A DNA stretch of 45,090 nucleotides, from positions 1 to 45,090 of the IMG/VR virus record IMGVR_UViG_3300037041_001257, one strand, 5' to 3'. The position numbers were made by a program, and so were the translations under genes. Numbering within the stretch: the stretch's first letter is position 1; each line of letters opens with the position of its first letter. Below are positions 1 through 45,090 of the stretch, piece by piece. The notes under the pieces were generated by a model, which worked only from the letters and a program-made list of their open reading frames with translations, did not search any database and had not been told where the DNA came from. Source of the stretch: a virus.

Positions 1-127
1 TTTTAAACCTGCAAATGTAGTATCAGCACTTAAAACACAGGTAGGCGCTTTGCCTGAGACATTCGACTGGAGAACTAAAGTTACACTCTCTCCAATTGAG
101 AATCAAGGGTCCTGTGGAAGTTGTTGG
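1..127. repeat. Left copy of 127-bp exact terminal repeat (circular closure)
   Basis: These bases are identical to positions 44964-45090. The coding frame of the papain-like lipoprotein runs unbroken from the right end into the left end if one copy is removed, so the molecule is circular or circularly permuted with 44,963 unique bases. A length of exactly 127 matches a common maximum k-mer size of de Bruijn assemblers, which makes an assembly overlap more likely than a biological terminal redundancy. Confidence 0.95.
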
Positions 128-1054
128 TCAATGTCATCAGCAGCTACATTTCAAGATGTTTTGCGTGTTAAAGGCGAAATTAGAGACCTATCAGAACAGT
201 ATCTTTTGTCTTGTACAAAACCAGGTGAATGGAATTGTGCTAACGGCGGTTTTTTCGCACACGACATGCATATGGCGCCTAGAGGCGGTGTCGATGCTAA
301 AGATTATCCTTACACTGGTACTGATTCAGCTTGTAAATCAGGTCTAACTTATCATCAGCAAATCGCAAAATGGTCTTATCTTGCAGGCGGTGAAAATCCG
401 AGTGTAGATGAGATTAAAAGTGCCTTGGTACAATATGGCCCGTTATCTGTAGGCGTGGCTGTAGACGATGCTTTTTCAAATTACAAAGGCGGTATTTTTA
501 AAGATACTGGCTATCGTCAAATGAATCATGCTGTGAATCTTGTCGGATGGGGAGTTGACCATTGGATCATGCGTAATTCATGGGGTAACTGGGGAGAATC
601 AGGGTACATGAGAATCGCTTTTGGCGCTAATGGCATCGGTGGATGGGCCAATTTTGTCGAGTATGTTGGAACAGGACCAAATCCAGATCCACAACCAACT
701 CCAGATCCAACACCTCCTCCTCCCCCTCCTCCAGGGCCTGACTGTAAACCACTTCCAATTGCATCTACAGGATTTGGGCCTTCGATTTGGTTGCGTCAAG
801 GTCAAGCAGTTAAAATTGGTATGAAGGCAAGAGTAAATACAACATACAAATGGACAGCCGAGCCAGCTTTTGATGGCGGCGCAGTACCAACTTCAGCGAT
901 GATTAGTTTCAAGCCAGTCGTAACAAAAACGCTGACTATTCACGCAACAAATCCTTGCGGTGAAGCCGTTGCTACAACAAAAGTAAACGTATCAACTAAG
1001 ATGAAAAGTGGCAAAGAGGAGATAACTCTTTATCCAGATGTTACAGTAAAATAG
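1..1054 (+). CDS. Papain-like (C1) cysteine protease lipoprotein, 3' part (gene starts at 44812)
   Basis: Joined across the circular junction, the gene encodes 401 residues. It begins with a lipoprotein signal peptide at 44812 and is read here from base 2. The C1 catalytic set is complete: oxyanion Gln86 and nucleophile Cys92 in [10 protein letters not shown], His227 in MNHAVNLVGWG, and Asn243 in RNSWGNWG. A Pro-rich hinge (about residues 276-297, with seven consecutive prolines) leads to a C-terminal beta-sandwich-like domain of about 100 residues, possibly PKD/Ig-like. Only about 45 residues separate the lipidated Cys from the mature domain, and no ERFNIN-type I29 propeptide is visible, so its latency mechanism is unclear. 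It should sit on the periplasmic face of a membrane or outside the cell. It follows the amidase gene by 45 bases and has its own promoter. The class and catalytic residues are certain; the role (lysis, exclusion, host or prey protein digestion) is inference. Confidence 0.93.
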   Translation, partial: FKPANVVSALKTQVGALPETFDWRTKVTLSPIENQGSCGSCWSMSSAATFQDVLRVKGEIRDLSEQYLLSCTKPGEWNCANGGFFAHDMHMAPRGGVDAKDYPYTGTDSACKSGLTYHQQIAKWSYLAGGENPSVDEIKSALVQYGPLSVGVAVDDAFSNYKGGIFKDTGYRQMNHAVNLVGWGVDHWIMRNSWGNWGESGYMRIAFGANGIGGWANFVEYVGTGPNPDPQPTPDPTPPPPPPPGPDCKPLPIASTGFGPSIWLRQGQAVKIGMKARVNTTYKWTAEPAFDGGAVPTSAMISFKPVVTKTLTIHATNPCGEAVATTKVNVSTKMKSGKEEITLYPDVTVK

Positions 1055-1057
1055 TTT

Positions 1058-1087
1058 TTGGCAATAGGTGACCGTCCCTGTTATAAT
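1058..1087 (+). promoter_or_regulatory. Sigma70-type promoter for first HExxH protease
   Basis: TTGGCA at 1058-1063 is followed after 18 bases by TATAAT at 1082-1087, preceded by TG at 1079-1080 (extended -10). Transcription should start near 1094, about 28 bases before the ATG at 1122. The -10 lies inside the left arm of the hairpin described next. Confidence 0.75.
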
Positions 1088-1121
1088 GTGAAGATAATCA
1101 CAATTGTAACAGGGGTTTTTT
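1076..1121 (+). terminator. Hairpin with U-tract that also sequesters an RBS
   Basis: CCCTGTTA (1076-1083) pairs with TAACAGGG (1107-1114). An inner stem of TGTGA (1087-1091) with TCACA (1098-1102) extends it, and six Ts follow (1116-1121). Read from the upstream protease gene this looks like an intrinsic terminator. Its right arm contains the Shine-Dalgarno AGGGG (1111-1115) of the gene at 1122. A transcript starting near 1094 lacks the left arm and would leave this RBS free. Confidence 0.7.
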
Positions 1122-1877
1122 ATGTCAAAAATGCTAATGCTATTTGTGTTATTGTGCTCGTTTAATGCTTATGCTGACCTACCACAAAACGACTTATGGA
1201 AGCAAGATACAGGCTTTGCCGCTAATTTCAGTGAAAAGGAATTTCAAGCGACAATTAAAGAATTACAAACTATGTATGCTCCTATTGTAGCAAGATTAGG
1301 CGGCAAGCTTAATATTCAAGGGGACTGGAACGATTCGACAGTAAACGCTTATGCATCTCAAAGCGGTAAAACTTGGAATGTACAAATGTTTGGTGGTCTT
1401 GCTCGTAGGCCAGAAGTAACCCTAAACGGCTTTAAACTCGTTATCTGTCATGAGCTAGGACATCATGTAGGTGGAGTGCCGTCAAGTAGCTGGGCTTCAT
1501 ATGAAGGTCAAGCTGACTATTATGCTACCCACGTGTGCGGTAAAAAATTGTTCACTGATTACTCTCAAAATGTGAAGCTTTATAAAGAATGCGCTTCATA
1601 TGCTGGTAAAGATCAAGTTGCTTGCTCTCTTAATTTAGATGCGGCGCAATCGCTTGCAAATCTCTTAGCAGCACTTGCTGGAGATGCTCAACCGTCTTAT
1701 GATACATTTGACCCAAGTGAGGTAACAGAGACGCAATCAGAACATCCACAAGCGCAATGTCGTCTTGATACCTATCTAGCTGGTGAGCTATGTAACATGT
1801 CTTGGAATGATCAAGTGATCCCTAGAAATTTAAACGCAGTATGTGACAATCGACCTAAATGCTGGTATGCTAAATAA
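1122..1877 (+). CDS. Secreted HExxH zinc metalloprotease (gluzincin type), copy 1
   Basis: The 251-residue protein starts with a Sec signal peptide (MSKMLMLFVLLCSFNAYA, cleavage about residue 18). The zinc motif is HELGH (110-114), with a second acidic patch EGQAD at 128-132 supplying a likely third ligand, as in gluzincins such as M48 or ImmA-like enzymes. The Cys-containing C-terminus carries CRLDTYLAGELC and ends RPKCWYAK. It is a clear paralogue of the protein at 2280: both share the HE(L/I)GH, EGQADYYATHVC, AQCRLDTY and CWYA blocks. It should act in the periplasm or outside the cell on protein or peptidoglycan-linked peptide; the substrate is unknown. I cannot assign an exact MEROPS family. 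The start is supported by AGGGG six bases upstream. Confidence 0.85.
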   Translation: MSKMLMLFVLLCSFNAYADLPQNDLWKQDTGFAANFSEKEFQATIKELQTMYAPIVARLGGKLNIQGDWNDSTVNAYASQSGKTWNVQMFGGLARRPEVTLNGFKLVICHELGHHVGGVPSSSWASYEGQADYYATHVCGKKLFTDYSQNVKLYKECASYAGKDQVACSLNLDAAQSLANLLAALAGDAQPSYDTFDPSEVTETQSEHPQAQCRLDTYLAGELCNMSWNDQVIPRNLNAVCDNRPKCWYAK

Positions 1878-1888
1878 CATGTTATAAT
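1874..1888 (+). promoter_or_regulatory. Extended -10 promoter overlapped by a 12-bp palindrome
   Basis: TGTTATAAT (1880-1888) repeats the extended -10 seen at 1079-1087. The perfect palindrome ATAACATGTTAT (1874-1885) overlaps it and the stop codon of the upstream gene, so it could be an operator. No convincing -35 hexamer is visible. It would drive the nuclease gene at 1954 and the protease gene at 2280. Confidence 0.5.
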
Positions 1889-1899
1889 TCTTCAGATCG

Positions 1900-1933
1900 T
1901 TCGATCATGGGCTAATACCTGTGGTCGAATTTT
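1900..1933 (+). other. Stem-loop in leader of nuclease gene
   Basis: Twelve consecutive pairs, three of them G-U, join 1900-1911 to 1918-1929 around the loop CTAATA, followed by TTTT. A competing small hairpin, GATCG (1895-1899) with CGATC (1902-1906), shares bases with it. The layout resembles an attenuator or RNA-stability element in the leader from the promoter at about 1883. Confidence 0.45.
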
Positions 1934-1953
1934 AATTAATACAAGGATGTATT

Positions 1954-2268
1954 ATGTTGCATAATGGCAAGATTGTGAACGTAGTCGATGGCGATACGTA
2001 TGATTGCATTGTAGAGTTAGATTTTGAGCTAACAATCAAAATTAGAATCAGATTGTATGGAGTAAATTGCCCTGAGATGGAGCACAAAAACCCCGCTGGA
2101 ATTGCTGCAAAAGAATTCTCACAAAAAATGTTAATGGACAAAAGAGTGATTTTAAACTATTTAAAACATGATTCCTTTGGTCGATGTTTATGTTCAATTT
2201 GGATCGGTGATAAAGACTTCGCAGGGCTACTCTTAAGCGAGGGATTCGCCATTCCTTATGCTGATTAA
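1954..2268 (+). CDS. Staphylococcal-nuclease-like (TNase/SNc) endonuclease
   Basis: A compact 104-residue SNase-fold protein. The N-terminal VVDGDTYDC matches the family calcium-site strand, RIRLYGVNCPEME carries the catalytic Arg and Glu (Arg33, Glu41), and DSFGRCL gives the second catalytic Arg (Arg77). The usual Asp before CPE is Asn here, a difference also seen in some bacterial relatives. No signal peptide is present, so it probably acts in the cytoplasm, unlike the proteases on either side. The RBS AAGGATG lies just upstream of the ATG. The gene is 11 bases from the following protease gene and likely co-transcribed. Possible roles are host DNA degradation or nucleotide scavenging; both are inference. 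Confidence 0.85.
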   Translation: MLHNGKIVNVVDGDTYDCIVELDFELTIKIRIRLYGVNCPEMEHKNPAGIAAKEFSQKMLMDKRVILNYLKHDSFGRCLCSIWIGDKDFAGLLLSEGFAIPYAD

Positions 2269-2279
2269 GAGAGATAAAA

Positions 2280-3092
2280 ATGATATTGGAATGGCTATTT
2301 ATAGCGATTTTTAGCATGTCAAGCATAGCGTTTGCGTCAATACCAGAAAACGAATTAGACAAGTCAGATGATCATCCATGGAATATCTCAGAGAAGGAAT
2401 TCTGGGATATAATCACATTTACATACAATATTTATAAGCCAATATTTGACAACCTTGTTGCTGAGAACGGTAAAGTAAATTGGTGGTTCGTCTCGAATTG
2501 GCAATCTAAGATAGTCAACATTTATGCTAAAAAAGAAAAGGTTCCGTGGAACAAATGGACAATCGAAGTAAACGGAGCATTGGCTCGTCGTGTCGAACTA
2601 AGTAAAGATGGATTTTATCTTGCACTTTGCCATGAAATAGGGCATCTCGTAGGCGGTCATCCTCTCATGGATTACACACAGTATTCAAGCGAAGGACAAG
2701 CTGATTATTATGCTACCCATGTATGCGCTCGCAAGATTTTTGGAGCAATGGAAAAAGCAAAACCGCTCTTAAAAGTAGGTGTAAAGATAGAATTATGTGA
2801 CAAGAATTTTGACACGGTTTTTGATCAAAATGTCTGCTATAGAACAATTCTTGCAGCTAAGAGCCTAGCCGATACAATGTACATTGCAAATAAGCAAACA
2901 CGCTCACCTGAGTTAGATCAACCTGATACGTATAAAGTTAAACTCACATATCAACTTCACACACCAGCGCAATGTCGTCTTGATACTTATATTGCTGGAA
3001 TACTGTGTGATAAATTGTGGGATGATAAGAGAATACCTACAGAACATAATGCTGTGTGTAGGAATAGACCCGCTTGCTGGTATGCGCCTTAG
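2280..3092 (+). CDS. Secreted HExxH zinc metalloprotease (gluzincin type), copy 2
   Basis: A 270-residue paralogue of the protein at 1122. The signal peptide (about residues 1-19, ending SSIAFA) is followed by HEIGH at 118-122, EGQADYYATHVC from 138, AQCRLDTYIAGILC and a C-terminal RPACWYAP. Compared with copy 1 it has an insertion before the CRLDTY block, and sequence outside the shared motifs has diverged strongly, so the duplication is not recent or the copies came separately. The RBS AGAGAG precedes the ATG. Its last codon overlaps the end of the convergent gene at 3089 by four bases. Zinc protease activity is very likely; its target is unknown. Confidence 0.85.
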   Translation: MILEWLFIAIFSMSSIAFASIPENELDKSDDHPWNISEKEFWDIITFTYNIYKPIFDNLVAENGKVNWWFVSNWQSKIVNIYAKKEKVPWNKWTIEVNGALARRVELSKDGFYLALCHEIGHLVGGHPLMDYTQYSSEGQADYYATHVCARKIFGAMEKAKPLLKVGVKIELCDKNFDTVFDQNVCYRTILAAKSLADTMYIANKQTRSPELDQPDTYKVKLTYQLHTPAQCRLDTYIAGILCDKLWDDKRIPTEHNAVCRNRPACWYAP

Positions 3093-3616
3093 CTCTCTTC
3101 AGGAGGCAGAATCTCTTTATCAAGCGTGATATCATCTATATCAACCACATATGTCATGCTCTCTTTTCTCGACACAGAGAACACAATCACCTTGATTTTA
3201 GACAGTGTCACACCTTCAAAAGCAGACAGGGGGATCGTATAGACATCATAAGTTTTCGAGGGATCTACTTTAATTGAGAGACTAGATTTTTGATCTCCAT
3301 CGAATAGAGCAACACCCACAGCATAGGTTCCAAGATCGGTTTTCATCGCAAAAGACAATGTTTTGTACGCTGTGACATCAACTGGATTCCAGTGATTCAG
3401 GACATAGCCAGCCGCTCCCCACCAGCTTGTGTTATTGAGTGTTGCTCTCAAGTGATTTGCAGGTGACAGAGGGGCGATAGTGCTCTCATACAGCGACGAT
3501 GCATTAGAATCCCATGCAACCGATCCGCCAAAAAGAGATGTTTCGCCATTGTAAACAGGATCAGAAAATGAAGTTGTTGATAAGAACAGAATGAAGATTA
3601 GAAGTAGTAAACGCAT
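3089..3616 (-). CDS. Secreted beta-sandwich protein, carbohydrate-binding-like
   Basis: Starting at 3616 rather than the upstream ATG at 3631 places GGGAGA seven bases before the start and gives a clean signal peptide, MRLLLLIFILFLSTTSFS. The mature part of about 157 residues has the look of a galactose-binding-type jelly roll: LSFAMKTD, YTIPLSAF, and the late DIDDITLD strand are typical of CBM/CIA30-like folds. It has no catalytic signature. It should be exported and may bind surface glycans. It converges on the second metalloprotease gene. The fold is inferred from pattern only. Confidence 0.6.
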   Translation of the reverse strand: MRLLLLIFILFLSTTSFSDPVYNGETSLFGGSVAWDSNASSLYESTIAPLSPANHLRATLNNTSWWGAAGYVLNHWNPVDVTAYKTLSFAMKTDLGTYAVGVALFDGDQKSSLSIKVDPSKTYDVYTIPLSAFEGVTLSKIKVIVFSVSRKESMTYVVDIDDITLDKEILPPEES

Positions 3617-3647
3617 AAAAAATTCTCCCATATTTTGTTATGCCGGT

Positions 3648-3656
3648 ATAATAGCA
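3648..3656 (-). promoter_or_regulatory. Extended -10 promoter for the gene at 3616
   Basis: On the minus strand TGCTATTAT (3656-3648) lies about 32 bases upstream of the start at 3616. A good -35 is not visible. On the plus strand the same bases read TATAAT, but no plus-strand gene follows. Confidence 0.4.
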
Positions 3657-3685
3657 TATGAGAGAATTACATTGGAGTGATTTTC

Positions 3686-3793
3686 TTATTTAAAAATCAA
3701 AATGATTGTACATATGATAGACACGATAATGCAAGCGACTACAGCAATTACGTCCCAAATAATATCTTTAACTCTTAGATTTTTAATTCGCAT
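3686..3793 (-). CDS. 35-residue single-pass membrane peptide
   Basis: A short basic amphipathic start (MRIKNLRVKD) is followed by one long hydrophobic helix (residues 11-34, rich in Ile and Val) and a terminal Lys. It begins one base after the stop codon of the gene at 3795, which argues for translational coupling; AGGA lies 11 bases upstream of its ATG. It resembles small holin-like or regulatory membrane peptides in architecture only. No function can be assigned. Confidence 0.55.
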   Translation of the reverse strand: MRIKNLRVKDIIWDVIAVVACIIVSIICTIILIFK

Positions 3794-3794
3794 C

Positions 3795-3992
3795 TTAATT
3801 ATCCTGTTCTGTATAGCCATCAAACCATGCTCCACAAGATTCAGTGAGAGCTATATTGATTGGATTTTTGCATGTTAACCAGGATGATTCAAGATCATTA
3901 CAGTGTTCAATAGCTTCATTATAACTAAGATTTTTTCGAATGATGTAGTTATCTCCCACCATGTAATATCGTATTATCTTGTATTTTTGCAT
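3795..3992 (-). CDS. Small hypothetical protein
   Basis: 65 residues with an N-terminal beta-like segment (KYKIIRYYMVGDNYIIRK), then NEAIEHCNDLE. It contains three cysteines but no recognisable metal-binding spacing. AAGGAT sits seven bases upstream of the ATG. It is the penultimate gene of a minus-strand run of very small genes (5661 to 3686). Confidence 0.6.
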   Translation of the reverse strand: MQKYKIIRYYMVGDNYIIRKNLSYNEAIEHCNDLESSWLTCKNPINIALTESCGAWFDGYTEQDN

Positions 3993-4013
3993 GTTATAAT
4001 CCTTATTCTTTAT

Positions 4014-4241
4014 CTAATTTTTGACATCCCCAGTTATAAAATTAGGATATTTCTTTTCATATTTTCTAGCAAGATATGTCGGAAATTCCTTATAAAATGA
4101 GCGCACAATTTTATTACTCAGCACGAGTTTTATTTTCACCATATAGCTCGTACCGTCTGTAGTCCATTCAAGCAAAATAGCCTTATCTTCACGCAACATT
4201 CTTGATACATAATTTCGGGACACAATTTGAATTTCTTCCAT
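4014..4241 (-). CDS. Small hypothetical protein
   Basis: 75 residues, Lys-rich, with alternating hydrophobic residues (MVKIKLVLSNKIV) in the middle. No family recognised. The ATG follows directly after the double stop of the gene at 4245, consistent with translational coupling. Confidence 0.6.
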   Translation of the reverse strand: MEEIQIVSRNYVSRMLREDKAILLEWTTDGTSYMVKIKLVLSNKIVRSFYKEFPTYLARKYEKKYPNFITGDVKN

Positions 4242-4244
4242 TTA

Positions 4245-4427
4245 TTAGTACCAACCCTTCTTGCTTTGCTTAATGACAAATACAGGACCAAATTTAGCTG
4301 ACATAAGACGTACTACCGTTGCTATAGATCCCTGATATTGTCCTAGTGATTCAGATAATGTGACGCCCTCAACAATTTCAAAAGCTGAGAATCGATTTGT
4401 AGCTACAATTTTAAGAGCAATTTTCAA
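4245..4427 (-). CDS. Small hypothetical protein (TTG start)
   Basis: 60 residues. The start is TTG at 4427, overlapping the TGA of the upstream gene as TTGA, with AAAGG about nine bases before it. The SLGQYQGSIATVVRLM segment could be a short helix. Not recognised. Confidence 0.55.
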   Translation of the reverse strand: MKIALKIVATNRFSAFEIVEGVTLSESLGQYQGSIATVVRLMSAKFGPVFVIKQSKKGWY

Positions 4428-4639
4428 GACGCAGACCTTTCGATTAAAATTTCAGATTCATTTTTCTTCAGCATGATAGTCAATCCAAGATCGACCAAAG
4501 CTTGTAATTCGTCTCGTGTAACAGTTTTTTTGCCTGTCAATACTGATACTAGAACCTCTACTTCTAACGCTTCAAAGTAGATATGAGTACGTCCATAAGC
4601 TGACTTCTCATGACAGATGATTGCGTTTGATTTTTTCAT
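4424..4639 (-). CDS. Small hypothetical protein
   Basis: 71 residues. The centre (ALEVEVLVSVLTGKKTVTRDELQALVDLGLTIML) looks like two helices joined by a turn. AAGGA precedes the ATG with normal spacing. Overlap with the next gene by four bases shows an operon. Family unknown. Confidence 0.6.
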   Translation of the reverse strand: MKKSNAIICHEKSAYGRTHIYFEALEVEVLVSVLTGKKTVTRDELQALVDLGLTIMLKKNESEILIERSAS

Positions 4640-4659
4640 TTTAATTCCTTTTCTCTGTG

Positions 4660-4845
4660 TTAGCGTGTACCCAAAACAGTATTCACAATTTTAGACCATT
4701 CTAATCGTGTACCCTTGAAGTTTTGAATCTTATAATACAACACTTTTATGTGATCAATTGAAGATGACTTAGCTCCATATTTCGTCATATCGTCAATCAT
4801 CTCAGCTATCTTTTGTTGCTCTTTTATCTTCCAGTCAATAGACAT
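4660..4845 (-). CDS. Small hypothetical protein
   Basis: 61 residues, mostly helical by composition (KIKEQQKIAEMIDDMTKYG), basic overall. GAGGT precedes the ATG. It follows a hairpin that may partly terminate transcription from the upstream gene. Not recognised. Confidence 0.55.
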   Translation of the reverse strand: MSIDWKIKEQQKIAEMIDDMTKYGAKSSSIDHIKVLYYKIQNFKGTRLEWSKIVNTVLGTR

Positions 4846-4855
4846 GTTTACCTCA

Positions 4856-4877
4856 GCAAAAGAGGCCCTTTTGGGCC
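4856..4877 (-). terminator. Short GC-rich hairpin, possible partial terminator
   Basis: GGCCC-AAAA-GGGCC on the minus strand (4877-4864) is followed by TCTTTT. It lies seven bases past the stop of the gene at 4884. The weak U-tract suggests incomplete termination, allowing some read-through to the small genes downstream. Confidence 0.5.
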
Positions 4878-4883
4878 ATAAGT

Positions 4884-5429
4884 TTATTGATCAGCAAAGT
4901 CATTAAGTTTTGTTGCTAACGCTTTTACAGCTAGCGATTTATCAGCATGTTCAGAGATGATGTCAGTATTGACGCCAAAAACATTTGTGCTTTGATTCAC
5001 AAGATAAAAGATCCCGTTTTTTCTGATTACCTTCATTTTAGTTTTTTTATCAACTAACAACACGCTCATGACGCAATACATATCTTCTGTAGTGTCTGCA
5101 CCTGCTTTAACAGCGTCTAAAATGTCTTTAGCAGCTTGCACAGTCTCAGGGGATTTAGCGACAGTCTTAGCAGCTTTAACAGCTTTAGCGTTCGCTTTAG
5201 CAGCTACGTCTTTAACATTAGCAATAGCAGCCTCAAAAACAGTTTTTTCAGTCTCGACAACTTTAGATTCATCAGCATTAGCAGCAATAGCAGCTTTAGC
5301 CTCAGCTTGTTTTTTCTTATACTCTTGATGAGCTAATCTTCTTCGATCTTTTTTAACTGTCGCTATTTTTGATGCGATTGATTTTAGTTCTGCTTTTAAC
5401 TCTTTTGCGCTTTGTGTTTGATTTTCCAT
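4884..5429 (-). CDS. Ala/Lys-rich coiled-coil protein
   Basis: 181 residues. Residues about 1-110 are Ala, Lys and Glu rich with long predicted helix (for example KKKQAEAKAAIAANAD and AKANAKAVKAAKTVAKS), resembling histone-H1-like or coiled-coil tails in composition. The last 70 residues are a compact mixed domain (MYCVMSVLLVDKKTKMKVIR, then IFYLVNQSTNVFGVN). It may bind nucleic acid or act as a structural coiled coil; neither is proven. AAAAGG lies upstream of the ATG, within a leader nearly identical to that of the gene at 5661. Confidence 0.65.
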   Translation of the reverse strand: MENQTQSAKELKAELKSIASKIATVKKDRRRLAHQEYKKKQAEAKAAIAANADESKVVETEKTVFEAAIANVKDVAAKANAKAVKAAKTVAKSPETVQAAKDILDAVKAGADTTEDMYCVMSVLLVDKKTKMKVIRKNGIFYLVNQSTNVFGVNTDIISEHADKSLAVKALATKLNDFADQ

Positions 5430-5437
5430 TTTTAATA

Positions 5438-5461
5438 CCTTTTCATTTGTTGTTATAATTC
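5438..5461 (-). repeat. Repeated leader element, copy 1
   Basis: On the minus strand this reads GAATTATAACAACAAATGAAAAGG, just upstream of the gene at 5429. It differs by a single-base indel from positions 5671-5693. It includes the RBS and a TATAAC that could be a -10. Confidence 0.6.
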
Positions 5462-5475
5462 TTGTTCGCTAGATA

Positions 5476-5661
5476 TTAGCGAACACCTAAAACCTGACTA
5501 TCTGTTAGAAATGCAAAATTATATAATCTTAATATCTCGTTATAGATCTGAATTTTAGCATCGGGAGATAATTTAGAATTCATTGCTGTGCGATATAGTT
5601 CAAGTGCGCTTTGAAGATCATCTAATTGTGATAAAGCTATATCCTTTCGTGTGTCGCTCAT
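5476..5661 (-). CDS. Small hypothetical helical protein
   Basis: 61 residues, predicted helical throughout (LSQLDDLQSALELYRTAMNS, then AKIQIYNEILRLYNFAFL). AAAAGGA precedes the ATG. It is the first gene of the minus-strand small-gene run. No family recognised. Confidence 0.6.
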   Translation of the reverse strand: MSDTRKDIALSQLDDLQSALELYRTAMNSKLSPDAKIQIYNEILRLYNFAFLTDSQVLGVR

Positions 5662-5670
5662 TGTGATAAT

Positions 5671-5693
5671 CCTTTTATTTGTTGTTATAATTC
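5671..5693 (-). repeat. Repeated leader element, copy 2
   Basis: On the minus strand this reads GAATTATAACAACAAATAAAAGG, immediately upstream of the gene at 5661. A looser match (TTAACAACAAATATAGG) occurs on the plus strand before the ParB-like gene at about 6627-6643. Confidence 0.6.
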
Positions 5694-5708
5694 TCTTAGC
5701 CCTGACAG

Positions 5709-5722
5709 TGACTAACTAGTCA
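5709..5722. promoter_or_regulatory. Operator-like inverted repeat TGACTA-AC-TAGTCA
   Basis: A perfect 6-bp inverted repeat with a 2-bp spacer, about 50 bases upstream of the minus-strand gene at 5661. Its core TAACTAGTC recurs at the first iteron in the replication gene (about 42949-42957). It may bind a phage DNA-binding protein. Confidence 0.4.
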
Positions 5723-5767
5723 TTGTTCATACACAGCTTATCGTCATAGTGCAACCAAAACTTAAAT

Positions 5768-5801
5768 AAAAAAATAACCCACTGTGTAAACAATGGGTTA
5801 T
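5768..5801 (-). terminator. Intrinsic terminator after the lipoprotein gene
   Basis: On the minus strand ATAACCCA (5801-5794) pairs with TGGGTTAT (5781-5774), followed by a run of Ts (5773-5768). It lies 41 bases past the stop of the gene at 5842. The 180-base gap 5662-5841 otherwise holds only the leader repeat, the inverted repeat at 5709 and a small CTTGCG/CGCAAG hairpin at 5836-5855. Confidence 0.8.
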
Positions 5802-5841
5802 CGCTGAGAATCGAGCCTTATGCTCTAAGGAAGGACTTGCG

Positions 5842-6477
5842 CTATGGTACGCAAGGAAGTTCAGAGATGATGCTATTGTATGCTCCCGTCGTAGCATCTT
5901 GATCTTTTGCGGGTGTCGTGGGCCAAAACCAAAAGAGATTCAGAGATGAATTTTGACTATCATGAGTGATAGGCTCAATTTCTGTCATTTTCGCCGGACA
6001 TGTTCGCTGTATTCTGACATTACTGAATTTGCTCGTATTTTTGACAATACAGTAAAAACCGTTACGATTGTAAAACTGAAACATCACATTTGAACACTCT
6101 TGACGCAAATGAACGATATTCATGATAGGTATCGCTGATGTCTCTAAATCGCTGATAGCAATGCCTTCAGATCTCCAGCTAGTCGCATCAAGCGTTCGAG
6201 CAACTGTATTAGATGGGACTGAGATGCCAGCTCTCAGAAAAGCATCAAAGCATAAATTTGCGTCTGGGGTGTCGATAAACGTATAGCTCATAGGGTAAAC
6301 ATCTTCACCAGGGGCAGCATACGTAGGTCCTGTGCCGCTAGGTGTGGTCGTGACTGTAGTCGTTGTCGATGTATCAGTAAGAGAGACGGGAGAGGGCACA
6401 GAACGCTTTTTAGGCTGATCAATACCACATGAACTAAAAAACAAACTCATAACTCCAAAAACAATTAAATTCTTCAT
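5842..6477 (-). CDS. Putative lipoprotein
   Basis: 211 residues from the ATG at 6477. The TTG 15 bases further upstream is rejected because AAAGGA lies between the two, at correct spacing for 6477. The lipoprotein signal peptide MKNLIVFGVMSLFFSSCG has a clear lipobox Cys. A Thr/Ser/Pro-rich linker (TSTTTTVTTTPSGTG) leads to a domain of about 150 residues with five further cysteines. Such linkers fit a surface-anchored protein. Possible roles are superinfection exclusion or host surface change, by analogy with other phage lipoproteins only. It is divergently oriented to the late operon and has its own terminator. Confidence 0.7.
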   Translation of the reverse strand: MKNLIVFGVMSLFFSSCGIDQPKKRSVPSPVSLTDTSTTTTVTTTPSGTGPTYAAPGEDVYPMSYTFIDTPDANLCFDAFLRAGISVPSNTVARTLDATSWRSEGIAISDLETSAIPIMNIVHLRQECSNVMFQFYNRNGFYCIVKNTSKFSNVRIQRTCPAKMTEIEPITHDSQNSSLNLFWFWPTTPAKDQDATTGAYNSIISELPCVP

Positions 6478-6587
6478 AGCAAATCCTTTCAATAAATAAT
6501 CAATTCAACTTCAGCTACCCAACTATCGGGCAAACTGTCATTTGCAAAATCTGTGACATGGTTAAGTTGTTGATTTTACAATAAAGC

Positions 6588-6617
6588 TTGTGTAAAAAAA
6601 ATAGACATGTGTATAAT
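6588..6617 (+). promoter_or_regulatory. Putative promoter for the late operon
   Basis: TTGTGT (6588-6593), an 18-base spacer and TATAAT (6612-6617). The start would fall near 6624, 27 bases before the ATG at 6651. This is why the longer reading frame beginning at 6588 is not taken as the gene start. Confidence 0.5.
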
Positions 6618-6650
6618 AAATTGACATTAACAACAAATATAGGTCATCGA

Positions 6651-7400
6651 ATGAATATAGTTAAAATAGCGATCACTCAGTTAGTAAATGACCCGAATAA
6701 CGCAAGAAAACATAATCAGAAAAATTTAAAAGCAATTAAAGGCTCTCTTGCTAAATTCGGTCAACAAAAGCCCATAGTCATTGATTCGAAGAATATCGTG
6801 ATTGCTGGTAATGGTACGCTCGAAGCTGCTAGAAGTTTAGGCTGGACGCATATAGATGCGGTAATAACGGAGCTAGATGATCTAGGCAAGATGTCATTTG
6901 CGCTTGCAGACAACAAAACATCGGAGCTAGCTGAATGGGATGACGACATCCTCAAAGAACAACTAGATTGGCTTGATAAGCAAGATTTTGATATTGGAGA
7001 TATTGGATTCGGTGATTTTAGTTTAGATGATGACGATGATAAGAGTAAAGATGATGACGATGCTTATACAAAAAAAATAAAATCTCCCGTCTATGAACCT
7101 AAGGGTGAAAAGCCACAAATAAATGAATTGTTCGATTGCTCTAAAACTAAAAAGCTTGTTGAAGAAATTGAGCAATCAAATATTCCAGACGACATAAAAG
7201 ATTTTATGATAAAATCAGCTTATCGCCATACTGTGTTTAGATACGATAAAATAGCCGAGTATTACGCCCATGCTTCAAAAGAAGTACAATGTTTAATGGA
7301 GAAGTCAGCTCTAATCATAATCGATTTTAATCAAGCAATTGAAAATGGGTTTGTCGTTTTATCAAAGGAATTGGCAAGTGAGTATGCAAATGACAATTAG
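6651..7400 (+). CDS. ParB/sulfiredoxin-fold protein
   Basis: 249 residues. The N-terminal ParB-like nuclease fold is clear: ITQLVNDPNNARKH, then QQKPIVIDSKNIVIAGNGTL with the GxGxxE/R box, then RSLGW. A strongly acidic linker (DDDDDKSKDDDD) separates it from a C-terminal region with SPVYEPKGEKPQINELFD and ERHTVF-like and ALIIIDFNQAIENGFV elements, an arrangement common in phage ParB-like genes just upstream of terminase. Proposed roles in other phages include DNA modification support, nicking or packaging assistance. It overlaps the glycosyltransferase gene by 17 bases. The fold is well supported; the activity is not. Confidence 0.85.
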   Translation: MNIVKIAITQLVNDPNNARKHNQKNLKAIKGSLAKFGQQKPIVIDSKNIVIAGNGTLEAARSLGWTHIDAVITELDDLGKMSFALADNKTSELAEWDDDILKEQLDWLDKQDFDIGDIGFGDFSLDDDDDKSKDDDDAYTKKIKSPVYEPKGEKPQINELFDCSKTKKLVEEIEQSNIPDDIKDFMIKSAYRHTVFRYDKIAEYYAHASKEVQCLMEKSALIIIDFNQAIENGFVVLSKELASEYANDN

Positions 7401-8262
7401 TAATTTAAAAGATTTTGCTGTTTTTATACTTACCAATGGCAGACCAGACAATGTCAAAACATATGCGACATTAGAAAAACATGGATATACAGGCAGAATT
7501 TATTTAATCGTCGATGACCTCGATAAAACAAAAGATCAATATATTGAAAAATACGGTGATAAAGTTGTCATTTTTGATAAAAAACAAATAGCTAAGACAT
7601 TTGATCAAGGAGACAACTTCAATGATATGAGAGCGATCATTTACGCCAGAAATGCATCATTTGAAATAGCTAAGACATTAGGGATAAAATATTTTGTAGA
7701 GTTAGACGATGATTACACAAGCTTTGATTGGCGTTTTAATGACAGGTTTGAATACATCCACGAAACCATGGGTAAACGATTAAATCATGTTTTTGAAGCA
7801 ATATTGAAATTTTTTATAAACTCAAATATTAGTTCAATTGCGCTTGCACAAGGAGGGGATTACATAGGGGGTGCGGGATCGGGTATCTGCTTTTCAAAGG
7901 GATTAATCGGGTTAAAAAGAAAATGCATGAATTCATTTTTTTGCAGCACAGACAGACCTTTTCAATTTGTAGGTCGTGTAAATGAGGACGTCAATACTTA
8001 TACACGAATGGCTAGCACGGGATTATTGATGTTTACGACAAATCAAGTATGCTTAAATCAGATCCAGACACAAGCTAACTCTGGTGGTATGACTGAAATG
8101 TATCTTGATTCTGGTACATACATAAAATCATTTTACTCAGTAATGTATCACCCCTCCTCTGTAACAGTTAAATTGATGGGATTTAAAACAAATCGATTGC
8201 ATCATTCTGTCAACTGGGAACACACAACACCTATGATATTAAGACAGTCTTTAAAGAAATAA
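7384..8262 (+). CDS. TET-associated-type glycosyltransferase (TAGT-like)
   Basis: 292 residues from the ATG at 7384, inside the end of the ParB gene; the longer frame from 7339 would overlap further without a better RBS. The GT-A pattern is visible: FILTNGRPDNVKTYATLEKH, then GRIYLIVDDLDKT, the metal-binding FVELDDDYTSFDWR, and a C-terminal LDSGTYIKSFYSVMYHPSSV followed by RLHHSVNW. I recognise these blocks from the phage family described as TET-associated glycosyltransferases, which add sugars to oxidised 5-methylcytosine and are often near ParB genes. No TET/JBP oxygenase or pyrimidine hydroxymethylase is seen here, so the acceptor is uncertain: host-made or otherwise modified bases, or protein. 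Confidence 0.75.
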   Translation: MQMTISNLKDFAVFILTNGRPDNVKTYATLEKHGYTGRIYLIVDDLDKTKDQYIEKYGDKVVIFDKKQIAKTFDQGDNFNDMRAIIYARNASFEIAKTLGIKYFVELDDDYTSFDWRFNDRFEYIHETMGKRLNHVFEAILKFFINSNISSIALAQGGDYIGGAGSGICFSKGLIGLKRKCMNSFFCSTDRPFQFVGRVNEDVNTYTRMASTGLLMFTTNQVCLNQIQTQANSGGMTEMYLDSGTYIKSFYSVMYHPSSVTVKLMGFKTNRLHHSVNWEHTTPMILRQSLKK

Positions 8263-8282
8263 CAACTGGAATGGAGTAAACA

Positions 8283-8684
8283 ATGTATAAATACAAAACT
8301 AACTCAAAATCAAATAGAGGCAGACCAAAGATTGAAATTGATTGGGAGCATTTTGATAAATTATGTTTCCTTCAATGCACACAATTAGAAATAGCATCGT
8401 TTTTTAGTTGCACAATCGAGACCCTTGAAAATCGTTGTAAAGCTGAAAAAGGCATGAATTATTTAGAGTATTACAAGACAAAAGCAGTAAATGGTAAAAT
8501 ATCTTTACGACGAAAAGCGTTCCAACTTATCGAAAAAGGTAACCCATCTGTAATCATCTTTGCTCTTAAAAATATGGTCGGATGGTCTGATAAAATGGTG
8601 TCAGAATTCAAAGGTGAAGTATCTGAATCAGCTCCCGTAGTCAACTTTATAACCAAAAGCCAAAATGACAAAAAATCAAAATAG
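8283..8684 (+). CDS. Terminase small subunit
   Basis: 133 residues. The order is typical: a basic N-terminus with GRPKIEIDWEHFDKLC, a helix-turn-helix CTQLEIASFFSCTIETLENR, then NPSVIIFALKNMVGWSDKM. It should bind the packaging site on phage DNA and load the large subunit. TGGAATGGAG lies upstream of the ATG. It overlaps the large-subunit gene by 20 bases. Confidence 0.85.
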   Translation: MYKYKTNSKSNRGRPKIEIDWEHFDKLCFLQCTQLEIASFFSCTIETLENRCKAEKGMNYLEYYKTKAVNGKISLRRKAFQLIEKGNPSVIIFALKNMVGWSDKMVSEFKGEVSESAPVVNFITKSQNDKKSK

Positions 8685-9867
8685 CATTATTGTTCCCGAT
8701 GCATTCGCTGATTTGTCAGACGATTATCGATACTACGTATACTATGGTGGACGTGGTTCGAGCAAATCACATAGCATAGCTAGATATCTCATTTGTCAGG
8801 CTCTCAGTAAAACAACTAAAATACTGTGCGGTAGAGAGCTACAAAACTCGATCTTAGAATCCGTTTACTCTCTGCTTAAGGGTATCATATACGAGTACAG
8901 TCTTGAGAAGTGGTTTTACATAAAAAACGCAACAATCGAATGCTCATGTAACGATAGTGTGTTCATTTTCAAGGGACTTGCTCATAATATTGAATCAGTC
9001 AAATCAACTGAAGGCATCGACATATGTTGGATTGAAGAGGCTGACAAGGTATCTCAGAATTCATGGGACACGCTGATACCTACAATACGCAAGCCTAACA
9101 GTAAAATCATCATATCGTTTAACCCTACTCATGAGGATGACCCCGTCTATCAAATGTTTGTTGTTACAGGACAACCAGACATGGTTATCAGAAAAGTAAA
9201 CTATGACGATAACCCATATTTCCCTGAAGTATTGCGTAAAGAGATGTTGCATCTTAAAGCAACCGACTATGAAAAATATCTACACGTATGGGAAGGTGAG
9301 CTAAGAACAGTATCGGACGCACAAGTTTTTAAAGGTAAATATGTAGTAGAGGAGTTTAGTTCTGAGGGTGTTGAAGCATACTATCACGGGATGGACTTTG
9401 GCTTTGCGAATGATCCAAGCACAGTGGTAAGATGCTTTATACGGGATCAGAGGCTCTATATCGATGCTGAGGCATATGGATATCATATCGAGATAAACGA
9501 TCTTGGGAAGTTGATTAGGAAGGCTATAGCTAATAAACACTACAAAATCAAAGCAGATTGCGCTAGGCCAGAGACTATCAGCTATCTCAAGAATGAAGGC
9601 TGGAATATCGAAGGCGCAAAGAAATGGCCTGAATCTGTAGCAGAGGGAATTGAATTTCTAAGAGGATTTGAAAAGATTGTTATTCATCCCTCATGCGTTC
9701 ATGCTATTGAAGAATTTAAACGATATTCATTCAAAATAGATAAACGAACAAATGATATTTTGCCGATTGTGATTGACGACTACAACCATGTCATTGATGC
9801 GGTGCGGTATGCGCTCGATACTCTAATCAAACATAAAAAATCTATATTTGATGAAGGTGTTATGTAA
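8665..9867 (+). CDS. terL: Terminase large subunit
   Basis: 400 residues, PBSX/Terminase_3-type. Walker A is GGRGSSKS (28-35), Walker B is IDICWIEEAD (about 117-126), followed by SFNPTHEDDPVY. The C-terminal nuclease domain starts with the GMDFGFANDP strand and ends with DYNHVIDAVRYALD, supplying the acidic metal ligands. It powers DNA translocation into the prohead and cuts the concatemer. Full length for the family. Confidence 0.95.
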   Translation: MTKNQNSIIVPDAFADLSDDYRYYVYYGGRGSSKSHSIARYLICQALSKTTKILCGRELQNSILESVYSLLKGIIYEYSLEKWFYIKNATIECSCNDSVFIFKGLAHNIESVKSTEGIDICWIEEADKVSQNSWDTLIPTIRKPNSKIIISFNPTHEDDPVYQMFVVTGQPDMVIRKVNYDDNPYFPEVLRKEMLHLKATDYEKYLHVWEGELRTVSDAQVFKGKYVVEEFSSEGVEAYYHGMDFGFANDPSTVVRCFIRDQRLYIDAEAYGYHIEINDLGKLIRKAIANKHYKIKADCARPETISYLKNEGWNIEGAKKWPESVAEGIEFLRGFEKIVIHPSCVHAIEEFKRYSFKIDKRTNDILPIVIDDYNHVIDAVRYALDTLIKHKKSIFDEGVM

Positions 9868-9899
9868 TATGATATATAGGTTTTAAAAAGGGGAAAAAT

Positions 9900-11246
9900 A
9901 TGAAGGATGATTTACAAACCAATTCAATGATGGATTTCACGCAATCGCTAGGCGCAAATTTAAGCCAATCGGATGCGCTAAGTTTTAATAACAGGTTTCA
10001 CGCAATCACTTTAAATCGTGCTTTATTGTCTCAGACATACTTGGAGCATGGCATCATTCAAGTTGTCATTGATCAGCCTATTGACGATGCATTTCGTGGT
10101 GGGATCATTATCAAATGTCCTGAGATATCAGCCGATGACATCAAGGATTTGGACGCATATTTATCAAAAGAGCAAGTGCTCGAAACCTACGCACAGGCGC
10201 TTAAATGGGCCAGACTTTATGGTGGATCGGGTATCATCATAAATGCGGGTCAAGATCTAACAAAGCCTCTCAATATCAATTCGATAAAAGAGACAACACA
10301 AATTGAATTCTATGCTGCCGATAGATGGGAGCTTTCCTACTCGCCTTCTGGAATGTCAACACTCGATCAATTTAAAGAGCATGACACAATCAATTGCCCA
10401 TACAATTATTATGGTCACAGCATAAATGAAGGCAACATAATTAAGCTTAAAAATAAGGATGCGCCTTCACTCATAAGAGGTCAATTTGGTGGTTGGGGAG
10501 TATCAGAGTTAGAGAAAATTATGCGCTCGTACAATCAATATCTAAAGCATCAAAATGTTACATATGAATTACTGGATGAATCTAAAATTGACATCTTCAA
10601 ATTGAATGGATTCAATAGTGCAATTGCAACACGAGACGGCGCACAAAAAACAGCCGCACGAGTATCGCTTGCAGCTAAAATAAAGAACTATCAGAATGCA
10701 CTTGTTATGGATATTGAGGATGAATATGAGCAAAAGACATTAGGCTTTGCTGGACTGTCAGAGATACTAACACAGATAAGAATCGGTCTTGCATGTGATC
10801 TTAGAATGCCTATGACAAAGCTATTCGGACTATCTGCCTCTGGATTTTCGAGCGGTGAAGATGATATCGAAAACTACAATGCTATGATTGAATCTGATGT
10901 ACGATCAAAATGTAAAACAGGACTAATCAAGATACTCAATATTGCGTGTCAAAAAGTTTTGGGACATATACCAGAAAATATCACATTTGATTTTAAACCG
11001 CTTCGCATCATGACCAATCAGCAAGAATCAATGGTCAAGACAGATGCATTGAATCGTATTACTACAGCCGTGAATAGCGGGCTTTGCACAAGTGAAAAGG
11101 CTGTCGAGCTAGTGAACAGTGAAAAGATATTCTCAATCGATCTAGAAGAAAATGAAGCGATCTCCCTTGAGGATCTCAAAGCAATGGGTGTTGATCAAAT
11201 GGAACAAGCAACACCTGCTAAGGGATCTGGAAAAGGTACAGTATAA
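9900..11246 (+). CDS. Portal protein (DUF1073-type)
   Basis: 448 residues. The N-terminal MVDQPxDD-like block (VVIDQPIDDAFRGGIIIKCP), the central WARLYGGSGIIINAGQ and WGVSELEKIMR, and the C-terminal LGFAGLSEILTQIRIGLA followed by MPMTKLFGLSASGFSSGEDD are hallmarks of DUF1073 portals. Twelve copies should form the portal ring at the head vertex. It follows the terminase gene with AAAAAGGGG as RBS. Its last codons overlap a TATAAT sequence of unclear importance. Confidence 0.9.
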   Translation: MKDDLQTNSMMDFTQSLGANLSQSDALSFNNRFHAITLNRALLSQTYLEHGIIQVVIDQPIDDAFRGGIIIKCPEISADDIKDLDAYLSKEQVLETYAQALKWARLYGGSGIIINAGQDLTKPLNINSIKETTQIEFYAADRWELSYSPSGMSTLDQFKEHDTINCPYNYYGHSINEGNIIKLKNKDAPSLIRGQFGGWGVSELEKIMRSYNQYLKHQNVTYELLDESKIDIFKLNGFNSAIATRDGAQKTAARVSLAAKIKNYQNALVMDIEDEYEQKTLGFAGLSEILTQIRIGLACDLRMPMTKLFGLSASGFSSGEDDIENYNAMIESDVRSKCKTGLIKILNIACQKVLGHIPENITFDFKPLRIMTNQQESMVKTDALNRITTAVNSGLCTSEKAVELVNSEKIFSIDLEENEAISLEDLKAMGVDQMEQATPAKGSGKGTV

Positions 11247-11266
11247 TTTATAATCATGGGGAATTT

Positions 11267-12262
11267 ATGAAGCGTGTTTTAGTTACTGGTAGTGCTGGAT
11301 TTGTTGGGGCTCATTTAGTTGAACATATTATTATCAATACAGACTGGGATATTGTTGGTATCGACAGCTTTAGACATCGTGGCGATTCATTGCGAATATA
11401 TCAAGACCACAATAGATATAAAATATTTGCGCATGATTTAACGACACCAATATCAGATAGGCTAATAGAAAAAATAGGACACGTCGATTATATAATAAAT
11501 GTAGCCTCTGAATCACATGTTGATAGATCAATAATAGATCCGACATCATTCATAAGCAATAATGTTAATTTAGCTGTTAACATGCTCGACTATGCAAGAA
11601 AAATAAAGCCTGAAATATTTATCCAAATATCAACTGATGAGGTTTACGGAGCTGCATTGAATGGTCACAATCATAGCGAATGGGAAGCTATTCTCCCTAG
11701 CAATCCTTATTCAGCAAGTAAAGCCTCTCAGGAAGCGATTGCGATATCATACTGGAGGACATTTGGGGTTCCTTTGATCATTACAAATACCATGAACATG
11801 TTTGGAGAACGGCAGGATAGGGAGAAGTTTATCCCCATGGTTATCAAAAAGGTGCTGAATAAAGAGGTCGTCACGATTCACGGTAGCGAAAAATTTGTTG
11901 GTACAAGATATTATCTTCATGCAAGGAATCATGCCGACGCTCTTTTGTTTTTGATCAATAAGGGCGGGTTAACTCAATATCAAGATTCAATGCAAGAAAT
12001 TATCAAACCAGACAGATATAACATTGTAGGCAACATTGAAGTTAACAATTTTGATATGGCAATAAAAATTGCTGAATATGTAGGTGAAGAACTAAGATAT
12101 GAATTTTTAGATTTCCATTCTGCAAGGCCAGGACATGATCGCAGGTATGCGCTTGATGGGAACAAAATTAAAAAGCTAGGTTGGAATGCTCCCATTGATT
12201 TTTATAACTCACTAAACAGAACTGTCAAATGGACTTTAAATCATCCGGAATGGCTTTTATGA
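11267..12262 (+). CDS. dTDP-glucose 4,6-dehydratase-like SDR (RmlB-like)
   Basis: 331 residues, extended short-chain dehydrogenase. The NAD-binding motif is GSAGFVG (8-14), the adenosine-ribose Asp is in GIDSF (about 33), and INVASESHVDRS follows. The dehydratase active site STDEVYG (Thr123, Asp124, Glu125) and YSASK (Tyr148, Lys152) are intact. Asp-Glu after Thr is typical of RmlB-like dehydratases rather than plain epimerases. It should make a 4-keto-6-deoxy nucleotide sugar from a nucleotide-glucose. It lies between the portal and MuF genes and overlaps MuF by four bases, so it is expressed with the head genes and probably feeds the phage glycosyltransferases. Confidence 0.9.
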   Translation: MKRVLVTGSAGFVGAHLVEHIIINTDWDIVGIDSFRHRGDSLRIYQDHNRYKIFAHDLTTPISDRLIEKIGHVDYIINVASESHVDRSIIDPTSFISNNVNLAVNMLDYARKIKPEIFIQISTDEVYGAALNGHNHSEWEAILPSNPYSASKASQEAIAISYWRTFGVPLIITNTMNMFGERQDREKFIPMVIKKVLNKEVVTIHGSEKFVGTRYYLHARNHADALLFLINKGGLTQYQDSMQEIIKPDRYNIVGNIEVNNFDMAIKIAEYVGEELRYEFLDFHSARPGHDRRYALDGNKIKKLGWNAPIDFYNSLNRTVKWTLNHPEWLL

Positions 12263-13263
12263 AAAAGAAAATACTACAGCCAATTGTTTATAAAGATTCA
12301 TGGCATGATGAGCTAGCCACGTATCTTTTAAAGGTCATATTCAAGGCAGTATTCGAACCTTTGATTGATATCACAGCCGAGCGATTAGATAACGCAAAAG
12401 ACACGATACTCGAACGCTATCTAAAAGACGGGAAGATTCAGTACAAAGATGGTAAATTCAAAGGGCAACTATCGGCCTCGATATCAAAAGAGATAAAAGC
12501 ACTTGGTGGTAAATTTGAGCATGGTAATTGGTCTTTGCCAGAACATAAAATGCCATTCGTTTTAAAGAGGGCAGTACAGTACAATATAAATTCAATGAAG
12601 GCTCTCAGTGGAAACCTTACAAAAAAGCTTGAAGAAATGACTGGCAAGACATCTTCATTTGTAAAGAACATGACAATCCAAAGCATGGGTGTAACTAATC
12701 TAGATCGGGTTTCAAAAGAGTTTAAGACGATACTTCGCAAGAATGTTGGTGTAGCTCCTCAACTCAGTGTTGTCGGTCTTGAGACTATCAGCAAAGATTA
12801 TCTCACTACAATTGATCTACCCATTCGCAAAAAATTGTTACATGAATATGAAAAACAAACTAAAGTAGTTCTAGAAAATTTTGAACAAGAGATAGTAGAA
12901 AAGCTAAGAGCTGATATCAGTGATATGATACTTGCAGGGCAGTCAAGGGTAGACCTTCGCAATGCAATTAAAAGACGCCTTAAGATCAGTGACGCACGAT
13001 GTAAATTCATCGCTAGGCAAGAGACAGCTTTATTAGTCACGACATTCAATAAATCGCAATGTCAACAAAATGGAATTGAAAAATATAAGTGGCAGACTGT
13101 AGGCGATCATAAAGTTAGAAAACGTCATGTTGATTTGAACGGGGATGTAATTAGTTGGGATAGTCCTCCACTTGTATCAGAGAAGGGACAACCAGATAGA
13201 TTTGCTCATGCGGGTATGGATTTCAATTGTCGCTGTGTTCCATGCCCTATAATCGAATGGTAA
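12259..13263 (+). CDS. MuF-type head morphogenesis protein (SPP1 gp7-like)
   Basis: 334 residues from the ATG at 12259, which overlaps the dehydratase stop as ATGA; an in-frame ATG at 12229 would give an unnecessary extension. The C-terminal MuF domain is clear: ARQETALLVTTFNKSQCQQ, then YKWQTVGDHKVRKRHVDLNG and FAHAGMDFNCRC. The preceding region is helical. It is a minor head protein linked to the portal, possibly injected with DNA in related phages. Confidence 0.88.
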   Translation: MKKKILQPIVYKDSWHDELATYLLKVIFKAVFEPLIDITAERLDNAKDTILERYLKDGKIQYKDGKFKGQLSASISKEIKALGGKFEHGNWSLPEHKMPFVLKRAVQYNINSMKALSGNLTKKLEEMTGKTSSFVKNMTIQSMGVTNLDRVSKEFKTILRKNVGVAPQLSVVGLETISKDYLTTIDLPIRKKLLHEYEKQTKVVLENFEQEIVEKLRADISDMILAGQSRVDLRNAIKRRLKISDARCKFIARQETALLVTTFNKSQCQQNGIEKYKWQTVGDHKVRKRHVDLNGDVISWDSPPLVSEKGQPDRFAHAGMDFNCRCVPCPIIEW

Positions 13264-13273
13264 AGGTGATATC

Positions 13274-13816
13274 ATGCATCAAGCCTCTATGGATTTCATG
13301 GAAATGGTTAAAAGAACTTTTCCACAGTATTTTAAAGATCATAAATTTGTACTTGATGTTGGATCTCAGGATATCAACGGGACTAATAAGTATCTATTTG
13401 ATAATTGTTCTTATATCGGTCTTGATTTAGGGACTGGTAAAAATGTTGACATTGTCGCTCATGTGGCAGACTTCGAGCCTTGTGAATATGATGAGGATAA
13501 GCAATTCGACACAATAATAAGTAGTAATGCTTTTGAACATGATAGCCGCTATCTTGAATCGATGATTGCTATTGTCATGCGCTTATTAAAACCTAAAGGT
13601 CTATTTGCATTCTCATGCGCTTCGGCGGGTACTCCCGAACATGGAACAGTTAAAGAATGGCCTGGTCATAGTCCGCATACTAATGATCATTATAAAAACT
13701 TAACCGAATCAGATATCAGAGAAGCTTTAGACTTCGATGAGCACTTTGAAATATACTTATTTCATGTTCAAGGTGTTGACCTACAATTCTGGGGGATTAA
13801 AAAAGATGAAAATTGA
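13274..13816 (+). CDS. SAM-dependent methyltransferase 1
   Basis: 180 residues, class I Rossmann methyltransferase. Motif I is degenerate but positioned correctly (VLDVGSQDING), followed by YIGLDLGTGKNVDIVA with the acidic ribose-binding residue, then FDTIISSNAFEHD and MRLLKPKGLFAFSCAS. It resembles Methyltransf_11-type enzymes that act on small molecules, lipids or sugars. No DNA-methylase DPPY/NPPY motif is present. AAAGGTGAT precedes the ATG. It overlaps the next methyltransferase gene by 11 bases. With the dehydratase, it could modify a deoxysugar. Confidence 0.8.
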   Translation: MHQASMDFMEMVKRTFPQYFKDHKFVLDVGSQDINGTNKYLFDNCSYIGLDLGTGKNVDIVAHVADFEPCEYDEDKQFDTIISSNAFEHDSRYLESMIAIVMRLLKPKGLFAFSCASAGTPEHGTVKEWPGHSPHTNDHYKNLTESDIREALDFDEHFEIYLFHVQGVDLQFWGIKKDEN

Positions 13817-14252
13817 TTTAGGATGCGGTCGCAGAAAAAAACAAGGTTACTTTGGGATCGATTGTCAAGCATTAGAAGGTGTCGATCTAGTGTGTGATTG
13901 CAATCAAGTGATCCCGCTTGATGATAGTATCGCGGATGAGATTCACGCAGCCGATTTTTTAGAGCATATTAACAATGATAAACGCATTCATATCATGACT
14001 GAGATTTGGAGACTTCTTAAGCCAGGAGGCATATTCATGTCTCAGACCCCTAGCACAGACGGGAGAGGGGCTTTTCAAGATCCAACACACTATTCGTTTT
14101 GGAATCAAAACAGCTTCGCATACTATGCTTGTGACATCCACAGAGCACTATATGACATCAAACCAAAATTTGAGATATTGAGCCTTGCAACAACTGGAAT
14201 GACGAATGATGAAATATGTTGGGTTATGGCTGTACTAAGAGCCGTCAAATAG
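13806..14252 (+). CDS. SAM-dependent methyltransferase 2
   Basis: 148 residues from the ATG at 13806, preceded by GGGGGA; the longer frame from 13737 is rejected. Motif I is KIDLGCGRRKKQGYFGID, followed by EIHAADFLEHINND and MTEIWRLLKPGGIFMSQTPS, typical of Methyltransf_11/Methyltransf_23-like proteins commonly found among polysaccharide genes. HYSFWNQNSFAYY fits substrate-contact loops of that group. The pairing with methyltransferase 1 suggests related substrates. Confidence 0.82.
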   Translation: MKIDLGCGRRKKQGYFGIDCQALEGVDLVCDCNQVIPLDDSIADEIHAADFLEHINNDKRIHIMTEIWRLLKPGGIFMSQTPSTDGRGAFQDPTHYSFWNQNSFAYYACDIHRALYDIKPKFEILSLATTGMTNDEICWVMAVLRAVK

Positions 14253-14262
14253 GGGGTTAACT

Positions 14263-14583
14263 ATGAAAAGACTATTATGTATCGGAATGCTTTTACTCTC
14301 TGCTAACAGCAATGCAGCTACGTATTGTACCTGTGCTCGTTATGAATCAGAGACACGATTCGATGGGCCTGTAGGGTTAACAGGTAATAGCGGTAAATCA
14401 ACATTCTTCGGTGTCAATAATACATACTCTGAGAATATTGGTACATATTCGTTTAAGACTGATATCGAATTAGTCATTGAATTTCCAGGTGAACAACGAC
14501 ATTTTTGTACAAAAGTATCACCGCTTAATTGGGATTGTAAAAGAGGCAGAAATCTTCGCTATTCACTCGTGTGTGAGTTTTAA
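14263..14583 (+). CDS. Small secreted cysteine-containing protein
   Basis: 106 residues. The signal peptide MKRLLCIGMLLLSANSNA is followed by a mature domain of about 88 residues with CTC near its start and three further cysteines (FCTK, WDCKRG, LVCEF), so disulfides in the periplasm are likely. GGGGG lies upstream of the ATG. It sits between methyltransferase and glycosyltransferase genes in the late operon, an odd place for an exported protein. Family not recognised. Confidence 0.7.
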   Translation: MKRLLCIGMLLLSANSNAATYCTCARYESETRFDGPVGLTGNSGKSTFFGVNNTYSENIGTYSFKTDIELVIEFPGEQRHFCTKVSPLNWDCKRGRNLRYSLVCEF

Positions 14584-14585
14584 AT

Positions 14586-15212
14586 ATGAAATTTTCAATT
14601 GTTGTCGCTGCTAGTAATGAAGCAACACTATGGTCAAATCTATTAAGATCACCAAATATATGGATGCATGATTTACATATCAAGACAGGATTTACAAAGC
14701 CGTGTGTTGCTTATAACGAGGCAATAAAAGATTGTACACAGGACATCATAATATTTGTGCATCAAGATGTTTATTTGCCTGAATCATTCTTCGGGGATCT
14801 CACTATCTCAATAGGTAAATTGTGCTATGCGAATTGGGGAGTGTTAGGTGTTGCCGGCAAATATGATGAATATCTATCAGCTAACGTGTTAGATAGGGGT
14901 AACTTGCTTAAGACGCAAGATTTAAAGCCTAGTGTGATTGATACGCTTGATGAACTACTATTAGTTGTCAAAAAAAGTTCATTCGACAAAATATCATTTG
15001 ATGAGAATATCCCTAATCACCATCTTTTTGGTACTGACTTGTGTCTACAGACAATCAATAAGTTTTCTAACAATTATGTGATAGATGCATACTGTGAACA
15101 TAATTCATCTCTAATTTCATTGCCGCCATGTTACAATGTTGCAGAACAGTATATAAAAAATAAGTGGAGCTGTTTTCTACCTATCCATACAACATGTAGT
15201 ATAATAAGATAA
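14586..15212 (+). CDS. Glycosyltransferase (GT2-like)
   Basis: 208 residues. The N-terminal strand FSIVVAASNEA, the Asn-containing CVAYNEAIKDCTQDIIIFVHQDVYLPESFF (DxD-like HQD), and GVLGVAGKYDE match the small glycosyltransferase-2-like family with an HQDV metal site. Later HHLFGTDLCLQ may include the catalytic acid. It starts three bases after the secreted protein. It probably glycosylates a virion protein or small acceptor; the acceptor is not evident from sequence. Confidence 0.8.
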   Translation: MKFSIVVAASNEATLWSNLLRSPNIWMHDLHIKTGFTKPCVAYNEAIKDCTQDIIIFVHQDVYLPESFFGDLTISIGKLCYANWGVLGVAGKYDEYLSANVLDRGNLLKTQDLKPSVIDTLDELLLVVKKSSFDKISFDENIPNHHLFGTDLCLQTINKFSNNYVIDAYCEHNSSLISLPPCYNVAEQYIKNKWSCFLPIHTTCSIIR

Positions 15213-15229
15213 GAGTAGAGGTAACAAAT

Positions 15230-16246
15230 ATGAAGGAACAATTAGCAATAGGCAAAGTCATCAGAATGCAATGCATGAGACGAGGGCTTTGCGCTTATCC
15301 AAAAGAAACCATTTATGTCTCTCAGGAGGCTTTATGGCAGCTTGCACCAACTGCTTTGGGTGTGCCTGTAGTTGTTGATCACCCATCGGAATTGATCACT
15401 GATGAGAACATCTCAAATATGCCAGTGGTTGGACGTGTCAGCGCAATGGAGTACGATTCGATAACTGACACTTGGGATGCCGTGTTCGTTGTCGATAACG
15501 AGGAGGCAATAAGTTTGCTTCAAAACGGATGGGGTGTCAGTACAGCATGGTTCGGTGATAAGTATGCTTCTGGTGGAACGCATAACAATGTTGGTTATGA
15601 CAGAGAATTGATCGAAGGAAGATACGAGCATTTAGCTATCGTTAAAACTCCAAGATACGAGATGGCAGTCAATCCGATATTCTTAAACAGCAATACTTTA
15701 CAAGAGGATCATAATAAAGATATTATAGTCACGAGTAATCAAAAAGGGAGCAATAGCATGATCGGTAAAATATTCAAGAAATTAGTCTCAAGAGAAGAAT
15801 TGAAGACGAATGAAGGCGAAGAATTGTTTGTTGATATCGATGGAACAGATATTCCACTATCGCAAGTGATCAGCGATGTTAAAACGCTTCGCTTGAACAA
15901 GAAAAATGAAGATGAAGAAAAAGAAAAAGAAGAAAAGAAGGAAGCCAAAAAAATGGCTAACGACACAGACGAAGTTGACGTTGACGGTGAGAAGATTAGC
16001 GTTAATGCGCTTAAAGCAATGTACAAAGAAAACAAAAAGAAAAACGCCGTAGTCGAAGATGAAAAGAAGGAAGAAAAAAAGGAGGATTCTAAGAAGAATT
16101 CACTTGAAGATAAAGAGACAGAAGAACGATTCAACTTGCTAAAAGAAGTCCATGCAAATGGGATCACTTATAAAGTTGAGGACCAATTTACAAGCACAAA
16201 AGAACGTGTAGACATGGGCAAAGCAAGATACGGTAAAAAAGGTTAA
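15230..16246 (+). CDS. Head maturation protease with scaffold tail (DUF2213-like)
   Basis: 338 residues. The first half (about 1-150) matches DUF2213: GVPVVVDHPSELIT, MPVVGRVSAMEYDSITDTW, GWGVSTAWFGD and YEHLAIVKTPRYEMAVNP. The DHP and the later Ser/Tyr-rich segment suggest the prohead protease. The second half is Lys/Glu rich (for example EDEEKEKEEKKEAKKMAND), as expected for a scaffold. An internal start at 15758 would make the scaffold alone. The gene lies directly before the cement and capsid genes. Confidence 0.8.
   Translation: MKEQLAIGKVIRMQCMRRGLCAYPKETIYVSQEALWQLAPTALGVPVVVDHPSELITDENISNMPVVGRVSAMEYDSITDTWDAVFVVDNEEAISLLQNGWGVSTAWFGDKYASGGTHNNVGYDRELIEGRYEHLAIVKTPRYEMAVNPIFLNSNTLQEDHNKDIIVTSNQKGSNSMIGKIFKKLVSREELKTNEGEELFVDIDGTDIPLSQVISDVKTLRLNKKNEDEEKEKEEKKEAKKMANDTDEVDVDGEKISVNALKAMYKENKKKNAVVEDEKKEEKKEDSKKNSLEDKETEERFNLLKEVHANGITYKVEDQFTSTKERVDMGKARYGKKG
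15758..16246 (+). CDS. Nested scaffold protein from internal start
   Basis: An in-frame ATG (codon 177 of the protease gene) is preceded by GGGAG at 15746-15750 with seven-base spacing. It would yield 162 residues, starting MIGKIFKKLVSREELK and dominated by charged helix. This mirrors the lambda C/Nu3 arrangement, where protease and scaffold share a C-terminus. The start is inferred from RBS and domain boundary. Confidence 0.65.
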   Translation: MIGKIFKKLVSREELKTNEGEELFVDIDGTDIPLSQVISDVKTLRLNKKNEDEEKEKEEKKEAKKMANDTDEVDVDGEKISVNALKAMYKENKKKNAVVEDEKKEEKKEDSKKNSLEDKETEERFNLLKEVHANGITYKVEDQFTSTKERVDMGKARYGKKG

Positions 16247-16271
16247 TAGCTAAATAATAGGAGATGATAAA

Positions 16272-16814
16272 ATGGCTTTAAATCAGAATCAATTTGGAAT
16301 GTTGACCACCGCCGGTACTCGTATCGCTGGTCAAACAATGACTGTAGAGTTTTACTCTGCAAGCGCATCGGCAACCGTTGTTCCTGGTGAAATGGTATGT
16401 ATCGGTTCAACCGTCGCTCCCAACGTAACTAAAGTAATAAAGGGGACAGGGCTTACCTCTGCATACTTTGGTGTTGTTCTCACTAACCCGCTAAAAGACA
16501 GTTATGCAGTAGGCGACAAGCTTGAAATTGCAGTTTTAGGCTCTGTTGTTATGATGACAGCTAGTGCTCCTATCACCGCTGGTGCTTCGCTTCAATATGC
16601 ATATGACACCTTCAAAGTTGCAACTCAGACAGCAAGTAACACTATCATTGGTGTTGCGCTCGATAATGCTACCGCTGATACCGGTCTTATCAGAGTGTTC
16701 GTGTTCAAGCTTGCAATCTCTGGAGCAACTGGAGCGACTGGACCTACAGGACCTACAGGACCATCTGGTACAGGCCCAACCGGACCTACAGGACCTACAG
16801 GCGCTTCGGCATAA
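16272..16814 (+). CDS. Capsid cement/decoration protein with collagen-like tail (DUF2190-like)
   Basis: 180 residues. Residues 1-148 form a DUF2190-like beta-rich domain (ALNQNQFGMLTTAG, VVPGEMVCIGSTV, AYFGVVLTNPLKDSYAVGDKLEIAVLGSV). Residues about 150-180 are Gly-X-Y triplets ([20 protein letters not shown]), a collagen-like tail likely projecting from the capsid as a trimer. AGGAG precedes the ATG. Collagen-like head extensions are known from some phages; their purpose here (adhesion to mucus, matrix or surfaces) is inference. Confidence 0.8.
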   Translation: MALNQNQFGMLTTAGTRIAGQTMTVEFYSASASATVVPGEMVCIGSTVAPNVTKVIKGTGLTSAYFGVVLTNPLKDSYAVGDKLEIAVLGSVVMMTASAPITAGASLQYAYDTFKVATQTASNTIIGVALDNATADTGLIRVFVFKLAISGATGATGPTGPTGPSGTGPTGPTGPTGASA

Positions 16815-16831
16815 GTATTAATGACAACAAA

Positions 16832-16854
16832 GGAGATCCAAGGTAAGGGTCTCC
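16832..16854 (+). other. Stem-loop before major capsid gene
   Basis: GGAGATCC (16832-16839) pairs with GGGTCTCC (16847-16854), with one G-U pair and a seven-base loop. No U-tract follows, so it is more likely an mRNA-stabilising or processing site for the highly expressed capsid message than a terminator. Confidence 0.45.
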
Positions 16855-16879
16855 TAAACTTGAAAAGGAAAGATTTAAT

Positions 16880-17860
16880 ATGCAAAATCCATATAAGTTT
16901 TATGATGCAAATAAAGGCGAATTAAACAAAAACTCCCTAGGCTATTCTCAGTTAATAACCACTTTAACGGCAGTAGGGAAAAAAGTTTCTGAGCAGAAAT
17001 TTTATACCATCGATTTCGCGGAATATTTACCTGTTGTTGTTGGTAACGGCGCTTATCAAAGAGCTATCATCAACTGGAGAACATACGTAAAAGGTGAGGG
17101 TTTCAAGTCTGGTGTTATCTCCAACGCATCTAACCAGTCTCAACTTCCTTTAGTTGACGCAGCATATGACCAAATCAGCCAGACAATCTATAACTGGGCT
17201 AAAGGGATGGTCTATAACGTGTTCGAGCTAGAAGAAGCAATGCGCGCCAATACTCTGTTTAGTTTAATCGAGGCTCGTGAAAAGGCTCGTCGTCAAGAAT
17301 GGGACCTTGGTCTCCAAGAAGTAGCGTTCTTAGGTTATGGTGCAGACACAGGATTGCTCAACAATAGCAACGTGACTGTTGATTCAAGCACTATCGCCAA
17401 AAAAGTTAGTGCAATGTCAGCCGCTGAATTCAACACTTTTGTTGGAGCGATCTACGAAGTTTATAGATCGAATTGCGCTCGTACCGCAAAGCCTTCTCAC
17501 TTCATTATGCCTGAGACAGACTATAATGGTCTTATCAATTTTCCAGATGCGACATACCCTCTAAAAACCAAACTCGAATTGCTTGAAGCTGCATTCAAAA
17601 CAATCACTGGCAACCAAGCGTTTAAGATTTTGCCATGCGCCTATGCAGACAAGGCTAACTTCGATACAACCAACAATCGCTACGTATTGTTGAACTACGA
17701 TGAATCAAGCGTGAAGATGGATTTGCCCATCGACTACACCATGACCCAAGCCGGAACTTTTAATGGCTTTTCATGGGAGAACGTAGGATTTGGTAGCTTC
17801 ACTGGAGTAGTAGCGCAACGTGAAAAAGAAATGCTCTATTTCGGCAACACAGCCACTTAA
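16880..17860 (+). CDS. Major capsid protein (DUF2184-type)
   Basis: 326 residues, the expected size. Typical DUF2184 features: an N-terminal LGYSQLITTLTAVGKKV, FAEYLPVVVGNGAY, NWAKGMVYNVFELEEAMRAN, RRQEWDLGLQEVAFLGY, and the C-terminal TMTQAGTFNGFSWENVGFGS followed by FTGVVAQREKEMLYF. It should adopt the HK97 fold and form the icosahedral shell. GGAAAG precedes the ATG. The position after protease/scaffold and cement genes is canonical. Confidence 0.92.
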   Translation: MQNPYKFYDANKGELNKNSLGYSQLITTLTAVGKKVSEQKFYTIDFAEYLPVVVGNGAYQRAIINWRTYVKGEGFKSGVISNASNQSQLPLVDAAYDQISQTIYNWAKGMVYNVFELEEAMRANTLFSLIEAREKARRQEWDLGLQEVAFLGYGADTGLLNNSNVTVDSSTIAKKVSAMSAAEFNTFVGAIYEVYRSNCARTAKPSHFIMPETDYNGLINFPDATYPLKTKLELLEAAFKTITGNQAFKILPCAYADKANFDTTNNRYVLLNYDESSVKMDLPIDYTMTQAGTFNGFSWENVGFGSFTGVVAQREKEMLYFGNTAT

Positions 17861-17871
17861 GGATTTGAAGA

Positions 17872-18075
17872 ATGTCTAAGAATGTTTTTAATGAAAAGAA
17901 GGAAGAGCCTGTAAAAGAAAATGCGGACAAAATCCGTGTTTTCTCTAAAAGGCCAGGTGAAATAAGGTGTCCAGACGGAAGCGTTTTGAAACACCAGTCT
18001 GCTATTCTAGTATCAAAAGAGATAGCCGATTGGTTGTTTGCTTCGTTTCCCACATTGATTCTTAAGGTTGATTAA
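17872..18075 (+). CDS. Small head-tail region protein
   Basis: 67 residues. Charged N-terminus, then VFSKRPGEIRCPDGSVLKHQ and VSKEIADWLFASFPTLILKV. The gene abuts the DUF4054 gene with no gap. Proteins of this size at this position often help head completion. Not recognised as a named family. Confidence 0.65.
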   Translation: MSKNVFNEKKEEPVKENADKIRVFSKRPGEIRCPDGSVLKHQSAILVSKEIADWLFASFPTLILKVD

Positions 18076-18546
18076 ATGATAACTGTCTCTGACATTGTCG
18101 TGGATGATTTTAAGGATTTGTTTGTCCGTGATTTTAAATATGCTATCCCTAGCGGGGACACAGTCTCAGTTTATGGCTGTCAAAAAGATTATGTTATGGA
18201 TAGCGATATTACACGGGCATTCAATGAAGCAACAATCAACTTCAATGAGAGTTTATTTTCTGATGATACTCAATTGAAGATTATGTTTTTATATCTGGCC
18301 GCTCATTACCTTTGCAATGACTTGAATACAGCATTGCAAGGAATGGGTGGGGCTAGCTCTTTTCCAGTATCTAGTCGTTCAATAGGTGGTGTGTCAGAAT
18401 CATACTCGATACCACAATGGATGCTTGATGATCCAATACTGGGATCGTATGCAACAACTCGATATGGTCAAAAATACATATCGTTATTGAAACCTTTATT
18501 AATAGGTAATTTTGTAGTTGAACAGGGCGCAACAACTCCATGGTGA
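18076..18546 (+). CDS. Head-tail connector/adaptor (DUF4054-like)
   Basis: 156 residues. The helical N-terminus with FKDLFVRDFKYA and ITRAFNEATINFNESLF, LYLAAHYLCNDLNTALQG, and then SSRSIGGVSESYSIPQW match DUF4054, typically one gene after the capsid. It probably forms the adaptor ring under the portal. Ends one base before the next frame. Confidence 0.82.
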   Translation: MITVSDIVVDDFKDLFVRDFKYAIPSGDTVSVYGCQKDYVMDSDITRAFNEATINFNESLFSDDTQLKIMFLYLAAHYLCNDLNTALQGMGGASSFPVSSRSIGGVSESYSIPQWMLDDPILGSYATTRYGQKYISLLKPLLIGNFVVEQGATTPW

Positions 18547-18558
18547 GTGAGATGTTTA

Positions 18559-19098
18559 ATGTCAAAAACAGAATTCAAGTACGACAAAACATCGCTCGAC
18601 AATCTTAAAAAATTTGTCGAGGCAAATCATTATGTGAAGATTGGTGTGCTTGCTATCTCACCAAAAAGGCCTCCCGATAAGAATTCAGGTAAATCGGTTG
18701 ATGCAATTGCATTAGCTATGGTTCATGAATTTGGATCACCAGCACAAGATCGAAAAGGAATGAGACGAACAATACCAGAACGCTCGTTCCTTCGAAAAAC
18801 AAAAGCCAACTATCAAGACAAATATAAAGATAATTTATATCAAGCCAGAGATCGCAATTTGAAGCTTATTTGCGAGGGTAAAGGCGATATATTTTTGAAT
18901 GAGATAGGCTACAAATGGCGCGGTTGGGTAAAGGAAACATTCGTCGCACAAGGGCCTGGTTGGAAAAAACTATCTGATAGACGCATTGCGGAACGTAGTG
19001 TGACAGGTCGAGCAAAAGACAACACAGCTAAAGAATTTCATTCAATTCTGTGGGAGACAGGCGAGATGCTTAGATCAATTATTCACGAGGTAGTTTGA
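18559..19098 (+). CDS. HK97 gp10-like / virion morphogenesis tail-completion protein
   Basis: 179 residues from the ATG at 18559; the GTG at 18547 is less likely. YVKIGVLA near the start, then IALAMVHEFGSP and RRTIPERSFLRKT are typical of HK97-gp10/phage virion morphogenesis proteins, as is the C-terminal LWETGEMLRSIIHEV. It overlaps the next gene as TGATG. It probably joins heads and tails. Confidence 0.8.
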   Translation: MSKTEFKYDKTSLDNLKKFVEANHYVKIGVLAISPKRPPDKNSGKSVDAIALAMVHEFGSPAQDRKGMRRTIPERSFLRKTKANYQDKYKDNLYQARDRNLKLICEGKGDIFLNEIGYKWRGWVKETFVAQGPGWKKLSDRRIAERSVTGRAKDNTAKEFHSILWETGEMLRSIIHEVV

Positions 19099-19445
19099 TG
19101 AACAATCAACTTCCCAACATGAATGCAGCGGTTATGGTATGGGCAAAAGAAACCCGTGTGTTTATCACTGCAAAACGAACAGAAGATTACAAAGTAGTTG
19201 AATCTTATTTTGAAAAAACAGTAAAGATATTTCGAATTCCAACTGGTCAATCTCTTGAAATGAAAACAGAGGGACAGCGTAAATGGAATACCGAGTTACT
19301 TTATTCTGATAACGCATTAGACTTAAAAGTAGATGACATTATAATTTTTGAGTGTAAAGAATCTGAAAAATTCAGAGTAGTGAATAAGACAGATTGGAAT
19401 CAATTTGGCTTTGTCGAATACAAAATCACGAGTACATACCTATGA
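19098..19445 (+). CDS. Head-tail joining protein, unknown family
   Basis: 115 residues from the ATG at 19098. Mixed beta composition: ETRVFITAKRTEDYKVVESY, LKVDDIIIFECKESEKFRVV, then QFGFVEYKITSTYL. Its size and location between the gp10-like and terminator genes suggest a stopper or collar role. Overlaps the next gene by four bases. Confidence 0.6.
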   Translation: MNNQLPNMNAAVMVWAKETRVFITAKRTEDYKVVESYFEKTVKIFRIPTGQSLEMKTEGQRKWNTELLYSDNALDLKVDDIIIFECKESEKFRVVNKTDWNQFGFVEYKITSTYL

Positions 19446-19939
19446 GGATCACACCGCAAATAATATGCGATATCATCAAAGCTGGAATGTCTCTTAAAGA
19501 CAATCAGATTTGGATTTATAATCAGCGCAGGGCTATACCCGAAGATAAATCGCTATACATTACTGTTGGCATCATGTCAATAAAACCATATGCTAATACT
19601 AGAAGATTCGATCAATCAACTATGAAGGATGATTTGAATCAATATGTCCAAGAAACCTTGTCAATAAATCTTATGAGCTACACTACAGAATGTTTAGAGA
19701 GATATCCCGAAGTTATGGGATCTCTTATTTCAACATATAGTCAACAAGTCCAAGAAGAACTAGCTTTAAAAATAGCAGAGATACCTTCGAGCATAAATGA
19801 TGTATCTGCAATCGAAGGTACAACATTATTAAATCGAATAGCGATTACATTGCCGGTACTCAGAAAATACAGTATGCTAATTGGAGCTAATTACTATGAC
19901 CAAATAACTCCAGCATATATTGCATTCGCAGAACAATAG
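19442..19939 (+). CDS. Tail terminator-like protein
   Basis: 165 residues from the ATG at 19442 (ATGA overlap); the longer frame from 19394 lies inside the upstream gene. It begins with a helix MRITPQIICDIIKAGMSL, then NQIWIYNQRRAIPEDKSLYITVG and a C-terminal LPVLRKYSMLIGANYYDQ. This pattern and the place just before the sheath fit the phage neck/tail terminator proteins. Assignment is mainly positional. Confidence 0.62.
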   Translation: MRITPQIICDIIKAGMSLKDNQIWIYNQRRAIPEDKSLYITVGIMSIKPYANTRRFDQSTMKDDLNQYVQETLSINLMSYTTECLERYPEVMGSLISTYSQQVQEELALKIAEIPSSINDVSAIEGTTLLNRIAITLPVLRKYSMLIGANYYDQITPAYIAFAEQ

Positions 19940-19950
19940 GAGATTTTTAT

Positions 19951-21114
19951 ATGTCGATGATAGGAATTGTAAACGTAGTCAATATCAGCGTGATAGTGCC
20001 ACCTGCAGGTCTTGCAGCATATAGTATAAACAACTTGGTTTGTTTCACAAAAGACACTCCAGCAGTATCTCTTGGAACAGCATTATTTGCAGTCTATTCT
20101 AGTGCTGCCGATGTAGCCACGACATGGGGTTCGGGTAGTTTAACAGCGGCTGCGGCAGTATCAGTATTTAGTCAATCACCCAACATTCTCACAGGTGGAG
20201 GCTACTTTATCGTGGTCCCAATGCTTGCTGGAGAAGTGCTGGAGGAGGCAATAGTAAGAGCATCTTCGCTCCTATACTTTGGTGGCTGCAGCGCAACATA
20301 TGCTCTAGGCGTGACTGGACCTTCGGGCTATACAGGAGCTACGGGAGATAACTTAGAAGCTCTTAGAGCGGGAGCCGTAGCACAGGCAGCGGGTAAACTT
20401 TTGTTCTTAGCTGATTCAGCAATTGGATCTTTAAGCAATGGTGGTCTTGCTTATGAGGTCGAAGATTCATCATTGAATCTGACACGAGTATTGCACTACA
20501 CAGGCGCGACGGGCCTACCCAACTTTAAATGGGCATATGCTGGTCGTGGAATGAGCACTAACTTTTCAGCGGTGAACACAGCACAGACAATGAATTTAAA
20601 AGAACTAGCTGGGGTATCATCTGATGAAGGCATGACACAGACAATTCTAACCGCCGCTAAAGCCGTTGGAGCGGATGTTTATGTCAATATCGCTGGTCAA
20701 TCATGCGTGATGTCATATGGAGCAAATGGTTTCTTCGATGATGTTTATAATCTTCGCTGGTTGATTGGAGCATTAGAAGTAGCTGGTTTTAATTTCTTAC
20801 GACAAGCTGGTACTAAGATACCTCAGACCGAGAGAGGGATGGACGGTCTTAAAGGAGCATATCGTCAAGTCTGTTCTCAAGCTGTATCGAACGGTTTTGT
20901 TGCTCCTGGACTATGGACTGGATCAGATACATTTGGAGATCCCGAAGATTTTAAACGCAACATTTCAGACTTTGGCTTTTACATTTACTCTTTACCAGTC
21001 GCCCAGCAGTCAAGTGCTGATAGACTTGCAAGAATATCGCCTGTGGTTCAAATCGCTATAAAATATGCAGGGGCAATTCATTCAAGCAATGTCATCGTCA
21101 ACGTAAACAAATAA
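19951..21114 (+). CDS. Tail sheath protein (DUF3383-type) with small collagen-like insert
   Basis: 387 residues. The N-terminal VNVVNISVIVPPAGLAAYSINNLVCFT, the central GKLLFLADS and NFKWAYAGRGMSTNFSAVNT, and the C-terminal DFGFYIYSLPVAQQSSADRL followed by SPVVQIAIKYAGAIHSSNVI match DUF3383 sheath proteins, identifying a contractile tail. At about residue 121 there is a short Gly-X-Y stretch (GVTGPSGYTGATGDN), exactly where an external loop could be, so sheath subunits may display collagen-like spikes. AGGAG precedes the ATG. Confidence 0.87.
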   Translation: MSMIGIVNVVNISVIVPPAGLAAYSINNLVCFTKDTPAVSLGTALFAVYSSAADVATTWGSGSLTAAAAVSVFSQSPNILTGGGYFIVVPMLAGEVLEEAIVRASSLLYFGGCSATYALGVTGPSGYTGATGDNLEALRAGAVAQAAGKLLFLADSAIGSLSNGGLAYEVEDSSLNLTRVLHYTGATGLPNFKWAYAGRGMSTNFSAVNTAQTMNLKELAGVSSDEGMTQTILTAAKAVGADVYVNIAGQSCVMSYGANGFFDDVYNLRWLIGALEVAGFNFLRQAGTKIPQTERGMDGLKGAYRQVCSQAVSNGFVAPGLWTGSDTFGDPEDFKRNISDFGFYIYSLPVAQQSSADRLARISPVVQIAIKYAGAIHSSNVIVNVNK

Positions 21115-21139
21115 AGCATAACCGAGAGAGGATAAACAT

Positions 21140-21595
21140 ATGGGTACATTATCATTAGCAGGTAGCGACACGATCACAATTGGTGGAAGGCTTTTAGCTG
21201 ATTTTGGAAGTGGTGAAGTCGCAAAAATATCTTATGCAACCGAGCTGGCGACAGTCAAAACAGGTAAGAATGGAAACACAATATTTGTTCAAAATGCCAG
21301 CGGTTTTCAGGCGTCAATGGAAGTAAAAGTTATCCGTGGTAGTGCAGATGATAAATTCTTGCAATCATTTTTAACGGCATATCGCAGCGATCCAGTGATT
21401 TATTCAGTCCAAAACGCAGAGCTAGTTAAAAAGTTAGGTGATGGTGCGGGCAAAGTAACAGCCGATACTTATGTTTTGACTGGAGGCATCCCGACAAAAC
21501 AAGTTGAGGCTGTGGTGAATGTTGAAGGCGATACAGAACAAGCTATCAGCGTTTACACGTGGGTATTTGCGACAAGTGATAGGGCCATTGTTTAA
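21140..21595 (+). CDS. Tail tube protein
   Basis: 151 residues. TLSLAGSDTITIGGRLLADF at the start, KTGKNGNTIFVQNASGFQASMEVKVIRGSADDKFL, and VVNVEGDTEQAISVYTWVFA are typical of short tube proteins that follow DUF3383 sheaths. Hexameric rings would stack inside the sheath. Ends with TAATG overlap to the chaperone gene. Confidence 0.87.
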   Translation: MGTLSLAGSDTITIGGRLLADFGSGEVAKISYATELATVKTGKNGNTIFVQNASGFQASMEVKVIRGSADDKFLQSFLTAYRSDPVIYSVQNAELVKKLGDGAGKVTADTYVLTGGIPTKQVEAVVNVEGDTEQAISVYTWVFATSDRAIV

Positions 21596-21978
21596 TGAAT
21601 AAAATAACATTACCAAGCGGATCGATCTTAGACATTACCCTACTTCCTTTCGAGGAAGCTTGGGGTGTGTCTCAGGCTATCACCAAAGAAATTGAGCGCA
21701 TTAATTTCGACATTAGAAGTCTAAATTTAAAAGAATTCGTTATGTCTGATGTCATGAATTTAAAGAATCCAATTTGTGCTATTTTGTCGAGTAAGCCTAT
21801 CATTGACGCTGCTAAATTATGCTTTAAAAGAGCAACATATAATGGGCTTAAAATTGATTCACAGACCTTTGAAAATAGGGAAAATAGACCTGATTTTTTG
21901 CCTACAGTATTCTACGTTATTAAAGAGAATATCTCCCCTTTTTTCGAAAATCTTCTTTCGTCTTTAAAAACGAATTGA
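21595..21978 (+). CDS. Tail assembly chaperone, short form
   Basis: 127 residues, helical in the second half, between the tube and tape-measure genes as for lambda G. It ends in a canonical -1 slippery heptamer so that a fraction of ribosomes would continue into the next frame. It should wrap the tape measure during tail assembly. Confidence 0.75.
   Translation: MNKITLPSGSILDITLLPFEEAWGVSQAITKEIERINFDIRSLNLKEFVMSDVMNLKNPICAILSSKPIIDAAKLCFKRATYNGLKIDSQTFENRENRPDFLPTVFYVIKENISPFFENLLSSLKTN
21963..21969 (+). other. -1 programmed frameshift site T TTA AAA
   Basis: The zero frame reads TTA (21964-21966) AAA (21967-21969). Slipping back one base re-pairs as TTT AAA and continues AAC GAA TTG AGC into the downstream frame, which is open to 22184. 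The site lies nine bases before the zero-frame stop codon, as in lambda G-GT-type genes. I do not see a clear downstream pseudoknot. Confidence 0.8.
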
Positions 21979-22184
21979 GCGATAGCAATAAGCGTGAATC
22001 CCCCAAAATAGATATCAAGATGGATAATCATCGTTTTATAATCATGGAGCTGGCAAGTGCTGGCTTTGGGTCTCCTGAGGTATTAATGAATGAACGTGTT
22101 GATTTGATTTGTGACGCTTATGATTATTTGATTTTTAAAAACAAATATGAGCGCCAATGCTATTTGATAGGGGATAGAGGATGA
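21975..22184 (+). CDS. Tail assembly chaperone, -1 frameshift extension
   Basis: The reading frame has only a TTG at 21975 as independent start and no good RBS, so it is probably translated only through the frameshift at 21963-21969. The fusion would be about 196 residues. The extension (about 70 residues) contains FIIMELASAGFGSPEVLMNE and a basic C-terminus, typical of T-domain-like parts that bind the tail tube. Overlaps the tape-measure start as ATGA. Confidence 0.72.
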   Translation: MSDSNKRESPKIDIKMDNHRFIIMELASAGFGSPEVLMNERVDLICDAYDYLIFKNKYERQCYLIGDRG

Positions 22185-23761
22185 ATGTAGGTGAATTGTT
22201 TTTTAGCTTGGGATTCAAAAGTGAAGGGCTTGGTGAGGCAAAGCAGTTTGAAAACGTCATATCAGCTTCAAATGATGTCACTCAAGTGCTCATGCAATCA
22301 ATGGAAAAACTAGGTGATATTTTAGGTAAAATGGCTGTCAAAATGGGAGCAATGACAGATTCAGAATTGATAGAAATTAAATCTAAGGAACGCTTGAACA
22401 AAGGGATCAATGATTTAAATTTTGGTGAAAAAAAAGGCAATATTGAAAAAACGAAGAGCCAAGGCATTCTAAAGAGCCTGAATGTAAAAATGAAGGAATA
22501 TTGGGGTAACCTTGCAATGGCAAGACTTCAGATATTGGGATCGACTACAGCATTGACTTATTTCGTCAAGAAGGCGTCTGACGCTGCTGTACACCTCGAT
22601 AAACTATCTACCCTCACTGGACTATCAACTGACACCCTTCAGCGCATGGGAGACATGGCCGCTCAGACCGGTTCTAGTGTTGACGATATCGCAGGGGCCG
22701 TTAGGAATTTTCAACAACAATCGGTTGACATCATGCTCGGGCGAGGGGGCAACATTGGCGCATTTCAATTTTTCGGGTTAGATCCACATGAGGATCCCTT
22801 GAAGCTTCTCGATCAACTTGCTGCAAAGCTAAAGACCATGCCAACTGCACTTGGTAACAGCATGGCCAGGGATCTTGGTTTGTCTGATGATTTGATCTAT
22901 TTTCTGAAAAATAAACAAAATGTCATGCCTCCTGAGACGAAAACGCTTTTGACAGATAAAGAGATTAAGCGCCTTAAAGACTTCAATTTTTATTTCACGA
23001 GGATATTTGAACAAAGCAAACGAGTAATGCAAAAATTTGCAGCTTTTCTAACTCCTATTGCAACATTAATAATCAATTTTTTTGATCGAATGGGTACGAC
23101 ATTTTCAGGACTATCAACAAAGTTAGAGCCATTTTTTGAGAGTTTAAAAAAATATTTACCTTGGATCGTAGCAATAGGCGGGGCATTATTTGTCGCATTT
23201 TTCCCATTGACTGGAGCATTGCTATTGCTCGCCGCTGCAATTGACGACATATGGGCCTTTGTTCGGGGTGAAGATAGCTTGCTAGGAAGAATGCTAAGTT
23301 ACTTCACTGATATTAATGGGGCCGTAAAAGATCTTATTCACTATTATATCCAACTTAGAAAATTGATGACATTAGGTAACTATGATGAGTATTGGGATAA
23401 GCAAGAAGAACTAATGACACAAGGATATGCTGAGTATAAAGCTGAAAAAGATAAAGAGAAAAAAGAAGGTAAAGAAAAAAAACCAGCAGGGCTAGGTGCC
23501 GCTGAAGATCAAATGGGTAAAATGAATTGGGGAATTGGCGGCAAGATAAATGAGATGTGGGACAATAGCAGCATTAAAGCCACGCTAAGAAATGTTGGTC
23601 TTGTAAATCCAGAAGCTACAAAGAAAAACACTGTTACAAATAATGTAAACATAAATGTAAACGGCGTAAAAGATCCAAATGCAGCAGCAATAAAGGCTAA
23701 AGACTTATTTGATAATGCGGTACAAAGTTCATACTTTGAGAAGGCAGCGGGGGAGAAATAA
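22181..23761 (+). CDS. Tape measure protein
   Basis: 526 residues. The N-terminal VGELFFSLGFKSEG, the helical region with LDKLSTLTGLSTDTLQRMGD and GSSVDDIAGAVRNFQQ, and a membrane-like segment (ALFVAFFPLTGALLLLAAAI, about 345-365) are typical. The C-terminus is basic and polar, with TNNVNINVNGVKDPNAAAIK. By the usual rule of about 0.15 nm per residue, the tail would be short, around 80 nm, which is inference. Confidence 0.85.
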   Translation: MNVGELFFSLGFKSEGLGEAKQFENVISASNDVTQVLMQSMEKLGDILGKMAVKMGAMTDSELIEIKSKERLNKGINDLNFGEKKGNIEKTKSQGILKSLNVKMKEYWGNLAMARLQILGSTTALTYFVKKASDAAVHLDKLSTLTGLSTDTLQRMGDMAAQTGSSVDDIAGAVRNFQQQSVDIMLGRGGNIGAFQFFGLDPHEDPLKLLDQLAAKLKTMPTALGNSMARDLGLSDDLIYFLKNKQNVMPPETKTLLTDKEIKRLKDFNFYFTRIFEQSKRVMQKFAAFLTPIATLIINFFDRMGTTFSGLSTKLEPFFESLKKYLPWIVAIGGALFVAFFPLTGALLLLAAAIDDIWAFVRGEDSLLGRMLSYFTDINGAVKDLIHYYIQLRKLMTLGNYDEYWDKQEELMTQGYAEYKAEKDKEKKEGKEKKPAGLGAAEDQMGKMNWGIGGKINEMWDNSSIKATLRNVGLVNPEATKKNTVTNNVNINVNGVKDPNAAAIKAKDLFDNAVQSSYFEKAAGEK

Positions 23762-24549
23762 TGTCTCTTATAAATACTATAAGTGGTGTCAGTAATACAA
23801 TTAGCAAGGGCGGTTCTGCTTTGTCGCTAATTGGAATGGCTGCTTTGCTTAAAGGGAGTGATTTAAAAAAAGGAATTGAAGGGATTTTACTTGATATTAA
23901 TCTCACTGAGAATGTCTCATATTCCGCTCAAATAACAGACCATTTCACTGAAAATAATAGTTCTATTCAAGACCACATTGCATTAGATCCTGTGAGAATA
24001 ACACTCACTGGAAAAGTAGGGGAGTTAGTTTATACAAAAGCAGCTGGCATTTCATTTTTAAAAGCAATGGCTGATAGATTGACGCCTTTGGGGTTACTCA
24101 GTCCCAAGCAAGGATTGCAAGCGACAAAAGCTATTGCCGCAGCTTATGAAGTATCATCGGCTATTGATACAGCGACAAAAGCTTATAATAATTTATCTGA
24201 TCTTTTCAAAGGGAATCCTTCTCTTAATAAACAGCAAACTGCTTTTACTCAATTTGAAAATCTATTTTTACTTAGATCAATTATATCTGTAGAGACACCT
24301 TGGAAAACCTACCCTTCTATGGCTATTGAATCATGGTCGGCTGATCAAGACGCAGAGAGCATCATGGAAACAACATTCACATTGACTTTTAAAGAGATGA
24401 GATTTGTAGGTACTACAACCAATACAGGTACTCTTGTTGGTAGAATAGCAGCACAAGCAAGTGCCGCTTCAAATTTAGGTAAACAGGCTCCTGCAACAAC
24501 TGGTAGCTTTGGGGTAAATGTAGCAAAAAGCATGGGATTTTTTAAATGA
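23761..24549 (+). CDS. Baseplate protein, Dit-like
   Basis: 262 residues. The conserved N-terminal domain contains DINLTENVSYSAQITDHFTE, SSIQDHIALDPVRITLTGKV and, later, ETPWKTYPSMAIESWSADQD, the pattern of the Dit-like baseplate protein that follows tape measures in this myovirus group. The C-terminus is low-complexity and Gly/Ala rich. It starts one base before the tape-measure stop is complete. It probably links tube end and baseplate. Confidence 0.75.
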   Translation: MSLINTISGVSNTISKGGSALSLIGMAALLKGSDLKKGIEGILLDINLTENVSYSAQITDHFTENNSSIQDHIALDPVRITLTGKVGELVYTKAAGISFLKAMADRLTPLGLLSPKQGLQATKAIAAAYEVSSAIDTATKAYNNLSDLFKGNPSLNKQQTAFTQFENLFLLRSIISVETPWKTYPSMAIESWSADQDAESIMETTFTLTFKEMRFVGTTTNTGTLVGRIAAQASAASNLGKQAPATTGSFGVNVAKSMGFFK

Positions 24550-24881
24550 GACAAATTACAACATTGAATGATTCGTATAAGCAGACTTTTAAATTTGCGC
24601 TTGAAGGGTATGATGATATTCAAATTTACCTAGAATTTAAGCCTTTGCAATATGCTTGGTTCATAACAATTAATTGGGGTGTATTTTCTTTAAACAATGA
24701 GCGAGTATCAGTTTCGCCTAATCTTTTAAGACAATTTAGCAGTATTGTACCATTTGGAATAGCAATTGGTGGGCCTGATTCACTTGATCCATTTTCACAA
24801 GATGCTTGGTTAAATGGCTGGTCATTTTACATGTTAGACGAAATTGACATGGCGGATGTGGAGGCGATTTATGTCAAATAG
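24546..24881 (+). CDS. Small baseplate protein (plug-like)
   Basis: 111 residues. LNDSYKQTFKFALEGYDDIQIYLEFKPLQYAWFITINWG and NLLRQFSSIVPFGIAIGG are typical of a baseplate component common between Dit-like and hub genes. Overlaps its upstream neighbour by four bases and the hub start by eleven. The plug function is inferred by order. Confidence 0.68.
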   Translation: MRQITTLNDSYKQTFKFALEGYDDIQIYLEFKPLQYAWFITINWGVFSLNNERVSVSPNLLRQFSSIVPFGIAIGGPDSLDPFSQDAWLNGWSFYMLDEIDMADVEAIYVK

Positions 24882-25830
24882 GAAATTCAATAGGTCATTT
24901 ATTATGAATGTCGAGACTATTGAAAAGAATTCTTATATAGAGATAACGTCGCCTCTAACTGTGGAATTCTCAATCACTCGACACAATCTTGCGAAGTCAA
25001 ATGAGGCTACTTTTACAATATATAATTTAAATAAAGACACGAGAGCTAAACTTGTTAAAGACGCAATGGATTACAATATAGGAGATAATAGAAGGGCTAT
25101 TCAGTTTTTTGCTGGCTATGCAGAGAGCAAAGAAGATTTATTGCCTAGATGTTTTAATGGAACAATTCGTCGAGCATATTCATATCGTCAAGGTTCTGAG
25201 TTTAGAACAGTGATCGAAGCTTTTGACGGGCTTCCTTCGTTTAACACACAAATGGTAACAGCTAATATCAATCCAGGTGAGACGCAAGCAATGGCTATTG
25301 CTAAAATAGCGAAGTCTCTTGACGGTGTTGATAAAGTTACAATAGGAACAAAATTCACAGATATAGCAAAAAGATATATGGCAATACTTGGGTCGCCTCA
25401 AGATGTTCTTAGTGATCTGACAAAAGATTCATTTTATGTAGATGATGGTTCAGTTTATGCATTAGATAAAACAGAGGGTATTGAAGGCGAAATACGCTTA
25501 ATTGACGTTGATAATGGTTTGCTAGGCACGCCAAAAAAAGCAAATATTGTGGTTGAAGTTGAAATGCTTTTTGAATCAAGAATTAAACCATCACAATTAA
25601 TTGAATTAAAATCAGAGACAGACGAACATTTTAACGGTGTTTATCAAGTAACTGGCATCATTCATAGGGGTACAATATCAGGGGCTATTGGCGGGGATTG
25701 TAGAACTATTTTGACTATGATGTATCAAAAAGATTACAAAGTAGTTTTAGACTTTTCAACAATGGAATATCGGATTCAGCCTTCTTCTGGTGATTACACT
25801 AAATATGCCAATGGAGGATTCCATTTATGA
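24871..25830 (+). CDS. Baseplate hub protein
   Basis: 319 residues from the ATG at 24871, seven bases after GGAGG; the frame from 24844 is rejected. LTVEFSITRHNLAKSNEATFTIYNLNKDTR and later FFAGYAES, RCFNGTIRRAYSYRQG and the C-terminal LKSETDEHFNGVYQVTGIIHRG match gp27/gpD-like hub proteins. It should form the trimeric hub around the tube tip above the spike. Confidence 0.8.
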   Translation: MSNRKFNRSFIMNVETIEKNSYIEITSPLTVEFSITRHNLAKSNEATFTIYNLNKDTRAKLVKDAMDYNIGDNRRAIQFFAGYAESKEDLLPRCFNGTIRRAYSYRQGSEFRTVIEAFDGLPSFNTQMVTANINPGETQAMAIAKIAKSLDGVDKVTIGTKFTDIAKRYMAILGSPQDVLSDLTKDSFYVDDGSVYALDKTEGIEGEIRLIDVDNGLLGTPKKANIVVEVEMLFESRIKPSQLIELKSETDEHFNGVYQVTGIIHRGTISGAIGGDCRTILTMMYQKDYKVVLDFSTMEYRIQPSSGDYTKYANGGFHL

Positions 25831-26606
25831 CAGAGAGAATTATTGCTCCGGCCACACAGCCAGAATTGAGGACTGTTTTAGATCAGTTAAAAAGACAGAC
25901 CATGCTTGCAATTAATTGCGTACAAATAGGAACAATATTAGAATACAAAGCAATCACAAATACTGCAAAAGTTAAGATCAATTTTCAAATGCTGATGGGG
26001 AATGGTGAGATTGTCGAGTACCCGATTTTAGATGATTGTCCAGTATTCACACTAAGTGGCGGTGATTCATTTGTATCATGTCCTATAGCAGAGAATGATA
26101 ACTGCATTGTGCTCTTTAATGATCGCAGTATTGACAATTGGTATCTTAGAGGTGATGTTACAACACCTTCTGATAAGAGAGCGCATAGCATTGCTGATGG
26201 TATTGTCTTAGTCGGGATAAACCCAATAAACGCTCCAAAAGCAACATTGTCAAATAGAATATGCATCAATGGTGGTACTAGTAAAATAGTGATCAAAAAT
26301 AAAGATGAAGATTTAAAGACATTGCTTGCAAGTCTCAATACGACAATCAAAAGCACTATTGATACGATTAAAGAGATGAATACCGAGATAGGCGCTTTGA
26401 TTGATTTGATAGGCGCTATTCAAGTAATTACAACAACGGCAACTCTTGGGGTTCCAGCGACTTCAGCCATTCCTATAAATGCATCAACTATTTTAGGTGA
26501 AAAAACTAAATTCACAGGGTACAACACGACACTCGATTCAAGAAAAACAGACCTAACAACTCTCTCAACTGACATGGCAAAATTACTAGACGAGGGTGCA
26601 ATATGA
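25827..26606 (+). CDS. Baseplate spike protein (Gp138/gpV-like)
   Basis: 259 residues. The OB-like N-terminal domain holds INCVQIGTILEYKAITNTAKVKINFQ, VEYPILDDCPVF, GDSFVSCPIAENDNCIVLFNDRSIDNWY, as in Gp138-type spikes. The C-terminal part is helical and Thr/Ile rich. It should pierce the outer membrane as the tip. Overlaps neighbours by four bases. Confidence 0.82.
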   Translation: MTERIIAPATQPELRTVLDQLKRQTMLAINCVQIGTILEYKAITNTAKVKINFQMLMGNGEIVEYPILDDCPVFTLSGGDSFVSCPIAENDNCIVLFNDRSIDNWYLRGDVTTPSDKRAHSIADGIVLVGINPINAPKATLSNRICINGGTSKIVIKNKDEDLKTLLASLNTTIKSTIDTIKEMNTEIGALIDLIGAIQVITTTATLGVPATSAIPINASTILGEKTKFTGYNTTLDSRKTDLTTLSTDMAKLLDEGAI

Positions 26607-26950
26607 TATTTCGAGGACTAAATTCAGCGGGAGACTGGCAATTCGGAGCCGGTAAATCATGCTATGCAAAAGGCAATTCAGCAATACTTTTAAACATTGA
26701 AACAAATCTTAGAACATTCTTAGCAGAGTGTTTTTTTGATCAAGAAATAGGCCAACCTTGGTTCGACATAATCAACTATCGTAACAAAGCAGCAATAGTT
26801 CTCTCAATCAAAGGAGCTATAGTAAATCTGTATGGTGTGCTGGCAGTAAACGAATTAAGTTATGAATTCGACATATACAGGGTATTAACAATCAAATATG
26901 ATATAACGACATTATACACAAAAAATGTTTTGGGGACGGTGATTATATGA
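26603..26950 (+). CDS. Baseplate wedge protein (gp25/GPW-like)
   Basis: 115 residues. LLNIETNLRTFLAECFFDQEIGQPWFDIIN followed by ELSYEFDIYRVLTIKYDITT fits the gp46/GPW-gp25-like wedge family found between spike and J genes. Overlaps by four bases on both sides. Confidence 0.75.
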   Translation: MIFRGLNSAGDWQFGAGKSCYAKGNSAILLNIETNLRTFLAECFFDQEIGQPWFDIINYRNKAAIVLSIKGAIVNLYGVLAVNELSYEFDIYRVLTIKYDITTLYTKNVLGTVII

Positions 26951-28152
26951 CATCAAACTACGTAGACATAACCGGACTTCATTTGCAAGTATTGGCTGAT
27001 ATCGTCACAGAGTTAGAGACAGGCTTTAAAGGGATCTATGGGAATGATATAAATGTCTCTGCAAACTCACCAGACGGGCAAATGATCAATCTTTTTGCTC
27101 AGGCCAAGATAGACATATTAGATTTGATAAGCAGCGTTTATAACTCATTCTCCCCATCTTCAGCGGCAGGTGTCGTATTAGATCAGAGATGCGCTATTAA
27201 TGGTGTGATCAGAAAAGGAGCGATAAAGACGACAGTGTATGCTGTCGTGACGACAGATAGGATAGTAAATCTTATTGGTTCGTCTTCGAATACTGGTACT
27301 CCCTTTACCGTCTCTGATACAGCAGGTAATCAATATTATTTGACTGATGATACGACTACGACAAGTGGAGCGAATACGCTTCATTTCACCGCTGCAATTG
27401 CTGGAGCAATAGACGTATCAGCCCATACTATTACGACAATCGAGACAGTAACATTAGGCGTATTGAGTGTTGATAATACTAGTGGGGTGACTGTTCAAGG
27501 GACTGATGAGGAGACAGACGCAGCTTTAAGATATCGTCGATCGGTGTCAGTATCTAATCCATCGACTGGAAGCTTAGATGGTCTTATGGGAGCATTGCTT
27601 GCGATTGAGGATGTTTTATATGCTAAGGTGTACGAGAACAATACTTCAGCGGGTAACACTTATGGAATACCAGCACACTCTATATGGGCCGTAGTTGACG
27701 GTGGAGGCAGCACAGGAATAGCACAAACTATTTATGAGAGACGCAATTTAGGTTGTGGTATGTACAATGGCACTGGATCGACAGGGGCTACAGGGACAGC
27801 AAAAACAGTTTACATAACTCAATTAAATGGCTTTGATATACCCATTAAATACTCTCTGCCAACATATTATGATTTGTATATTAATCTAACTATCACGAGT
27901 AAATTATCAACTCATTCGATTGATGAGGATTTTATCAAAAATGAGATATTCGATAAAATTCAATATGGCATAAATGAGATGGCTGATTACTCTGAAATTT
28001 CATCTCAAGTTAAGGTATCAGATCCTTACTCAGTGGTTACAGGCGGTGGAGTAGGATTAACAGGACTTGCGAATAGCGCCTATTTAGCTCCACCAACAAT
28101 TGACGGTAGGTGGATCATTACAACTGCAAAAATCAATATAGCTGTGGTGTAA
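26947..28152 (+). CDS. Baseplate J-like wedge protein
   Basis: 401 residues. The opening ITGLHLQVLADIVTELETGFKGIYG, NVSANSPDGQMINLFAQAKIDILDLISSVYNSFSPSSAAGVVLDQRCAINGV and TDEETDAALRYRRSVSVSNPSTGSLDGL are characteristic of baseplate J proteins. It forms the wedge with the gp25-like and DUF2612-like proteins. Confidence 0.92.
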   Translation: MTSNYVDITGLHLQVLADIVTELETGFKGIYGNDINVSANSPDGQMINLFAQAKIDILDLISSVYNSFSPSSAAGVVLDQRCAINGVIRKGAIKTTVYAVVTTDRIVNLIGSSSNTGTPFTVSDTAGNQYYLTDDTTTTSGANTLHFTAAIAGAIDVSAHTITTIETVTLGVLSVDNTSGVTVQGTDEETDAALRYRRSVSVSNPSTGSLDGLMGALLAIEDVLYAKVYENNTSAGNTYGIPAHSIWAVVDGGGSTGIAQTIYERRNLGCGMYNGTGSTGATGTAKTVYITQLNGFDIPIKYSLPTYYDLYINLTITSKLSTHSIDEDFIKNEIFDKIQYGINEMADYSEISSQVKVSDPYSVVTGGGVGLTGLANSAYLAPPTIDGRWIITTAKINIAVV

Positions 28153-28154
28153 CT

Positions 28155-28892
28155 ATGACAGATATTCAAACTACAATTGAATACTATAAAGACTTGTTAC
28201 TTTATCAATATATCAATCAACCGAATGCAAGATTGGTTACAGGGCTTTTGTGCTCTCAAGCAATTGCTGATTTGATTGCTATCTCTGTAAATGATGCATT
28301 CGATATCGAGACAGCCACAGGGCCACAGCTCGATATTTTAGGGGAGTACATAGGTGTAAATCGAGTTATAAATACGGTTTTATCGAGAGACTATTTCACA
28401 TTTGAAGACACTGTAAATCCAGCCTCAACATTGTATGGATTTACTGACTACACAGATTCTACATTAAATGCAAATGTTACATTTTATGGATATGTTGACA
28501 CCTCAAAATCAACTAGCTCTCTTATTGATTCTGAGTATCGTATACTTTTAAAGCTAAAATCATTATGCAACATGTCGAATAATTCGTTATATGAGATAAA
28601 TAAAATTCTGTATGATTTTTTTGGCACAGACATTGTAGTTTTTGATCAATTAGACATGACAATGTCTTATTTTGTAAAAAGCAATATATCGAGGATAATA
28701 AGTATTGCGAATAGTCAAAACTTATTACCAAAACCAGCTGGAGTATTCATAGGAGTATTTACAAGCATTGATGTGGCGAAGTTATGGGGATTCAATGATT
28801 ACTTACAGCCGAGCTATTATACAACTGGTTTTAGCGATTATACGTCAGGTTTCGTTGATTCAAAAATGTTAGATTATACTGATAGGATTTAA
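28155..28892 (+). CDS. Baseplate wedge/tail protein I-like (DUF2612-type)
   Basis: 245 residues from the ATG at 28155, two bases after the J-like stop. The N-terminal YYKDLLLYQYINQPNARLV, ATGPQLDILGEYIGVNR and SDSEYRILLKLK-like segment match DUF2612. The C-terminal part carries YTSGFVDSKMLDYTD, probably the fibre attachment region. It should connect baseplate and tail fibres. Confidence 0.82.
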   Translation: MTDIQTTIEYYKDLLLYQYINQPNARLVTGLLCSQAIADLIAISVNDAFDIETATGPQLDILGEYIGVNRVINTVLSRDYFTFEDTVNPASTLYGFTDYTDSTLNANVTFYGYVDTSKSTSSLIDSEYRILLKLKSLCNMSNNSLYEINKILYDFFGTDIVVFDQLDMTMSYFVKSNISRIISIANSQNLLPKPAGVFIGVFTSIDVAKLWGFNDYLQPSYYTTGFSDYTSGFVDSKMLDYTDRI

Positions 28893-28895
28893 TGC

Positions 28896-29531
28896 ATGAC
28901 AAAATTAGCAATAAAAGTACAAAAGATATTTGGAGCGACAGGTCCGACAGGAGTGTTGGGACAATTTGGTTCTTTAAAAGCAGGCAGTCCAACATACTCT
29001 AACGATCCCGATACAATTCAAGCTTTAAGTGGATATGGTCAAGGGATTGATGGTGCATCAATAAATAGTGCTCCCCCTGCTATTCAAGATGTCAACTCTC
29101 TTTCCTATCTGATATCGAGACAAATAGCATACTTGATGCAAACAAGCGTATCAGAATGGGACGCAGCAACAACATATTATATTGGATCTATCATCAATGA
29201 TGGACTTGGTAATCTCTATACTTCGATTACAGATGATAATCTAAATAATGTCATTACAGATTCAAGCAACTGGCTAAATATGACAAGTAATTTTTCAAGG
29301 GATGTATCAGGCGATGTGACATTTGCAAATGAAGATTATTGCATAGTATATCCTGTTGGCGCAACTGGCCCAAGTGGTACTGTTGCTCTACCCACGCCAG
29401 GAGATGAATTAAAGGGCAGAAAAATTATTGTTGCTGATTTTACGCAAGCAGGTGGTGTGACTTTTGTAGCAAAAAGTATATGCACAGGTACAAAATGGGT
29501 TTATGAATCACTGGCACTGACATTTTCATAA
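28896..29531 (+). CDS. Tail fibre paralogue A
   Basis: 211 residues. The N-terminal module (GQFGSLKAGSPTYSNDPDTI, AIQDVNSLSYLISRQIAYLMQ, EWDAATTYYIGSIINDG) is shared with the next two genes. It is preceded by a tiny collagen-like GATGPTG. The C-terminal part starts [19 protein letters not shown] and ends in a short beta region. It may cap or branch at the baseplate. Confidence 0.78.
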   Translation: MTKLAIKVQKIFGATGPTGVLGQFGSLKAGSPTYSNDPDTIQALSGYGQGIDGASINSAPPAIQDVNSLSYLISRQIAYLMQTSVSEWDAATTYYIGSIINDGLGNLYTSITDDNLNNVITDSSNWLNMTSNFSRDVSGDVTFANEDYCIVYPVGATGPSGTVALPTPGDELKGRKIIVADFTQAGGVTFVAKSICTGTKWVYESLALTFS

Positions 29532-29543
29532 TTAGGATGTATA

Positions 29544-30734
29544 ATGGCTAAAATAACAAGAAAAAATCAAAAAATATTTGCTGGTGAAGTATCTTCTTCT
29601 GGCGTTGTTTCGCAATTTGGATCTTTAAAAGCCGCATTACCAAGTTACTCTTCTGACTTAGATACTATTCAAGCATTAGACGCCTGGGGTGAGGGGTGGG
29701 CATCAGCAGTAATAAGCAACCATTTCCCAGCTGTGCAAGATTTAAACGCCCTACATTATGTTCTGACTAAACAAATAGCTTATCTAATGCAAGCTGGTAT
29801 TCCAGAATGGAACGCTGAGACAACATATTATATTGGGTCTTTTGCTAGTGTCCCAAATGGTTTAGACAGAGCAAAATTTATATCGGTCGCCGATAATAAT
29901 TTAAATAATGATTTGAGCGACACAGCCAAATGGATGCTTTATGATTCAAGAAAATATGTTACTTGTTCGTTAAATACTTATGCGTCACTTTATGATGACC
30001 AATATATAGAGATGACTTATGCAGGGAATACAACTGTGTCTCTTCCAGAGCCTACAGCACTTAACAAGGGCAGAAAAATAGTAGTAGCGAATGGAAATAG
30101 TGCTAATAGCGGCAGTTATAAAGTAACAGTATCATCATTAGGGACATCAAAATTAATTGATGGAAGTGCTACATATTTAATTGCTATGGCTTTTAGCATG
30201 GTTAGTTTTGTGACATTTGTGTCAAATGGGACCAGCTGGGATGTTATCGAACAAGGTGCGAATGGTCCTAGATATTCCTTAGATATACTAAACACAACTG
30301 GTGCTAGTGAAGTATTTTTAACAAGCACAATATCCGAACAGGGACAAACTTTTGTAGCAATGGGAAATGAGTTAAATAGAGTAATATTTCAAATCAAGAA
30401 TTCATATGCTGCTACAGCTGGGCAAATTGGAGCAAAACTATATTCAACTATTGCTGGTGTACCAGATACATTAATAGCAACAAGTGCTGATTATTTTTTA
30501 GTAACTGGTATTCCTAACTATAGTGTTGAAAGGACATTTATTTTTAATACCGCGATAACAATAGGCGAATCATATGCGGTAGTTTTATATGTCAAAGCTG
30601 CGTTAAATGGAGATATGGCTATACTTTACGGTAGTGATACATATGAGTCTGGGACACGATATTATTACGATACTGGATGGCATTCTCAATCTAATGATTT
30701 ATGGTTTAAAATGTATATGCATAATAATGCATAA
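29544..30734 (+). CDS. Tail fibre paralogue B, with added C-terminal domain
   Basis: 396 residues. Residues 1-130 repeat the module of paralogue A (QFGSLKAALPSYSSDLDTIQ, EWNAETTYYIGSFAS). The LPEPTALNKGRKIVVANG strand follows. From about residue 240 there is an extra beta-sandwich-like domain (GQTFVAMGNELNRVIFQIKN, GQIGAKLYSTIAGVPDTLIA, GTRYYYDTGWHSQSNDLW), which is probably receptor-binding. Confidence 0.8.
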   Translation: MAKITRKNQKIFAGEVSSSGVVSQFGSLKAALPSYSSDLDTIQALDAWGEGWASAVISNHFPAVQDLNALHYVLTKQIAYLMQAGIPEWNAETTYYIGSFASVPNGLDRAKFISVADNNLNNDLSDTAKWMLYDSRKYVTCSLNTYASLYDDQYIEMTYAGNTTVSLPEPTALNKGRKIVVANGNSANSGSYKVTVSSLGTSKLIDGSATYLIAMAFSMVSFVTFVSNGTSWDVIEQGANGPRYSLDILNTTGASEVFLTSTISEQGQTFVAMGNELNRVIFQIKNSYAATAGQIGAKLYSTIAGVPDTLIATSADYFLVTGIPNYSVERTFIFNTAITIGESYAVVLYVKAALNGDMAILYGSDTYESGTRYYYDTGWHSQSNDLWFKMYMHNNA

Positions 30735-30746
30735 TTGGAGAAAATA

Positions 30747-31448
30747 ATGGCTAAAATACCGTCTAAATTTCAAAGGATATTTTGCGCTGATGTTTCGGTA
30801 AATAATGTTGTTGCTCAATTTGGATCTTTAAAAGCAGCGTCTCCAGTATATTCAGACGATCCCGATACATTGCAATCGCTAGCAGCATGGACGAATGGTT
30901 GGTCGGACGCTGTGCTAGATAACAACGCCCCAACAATTCAAGACATGAATGGGCTATTTTATGTTCTGACAAGGCAAATAGCTTATCTAATGCAAGCTGG
31001 TATTCCAGAATGGAATGCAGGTATAACATATTTCATTGGATCTATTGTCAGTGATGGTTTAGGGGGAATTTATAGATCACTTGTCGATACTAATTTAAAT
31101 CAAGCTTTAACTGATTCTACAAAATGGTTTAATCAAAGCAGTATTAAACAAACTGAGATCGGAGACAATTATGCTGTTTTGGCTAGTGATCATATCGTCC
31201 GTTGGTCGACAGCAGCTTCGTCAATAGGTCATAGGACAATTACTTTACCCACTCCAATATCAACATTGAAGGGTAAACATGTTGTTATTAAAATAGTCAG
31301 TCCTGTTGGTGGTGGATACATAGAAATTGTCACCGAAGATAATTCGACTATAAATGGAAAAGCAAAGCTTAAAATAGTGAGATATCAATCAATAAGTTTC
31401 TTTTGTGACGGAACAAGATGGATATGTACAGATTATTTTTCTGCATAA
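30747..31448 (+). CDS. Tail fibre paralogue C
   Basis: 233 residues from the ATG at 30747, eight bases after GGAG; the upstream ATG at 30735 contains that RBS in its coding frame. It shares the A/B module (VAQFGSLKAASPVYSDDPDT, MNGLFYVLTRQIAYLMQAG, EWNAGITYFIGSIVSDG) and ends with LPTPISTLKGKHVVIKIV and a short beta region. The identity to paralogue B in the first 100 residues is the highest of the trio, suggesting a duplication. Confidence 0.8.
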   Translation: MAKIPSKFQRIFCADVSVNNVVAQFGSLKAASPVYSDDPDTLQSLAAWTNGWSDAVLDNNAPTIQDMNGLFYVLTRQIAYLMQAGIPEWNAGITYFIGSIVSDGLGGIYRSLVDTNLNQALTDSTKWFNQSSIKQTEIGDNYAVLASDHIVRWSTAASSIGHRTITLPTPISTLKGKHVVIKIVSPVGGGYIEIVTEDNSTINGKAKLKIVRYQSISFFCDGTRWICTDYFSA

Positions 31449-31460
31449 AGGATTTTTTTT

Positions 31461-31805
31461 ATGACTGCAAATCTTGATTTTGTAAAAACAGACTGTGAAG
31501 ATATGTCGTGTCACACAGGGACTACATTCAATCTTGATTTAATATCTACAGGTGAGTGTAAAGATACTCCCTATGATTTGTCAGGATATACAGCTTCAAT
31601 GCTTATATTCGACACGATTGAGACTGTCGTGATTGATACTATTGTTGGTACATTTCCAGACCGAGCAAGAGGACTAGTGAATTTTAATATCCCTGCAATT
31701 GACACGCATGATTATGTTGTCGGGATGTACAACTATCATATCGAGCTATCGATTAGCACGAGTGTTTATCGTGTAGCTGAAGGATATTTTGAGGTGACGC
31801 AATGA
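31461..31805 (+). CDS. Small tail-associated beta-sandwich protein
   Basis: 114 residues. [35 protein letters not shown] and [25 protein letters not shown] resemble the small N-terminal domains found just before collagen-like tail fibre genes in other phages. It overlaps the fibre gene by four bases and may attach it. Confidence 0.62.
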
Positions 31806-34543
31806 CAGAAATAAGAGTGAATCCTGTAGGTGTGACACCTATTCAAGTGAAGATTTTAAATCGTATGGGTATTCAAGGTCCTCAAGGCATAACTGGGACG
31901 ACAGGGCCTATCGGTCCAAGCGGAGGTCCCATCGGACCAACTGGTGATACTGGTCCCACAGGTCCGAGCGGAGGGCCTATCGGTCCCACAGGGCCAAGCG
32001 GTGAAAAGGGAGATACTGGGCCAAGTGGTCCCGCTGGTGGTCCAAAAGGAAATACAGGGCCTATCGGTCCAACTGGAGCCGATGGTTTTGTAGGATCAGA
32101 CGGGCCAACCGGTCCCACAGGTCCAAAAGGCGATACTGGGGTAACTGGGCCTAGCGATGGGCCTGCAGGTGAGACAGGAGAAAAAGGCGATACTGGGGTA
32201 ACTGGTCCAAAAGGCGATACTGGTGTTGGCGTTCAAGGTGTGCAAGGAGAAAAGGGTAATACTGGTCCCACAGGGCCTAGCGGAGCCGATGGTTTTGTAG
32301 GCTCAAATGGCGATACTGGGGTAACTGGTCCAAAAGGCGATACTGGGGTAACTGGTCCAAGCGGAACGAACGGCACAAATGGCAGCATAGGTCCGACAGG
32401 GCCAAGTGGAGCAACTGGAGCCGCCGGCACAGCTTCAGCCACAGGCGCCACAGGGCCTACAGGTCCAAGTGGGAATACTGGGGTGACAGGCGCAGGGATT
32501 CAAGGTCCTGCAGGGCCAAGCGGCAATACTGGAGCAACTGGACCAAGCGGTCCGAGTGGAGCAACTGGAGCCGCCGGCACAGCTTCAGCCACAGGCGCCA
32601 CAGGGCCTACAGGTCCAAGCGGGAATACTGGGGTGACAGGCGCAGGAATACAGGGGGCTGCAGGGCCTATCGGCAATACTGGGGCAACTGGACCAAGCGG
32701 GCCAAGTGGAGCAACCGGAGCAGCTGGTACAGCTTCAGCCACAGGCGCCACAGGGGCGACAGGGCCTAGCGGAACGAACGGCACAAATGGTAACACAGGG
32801 GCTACAGGTCCAAGCGGAGTAAATGGGTCATCAATCACTGGGAGCACTGGTCCAAGTGGGAATACAGGGCCGACAGGGCCAAGTGGTGCGACTGGTGAGC
32901 AAGGACAAAGTAGCGGTCAAATTTTATATTTTAACAATAATGCATCGGCTGATATTGCTGGATATGAAGTTCTAGGAAGATCGACAATAGGAACGCAAGT
33001 TGATGAGGTAATAACTGTAGGAGCTAACTCTAATGCTGAAGTAATAGTTGATTCATATGCGACAGTATTAGGCTTTCCCGATACTGTTTTAATACCAGCG
33101 GGACGTTGGCGTTTTAACATGCACCACTATGTGGACAATGCTACAAATATAACTAAAGCTATGTATCGTGTTTATAAACGGGCGTCTGATACAACTGAGA
33201 CACTTTTATTTTTTGCTGAATCTGCTGAAATAAACGCAACAACTCAAACCCTATATGTGACTGAATATTCTCAAGCGGCAGACATCACTCTTTTAACTAC
33301 AGACAGAATAGTTATTAAAGTTTTTGGAAAATCAGATAGAACGCCAGGTTCAATCCAATTTCATTTTGTTTATGCTGGCACAGCGAATGCTTCTAACATT
33401 GAGACGCCTCTATTTATCAAAGGCATTGTTGGTAATACAGGCGCCACAGGGCCTACAGGACCAAGCGGCAATACAGGGCCTAGCGGAAGTAATGGTTCTT
33501 CAGTTACAGGAAACACAGGACCTACAGGACCAAGTGGAAATGCGGGACCTACAGGACCAAGCGGCAATACAGGCATAACAGGTGCAATTGGAGAATCATT
33601 AGGCAAAAGATTGTATTTAAATAATACAAGCAGCGATATTTCAGGGTACAAAGTTTTGGGTTATTATCCTGATAGTTCCGCTCAAGCTACGCTCGTTACT
33701 GCTATTGGAAATAATGGCTATTCAAATGTACTAATAGCATCATTCGCAACACCTGTTGGTTATCCAAACGAGTATGCTTTACCAGACGGCTATTGGGATT
33801 TTAATATAAAATGTTCTCTATCAAATGGCAGCTATTATAATGTTTTAGTTTTTTATGTTTATAAAAGATCAAGCGCAGGGGTAGAGAGCGAACTATTTTA
33901 TTTAGAGACTGGACTAATATCAAATACCACATTGCAAAATGTGAATTTCAGATATCAAATTTCAAGCGGCTACTCATTAGATCCAACTGATAGAATCGTG
34001 GTAAAAGTTTATGCTAAAAGCGATGTCTCTGGCTCTACAATAAACATTAGTACAGTTATTGGTGGGTATCAGAATTTATCATACGTTCAAACTACTTTAA
34101 ATGTTATCGGGAGCAATGGAGTAACAGGTCCAAGTGGCCCCACAGGGCCTAGCGGAAGTAATGGTAGCACAGGCGCCACAGGGCCTAGCGGACCAAGCGG
34201 CAATACTGGAGTTACAGGTCCAACTGGTACAGAGACATATTTAAATACAACAACACCAGGATCAACTGAGACAATAAACTTTGATAATGGATCTATTCAA
34301 AGGCTTGTTCTAGACGCTGATACAGCTATTACACTCTCAACTTCAGCTACGGCGGCATCTTATCTTTTGATTGTAGTTCAACCAGCTAGTGGGGTAGCTC
34401 GTGTTCCAACATGGGTGTCAACTATCGAATGGGCTGGAGGCACAGCGCCTACTTTTTCAACTGCTAATAATTCAATAGATATAGTTACCCTTTGCCGTGC
34501 AAATAGCACTTGGTTCGGGATGTTTAACTTAGATTTTAAGTGA
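31802..34543 (+). CDS. Long collagen-like tail fibre
   Basis: 913 residues. After a short N-terminal anchor (1-20) there is a Gly-X-Y region to about residue 378, with Pro/Thr/Ser triplets and Lys-Gly-Asp-Thr variants. Next is a beta-sandwich domain (about 380-545, starting [20 protein letters not shown]), a collagen linker, a second similar domain (about 600-765, starting [20 protein letters not shown]), another linker and a C-terminal domain (about 810-913). The two beta domains are homologous to each other. The protein should be a trimeric fibre with knobs, the main host-contact organelle. The repeats make it prone to copy-number change. Confidence 0.9.
32390..32850 (+). repeat. 150-bp tandem repeat within the collagen region (three units)
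   Basis: The marker block with GCAACTGGAG (or GCAACCGGAG) starts at 32411, 32561 and 32711, giving an exact period of 150 bases (50 residues). The copies differ at scattered, largely silent positions. The unit encodes [20 protein letters not shown] and about 30 more residues. Such repeats let fibre length vary by recombination or slippage. Confidence 0.85.
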
Positions 34544-34552
34544 GAACTTTTT

Positions 34553-35512
34553 ATGTCTATTAATTGTTGGATGCAAAAGAGAGTGATCGCAGATACAGGA
34601 TACACTATTTATCTAGGTACTGGTCTTAATTATGGTGGTGCTTTAAAAAGAAGCACTAACTATGGATCTAGTTGGTCTACACTTGGGACATTTGATACTA
34701 GAATACGTTGTGTTGCTGTAAATAGCGGAGCAATTGTGGTTGGCATTTTGTATGCATGGTCACAGTGTTCAACAGATGGGGGGGCAAACTGGGCTGAAAT
34801 TGATGTATTTATGTCAGCTAATATTAAAGTATTTAATGATGTTTTTTATACTGTGAGTGATTCTTATACCAGTGGACTATGGACATCTTCAAATGGGACT
34901 ACATGGACGCAAAATAATCAAATTACAGCAAATTGCTATGATGTTTTTGTAGTCGGCACAAATATCTATGTGGCTGGAGAAGATGGTCTCTACATATCAA
35001 CTAATTCAGGGACATCGTTTTCTAAAAAAACAACTTCAGATGGATTAGGTTCTAACAATGTCTATTCTGTTTTAGTCGCGGGATCTACAATATGGGTAGG
35101 TACTGCTGGTGGAGTATCTAAATCGACAGATGGAGGAGCATATTTTACAAATTATACAACTTCAGATGGGCTTGCGGATAATTTTTCATACAGATTAGAA
35201 TATGACACGGTAGCTGGAATTATATATTCAGTAAAAAATGATCAAGATGCGGGATTATCATATTCAACTAATGAGGGCATAACATGGGGGTATATGAATT
35301 TAAATATTTTGATATTTGGAGCGCAATCTTTAAATGCTCTTGCTTTTAAAAATGGTAGAATTTACGTCGCAGGATCTGGCCATGATGATCCTGGAAACGT
35401 AATGGGATATTCAGATAATCAAGGCTCGTCTTGGTCCTATATTACAAAAACAACAATTGCTGCCATTGATGAGCAAGAAGTTACAGCTGGCAATTCAATC
35501 TTTATAATTTAG
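34553..35512 (+). CDS. Asp-box (BNR-like) beta-propeller protein
   Basis: 319 residues. Repeated Asp-box-like motifs: RSTNYGSSWSTL, STDGGANWAEI, SSNGTTWTQN, STNSGTSFSKK, STDGGAYFTNY, STNEGITWGYM and SDNQGSSWSYI, seven in regular spacing, which fits a seven-bladed propeller related to sialidase/VPS10-type folds. The catalytic Arg triad of sialidase is not evident, so carbohydrate binding is likelier than cleavage. It has no signal peptide. It follows the collagen-like fibre by nine bases and is probably a fibre tip or a second receptor binder. Confidence 0.8.
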   Translation: MSINCWMQKRVIADTGYTIYLGTGLNYGGALKRSTNYGSSWSTLGTFDTRIRCVAVNSGAIVVGILYAWSQCSTDGGANWAEIDVFMSANIKVFNDVFYTVSDSYTSGLWTSSNGTTWTQNNQITANCYDVFVVGTNIYVAGEDGLYISTNSGTSFSKKTTSDGLGSNNVYSVLVAGSTIWVGTAGGVSKSTDGGAYFTNYTTSDGLADNFSYRLEYDTVAGIIYSVKNDQDAGLSYSTNEGITWGYMNLNILIFGAQSLNALAFKNGRIYVAGSGHDDPGNVMGYSDNQGSSWSYITKTTIAAIDEQEVTAGNSIFII

Positions 35513-35536
35513 GTATTATATGTAATTCATCCATAG

Positions 35537-35560
35537 TATAATTCACGCAACAATTATAAT
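35537..35560 (+). promoter_or_regulatory. AT-rich inverted repeat with two -10-like boxes
   Basis: TATAATT (35537-35543) and AATTATA (35552-35558) form a perfect inverted repeat with an eight-base loop. TATAAT occurs at 35537-35542 and 35555-35560. No convincing -35. It lies in the only larger gap (71 bases) of the late tail operon and may start a transcript for the glycosyltransferase pair. Confidence 0.4.
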
Positions 35561-35583
35561 ATTTTTACGGGAAGGATATCTAA

Positions 35584-36633
35584 GTGGATCATTTTAATAA
35601 TATCTATAAATGGGATATTGAACAGCTCCCCCACCGAGACTTAAAAGTAGTCACAATGGTCAGTAACCCGATTCGATTTAAGACACGCTACAACCTCTAT
35701 AGACGCTTTGCAAAGCATATGGAGGATAGTGGTGTCGATCTTATCACAGTAGAGATACAGCAAGGCGAACGTCCATTTGCAGTTACAGACGCTAACAATC
35801 CAAATCACGTACAACTCAGAACATACACAGAGATATGGTTAAAAGAATGCGCTCTTAATTTAGCTGCAAAGCGCCTTTATGAGCTACACCCTGACTGGAA
35901 ATACCTTGCTTGGATTGACGCAGACATTCAGTTTTTAAACCCTGGGTGGGCTGCAGAGGCTCTCTCAATACTTCAGCGTTTTAGAGTGATTCAACTTTGG
36001 TCAACTGCAATCGACCTTGATTACAAAATGAATCCTATTCAGACGATAAAATCATTTGCATGGTGCCATTGGGAATCTCTCAGAAATCCAGAGACTATGG
36101 GTGTATTCGTTAATGGGAAGCATGAGTTTAATAAGGGAATTCCAGACTGGAAAATGTATGCAGCGATAGTAAAACCATTCTGGCATTCAGGCTTCGCATG
36201 GGCAATGAGACGAGAAGTTTACGAGAATTTAGGGGGGTGTTATGATGGCGGTATTTTTGAGACAGGGATTTTAGGATCTGGGGATCATCACATGGCCCTT
36301 GCATTCATAAATGAAGTAGAGAGATCTTTACCAAAAACAATCAATAAACGCTACCTAGATTTGCTGTTAGAATATCAAAATCGCTGTAATAAATTCGTGC
36401 AACGTGAATTGGGCTATATTGACGGTGGTATCACGCATTATTTTCATGGCACAAAGCAAAATAGAGGCTACCGCACACGATGGTCAATCTTAGCTGATAA
36501 TAAATTTGATCCAACATATGACCTTAAACGAGATAAGAATGGACTTTTCACTTTGACGGATCGCAGTATAAAACTACGTGATGATATCAAGCTTTATTTT
36601 GAGAGCCGAGATGAGGATAACCCAAATACTTAG
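35584..36633 (+). CDS. Glycosyltransferase, GT-A-like (phage tail-module type)
   Basis: 349 residues with a GTG start at 35584, preceded by GGGAAGGAT. Core motifs: DLKVVTMVSNPIRFKTRYNL, ECALNLAAKRL, and the DxD-like LAWIDADIQFLNPGW. A His/Gly-rich C-terminal part (GILGSGDHHMALAFI, ITHYFHGTKQNRGY) is typical of this phage glycosyltransferase family. No signal peptide. Likely partner of the next gene. Probable acceptors are virion proteins or a host glycan. Confidence 0.8.
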   Translation: MDHFNNIYKWDIEQLPHRDLKVVTMVSNPIRFKTRYNLYRRFAKHMEDSGVDLITVEIQQGERPFAVTDANNPNHVQLRTYTEIWLKECALNLAAKRLYELHPDWKYLAWIDADIQFLNPGWAAEALSILQRFRVIQLWSTAIDLDYKMNPIQTIKSFAWCHWESLRNPETMGVFVNGKHEFNKGIPDWKMYAAIVKPFWHSGFAWAMRREVYENLGGCYDGGIFETGILGSGDHHMALAFINEVERSLPKTINKRYLDLLLEYQNRCNKFVQRELGYIDGGITHYFHGTKQNRGYRTRWSILADNKFDPTYDLKRDKNGLFTLTDRSIKLRDDIKLYFESRDEDNPNT

Positions 36634-36643
36634 GGCTTAAATA

Positions 36644-37447
36644 ATGAAAAATCAGCAGCAAAGAATCTTAGAAAACAATAGAAGGGTACTTCAGAGAATG
36701 CAAAGTGAGAATGATACACTGATGGTAGTTGAGCAAGATAAGACATGGTTCCCTCCACATCCAATGAAGGAAAAATTCGACCTTACTCGAACTATTGTTG
36801 ATGTGATTATACCAGCTAAAACATGCGGGAAAACGCTCCCCATGATGATAAATTGCATTAGATCATTACGGGAATCTGAAGAAAAGATCCAATTCAATAT
36901 CATCGTGATTGAATCAGGTGATAGCATCATTGAGGTAGGGCAAGATGAGACAATAAAATATCCCAATGATAAATTTTGTTATAATCATGCTTTGAATCTA
37001 GGCCTGGATATCACTTCAAATGATTGGGTCGTACTTGCGAATAATGATCTAGTCTTTAAGCCTGGGTGGATGAATGAGATAATCATTGCTCGAAATTTGC
37101 GAAAAGATATTGAATCATTCTCACCTTGGAACGACATGTGGGACTGGCATTCTAGGTATTATGGCAACATGTATCCCGATGTTATTGAGGGCTATCGTAT
37201 CGGTATTGAGCTAGCTGGATGGTGTATTGTTGCTAGACGAAGGATTTTTGAAAAGGTAAAATTAAGTGAACGTGTCAATTTTTGGTACTCTGACAATGTC
37301 TATGCTGATGATCTAATGAGACATGGAATTAAACATGCGCTTGTAACGAGATCTAAAGTTGACCATATTGTATCACAAACTCATGTCGTATCGGCTGAAG
37401 AATCTGAAGCCTCAAAAGAGGAATATCTGAATAACACGGAGACCTAA
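36644..37447 (+). CDS. Glycosyltransferase family 2-like
   Basis: 267 residues. VDVIIPAKTCGKTLPMMINC, FNIIVIESGD, FCYNHALNLGLD, and the metal site VVLANNDLVFKPGWMNEI are GT2-like. The C-terminal AGWCIVARRRIFEKV and DNVYADDLMRHG complete the usual acceptor-side pattern. N-terminal 45 residues form a basic, Gln-rich helix. It starts 10 bases after the previous glycosyltransferase. Confidence 0.85.
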   Translation: MKNQQQRILENNRRVLQRMQSENDTLMVVEQDKTWFPPHPMKEKFDLTRTIVDVIIPAKTCGKTLPMMINCIRSLRESEEKIQFNIIVIESGDSIIEVGQDETIKYPNDKFCYNHALNLGLDITSNDWVVLANNDLVFKPGWMNEIIIARNLRKDIESFSPWNDMWDWHSRYYGNMYPDVIEGYRIGIELAGWCIVARRRIFEKVKLSERVNFWYSDNVYADDLMRHGIKHALVTRSKVDHIVSQTHVVSAEESEASKEEYLNNTET

Positions 37448-37450
37448 ATT

Positions 37451-37627
37451 ATGATCTTTTTTATGTCGGCAACAATTATAACAATTAGTAGCGCAATTAT
37501 CTTTTTTATCGGTCTAACAATGTATATCCGTACAAGTCATCATTCTAAGAGATTCAAACAAAACAAAAAAAAAATGTACCACTGGGACGGTAAAGGGTAT
37601 TATCAAAAGATACTCAAAAAATTATAG
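37451..37627 (+). CDS. 58-residue membrane protein, holin-like
   Basis: One N-terminal hydrophobic helix (IFFMSATIITISSAIIFFIG, 2-21) is followed by a basic tail rich in Lys (KRFKQNKKKM, then KGYYQKILKKL). The architecture, one or two helices plus a positive tail, fits small holins or antiholins at the end of late operons. The RBS is weak, and the start lies three bases after the upstream stop, so coupling is probable. Confidence 0.55.
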   Translation: MIFFMSATIITISSAIIFFIGLTMYIRTSHHSKRFKQNKKKMYHWDGKGYYQKILKKL

Positions 37628-37637
37628 GCGGTGCAAA

Positions 37638-37865
37638 ATGTTGGACGGGGCAGGGGCAGATTTAATGGCAGCATGTGGATCGATTGTTGCTACCTCAGCC
37701 ACATTGACAGGGATGTTTTATAAGCGAATTCAAAGCAGCGAAAATAAATTTCATTCTGCTTTAGAAGAATTGAATAAGAAGTTGAATCGTATCGATAAAA
37801 ATCTTGCTGTGAATACAGCTTTTATTGATCAAATATTAAACAAAAGGAGAGATGAAAAATGGTAA
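37638..37865 (+). CDS. Small membrane/coiled-coil protein, holin- or Rz-like
   Basis: 75 residues. A hydrophobic N-terminal part (AGADLMAACGSIVATSATLTG, 5-25) is followed by a coiled-coil-like segment (ENKFHSALEELNKKLNRIDK). This matches XhlA-type or i-spanin-like architectures. AGGCGG precedes the ATG. Candidate lysis helper, based on layout only. Confidence 0.55.
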   Translation: MLDGAGADLMAACGSIVATSATLTGMFYKRIQSSENKFHSALEELNKKLNRIDKNLAVNTAFIDQILNKRRDEKW

Positions 37866-38113
37866 ATGAAACTGAAAAACAAGGCATTGATGAGATTTTA
37901 AAAGTGATTGACGTAGCAAAAGGTAACATTTTTTCACTAGCTGCAATTGACTGGGATGTATTCGCAGCACAATGCAAAGATCTTGATAAGGAGGAAGATG
38001 TAGATGTAATCATCGAAGTGGGTAAAGCTGTTATCGAGATTATCGCAATGTTTGGTACAAGTGGGCTGAGTGTAGGAGTAAAGCTGTTATCGAAGGCTTT
38101 GTTTAAAGTATAG
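37859..38113 (+). CDS. Small hypothetical protein with hydrophobic C-terminus
   Basis: 84 residues. The first half is acidic (EQGIDEILKVIDVAKGNIF and KDLDKEEDVDVI), the second half is hydrophobic (AVIEIIAMFGTSGLSVGVKLL). It overlaps the previous gene by seven bases. Last gene of the late operon, before a terminator. Possibly part of the lysis set. Confidence 0.55.
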   Translation: MVNETEKQGIDEILKVIDVAKGNIFSLAAIDWDVFAAQCKDLDKEEDVDVIIEVGKAVIEIIAMFGTSGLSVGVKLLSKALFKV

Positions 38114-38217
38114 AATGATTGCGCTGAATATGTTTAACCACAGCACTACGCACAAATAAAGACCAAAACACTTTAATGCTGTAATCAAATTACTCTCAAA
38201 TAATCCTACAAATCCAG

Positions 38218-38252
38218 AGGCGCAAAGAGCGCCTACCAGATCCTTTTTTTTT
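38218..38252 (+). terminator. Terminator-like hairpin at end of the late operon
   Basis: AGGCGC (38218-38223) pairs with GCGCCT (38229-38234) around AAAGA; nine Ts follow at 38244-38252, nine bases away from the stem. It separates the converging late and early operons. The T-run is rather distant, so efficiency is uncertain. The gap 38114-38262 holds nothing else clear. Confidence 0.55.
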
Positions 38253-38262
38253 ACCAAGGGAT

Positions 38263-38601
38263 TCATTCGCCCTCATCTTCAAAAACGTCTTCAACTTCTG
38301 ATTCAGTCTCATCAGCTTTATTTTTAGATACTCTTTTCTTGCGCTGTGGTGCTCTCTCATAATCAGATTCAAATACATTTTCATTGCATGTATATAGTTC
38401 GCCTTGATTACCACGAATGATATAATCAGACTTAAAGCATACTTCAATGCCTTCAGCCGTATGAATCGTAATAGCCTCTTCAGGGCAATCGCCGCCAGTC
38501 CATTTGATTCTCATATCATTCTTTAGGCATTCGATGATAGCGCCTTGATACTGAATCACGTCAACAACAACTGGCTTTTTTACAAATCGTTCAAATTTCA
38601 T
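38263..38601 (-). CDS. Conserved phage protein (PGDY-like) with acidic tail
   Basis: 112 residues. KFERFVKKPVVVDVIQYQG, IEVCFKSDYIIRGNQGELYTCNENVFESDYE follows the pattern of small conserved phage proteins in which the start reads KPVxVxAxQ and later GDWIIRGVKGEFYPC. The tail is charged: KKRVSKNKADETESEVEDVF. Function unknown. Last gene of the early operon. Confidence 0.7.
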   Translation of the reverse strand: MKFERFVKKPVVVDVIQYQGAIIECLKNDMRIKWTGGDCPEEAITIHTAEGIEVCFKSDYIIRGNQGELYTCNENVFESDYERAPQRKKRVSKNKADETESEVEDVFEDEGE

Positions 38602-38852
38602 TTTACTTTCCTTCTCAACTTTGTTTTTACTTCTTTTGGAGGATGACCAAGAACCGCCTCAGTTACCCTAATTCCTTTTAACTCAATCCATGAACGGATT
38701 TTACAGATTGAAATATTAAGATCTTTACACGCTGCCGATCGATTACCATTGTTACGCTCCAACGCAACTTCGATCCATGCTTTATCGATTAGTTCGAGAG
38801 ATCCACCAGGGATTTTTCTCAAGTGATGTTTGACAAGATCTATTTCGCTCAT
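38598..38852 (-). CDS. Fis-like HTH protein
   Basis: 84 residues. The segment WIEVALERNNGNRSAACKDLNISICKIRSWI is the Fis/HTH_8-type helix-turn-helix (as at the C-terminus of NtrC-like proteins). A Lys-rich tail (PPKEVKTKLRRKVK) may help DNA binding. ATGA overlaps on both sides. Likely a transcription regulator. Confidence 0.72.
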   Translation of the reverse strand: MSEIDLVKHHLRKIPGGSLELIDKAWIEVALERNNGNRSAACKDLNISICKIRSWIELKGIRVTEAVLGHPPKEVKTKLRRKVK

Positions 38853-39250
38853 TTTTTTTTAACCTCACCATCGTTTAACGTGTATGCCACAATTTTCTTA
38901 GTAACTTCTTTACTCCAAAAAGCAACACTTCCTGAAGTGATCATTTGAAGCTTATCACCTAGAATATCTTCATACTTTACCTTGCATGGGTAGAACACAG
39001 TATCAGCTGGGCGACATGGGAAGTGGCTTTTAGTGGCCAATATCCCGATGTCTTTAATTTCAGCCCTATCGATAGGGTTTACTAACACAGTATCAGTAGT
39101 TTTGTCGTGTACTAACTCTACAAATTGCGCTCCACAATAGTACATATCCATAAGATCGAGCACTTTTACTTTAGTCGCTTTGCCTATACAGTTAGAGCAA
39201 CCTTTTGAAGCGCAAATGTCACATTGATTGTTGTTGCCTTTGTAGTTCAT
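38849..39250 (-). CDS. Hypothetical protein with N-terminal zinc-finger-like motif
   Basis: 133 residues. CDICASKGCSNC (10-21) could hold one zinc (CxxC...CxxC). The rest is a beta-rich domain (VELVHDKTTDTVLVNPID, ILATKSHFPCRPADTVFYPC). It is the first of three consecutive Cys-rich genes. Not recognised. Confidence 0.65.
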   Translation of the reverse strand: MNYKGNNNQCDICASKGCSNCIGKATKVKVLDLMDMYYCGAQFVELVHDKTTDTVLVNPIDRAEIKDIGILATKSHFPCRPADTVFYPCKVKYEDILGDKLQMITSGSVAFWSKEVTKKIVAYTLNDGEVKKK

Positions 39251-39759
39251 AATTTATTTAGTACCTTCTTTTCATAGGCTCGGAATGCTGTTTTGATACA
39301 AGATTCACATAATACTTTTCCTGTATCTTGTCTCTCAATAGCGAGACCATTTAGTTCTAAATCTTCCTCGCAAATATCACATGTAAGTTGATGATCGGCT
39401 ACTTCTAATTTAGGGAGTGAATCTTCATGCTCTTTTTCTAGTTCATCAAGGCTCTTTAAAGCATGAGTAACGTCATCTATCTCTTCTAAGTAATTATCAC
39501 AAGATCCAAATGGTTTAATATGATGCCTAGTAACATCACAAAACGATCCATCCCAATGCTCACATGTACAACAAATACGATGATCTTTAATAGTATATCC
39601 TGGAGGTAAAAACACTGAAAATTCATATGAATGACATCTATATCTAGCAGCCTCAACATCATCAAAAAACTTAATTTCTTCAAGACGATGACGGGTACAT
39701 TTTAAATCCTTAAGATGACAACAATGTAAACACGATACTGATTTTTCTACATATTTCAT
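39247..39759 (-). CDS. Cys/His-rich putative zinc protein
   Basis: 170 residues with about 15 cysteines. Clusters: CLHCCHLKDLKC (about 10-21), CCTCEHWDGSFC (about 64-75), and the C-terminal CDICEEDLELNG...CESC (DksA/TraR- or RING-like spacing). This suggests several zinc sites. Could bind nucleic acid or protein. Operon position between two other Cys-rich genes. Confidence 0.65.
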   Translation of the reverse strand: MKYVEKSVSCLHCCHLKDLKCTRHRLEEIKFFDDVEAARYRCHSYEFSVFLPPGYTIKDHRICCTCEHWDGSFCDVTRHHIKPFGSCDNYLEEIDDVTHALKSLDELEKEHEDSLPKLEVADHQLTCDICEEDLELNGLAIERQDTGKVLCESCIKTAFRAYEKKVLNKL

Positions 39760-39980
39760 TCTTCTATTTCCTCAAAAGTGAGCGGACACCATTTGGGGAA
39801 TCCTGTATCCCCTAATGTTAGCGCACTACATTTATGTTCATGTCCAAAAATTCTACAATATGATACTTGCACCATCTCTTTTTTCTTAGGACTGAATGAG
39901 GTTGCCCATTCGTAAAACGGACAATCTTCTCTGTGATCAGCCTTAAATGTAAAGTTGACAGTGTATATTTTTTTGGTCAT
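39756..39980 (-). CDS. Small Cys-containing protein
   Basis: 74 residues. CPFYEWATSFSPKKKEMVQVSYC, HKCSA and WCPL give four spaced cysteines. It overlaps the annealing-protein stop (TAATG) and the following Cys-rich gene (ATGA). Family unknown. Confidence 0.6.
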   Translation of the reverse strand: MTKKIYTVNFTFKADHREDCPFYEWATSFSPKKKEMVQVSYCRIFGHEHKCSALTLGDTGFPKWCPLTFEEIEE

Positions 39981-40879
39981 TAAGTAGCCTTTACCACGTT
40001 ATAAATAGTAACCATACTCTGCAAAGTTTTTGTGTTCTCAATCTTGTCGATCATGTATTGGCGATCCTTGCCTAACTTTTCAAAGAATTCAGGGCCAGCC
40101 GTTGACACGTATTCAGCTAACTCAGAACGAAGGTCTTCAATGTCACGCTCAAATTCAGGCTCGATGGGTTGGTCAATCGTCGTAGTCGCAACATATTCGG
40201 TAGCAGCATAGATAGGTTTCGTGGGCTGAGGAATAGCAGAAAATTCAGCGTCTATTGCTTTTTCCATTTCGTCTTGTATGTAAAACGATGAAAAGGATTC
40301 AGGAAACGCCCATCGAAAAGCATTAGCCACAGCGCACTTGTCTAACATTAGCTGAGGCGATACTTTCCAATTGGAGATTGGAGTACCCTCTTTACCTGTT
40401 TTACAAAACTCCCAAAATCGAGCACGATAGGTGATTTTTGCTTGCCCACGTCTTTTTACCCATGCAATAGAAGTATAGCTTGGCTTCTCTCTGCCAGTAG
40501 CGATGTCAACATATTTTTCAGGTAGACATTCAACTCCCCAGTCTTCAAGCTGTCCTGTTTTTTGAGCCATTTGAACAAAGAAAAGGTAATTGAATATGAC
40601 AGTACCCTTAAGCTCTTTTCGCTGAGACTGACTATTCCAGCTATCGTGTGCAATGAGGTATATTTGATTCAATCGAGGATCTGCACCAGTCAACTGGCAC
40701 TTGCTGATAAAATCTACAAAATAGATATCATCAAGATTAGGGTTAGCTTGTTTCATAAGCTGTAAATAGGCACGATCCATTTCACGCTTAATTTGATTCT
40801 TAGGCATGTTTACAAGGCTCATAAGATGATCAATGGAATTGGGATCTAGTGTTGCTAATGCAGTATTGTTTTCGTTCAT
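39980..40879 (-). CDS. bet: Single-strand annealing protein, Bet/RecT-like
   Basis: 299 residues from the ATG at 40879; the TTG at 40891 contains the RBS GGAG. Family motifs: FVDFISKCQLTGADPRLNQIYLI, TVIFNYLFFVQMAQKTG, ARFWEFC, and the segment NWKVSPQLMLDKCAVANAFRWAFPE are typical of the Bet family. It should anneal complementary single strands in recombination-dependent replication. No lambda-Exo-like partner is seen nearby. Promoter TTGACA/TAATTA lies upstream. Confidence 0.9.
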   Translation of the reverse strand: MNENNTALATLDPNSIDHLMSLVNMPKNQIKREMDRAYLQLMKQANPNLDDIYFVDFISKCQLTGADPRLNQIYLIAHDSWNSQSQRKELKGTVIFNYLFFVQMAQKTGQLEDWGVECLPEKYVDIATGREKPSYTSIAWVKRRGQAKITYRARFWEFCKTGKEGTPISNWKVSPQLMLDKCAVANAFRWAFPESFSSFYIQDEMEKAIDAEFSAIPQPTKPIYAATEYVATTTIDQPIEPEFERDIEDLRSELAEYVSTAGPEFFEKLGKDRQYMIDKIENTKTLQSMVTIYNVVKAT

Positions 40880-40914
40880 TTGCTTCTCCAATGGTTTATT
40901 TTTAGTACATCTTT

Positions 40915-40943
40915 TAATTACATTAAAACAATCACACTGTCAA
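40915..40943 (-). promoter_or_regulatory. Strong sigma70-type promoter for the bet operon
   Basis: On the minus strand: TTGACA (40943-40938), 17-base spacer, TAATTA (40920-40915). Transcription would begin near 40908, about 29 bases before the ATG at 40879. It starts a second minus-strand transcript of tightly overlapping genes. Confidence 0.75.
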
Positions 40944-41189
40944 CTATTTACCTTGTGGATATTGTTCTTTTATCATCGTGTCGATTTGATCGCATGTCTC
41001 AATCACAGTCTCAGTATTCCCGTCAACAAAACCAATCTTAGTTTTTTGCTCTGCATTGTCGATTAAGTTGTCCTGATACCATTGAATCGTATTCGTATTG
41101 ATTCGAATGGGCATCCCAAGAAAACCATGAAGGGTAATGAATGAAGGCAGAGATATGATGATTACAAGATTTTTAGCAAATTGAATCAC
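40944..41189 (-). CDS. Small protein with N-terminal membrane helix (GTG start)
   Basis: 81 residues. Start GTG at 41189, with AGGAG eight bases before. An N-terminal hydrophobic region (FAKNLVIIISLPSFITLHGFLG) is followed by a polar domain. Overlaps the glycosyltransferase gene by 17 bases. It could be a signal-anchored periplasmic protein. Unknown family. Confidence 0.55.
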   Translation of the reverse strand: MIQFAKNLVIIISLPSFITLHGFLGMPIRINTNTIQWYQDNLIDNAEQKTKIGFVDGNTETVIETCDQIDTMIKEQYPQGK

Positions 41190-42207
41190 TTTGCATAGCT
41201 CCTAGTCTTGCGTGGGCTTCTGCTATCACCAGCATGTTAGCGGGTGTCGTAGTGTACTTGTCTTGCTCGGAGAAAAGGCGAGGCGTCCATTTGTTTTTAA
41301 GTGCTTCTAAAGCATATTTTTTCATGCCTTGAAAATCACCCTTGAGCCTTGCGATATAAGCTAGCTCACACCAAGATTCTGACCAGGTCGAATCTATAGT
41401 TAAAAGTTGTTCGCTTAAAGCAATAGCTGTCTCAGTATCACCGATATGCTGTGACCATCTAGCGGCCCTCCAAAAGCAATGAGCTAACTCAACACCCCAT
41501 GCCTGTTCATTGCAGTCAATAGCTCGCCTGATGTATTCACGATACCATTTGATAGCTTCGGGATAATCGCCAATGTCAACATGTTCGTTAGCCCAATAGA
41601 ACATTGATCTAAACGAAGGGTAAATTTCTTTTCTCAGGATCCTTCGGTTTCGCTCACCGCCATGTTCTTGTCCATCGTGCATACCTGGATGATGCTTAAT
41701 CTCAATCGCTGTCTCATTCATGATATTGAGGGACCATGAGAAGTGAATCACTTCATGGACATTTCCGACATACTTGATACCTAGGCCAGTTTTCCACAAT
41801 TTGTAGCTAATGAAAAATGACGTATCGGAATTGTGATATTTGAACGCATAAATATCAGCGGGATTTTCTAATACGTAGGCGCGAAGATTCTCAGGAGCAA
41901 GATAAGTATCATCGGCGTCAATTGATAGGATGTAGTCAACTCCTTCGCTCTCGAGGAGCTTCACATACTGATTCCTAGCTTGGGCAAAATCTTCAAGGCG
42001 TCCTTCACTGTCAGACGCATCAAGATACGTGACGACACGTCCTGGAATTCCAAATTCAGCGATCATGCTTGTTGCAATCTCAACTGTGTTGTCTGTCGAT
42101 CCCGTGTCAACAATACACACTGAATCAACATGAGGCAGAAATGATCTTAAGCAGCGAGGTAAATCATGCGCTTCGTTTCGAACAATCAAGCCCAGTCCTA
42201 TTTTCAT
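41173..42207 (-). CDS. GT2 glycosyltransferase fused to TPR repeats
   Basis: 344 residues from the ATG at 42207, preceded by AGGA; the longer frame from 42273 lies in the HTH gene. MKIGLGLIVRNEAHDLPRCL, VCIVDTGSTDNTVEIA, and the metal site ILSIDADDTYLAPENL define a GT2 domain (about 1-220). TPR-like helices follow (YPEAIKWYREYIRRAI, DTETAIALSEQLLTI, LKGDFQGMKKYALEALK). TPR-linked GT2 enzymes act on proteins or LPS in bacteria. It is in the early, not late, operon, which separates it from the other four glycosyltransferases. Confidence 0.85.
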   Translation of the reverse strand: MKIGLGLIVRNEAHDLPRCLRSFLPHVDSVCIVDTGSTDNTVEIATSMIAEFGIPGRVVTYLDASDSEGRLEDFAQARNQYVKLLESEGVDYILSIDADDTYLAPENLRAYVLENPADIYAFKYHNSDTSFFISYKLWKTGLGIKYVGNVHEVIHFSWSLNIMNETAIEIKHHPGMHDGQEHGGERNRRILRKEIYPSFRSMFYWANEHVDIGDYPEAIKWYREYIRRAIDCNEQAWGVELAHCFWRAARWSQHIGDTETAIALSEQLLTIDSTWSESWCELAYIARLKGDFQGMKKYALEALKNKWTPRLFSEQDKYTTTPANMLVIAEAHARLGAMQSDSIC

Positions 42208-42469
42208 ATTCAATCCTATCTTCAAGGTCCCATATTCTTTTACCCGAAGTCCGACGTGGTATGGGATATCCACGGGCCTCTATTTCGTGAATTCTTAATC
42301 GCAGCGTTCTTAATGGGATTACAATTTTCTTTGACAATTTAAAGCGATTGTTTCCACACTCGATAAGCTTGGCCAAGACAAAATGGTATATCATGTCTGT
42401 TAGAGTTACTTCAGGCAGCTCTAAGCATTTTTCTAAAACCACTTTGTTGTAGCCAAAAGGTGTGCTCAT
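42164..42469 (-). CDS. Fis-like HTH protein 2
   Basis: 101 residues. FVLAKLIECGNNRFKLSKKIVIPLRTLRLRIHEIEARGYPIP matches the HTH_8/Fis pattern also seen in the protein at 38598. The C-terminus is basic (RRTSGKRIW). Overlaps the initiator-like gene by four bases and the glycosyltransferase gene by 44. Probably regulatory or accessory in replication. Confidence 0.65.
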   Translation of the reverse strand: MSTPFGYNKVVLEKCLELPEVTLTDMIYHFVLAKLIECGNNRFKLSKKIVIPLRTLRLRIHEIEARGYPIPRRTSGKRIWDLEDRIEYENRTGLDCSKRSA

Positions 42470-43353
42470 TTTACTTCTTCATCAAAGACGTGTTGTAATG
42501 CGTCATTGAACGCTTGTTTTGTATGTTTAATAGACCACTTTGCAGTCCCGCATAAATCTCTTTCCATTACATAATCGAAAAGCCAATCAATAGCCTTTAA
42601 TGCTACATCACCATGCTTGCTTATAAAATGATCAGTTATCGACAATATGTCATTTCTTTTGACATAAGATCTTAATTCAGGATTAGGGGTAAAAATGCTC
42701 ACCATTTTATTATGCTGAGGGGTAACTATTGGTTTAACTGTCTGAAGAGGCTGAAGGGGATTTGATTGCTTTTCAATGGGTATTTTATTTGAGTTTTCCT
42801 CTGGAACAAAAGAATCATCTAAATTATTAATAATGTGTGTGTCTTTTTGTCGTAGGCTTGGACTACGTCCTACACACGATTTTTGGTCTTTATTATTTTT
42901 TTTCTTCTTGGAGGACTGAATTTCCTCCGGGATAGAAGAAGGAAGATAACTAGTCGTCTCCCGACTATCTACAACTTGACACATAGTCGTCTCCCGACTA
43001 TCTACAACTTGACATGCTTTGCTCTCAACATAGCATTGAAATAGGTAATCGCTTATCGAATATGTGTTTTCAATTTTGAAACCAAATTCATCAAAATTGT
43101 TTTCGATCATAAGATATGATTTGTTTGAGAGAGATTTGATTGCTGATTTGATCGCTGATGATTTAAATTTGATCGCTGTAGAAATTTGATTCACACTGAC
43201 AGTGACTTTTGAATGATGAAAATCTTTAAAATTAAGTTGAGAGCCTAAATAAATTAAAAGAGATGTCTCAACTCCTGTTAGATCTTTAATCGTATAAATT
43301 GCTTCCAAACATCGGCCACCATGAAACGGATCAATTATTTTAGATTTTAACAA
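42466..43353 (-). CDS. Replication initiator-like protein (winged helix, TTG start)
   Basis: 295 residues. The start is TTG at 43353 with AAGGA eight bases upstream. The N-terminal part (1-110) looks like a winged helix-turn-helix: LTGVETSLLIYLGSQLNF, VSVNQISTAIKFKSSAIKSAIKSLSNKSYLMI. A polar linker of about 110 residues includes an 11-residue duplication (CQVVDSRETT). The C-terminal domain (about 215-295) resembles the DnaT/DnaD-like part of phage replication proteins. Its centre encodes iterons that may be the origin. First gene of the early operon. Confidence 0.65.
   Translation of the reverse strand: MLKSKIIDPFHGGRCLEAIYTIKDLTGVETSLLIYLGSQLNFKDFHHSKVTVSVNQISTAIKFKSSAIKSAIKSLSNKSYLMIENNFDEFGFKIENTYSISDYLFQCYVESKACQVVDSRETTMCQVVDSRETTSYLPSSIPEEIQSSKKKKNNKDQKSCVGRSPSLRQKDTHIINNLDDSFVPEENSNKIPIEKQSNPLQPLQTVKPIVTPQHNKMVSIFTPNPELRSYVKRNDILSITDHFISKHGDVALKAIDWLFDYVMERDLCGTAKWSIKHTKQAFNDALQHVFDEEVK
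42951..43014. repeat. Two 31-bp iterons with internal palindromes (candidate origin)
   Basis: The 31 bases starting at 42951 recur exactly at 42984 (33-base period). Each contains the perfect inverted repeat TAGTCG-TCTCC-CGACTA (42951-42967 and 42984-43000). A poly-T/AT-rich tract lies at 42886-42906. The iterons are inside the linker-coding part of the replication-protein gene, as the lambda origin lies within O. Confidence 0.65.
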
Positions 43354-43376
43354 AATTGAATTCCTTCTTGGAATCC

Positions 43377-43503
43377 CCTTGCGCTTAGTCTGACAACGAG
43401 TTAAGACTAGGTTTCAAGGAGAGTATGTTTCTCTTTGACGCAAAGATGGAAAGTGATTATTTCGCATCTAAGATTATACCCGATAAATTCGGGTATTTTT
43501 TTG
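43377..43503 (+). ncRNA. Possible structured RNA ending in an intrinsic terminator
   Basis: On the plus strand: CCTTG (43377-43381) with CAAGG (43415-43419), enclosing TAGTCT (43386-43391) with AGACTA (43404-43409). A GAGA/TCTC hairpin (about 43420-43433) and CTTTG-ACG-CAAAG (43433-43445) follow. A terminator hairpin closes it. No clear plus-strand promoter was found, and the same bases could instead be a structured minus-strand leader of the gene at 43353, so this is tentative. Confidence 0.35.
43476..43503 (+). terminator. Intrinsic terminator
   Basis: ATACCCGA (43476-43483) pairs with TCGGGTAT (43489-43496) around a five-base loop, followed by Ts to 43502. Oriented to the right although no plus-strand gene precedes it within 500 bases. 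It could block antisense transcription from the early operon region or end a small RNA. Confidence 0.75.
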
Positions 43504-43582
43504 TCTAAAGCATTTTAAAACATGAAATCTCGTTTCAACTTGATATATGGAATTACCTGAAATTGCTACATAAAAATGATCA

Positions 43583-43617
43583 TTGAAATTATATAAACAC
43601 TACGCTATACCTAGCGT
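43583..43617 (+). promoter_or_regulatory. Promoter with overlapping palindromic operator
   Basis: TTGAAA (43583-43588), 17-base spacer, TATACC (43606-43611). The perfect inverted repeat ACGCTA-TACC-TAGCGT (43602-43617) covers the -10. The overlap suggests repression by a bound dimer. The transcript would meet terminators within about 50-130 bases. Confidence 0.5.
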
Positions 43618-43663
43618 GTTGGGCCTTTGTGATCGCACTAGTTTATGTGGGCCTGATGGGATT

Positions 43664-43689
43664 AAGGCGGGTAAAACTGCCTTTTTTTT
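43664..43689 (+). terminator. Intrinsic terminator
   Basis: AAGGC (43664-43668) pairs with GCCTT (43679-43683); T-run 43682-43689. It would end a transcript of about 70 bases from the promoter at 43583. Confidence 0.7.
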
Positions 43690-43725
43690 ATGCATGTTTC
43701 GATAGTGTTTTCTGATATGAGAACT

Positions 43726-43756
43726 AAACGTCTATTTAATAAGTAGACGTTTTTTT
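43726..43756 (+). terminator. Second intrinsic terminator
   Basis: AAACGTCTA (43726-43734) pairs with TAGACGTTT (43744-43752), nine perfect pairs with a nine-base loop; Ts continue to 43756. Together with the previous terminator it insulates the resolvase gene from upstream transcription. Confidence 0.75.
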
Positions 43757-43797
43757 ATAACATGCTTAAGTAATACTCACCACGACTTTATGACGAC

Positions 43798-43826
43798 TTG
43801 AAGTCTTTAAGTCTCGTCTTTAAGAT
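43798..43826 (+). promoter_or_regulatory. Promoter with direct repeats for the resolvase-lysis operon
   Basis: TTGAAG (43798-43803), 17-base spacer, TAAGAT (43821-43826). The direct repeat GTCTTTAAG occurs at 43803-43811 and 43816-43824, and GACTT-G-AAGTC (43795-43805) is a palindrome. Several AGTC half-sites are packed here, suggesting regulation by a DNA-binding protein. Confidence 0.5.
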
Positions 43827-43858
43827 CTTTAGGAGATACCCTTTTAGAGAAAAACATA

Positions 43859-44344
43859 ATGCGTATAATTGGCATAGATCCAGGCGCAAAAGGAAATATC
43901 GTTGAATTAGACAGTGACAAAAGGACTTGTCGCTATCTCAACATGCCTTTGCTCCCAAATGACATCTTAGACTACGACAAAATAACAGAATCATTTCCCC
44001 TACAGCCAAGCATGATATTCATCGAACAAGTGCATGGGAGACAACCCTGGGGAGCTGGTAATGTTTTCACATTCGGGTACAACACGGGCCTCATCTCAGC
44101 ATGGCTTTACAAGAAGCCTCACACTCGTGTGCTCCCGCAGACATGGCAACAGCTAGCTCATATAGGTACGAGGGGCGATGACCCCAAATATCGCTCTTGG
44201 CAAGCATTCAGCCGGCTAAATCCCAAAGCGACAATCAAAAAGTCTCAAGATGGTCTCATTGACGCATATCATATAGCTCGATACGGGCTCTTCTTTTATC
44301 GCTGTGTGTTCCATGACGATTGGGAGTTTATCAAGTGCATATAA
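43859..44344 (+). CDS. RuvC-like Holliday junction resolvase
   Basis: 161 residues. IGIDPGAKGNIVELD provides the first acidic ligand (Asp7), MIFIEQVHGRQ the Glu56, and the C-terminal SQDGLIDAYHIARYG the last Asp pair (131, 135), as in RuvC/phage crossover junction endonucleases. It resolves branched DNA before packaging, which fits Bet-driven recombination. Overlaps the amidase gene by 10 bases. Confidence 0.88.
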   Translation: MRIIGIDPGAKGNIVELDSDKRTCRYLNMPLLPNDILDYDKITESFPLQPSMIFIEQVHGRQPWGAGNVFTFGYNTGLISAWLYKKPHTRVLPQTWQQLAHIGTRGDDPKYRSWQAFSRLNPKATIKKSQDGLIDAYHIARYGLFFYRCVFHDDWEFIKCI

Positions 44345-44766
44345 ACTGGAAAGACTTTTCAGGGCGCGAATTCGCAAGAGAGATCCGTCTAATCAACAAG
44401 CTTATCTTGCATTGCTCGGATAGTGATAACCCTCTTCACGACGATATATCTGTCATTAAGCAATGGCATCTCGAACGTGGGTTTATAGATGTGGGCTATC
44501 ATTTTTTCATAAAGAAGGATGGTACGATTCAAATTGGTAGACCTATATACATGATTGGCGCTCATTGTGCCGGTCAAAATCTTAGCTCTTTAGGAATATG
44601 TCTCTCAGGTAAAACAGCATTCACCGCAAAGCAATTCAAAGCAGCTAAACAACTTTGCATTAGCTTAAGAGATAACTACAAAATAAAAGATATTAATGTT
44701 TATCCACACAATCATTTCAATAAGAGCAAGACGTGCCCTAATTTTAATTTAGACAAGCTTCTCTGA
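44335..44766 (+). CDS. N-acetylmuramoyl-L-alanine amidase, T7-lysozyme-like (endolysin)
   Basis: 143 residues with a GTG start at 44335, eight bases after GGGAG; the TTG at 44320 is rejected. Zinc ligands: His26 in LILHCSDS, His125 in VYPHNHF and Cys134 in KTCPNF. Tyr55 in VGYHFFI and Lys132 match the catalytic helper residues of T7 lysozyme. It cuts the amide between MurNAc and L-Ala in peptidoglycan. No signal peptide, so a holin is needed. Followed directly by the C1 lipoprotein gene. Confidence 0.92.
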   Translation: MHINWKDFSGREFAREIRLINKLILHCSDSDNPLHDDISVIKQWHLERGFIDVGYHFFIKKDGTIQIGRPIYMIGAHCAGQNLSSLGICLSGKTAFTAKQFKAAKQLCISLRDNYKIKDINVYPHNHFNKSKTCPNFNLDKLL

Positions 44767-44777
44767 TATGGTACAAT
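44750..44777 (+). promoter_or_regulatory. Promoter for the C1 protease lipoprotein
   Basis: TAGACA (44750-44755), 16-base spacer, TGG then TACAAT (44772-44777), an extended -10. The start would fall near 44784, about 28 bases before the ATG. RBS AGGGAG at 44800-44805 area. This gives the cargo gene expression independent of the amidase promoter. Confidence 0.6.
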
Positions 44778-44811
44778 TCATTGTCATTTTTAATTTCAAA
44801 AGGGAGAATTT

Positions 44812-45090
44812 ATGAAGTGGTTTATGGCTATTTTTCTAAGCATTATGATGTTTGGCTGTAGTACAGCAAAAAAGGAAAACTTCTCAACAACACCCGTCTA
44901 TTCAGACACCGTTAAAGATTCAAGCGGCAATGTTTATCACACTGGCTTAAAAGTACCAGTGAATTTTAAACCTGCAAATGTAGTATCAGCACTTAAAACA
45001 CAGGTAGGCGCTTTGCCTGAGACATTCGACTGGAGAACTAAAGTTACACTCTCTCCAATTGAGAATCAAGGGTCCTGTGGAAGTTGTTGG
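44812..45090 (+). CDS. Papain-like (C1) cysteine protease lipoprotein, 5' part (continues at 1)
   Basis: Start ATG at 44812. The signal peptide [16 protein letters not shown] ends in a lipobox with Cys16 as the lipid-attachment residue. A polar spacer ([20 protein letters not shown] and onward) takes the place of a full inhibitory propeptide. The mature domain begins near LPETFDWR (residues 67-74). The last 127 bases repeat the first 127 of the window. The remainder of the gene, with His and Asn of the catalytic triad, is at 128-1054. Confidence 0.93.
44964..45090. repeat. Right copy of 127-bp exact terminal repeat
   Basis: Identical to 1-127. See the left copy for interpretation. Confidence 0.95.

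Follow-up and report, generated by a model that had tools for sequence, protein, structure and literature searches.

A conserved predicted protease cassette beside the amidase gene of a phage related to Bdellovibrio phage phi1422

Genes and signals at the joined ends of the genome

The virus record IMGVR_UViG_3300037041_001257 (45,090 bases, analysed over its whole length and called the window here) carries a 127-nt direct repeat at its ends (1-127 = 44964-45090), and the genome was therefore read as circular, with the first and last genes joined. Across this junction, a reading frame that opens at 44812 runs in frame over the record ends to 1054 and encodes a C1 lipoprotein of 401 aa in total. 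The initial annotation had placed a C1 lipoprotein beside the lysis gene, and this holds for the complete gene: the protein possesses a lipobox and scores 164.7 bits against PF00112 (cut-off 20.7). Its closest solved sequences are ficin and cathepsin K/L/S, and its AlphaFold model has a pLDDT of 84. A close type of C1 was found in 12 distinct phages, referred to as cassette phages in the following (the window, L089, L002, L004, L005, L006, L007, L100, L148, L157, L158 and L186; L090 is the same as L089 and was counted once). The catalytic set Gln86, Cys92, His227 and Asn243 (401-aa numbering) is intact in all 12, and so is the lipobox; the Cys-Ser pair at the lipobox of the window recurs in the other cassette phages. 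The features of the locus are collected in Table 1.

Table 1. Predicted genes and signals around the joined ends of the window.
Feature	Position	Strand	Characteristics
Amidase_2 endolysin, directly upstream of C1	44320..44766	+	PF01510 E 7e-14; phrog_822 lysis/amidase E 3e-36
Extended -10 sigma-70-like promoter, 34 nt before the C1 start	44750..44777	+	TAGACA-16-TACAAT with TG
C1 (papain-family) lipoprotein, N-terminal part	44812..45090	+	signal peptide, lipobox MMFGC-S, propeptide-like stretch
C1 lipoprotein, rest	2..1054	+	papain domain, Pro-rich linker, C-terminal beta-sandwich domain
Extended -10 promoter, 34 nt before Z1	1058..1087	+	TTGGCA-18-TATAAT with TG; best site in the window
Z1, exported M48-like gluzincin (predicted)	1122..1877	+	251 aa; HELGH residues 110-114 at 1449-1463; EGQADYYATHVC at 1503-1538
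Terminator-like hairpin after Z1	1899..1930	+	13-pair stem, T-rich tail
SNase-fold nuclease without signal peptide	1954..2268	+	PF00565 46.1 bits vs 21; phrog_452 endonuclease E 2e-19
Z2, second exported gluzincin (predicted)	2280..3092	+	270 aa; HEIGH residues 118-122 at 2631-2645; EGQADYYATHVC at 2691-2726
Exported CBM30-like protein, convergent neighbour of Z2	3089..3616	-	PF21582 E 0.005, below cut-off

Two putative zinc proteases, Z1 and Z2, flank the SNase gene, as the initial annotation had described. Both reading frames, the HELGH and HEIGH motifs, EGQADYYATHVC, the Sec-like N-termini and the CWYA ends were recovered. Z1 and Z2 are paralogues (41% identity over 265 columns, E 2e-57), a 44-nt repeat (84% identical) spans the EGQADYYATHVC codons of both, and both end in RPxCWYA. 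The cleavage motifs, read from the sequence, predict processing between AYA and D in Z1 and between AFA and S in Z2. The nearest relative of Z1 is found in L089 (56%), which also holds the nearest relative of the window SNase (63%). Z2 is closest to L006 among full-length relatives (63%) and reaches 78% to L108 over 120 residues; in L108, this relative adjoins the same CBM-like gene as in the window. Thus, Z2 looks like an addition by recombination. The CBM30-like gene is also present in L089, L108 and L158.

The SNase had been counted as part of an extracytoplasmic set. This view is not supported: in none of the aligned cassette phages does the SNase have a signal peptide, so that the window SNase would not itself be exported by Sec. 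The catalytic residues of staphylococcal nuclease are Asp21, Arg35, Asp40, Thr41, Glu43 and Arg87. At the equivalent positions Asp, Arg, Glu and Arg are kept, and Asp40-Thr41 is replaced by Asn-Cys in the window (VNCPE) and by Asp-Ala in most relatives. At 7479-8795, L003 encodes an SNase with a signal peptide beside a zincin, about 3 kb from a lysozyme gene and in a gene set that looks T4-like; a distant C1 gene lies elsewhere in this record, possibly an independent assembly of the same parts. In L007, an exported, Cys-rich protein of 298 aa (8782-9678) is inserted between zincin and SNase.

A TG-extended promoter site with a score of 9-12 of 13 sits 23-39 nt before C1 in 11 of the 12 cassette phages, and no comparable site was found before their amidase genes. 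Six sites in the window score at least 11 of 13; apart from that of C1, those on the plus strand lie before Z1, at about 5454, at about 5686 and at 29540. Given its own predicted promoter, C1 need not be expressed with the late lysis genes. The presence of a promoter before C1 and the lack of one before the amidase are the strongest evidence that the cassette may be expressed apart from the endolysin. The terminator call after Z1 is weak, since the number of terminator-like hairpins (four) equals that expected from shuffled sequences (4.0).

A family of predicted gluzincins typical of Bdellovibrionota

In an alignment of 46 members of the zincin family, both His, the Glu of EGQAD and its Asp (H110, H114, E128 and D132) are invariant, and the catalytic Glu (E111) is kept in 45, L100 being the exception. 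Eight cysteines are invariant or nearly invariant across the 46 homologues, which fits a secreted, disulfide-bonded enzyme. One match of the zincin scan, L001, was rejected, as it is a portal protein merely containing EGQADYY. The HExxH plus ExxxD signature of M48 is present, but the cut-off of the M48 profile was not reached: against PF01435 (Peptidase M48; cut-off 20.3 bits), Z1 scored 18.3 and Z2 12.9 bits, and sub-threshold Pfam M48 matches were obtained for 19 of the 46 members (best E 2e-5). No solved relative of the family was found by sequence.

The AlphaFold model of Z1 (pLDDT 92.1, pTM 0.86) has HExxH on helix 101-116 and EGQAD at the start of helix 128-144. The putative zinc ligands named in the initial annotation are therefore predicted to lie on two helices in gluzincin order. 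Foldseek searches with this model returned partial matches to the gluzincins MATCAP, ZMPSTE24, M61, Spartan and HtpX, none of them at E <= 0.001 (best PDB E 0.07, TM about 0.3); the match to ZMPSTE24 had a probability of 0.89 over 76 columns only. In the viral library, a phage 'Peptidase M48' was matched with a probability of 0.97. Because the M48 scores stay below the cut-off and the fold matches are partial, we call its members predicted M48-like gluzincins without assigning them to M48.

The scan of cellular genomes yielded 236 zincin relatives among the candidates. The best 80 of these belong mostly to Bdellovibrionota; some come from Elusimicrobiota, and a few carry the labels of other groups. 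In cells, the genes often stand in tandem, two to five in a row. In drawn samples, the family was present in 125 of 192 genomes of Bdellovibrionota vs 2 of 299 of Pseudomonadota, where one of the two positives was a centre genome picked because it had a zincin match. The 50,697 cultured-phage records gave no zincin match. A single origin of the phage zincins was rejected (AU p 0.025), and five changes between phage and cell were counted on a quick tree with open branches and long rows. In this tree, the phage zincins do not form one clade, and several acquisitions are likely. In pairs with unsaturated dS, dN/dS is 0.07-0.14, indicating purifying selection.

Zincins also occur in other phage contexts. 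In the phage group L101-L107, the gene directly follows a major-capsid-like gene in the longer loci and not an endolysin; in L101, L102, L105, L106 and L107 it adjoins a gene of about 85 aa with a hydrophobic stretch. In L008 and L103-L107, it lies among head and tail genes. In L093 (5426-6676), the zincin directly follows the amidase; it has a Pro-rich linker and, at its C-terminus, an additional domain with Cys, which appears CAP-like by eye and has no Pfam match. The zincin of L091 (3298-4104) is split into two open reading frames next to an SNase, probably by a frameshift due to sequencing or decay.

Conservation of the cassette and kinship of the phage

The first phage survey was seeded on zincins and hence biased; two more were seeded on C1 and on the amidase. 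Absence of co-occurrence in related phages had been set beforehand as the sign of random cargo, and co-occurrence was found in 12 distinct phages. C1 is present in all 12; the amidase lies directly upstream of it in 11 (not detected in L158), the SNase is present in 11 (missing in L186) and a zincin in 11 (missing in L157). Only the window and L186 have two zincins, and the second one of L186 is short, without the usual C-terminus. In L100 and L158, the zincin is inactivated, with HQIGH in place of HExxH, and L158 has also lost EGQAD; a zincin is thus lost or inactivated in 3 of the 12 phages. More distant C1 phages have no zincin. Among whole zincin-bearing virus records, C1 and SNase were each found in 10 of 28, and in L093 the amidase adjoins a zincin although C1 and SNase are absent. 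Accordingly, the emphasis that the initial annotation had laid on a pair of zincins does not hold. Two zincins are exceptional, and the zincin can be missing (one phage) or inactivated (two phages). The conserved core is therefore C1, together with amidase and SNase, with the zincin as an almost constant, occasionally decaying partner.

A host-derived cassette had also been proposed. The gene families are indeed typical of the host group, but not the cassette as a unit: at none of the 80 cellular zincin loci does a neighbouring gene encode a C1, SNase or amidase. The C1 homologues sampled in Bdellovibrionota are weaker and sparser (32 of 192 genomes). On this comparison of gene neighbourhoods, the cassette is best described as a phage assembly of host-type genes and not as a transplanted host cassette. 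L089 shares the virion module of the window, and over the length of their contigs L093 and L108 do too. L002, L004, L005, L006, L007 and L100 have the replication and lysis side in common with the window, but not the virion genes, and among the other complete-block phages compared only L089 has the window's virion genes. The block was thus kept while virion genes were swapped, which argues that it is inherited apart from capsid and tail.

In Bdellovibrio phage phi1422 (NC_019525), 23 window ORFs from TerL to the tail fibre genes have collinear homologues (TerL 47% identity, E 8e-115; portal E 3e-107), and the window phage is therefore regarded as phi1422-related and contractile-tailed (a myovirus); a first impression of a siphovirus was dropped when baseplate genes were seen in this comparison. 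The host of the window phage is probably one of the Bdellovibrionota, as the kinship to phi1422 and the host-type genes support without proving. The initial annotation had pointed to the same group, and both this kinship and the distribution of the zincin family support it. A scan of 369 Bdellovibrionota genomes gave no CRISPR-spacer or prophage match to the window; with 40 kb of the window, mainly the zincin regions were matched, plus short or weak matches. The one match from a TerL search for a host or prophage (41%) lay on a short MAG contig. Among the scanned ORFs, none was recognised as an integrase or repressor, and lysogeny of the window phage is thus unsupported.

Several other window genes deserve mention. 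A lipoprotein of 211 aa (5842-6477, minus strand) is 61-67% identical in L002, L004 and L007, occurs in other cassette phages as well and had no match in cultured phages by tblastn; it is conserved as well as the cassette and is perhaps functionally linked to it. At least two glycosyltransferase genes (36644-37447 and 41173-42273, minus strand), with a possible third at 35584, suggest modification of surface glycans. Three small genes (58, 75 and 84 aa), holin or spanin candidates with no family match, follow the tail and glycosyltransferase genes at 37451-38113; two have a transmembrane stretch, and several cassette phages keep the 75- and 84-aa genes. Neither the small transmembrane genes at 37451, 37638 and 37859 nor the zincin neighbours in L094, L095, L098, L102, L105 and L109 matched a holin family, and no holin is claimed therefore.

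A possible role in opening the host envelope

We tentatively favour the view that the cassette is an envelope-directed proteolytic module which helps the amidase to open the outer layers of the host and perhaps also prey remnants. After export, the C1 lipoprotein would be anchored in a membrane, most likely the outer one according to the +2 rule (Ser after the lipid Cys), and its C-terminal beta-sandwich may hold the substrate. The zincins would be secreted into the periplasm, with disulfides to stabilise them. Shortly before the amidase cuts the wall, or after it has done so, these proteases might cleave the envelope proteins on which the cohesion of the outer layers depends, and so do by proteolysis what spanins do mechanically; where the predator host lives in the periplasm of its prey, they possibly also loosen the prey remnants around it. 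The SNase, without a signal peptide, would cut host nucleic acid in the cytoplasm or after lysis. We infer the outer-membrane location, substrates, timing and lysis role from the genes and their context.

Several observations point in this direction. The amidase precedes C1 directly in 11 of 12 cassette phages and stands beside the zincin even in L093. The C1 catalytic residues and lipobox, the zincin His, His, Glu and Asp and the confident fold model count in its favour, as do the purifying selection and the retention of the block across two different virion modules. The collinearity with phi1422 adds to this picture. In addition, there is a precedent for an exported protease that lyses cells: Bd2269, a Sec-exported protease of Bdellovibrio bacteriovorus, accelerates exit from prey and lyses E. 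coli cells from the inside (PMC12546842). Against the envelope-directed role stand the sigma-70-like promoter of C1 itself, the loss or inactivation of zincins in 3 of 12 cassette phages and the position of the zincin after the major capsid gene in L101-L107.

A promoter separate from the endolysin keeps exclusion and host takeover alive as explanations. The main rival is receptor shaving or superinfection exclusion, in which C1 in the outer membrane, aided by the secreted zincins, would cleave surface proteins that serve the phage as receptor, and so block a second infection and keep progeny off debris. Promoters before C1 (11/12 phages) and before Z1 are the architecture of autonomously expressed accessory genes, C1 is a lipoprotein with Ser at +2, and it is strongly conserved while other parts vary. 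However, known exclusion lipoproteins are small and non-enzymatic, such as Llp of phage T5, which acts in exclusion by binding, and the constant place beside amidase and SNase is left unexplained. We regard exclusion as rather unlikely. Quite unlikely, in our opinion, is a function as nutrient cargo to the benefit of the host, where predation-type hydrolases digest prey or debris and feed both host and phage replication. Such a function would suit a zincin family so characteristic of Bdellovibrionota, with its tandem arrays of two to five genes, the promoters of C1 and Z1, and the fact that predators secrete proteases and nucleases late in prey (PMC12546842). It accords poorly with an SNase without signal peptide and with the lack of a recognised integrase or repressor, and it leaves the endolysin linkage unexplained.

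It is highly improbable that the products are virion-associated or entry enzymes digesting the surface during infection, as the zincins among head and tail genes in L008 and L103-L107 might suggest, for Sec and lipoprotein signals lead them out of the cytoplasm, where virions assemble, and the window cassette lies outside the structural module. Neutral cargo captured by recombination, to which the loss, inactivation and duplication of zincins and the different nearest relatives of Z1 and Z2 could be ascribed, is the least probable and is already disfavoured by an order conserved in 12 phages with two different virion modules, the dN/dS of 0.07-0.14 and the C1 active site intact in 12/12.

Returning to the envelope-directed module, the small lipoproteins of phage lysis loci are of interest. 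In a pattern scan, no spanin-size small lipoprotein was found beside the amidase in cassette phages and no small lipoprotein in the window, but such a gene lies close to the amidase in 12 of the 68 amidase relatives without the cassette. The contrast (0 of about 10 cassette phages vs 12/68) is not statistically significant; it is suggestive and fits a cassette that replaces spanins. A small lipoprotein gene also lies near the endolysin of phi1422. The start annotated for phi1422 gp72 (L131 43106-43435), at 43196, seems to lie too far downstream: with a start further upstream, the protein gains a lipoprotein signal (LIATILSGC) and its gene overlaps gp71, a layout like that of an o-spanin. It is tempting to speculate, though we consider it unlikely, that the outer-membrane step of lysis in Bdellovibrionota phages is proteolytic, with an anchored papain-like lipoprotein and secreted gluzincins replacing spanins and also digesting the prey envelope for virion escape. 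The host cell of such a phage may itself sit inside a prey cell, and none of the papers found describes how phages escape from predatory bacteria. A conserved enzymatic module at the lysis locus is a concrete, testable candidate for this step and suggests a protease route through the outer membrane. Furthermore, the cassette gives a starting point for finding the function of a large gluzincin family, so far uncharacterised, which is a hallmark of Bdellovibrionota.

Searches of the open literature (open-licence papers) turned up no such phage module. Its parts are of known kinds or their distant relatives; the combination and the link to phages of predatory bacteria appear new. phi1422 differs from the window in having no zincin or C1 gene, and has the small lipoprotein gene instead. 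Like the spanins (Rz/Rz1), C1 is encoded as a lipoprotein beside the endolysin and is proposed to act at the outer membrane; unlike two-component spanins, it is a putative 401-aa protease and not a small structural lipoprotein, and it lacks an adjoining partner with transmembrane and coiled-coil parts. With exclusion lipoproteins of the Llp/Cor type, C1 shares a phage origin, a predicted outer-membrane lipid anchor and its own promoter; these, however, are small binders and not proteases. The PF00112 score and the Gln-Cys-His-Asn set connect C1 with the papain/cathepsin family C1A, from which it departs by its bacterial-type lipoprotein signal, Pro-rich linker, C-terminal beta-sandwich and place in a phage lysis locus. 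The zincins resemble M48 members (HtpX, ZMPSTE24, BepA) and other gluzincins (MATCAP, M61) in having E(x3)D on a helix that comes after the HExxH helix, but, unlike M48 members, they are predicted to be soluble and secreted, with a Cys-rich C-terminus (CRLDTY...RPxCW). Finally, the cassette proteases are predicted to be exported, like the Sec-exported Bd2269, which, unlike the cassette genes, is a cellular gene of the predator (PMC12546842).
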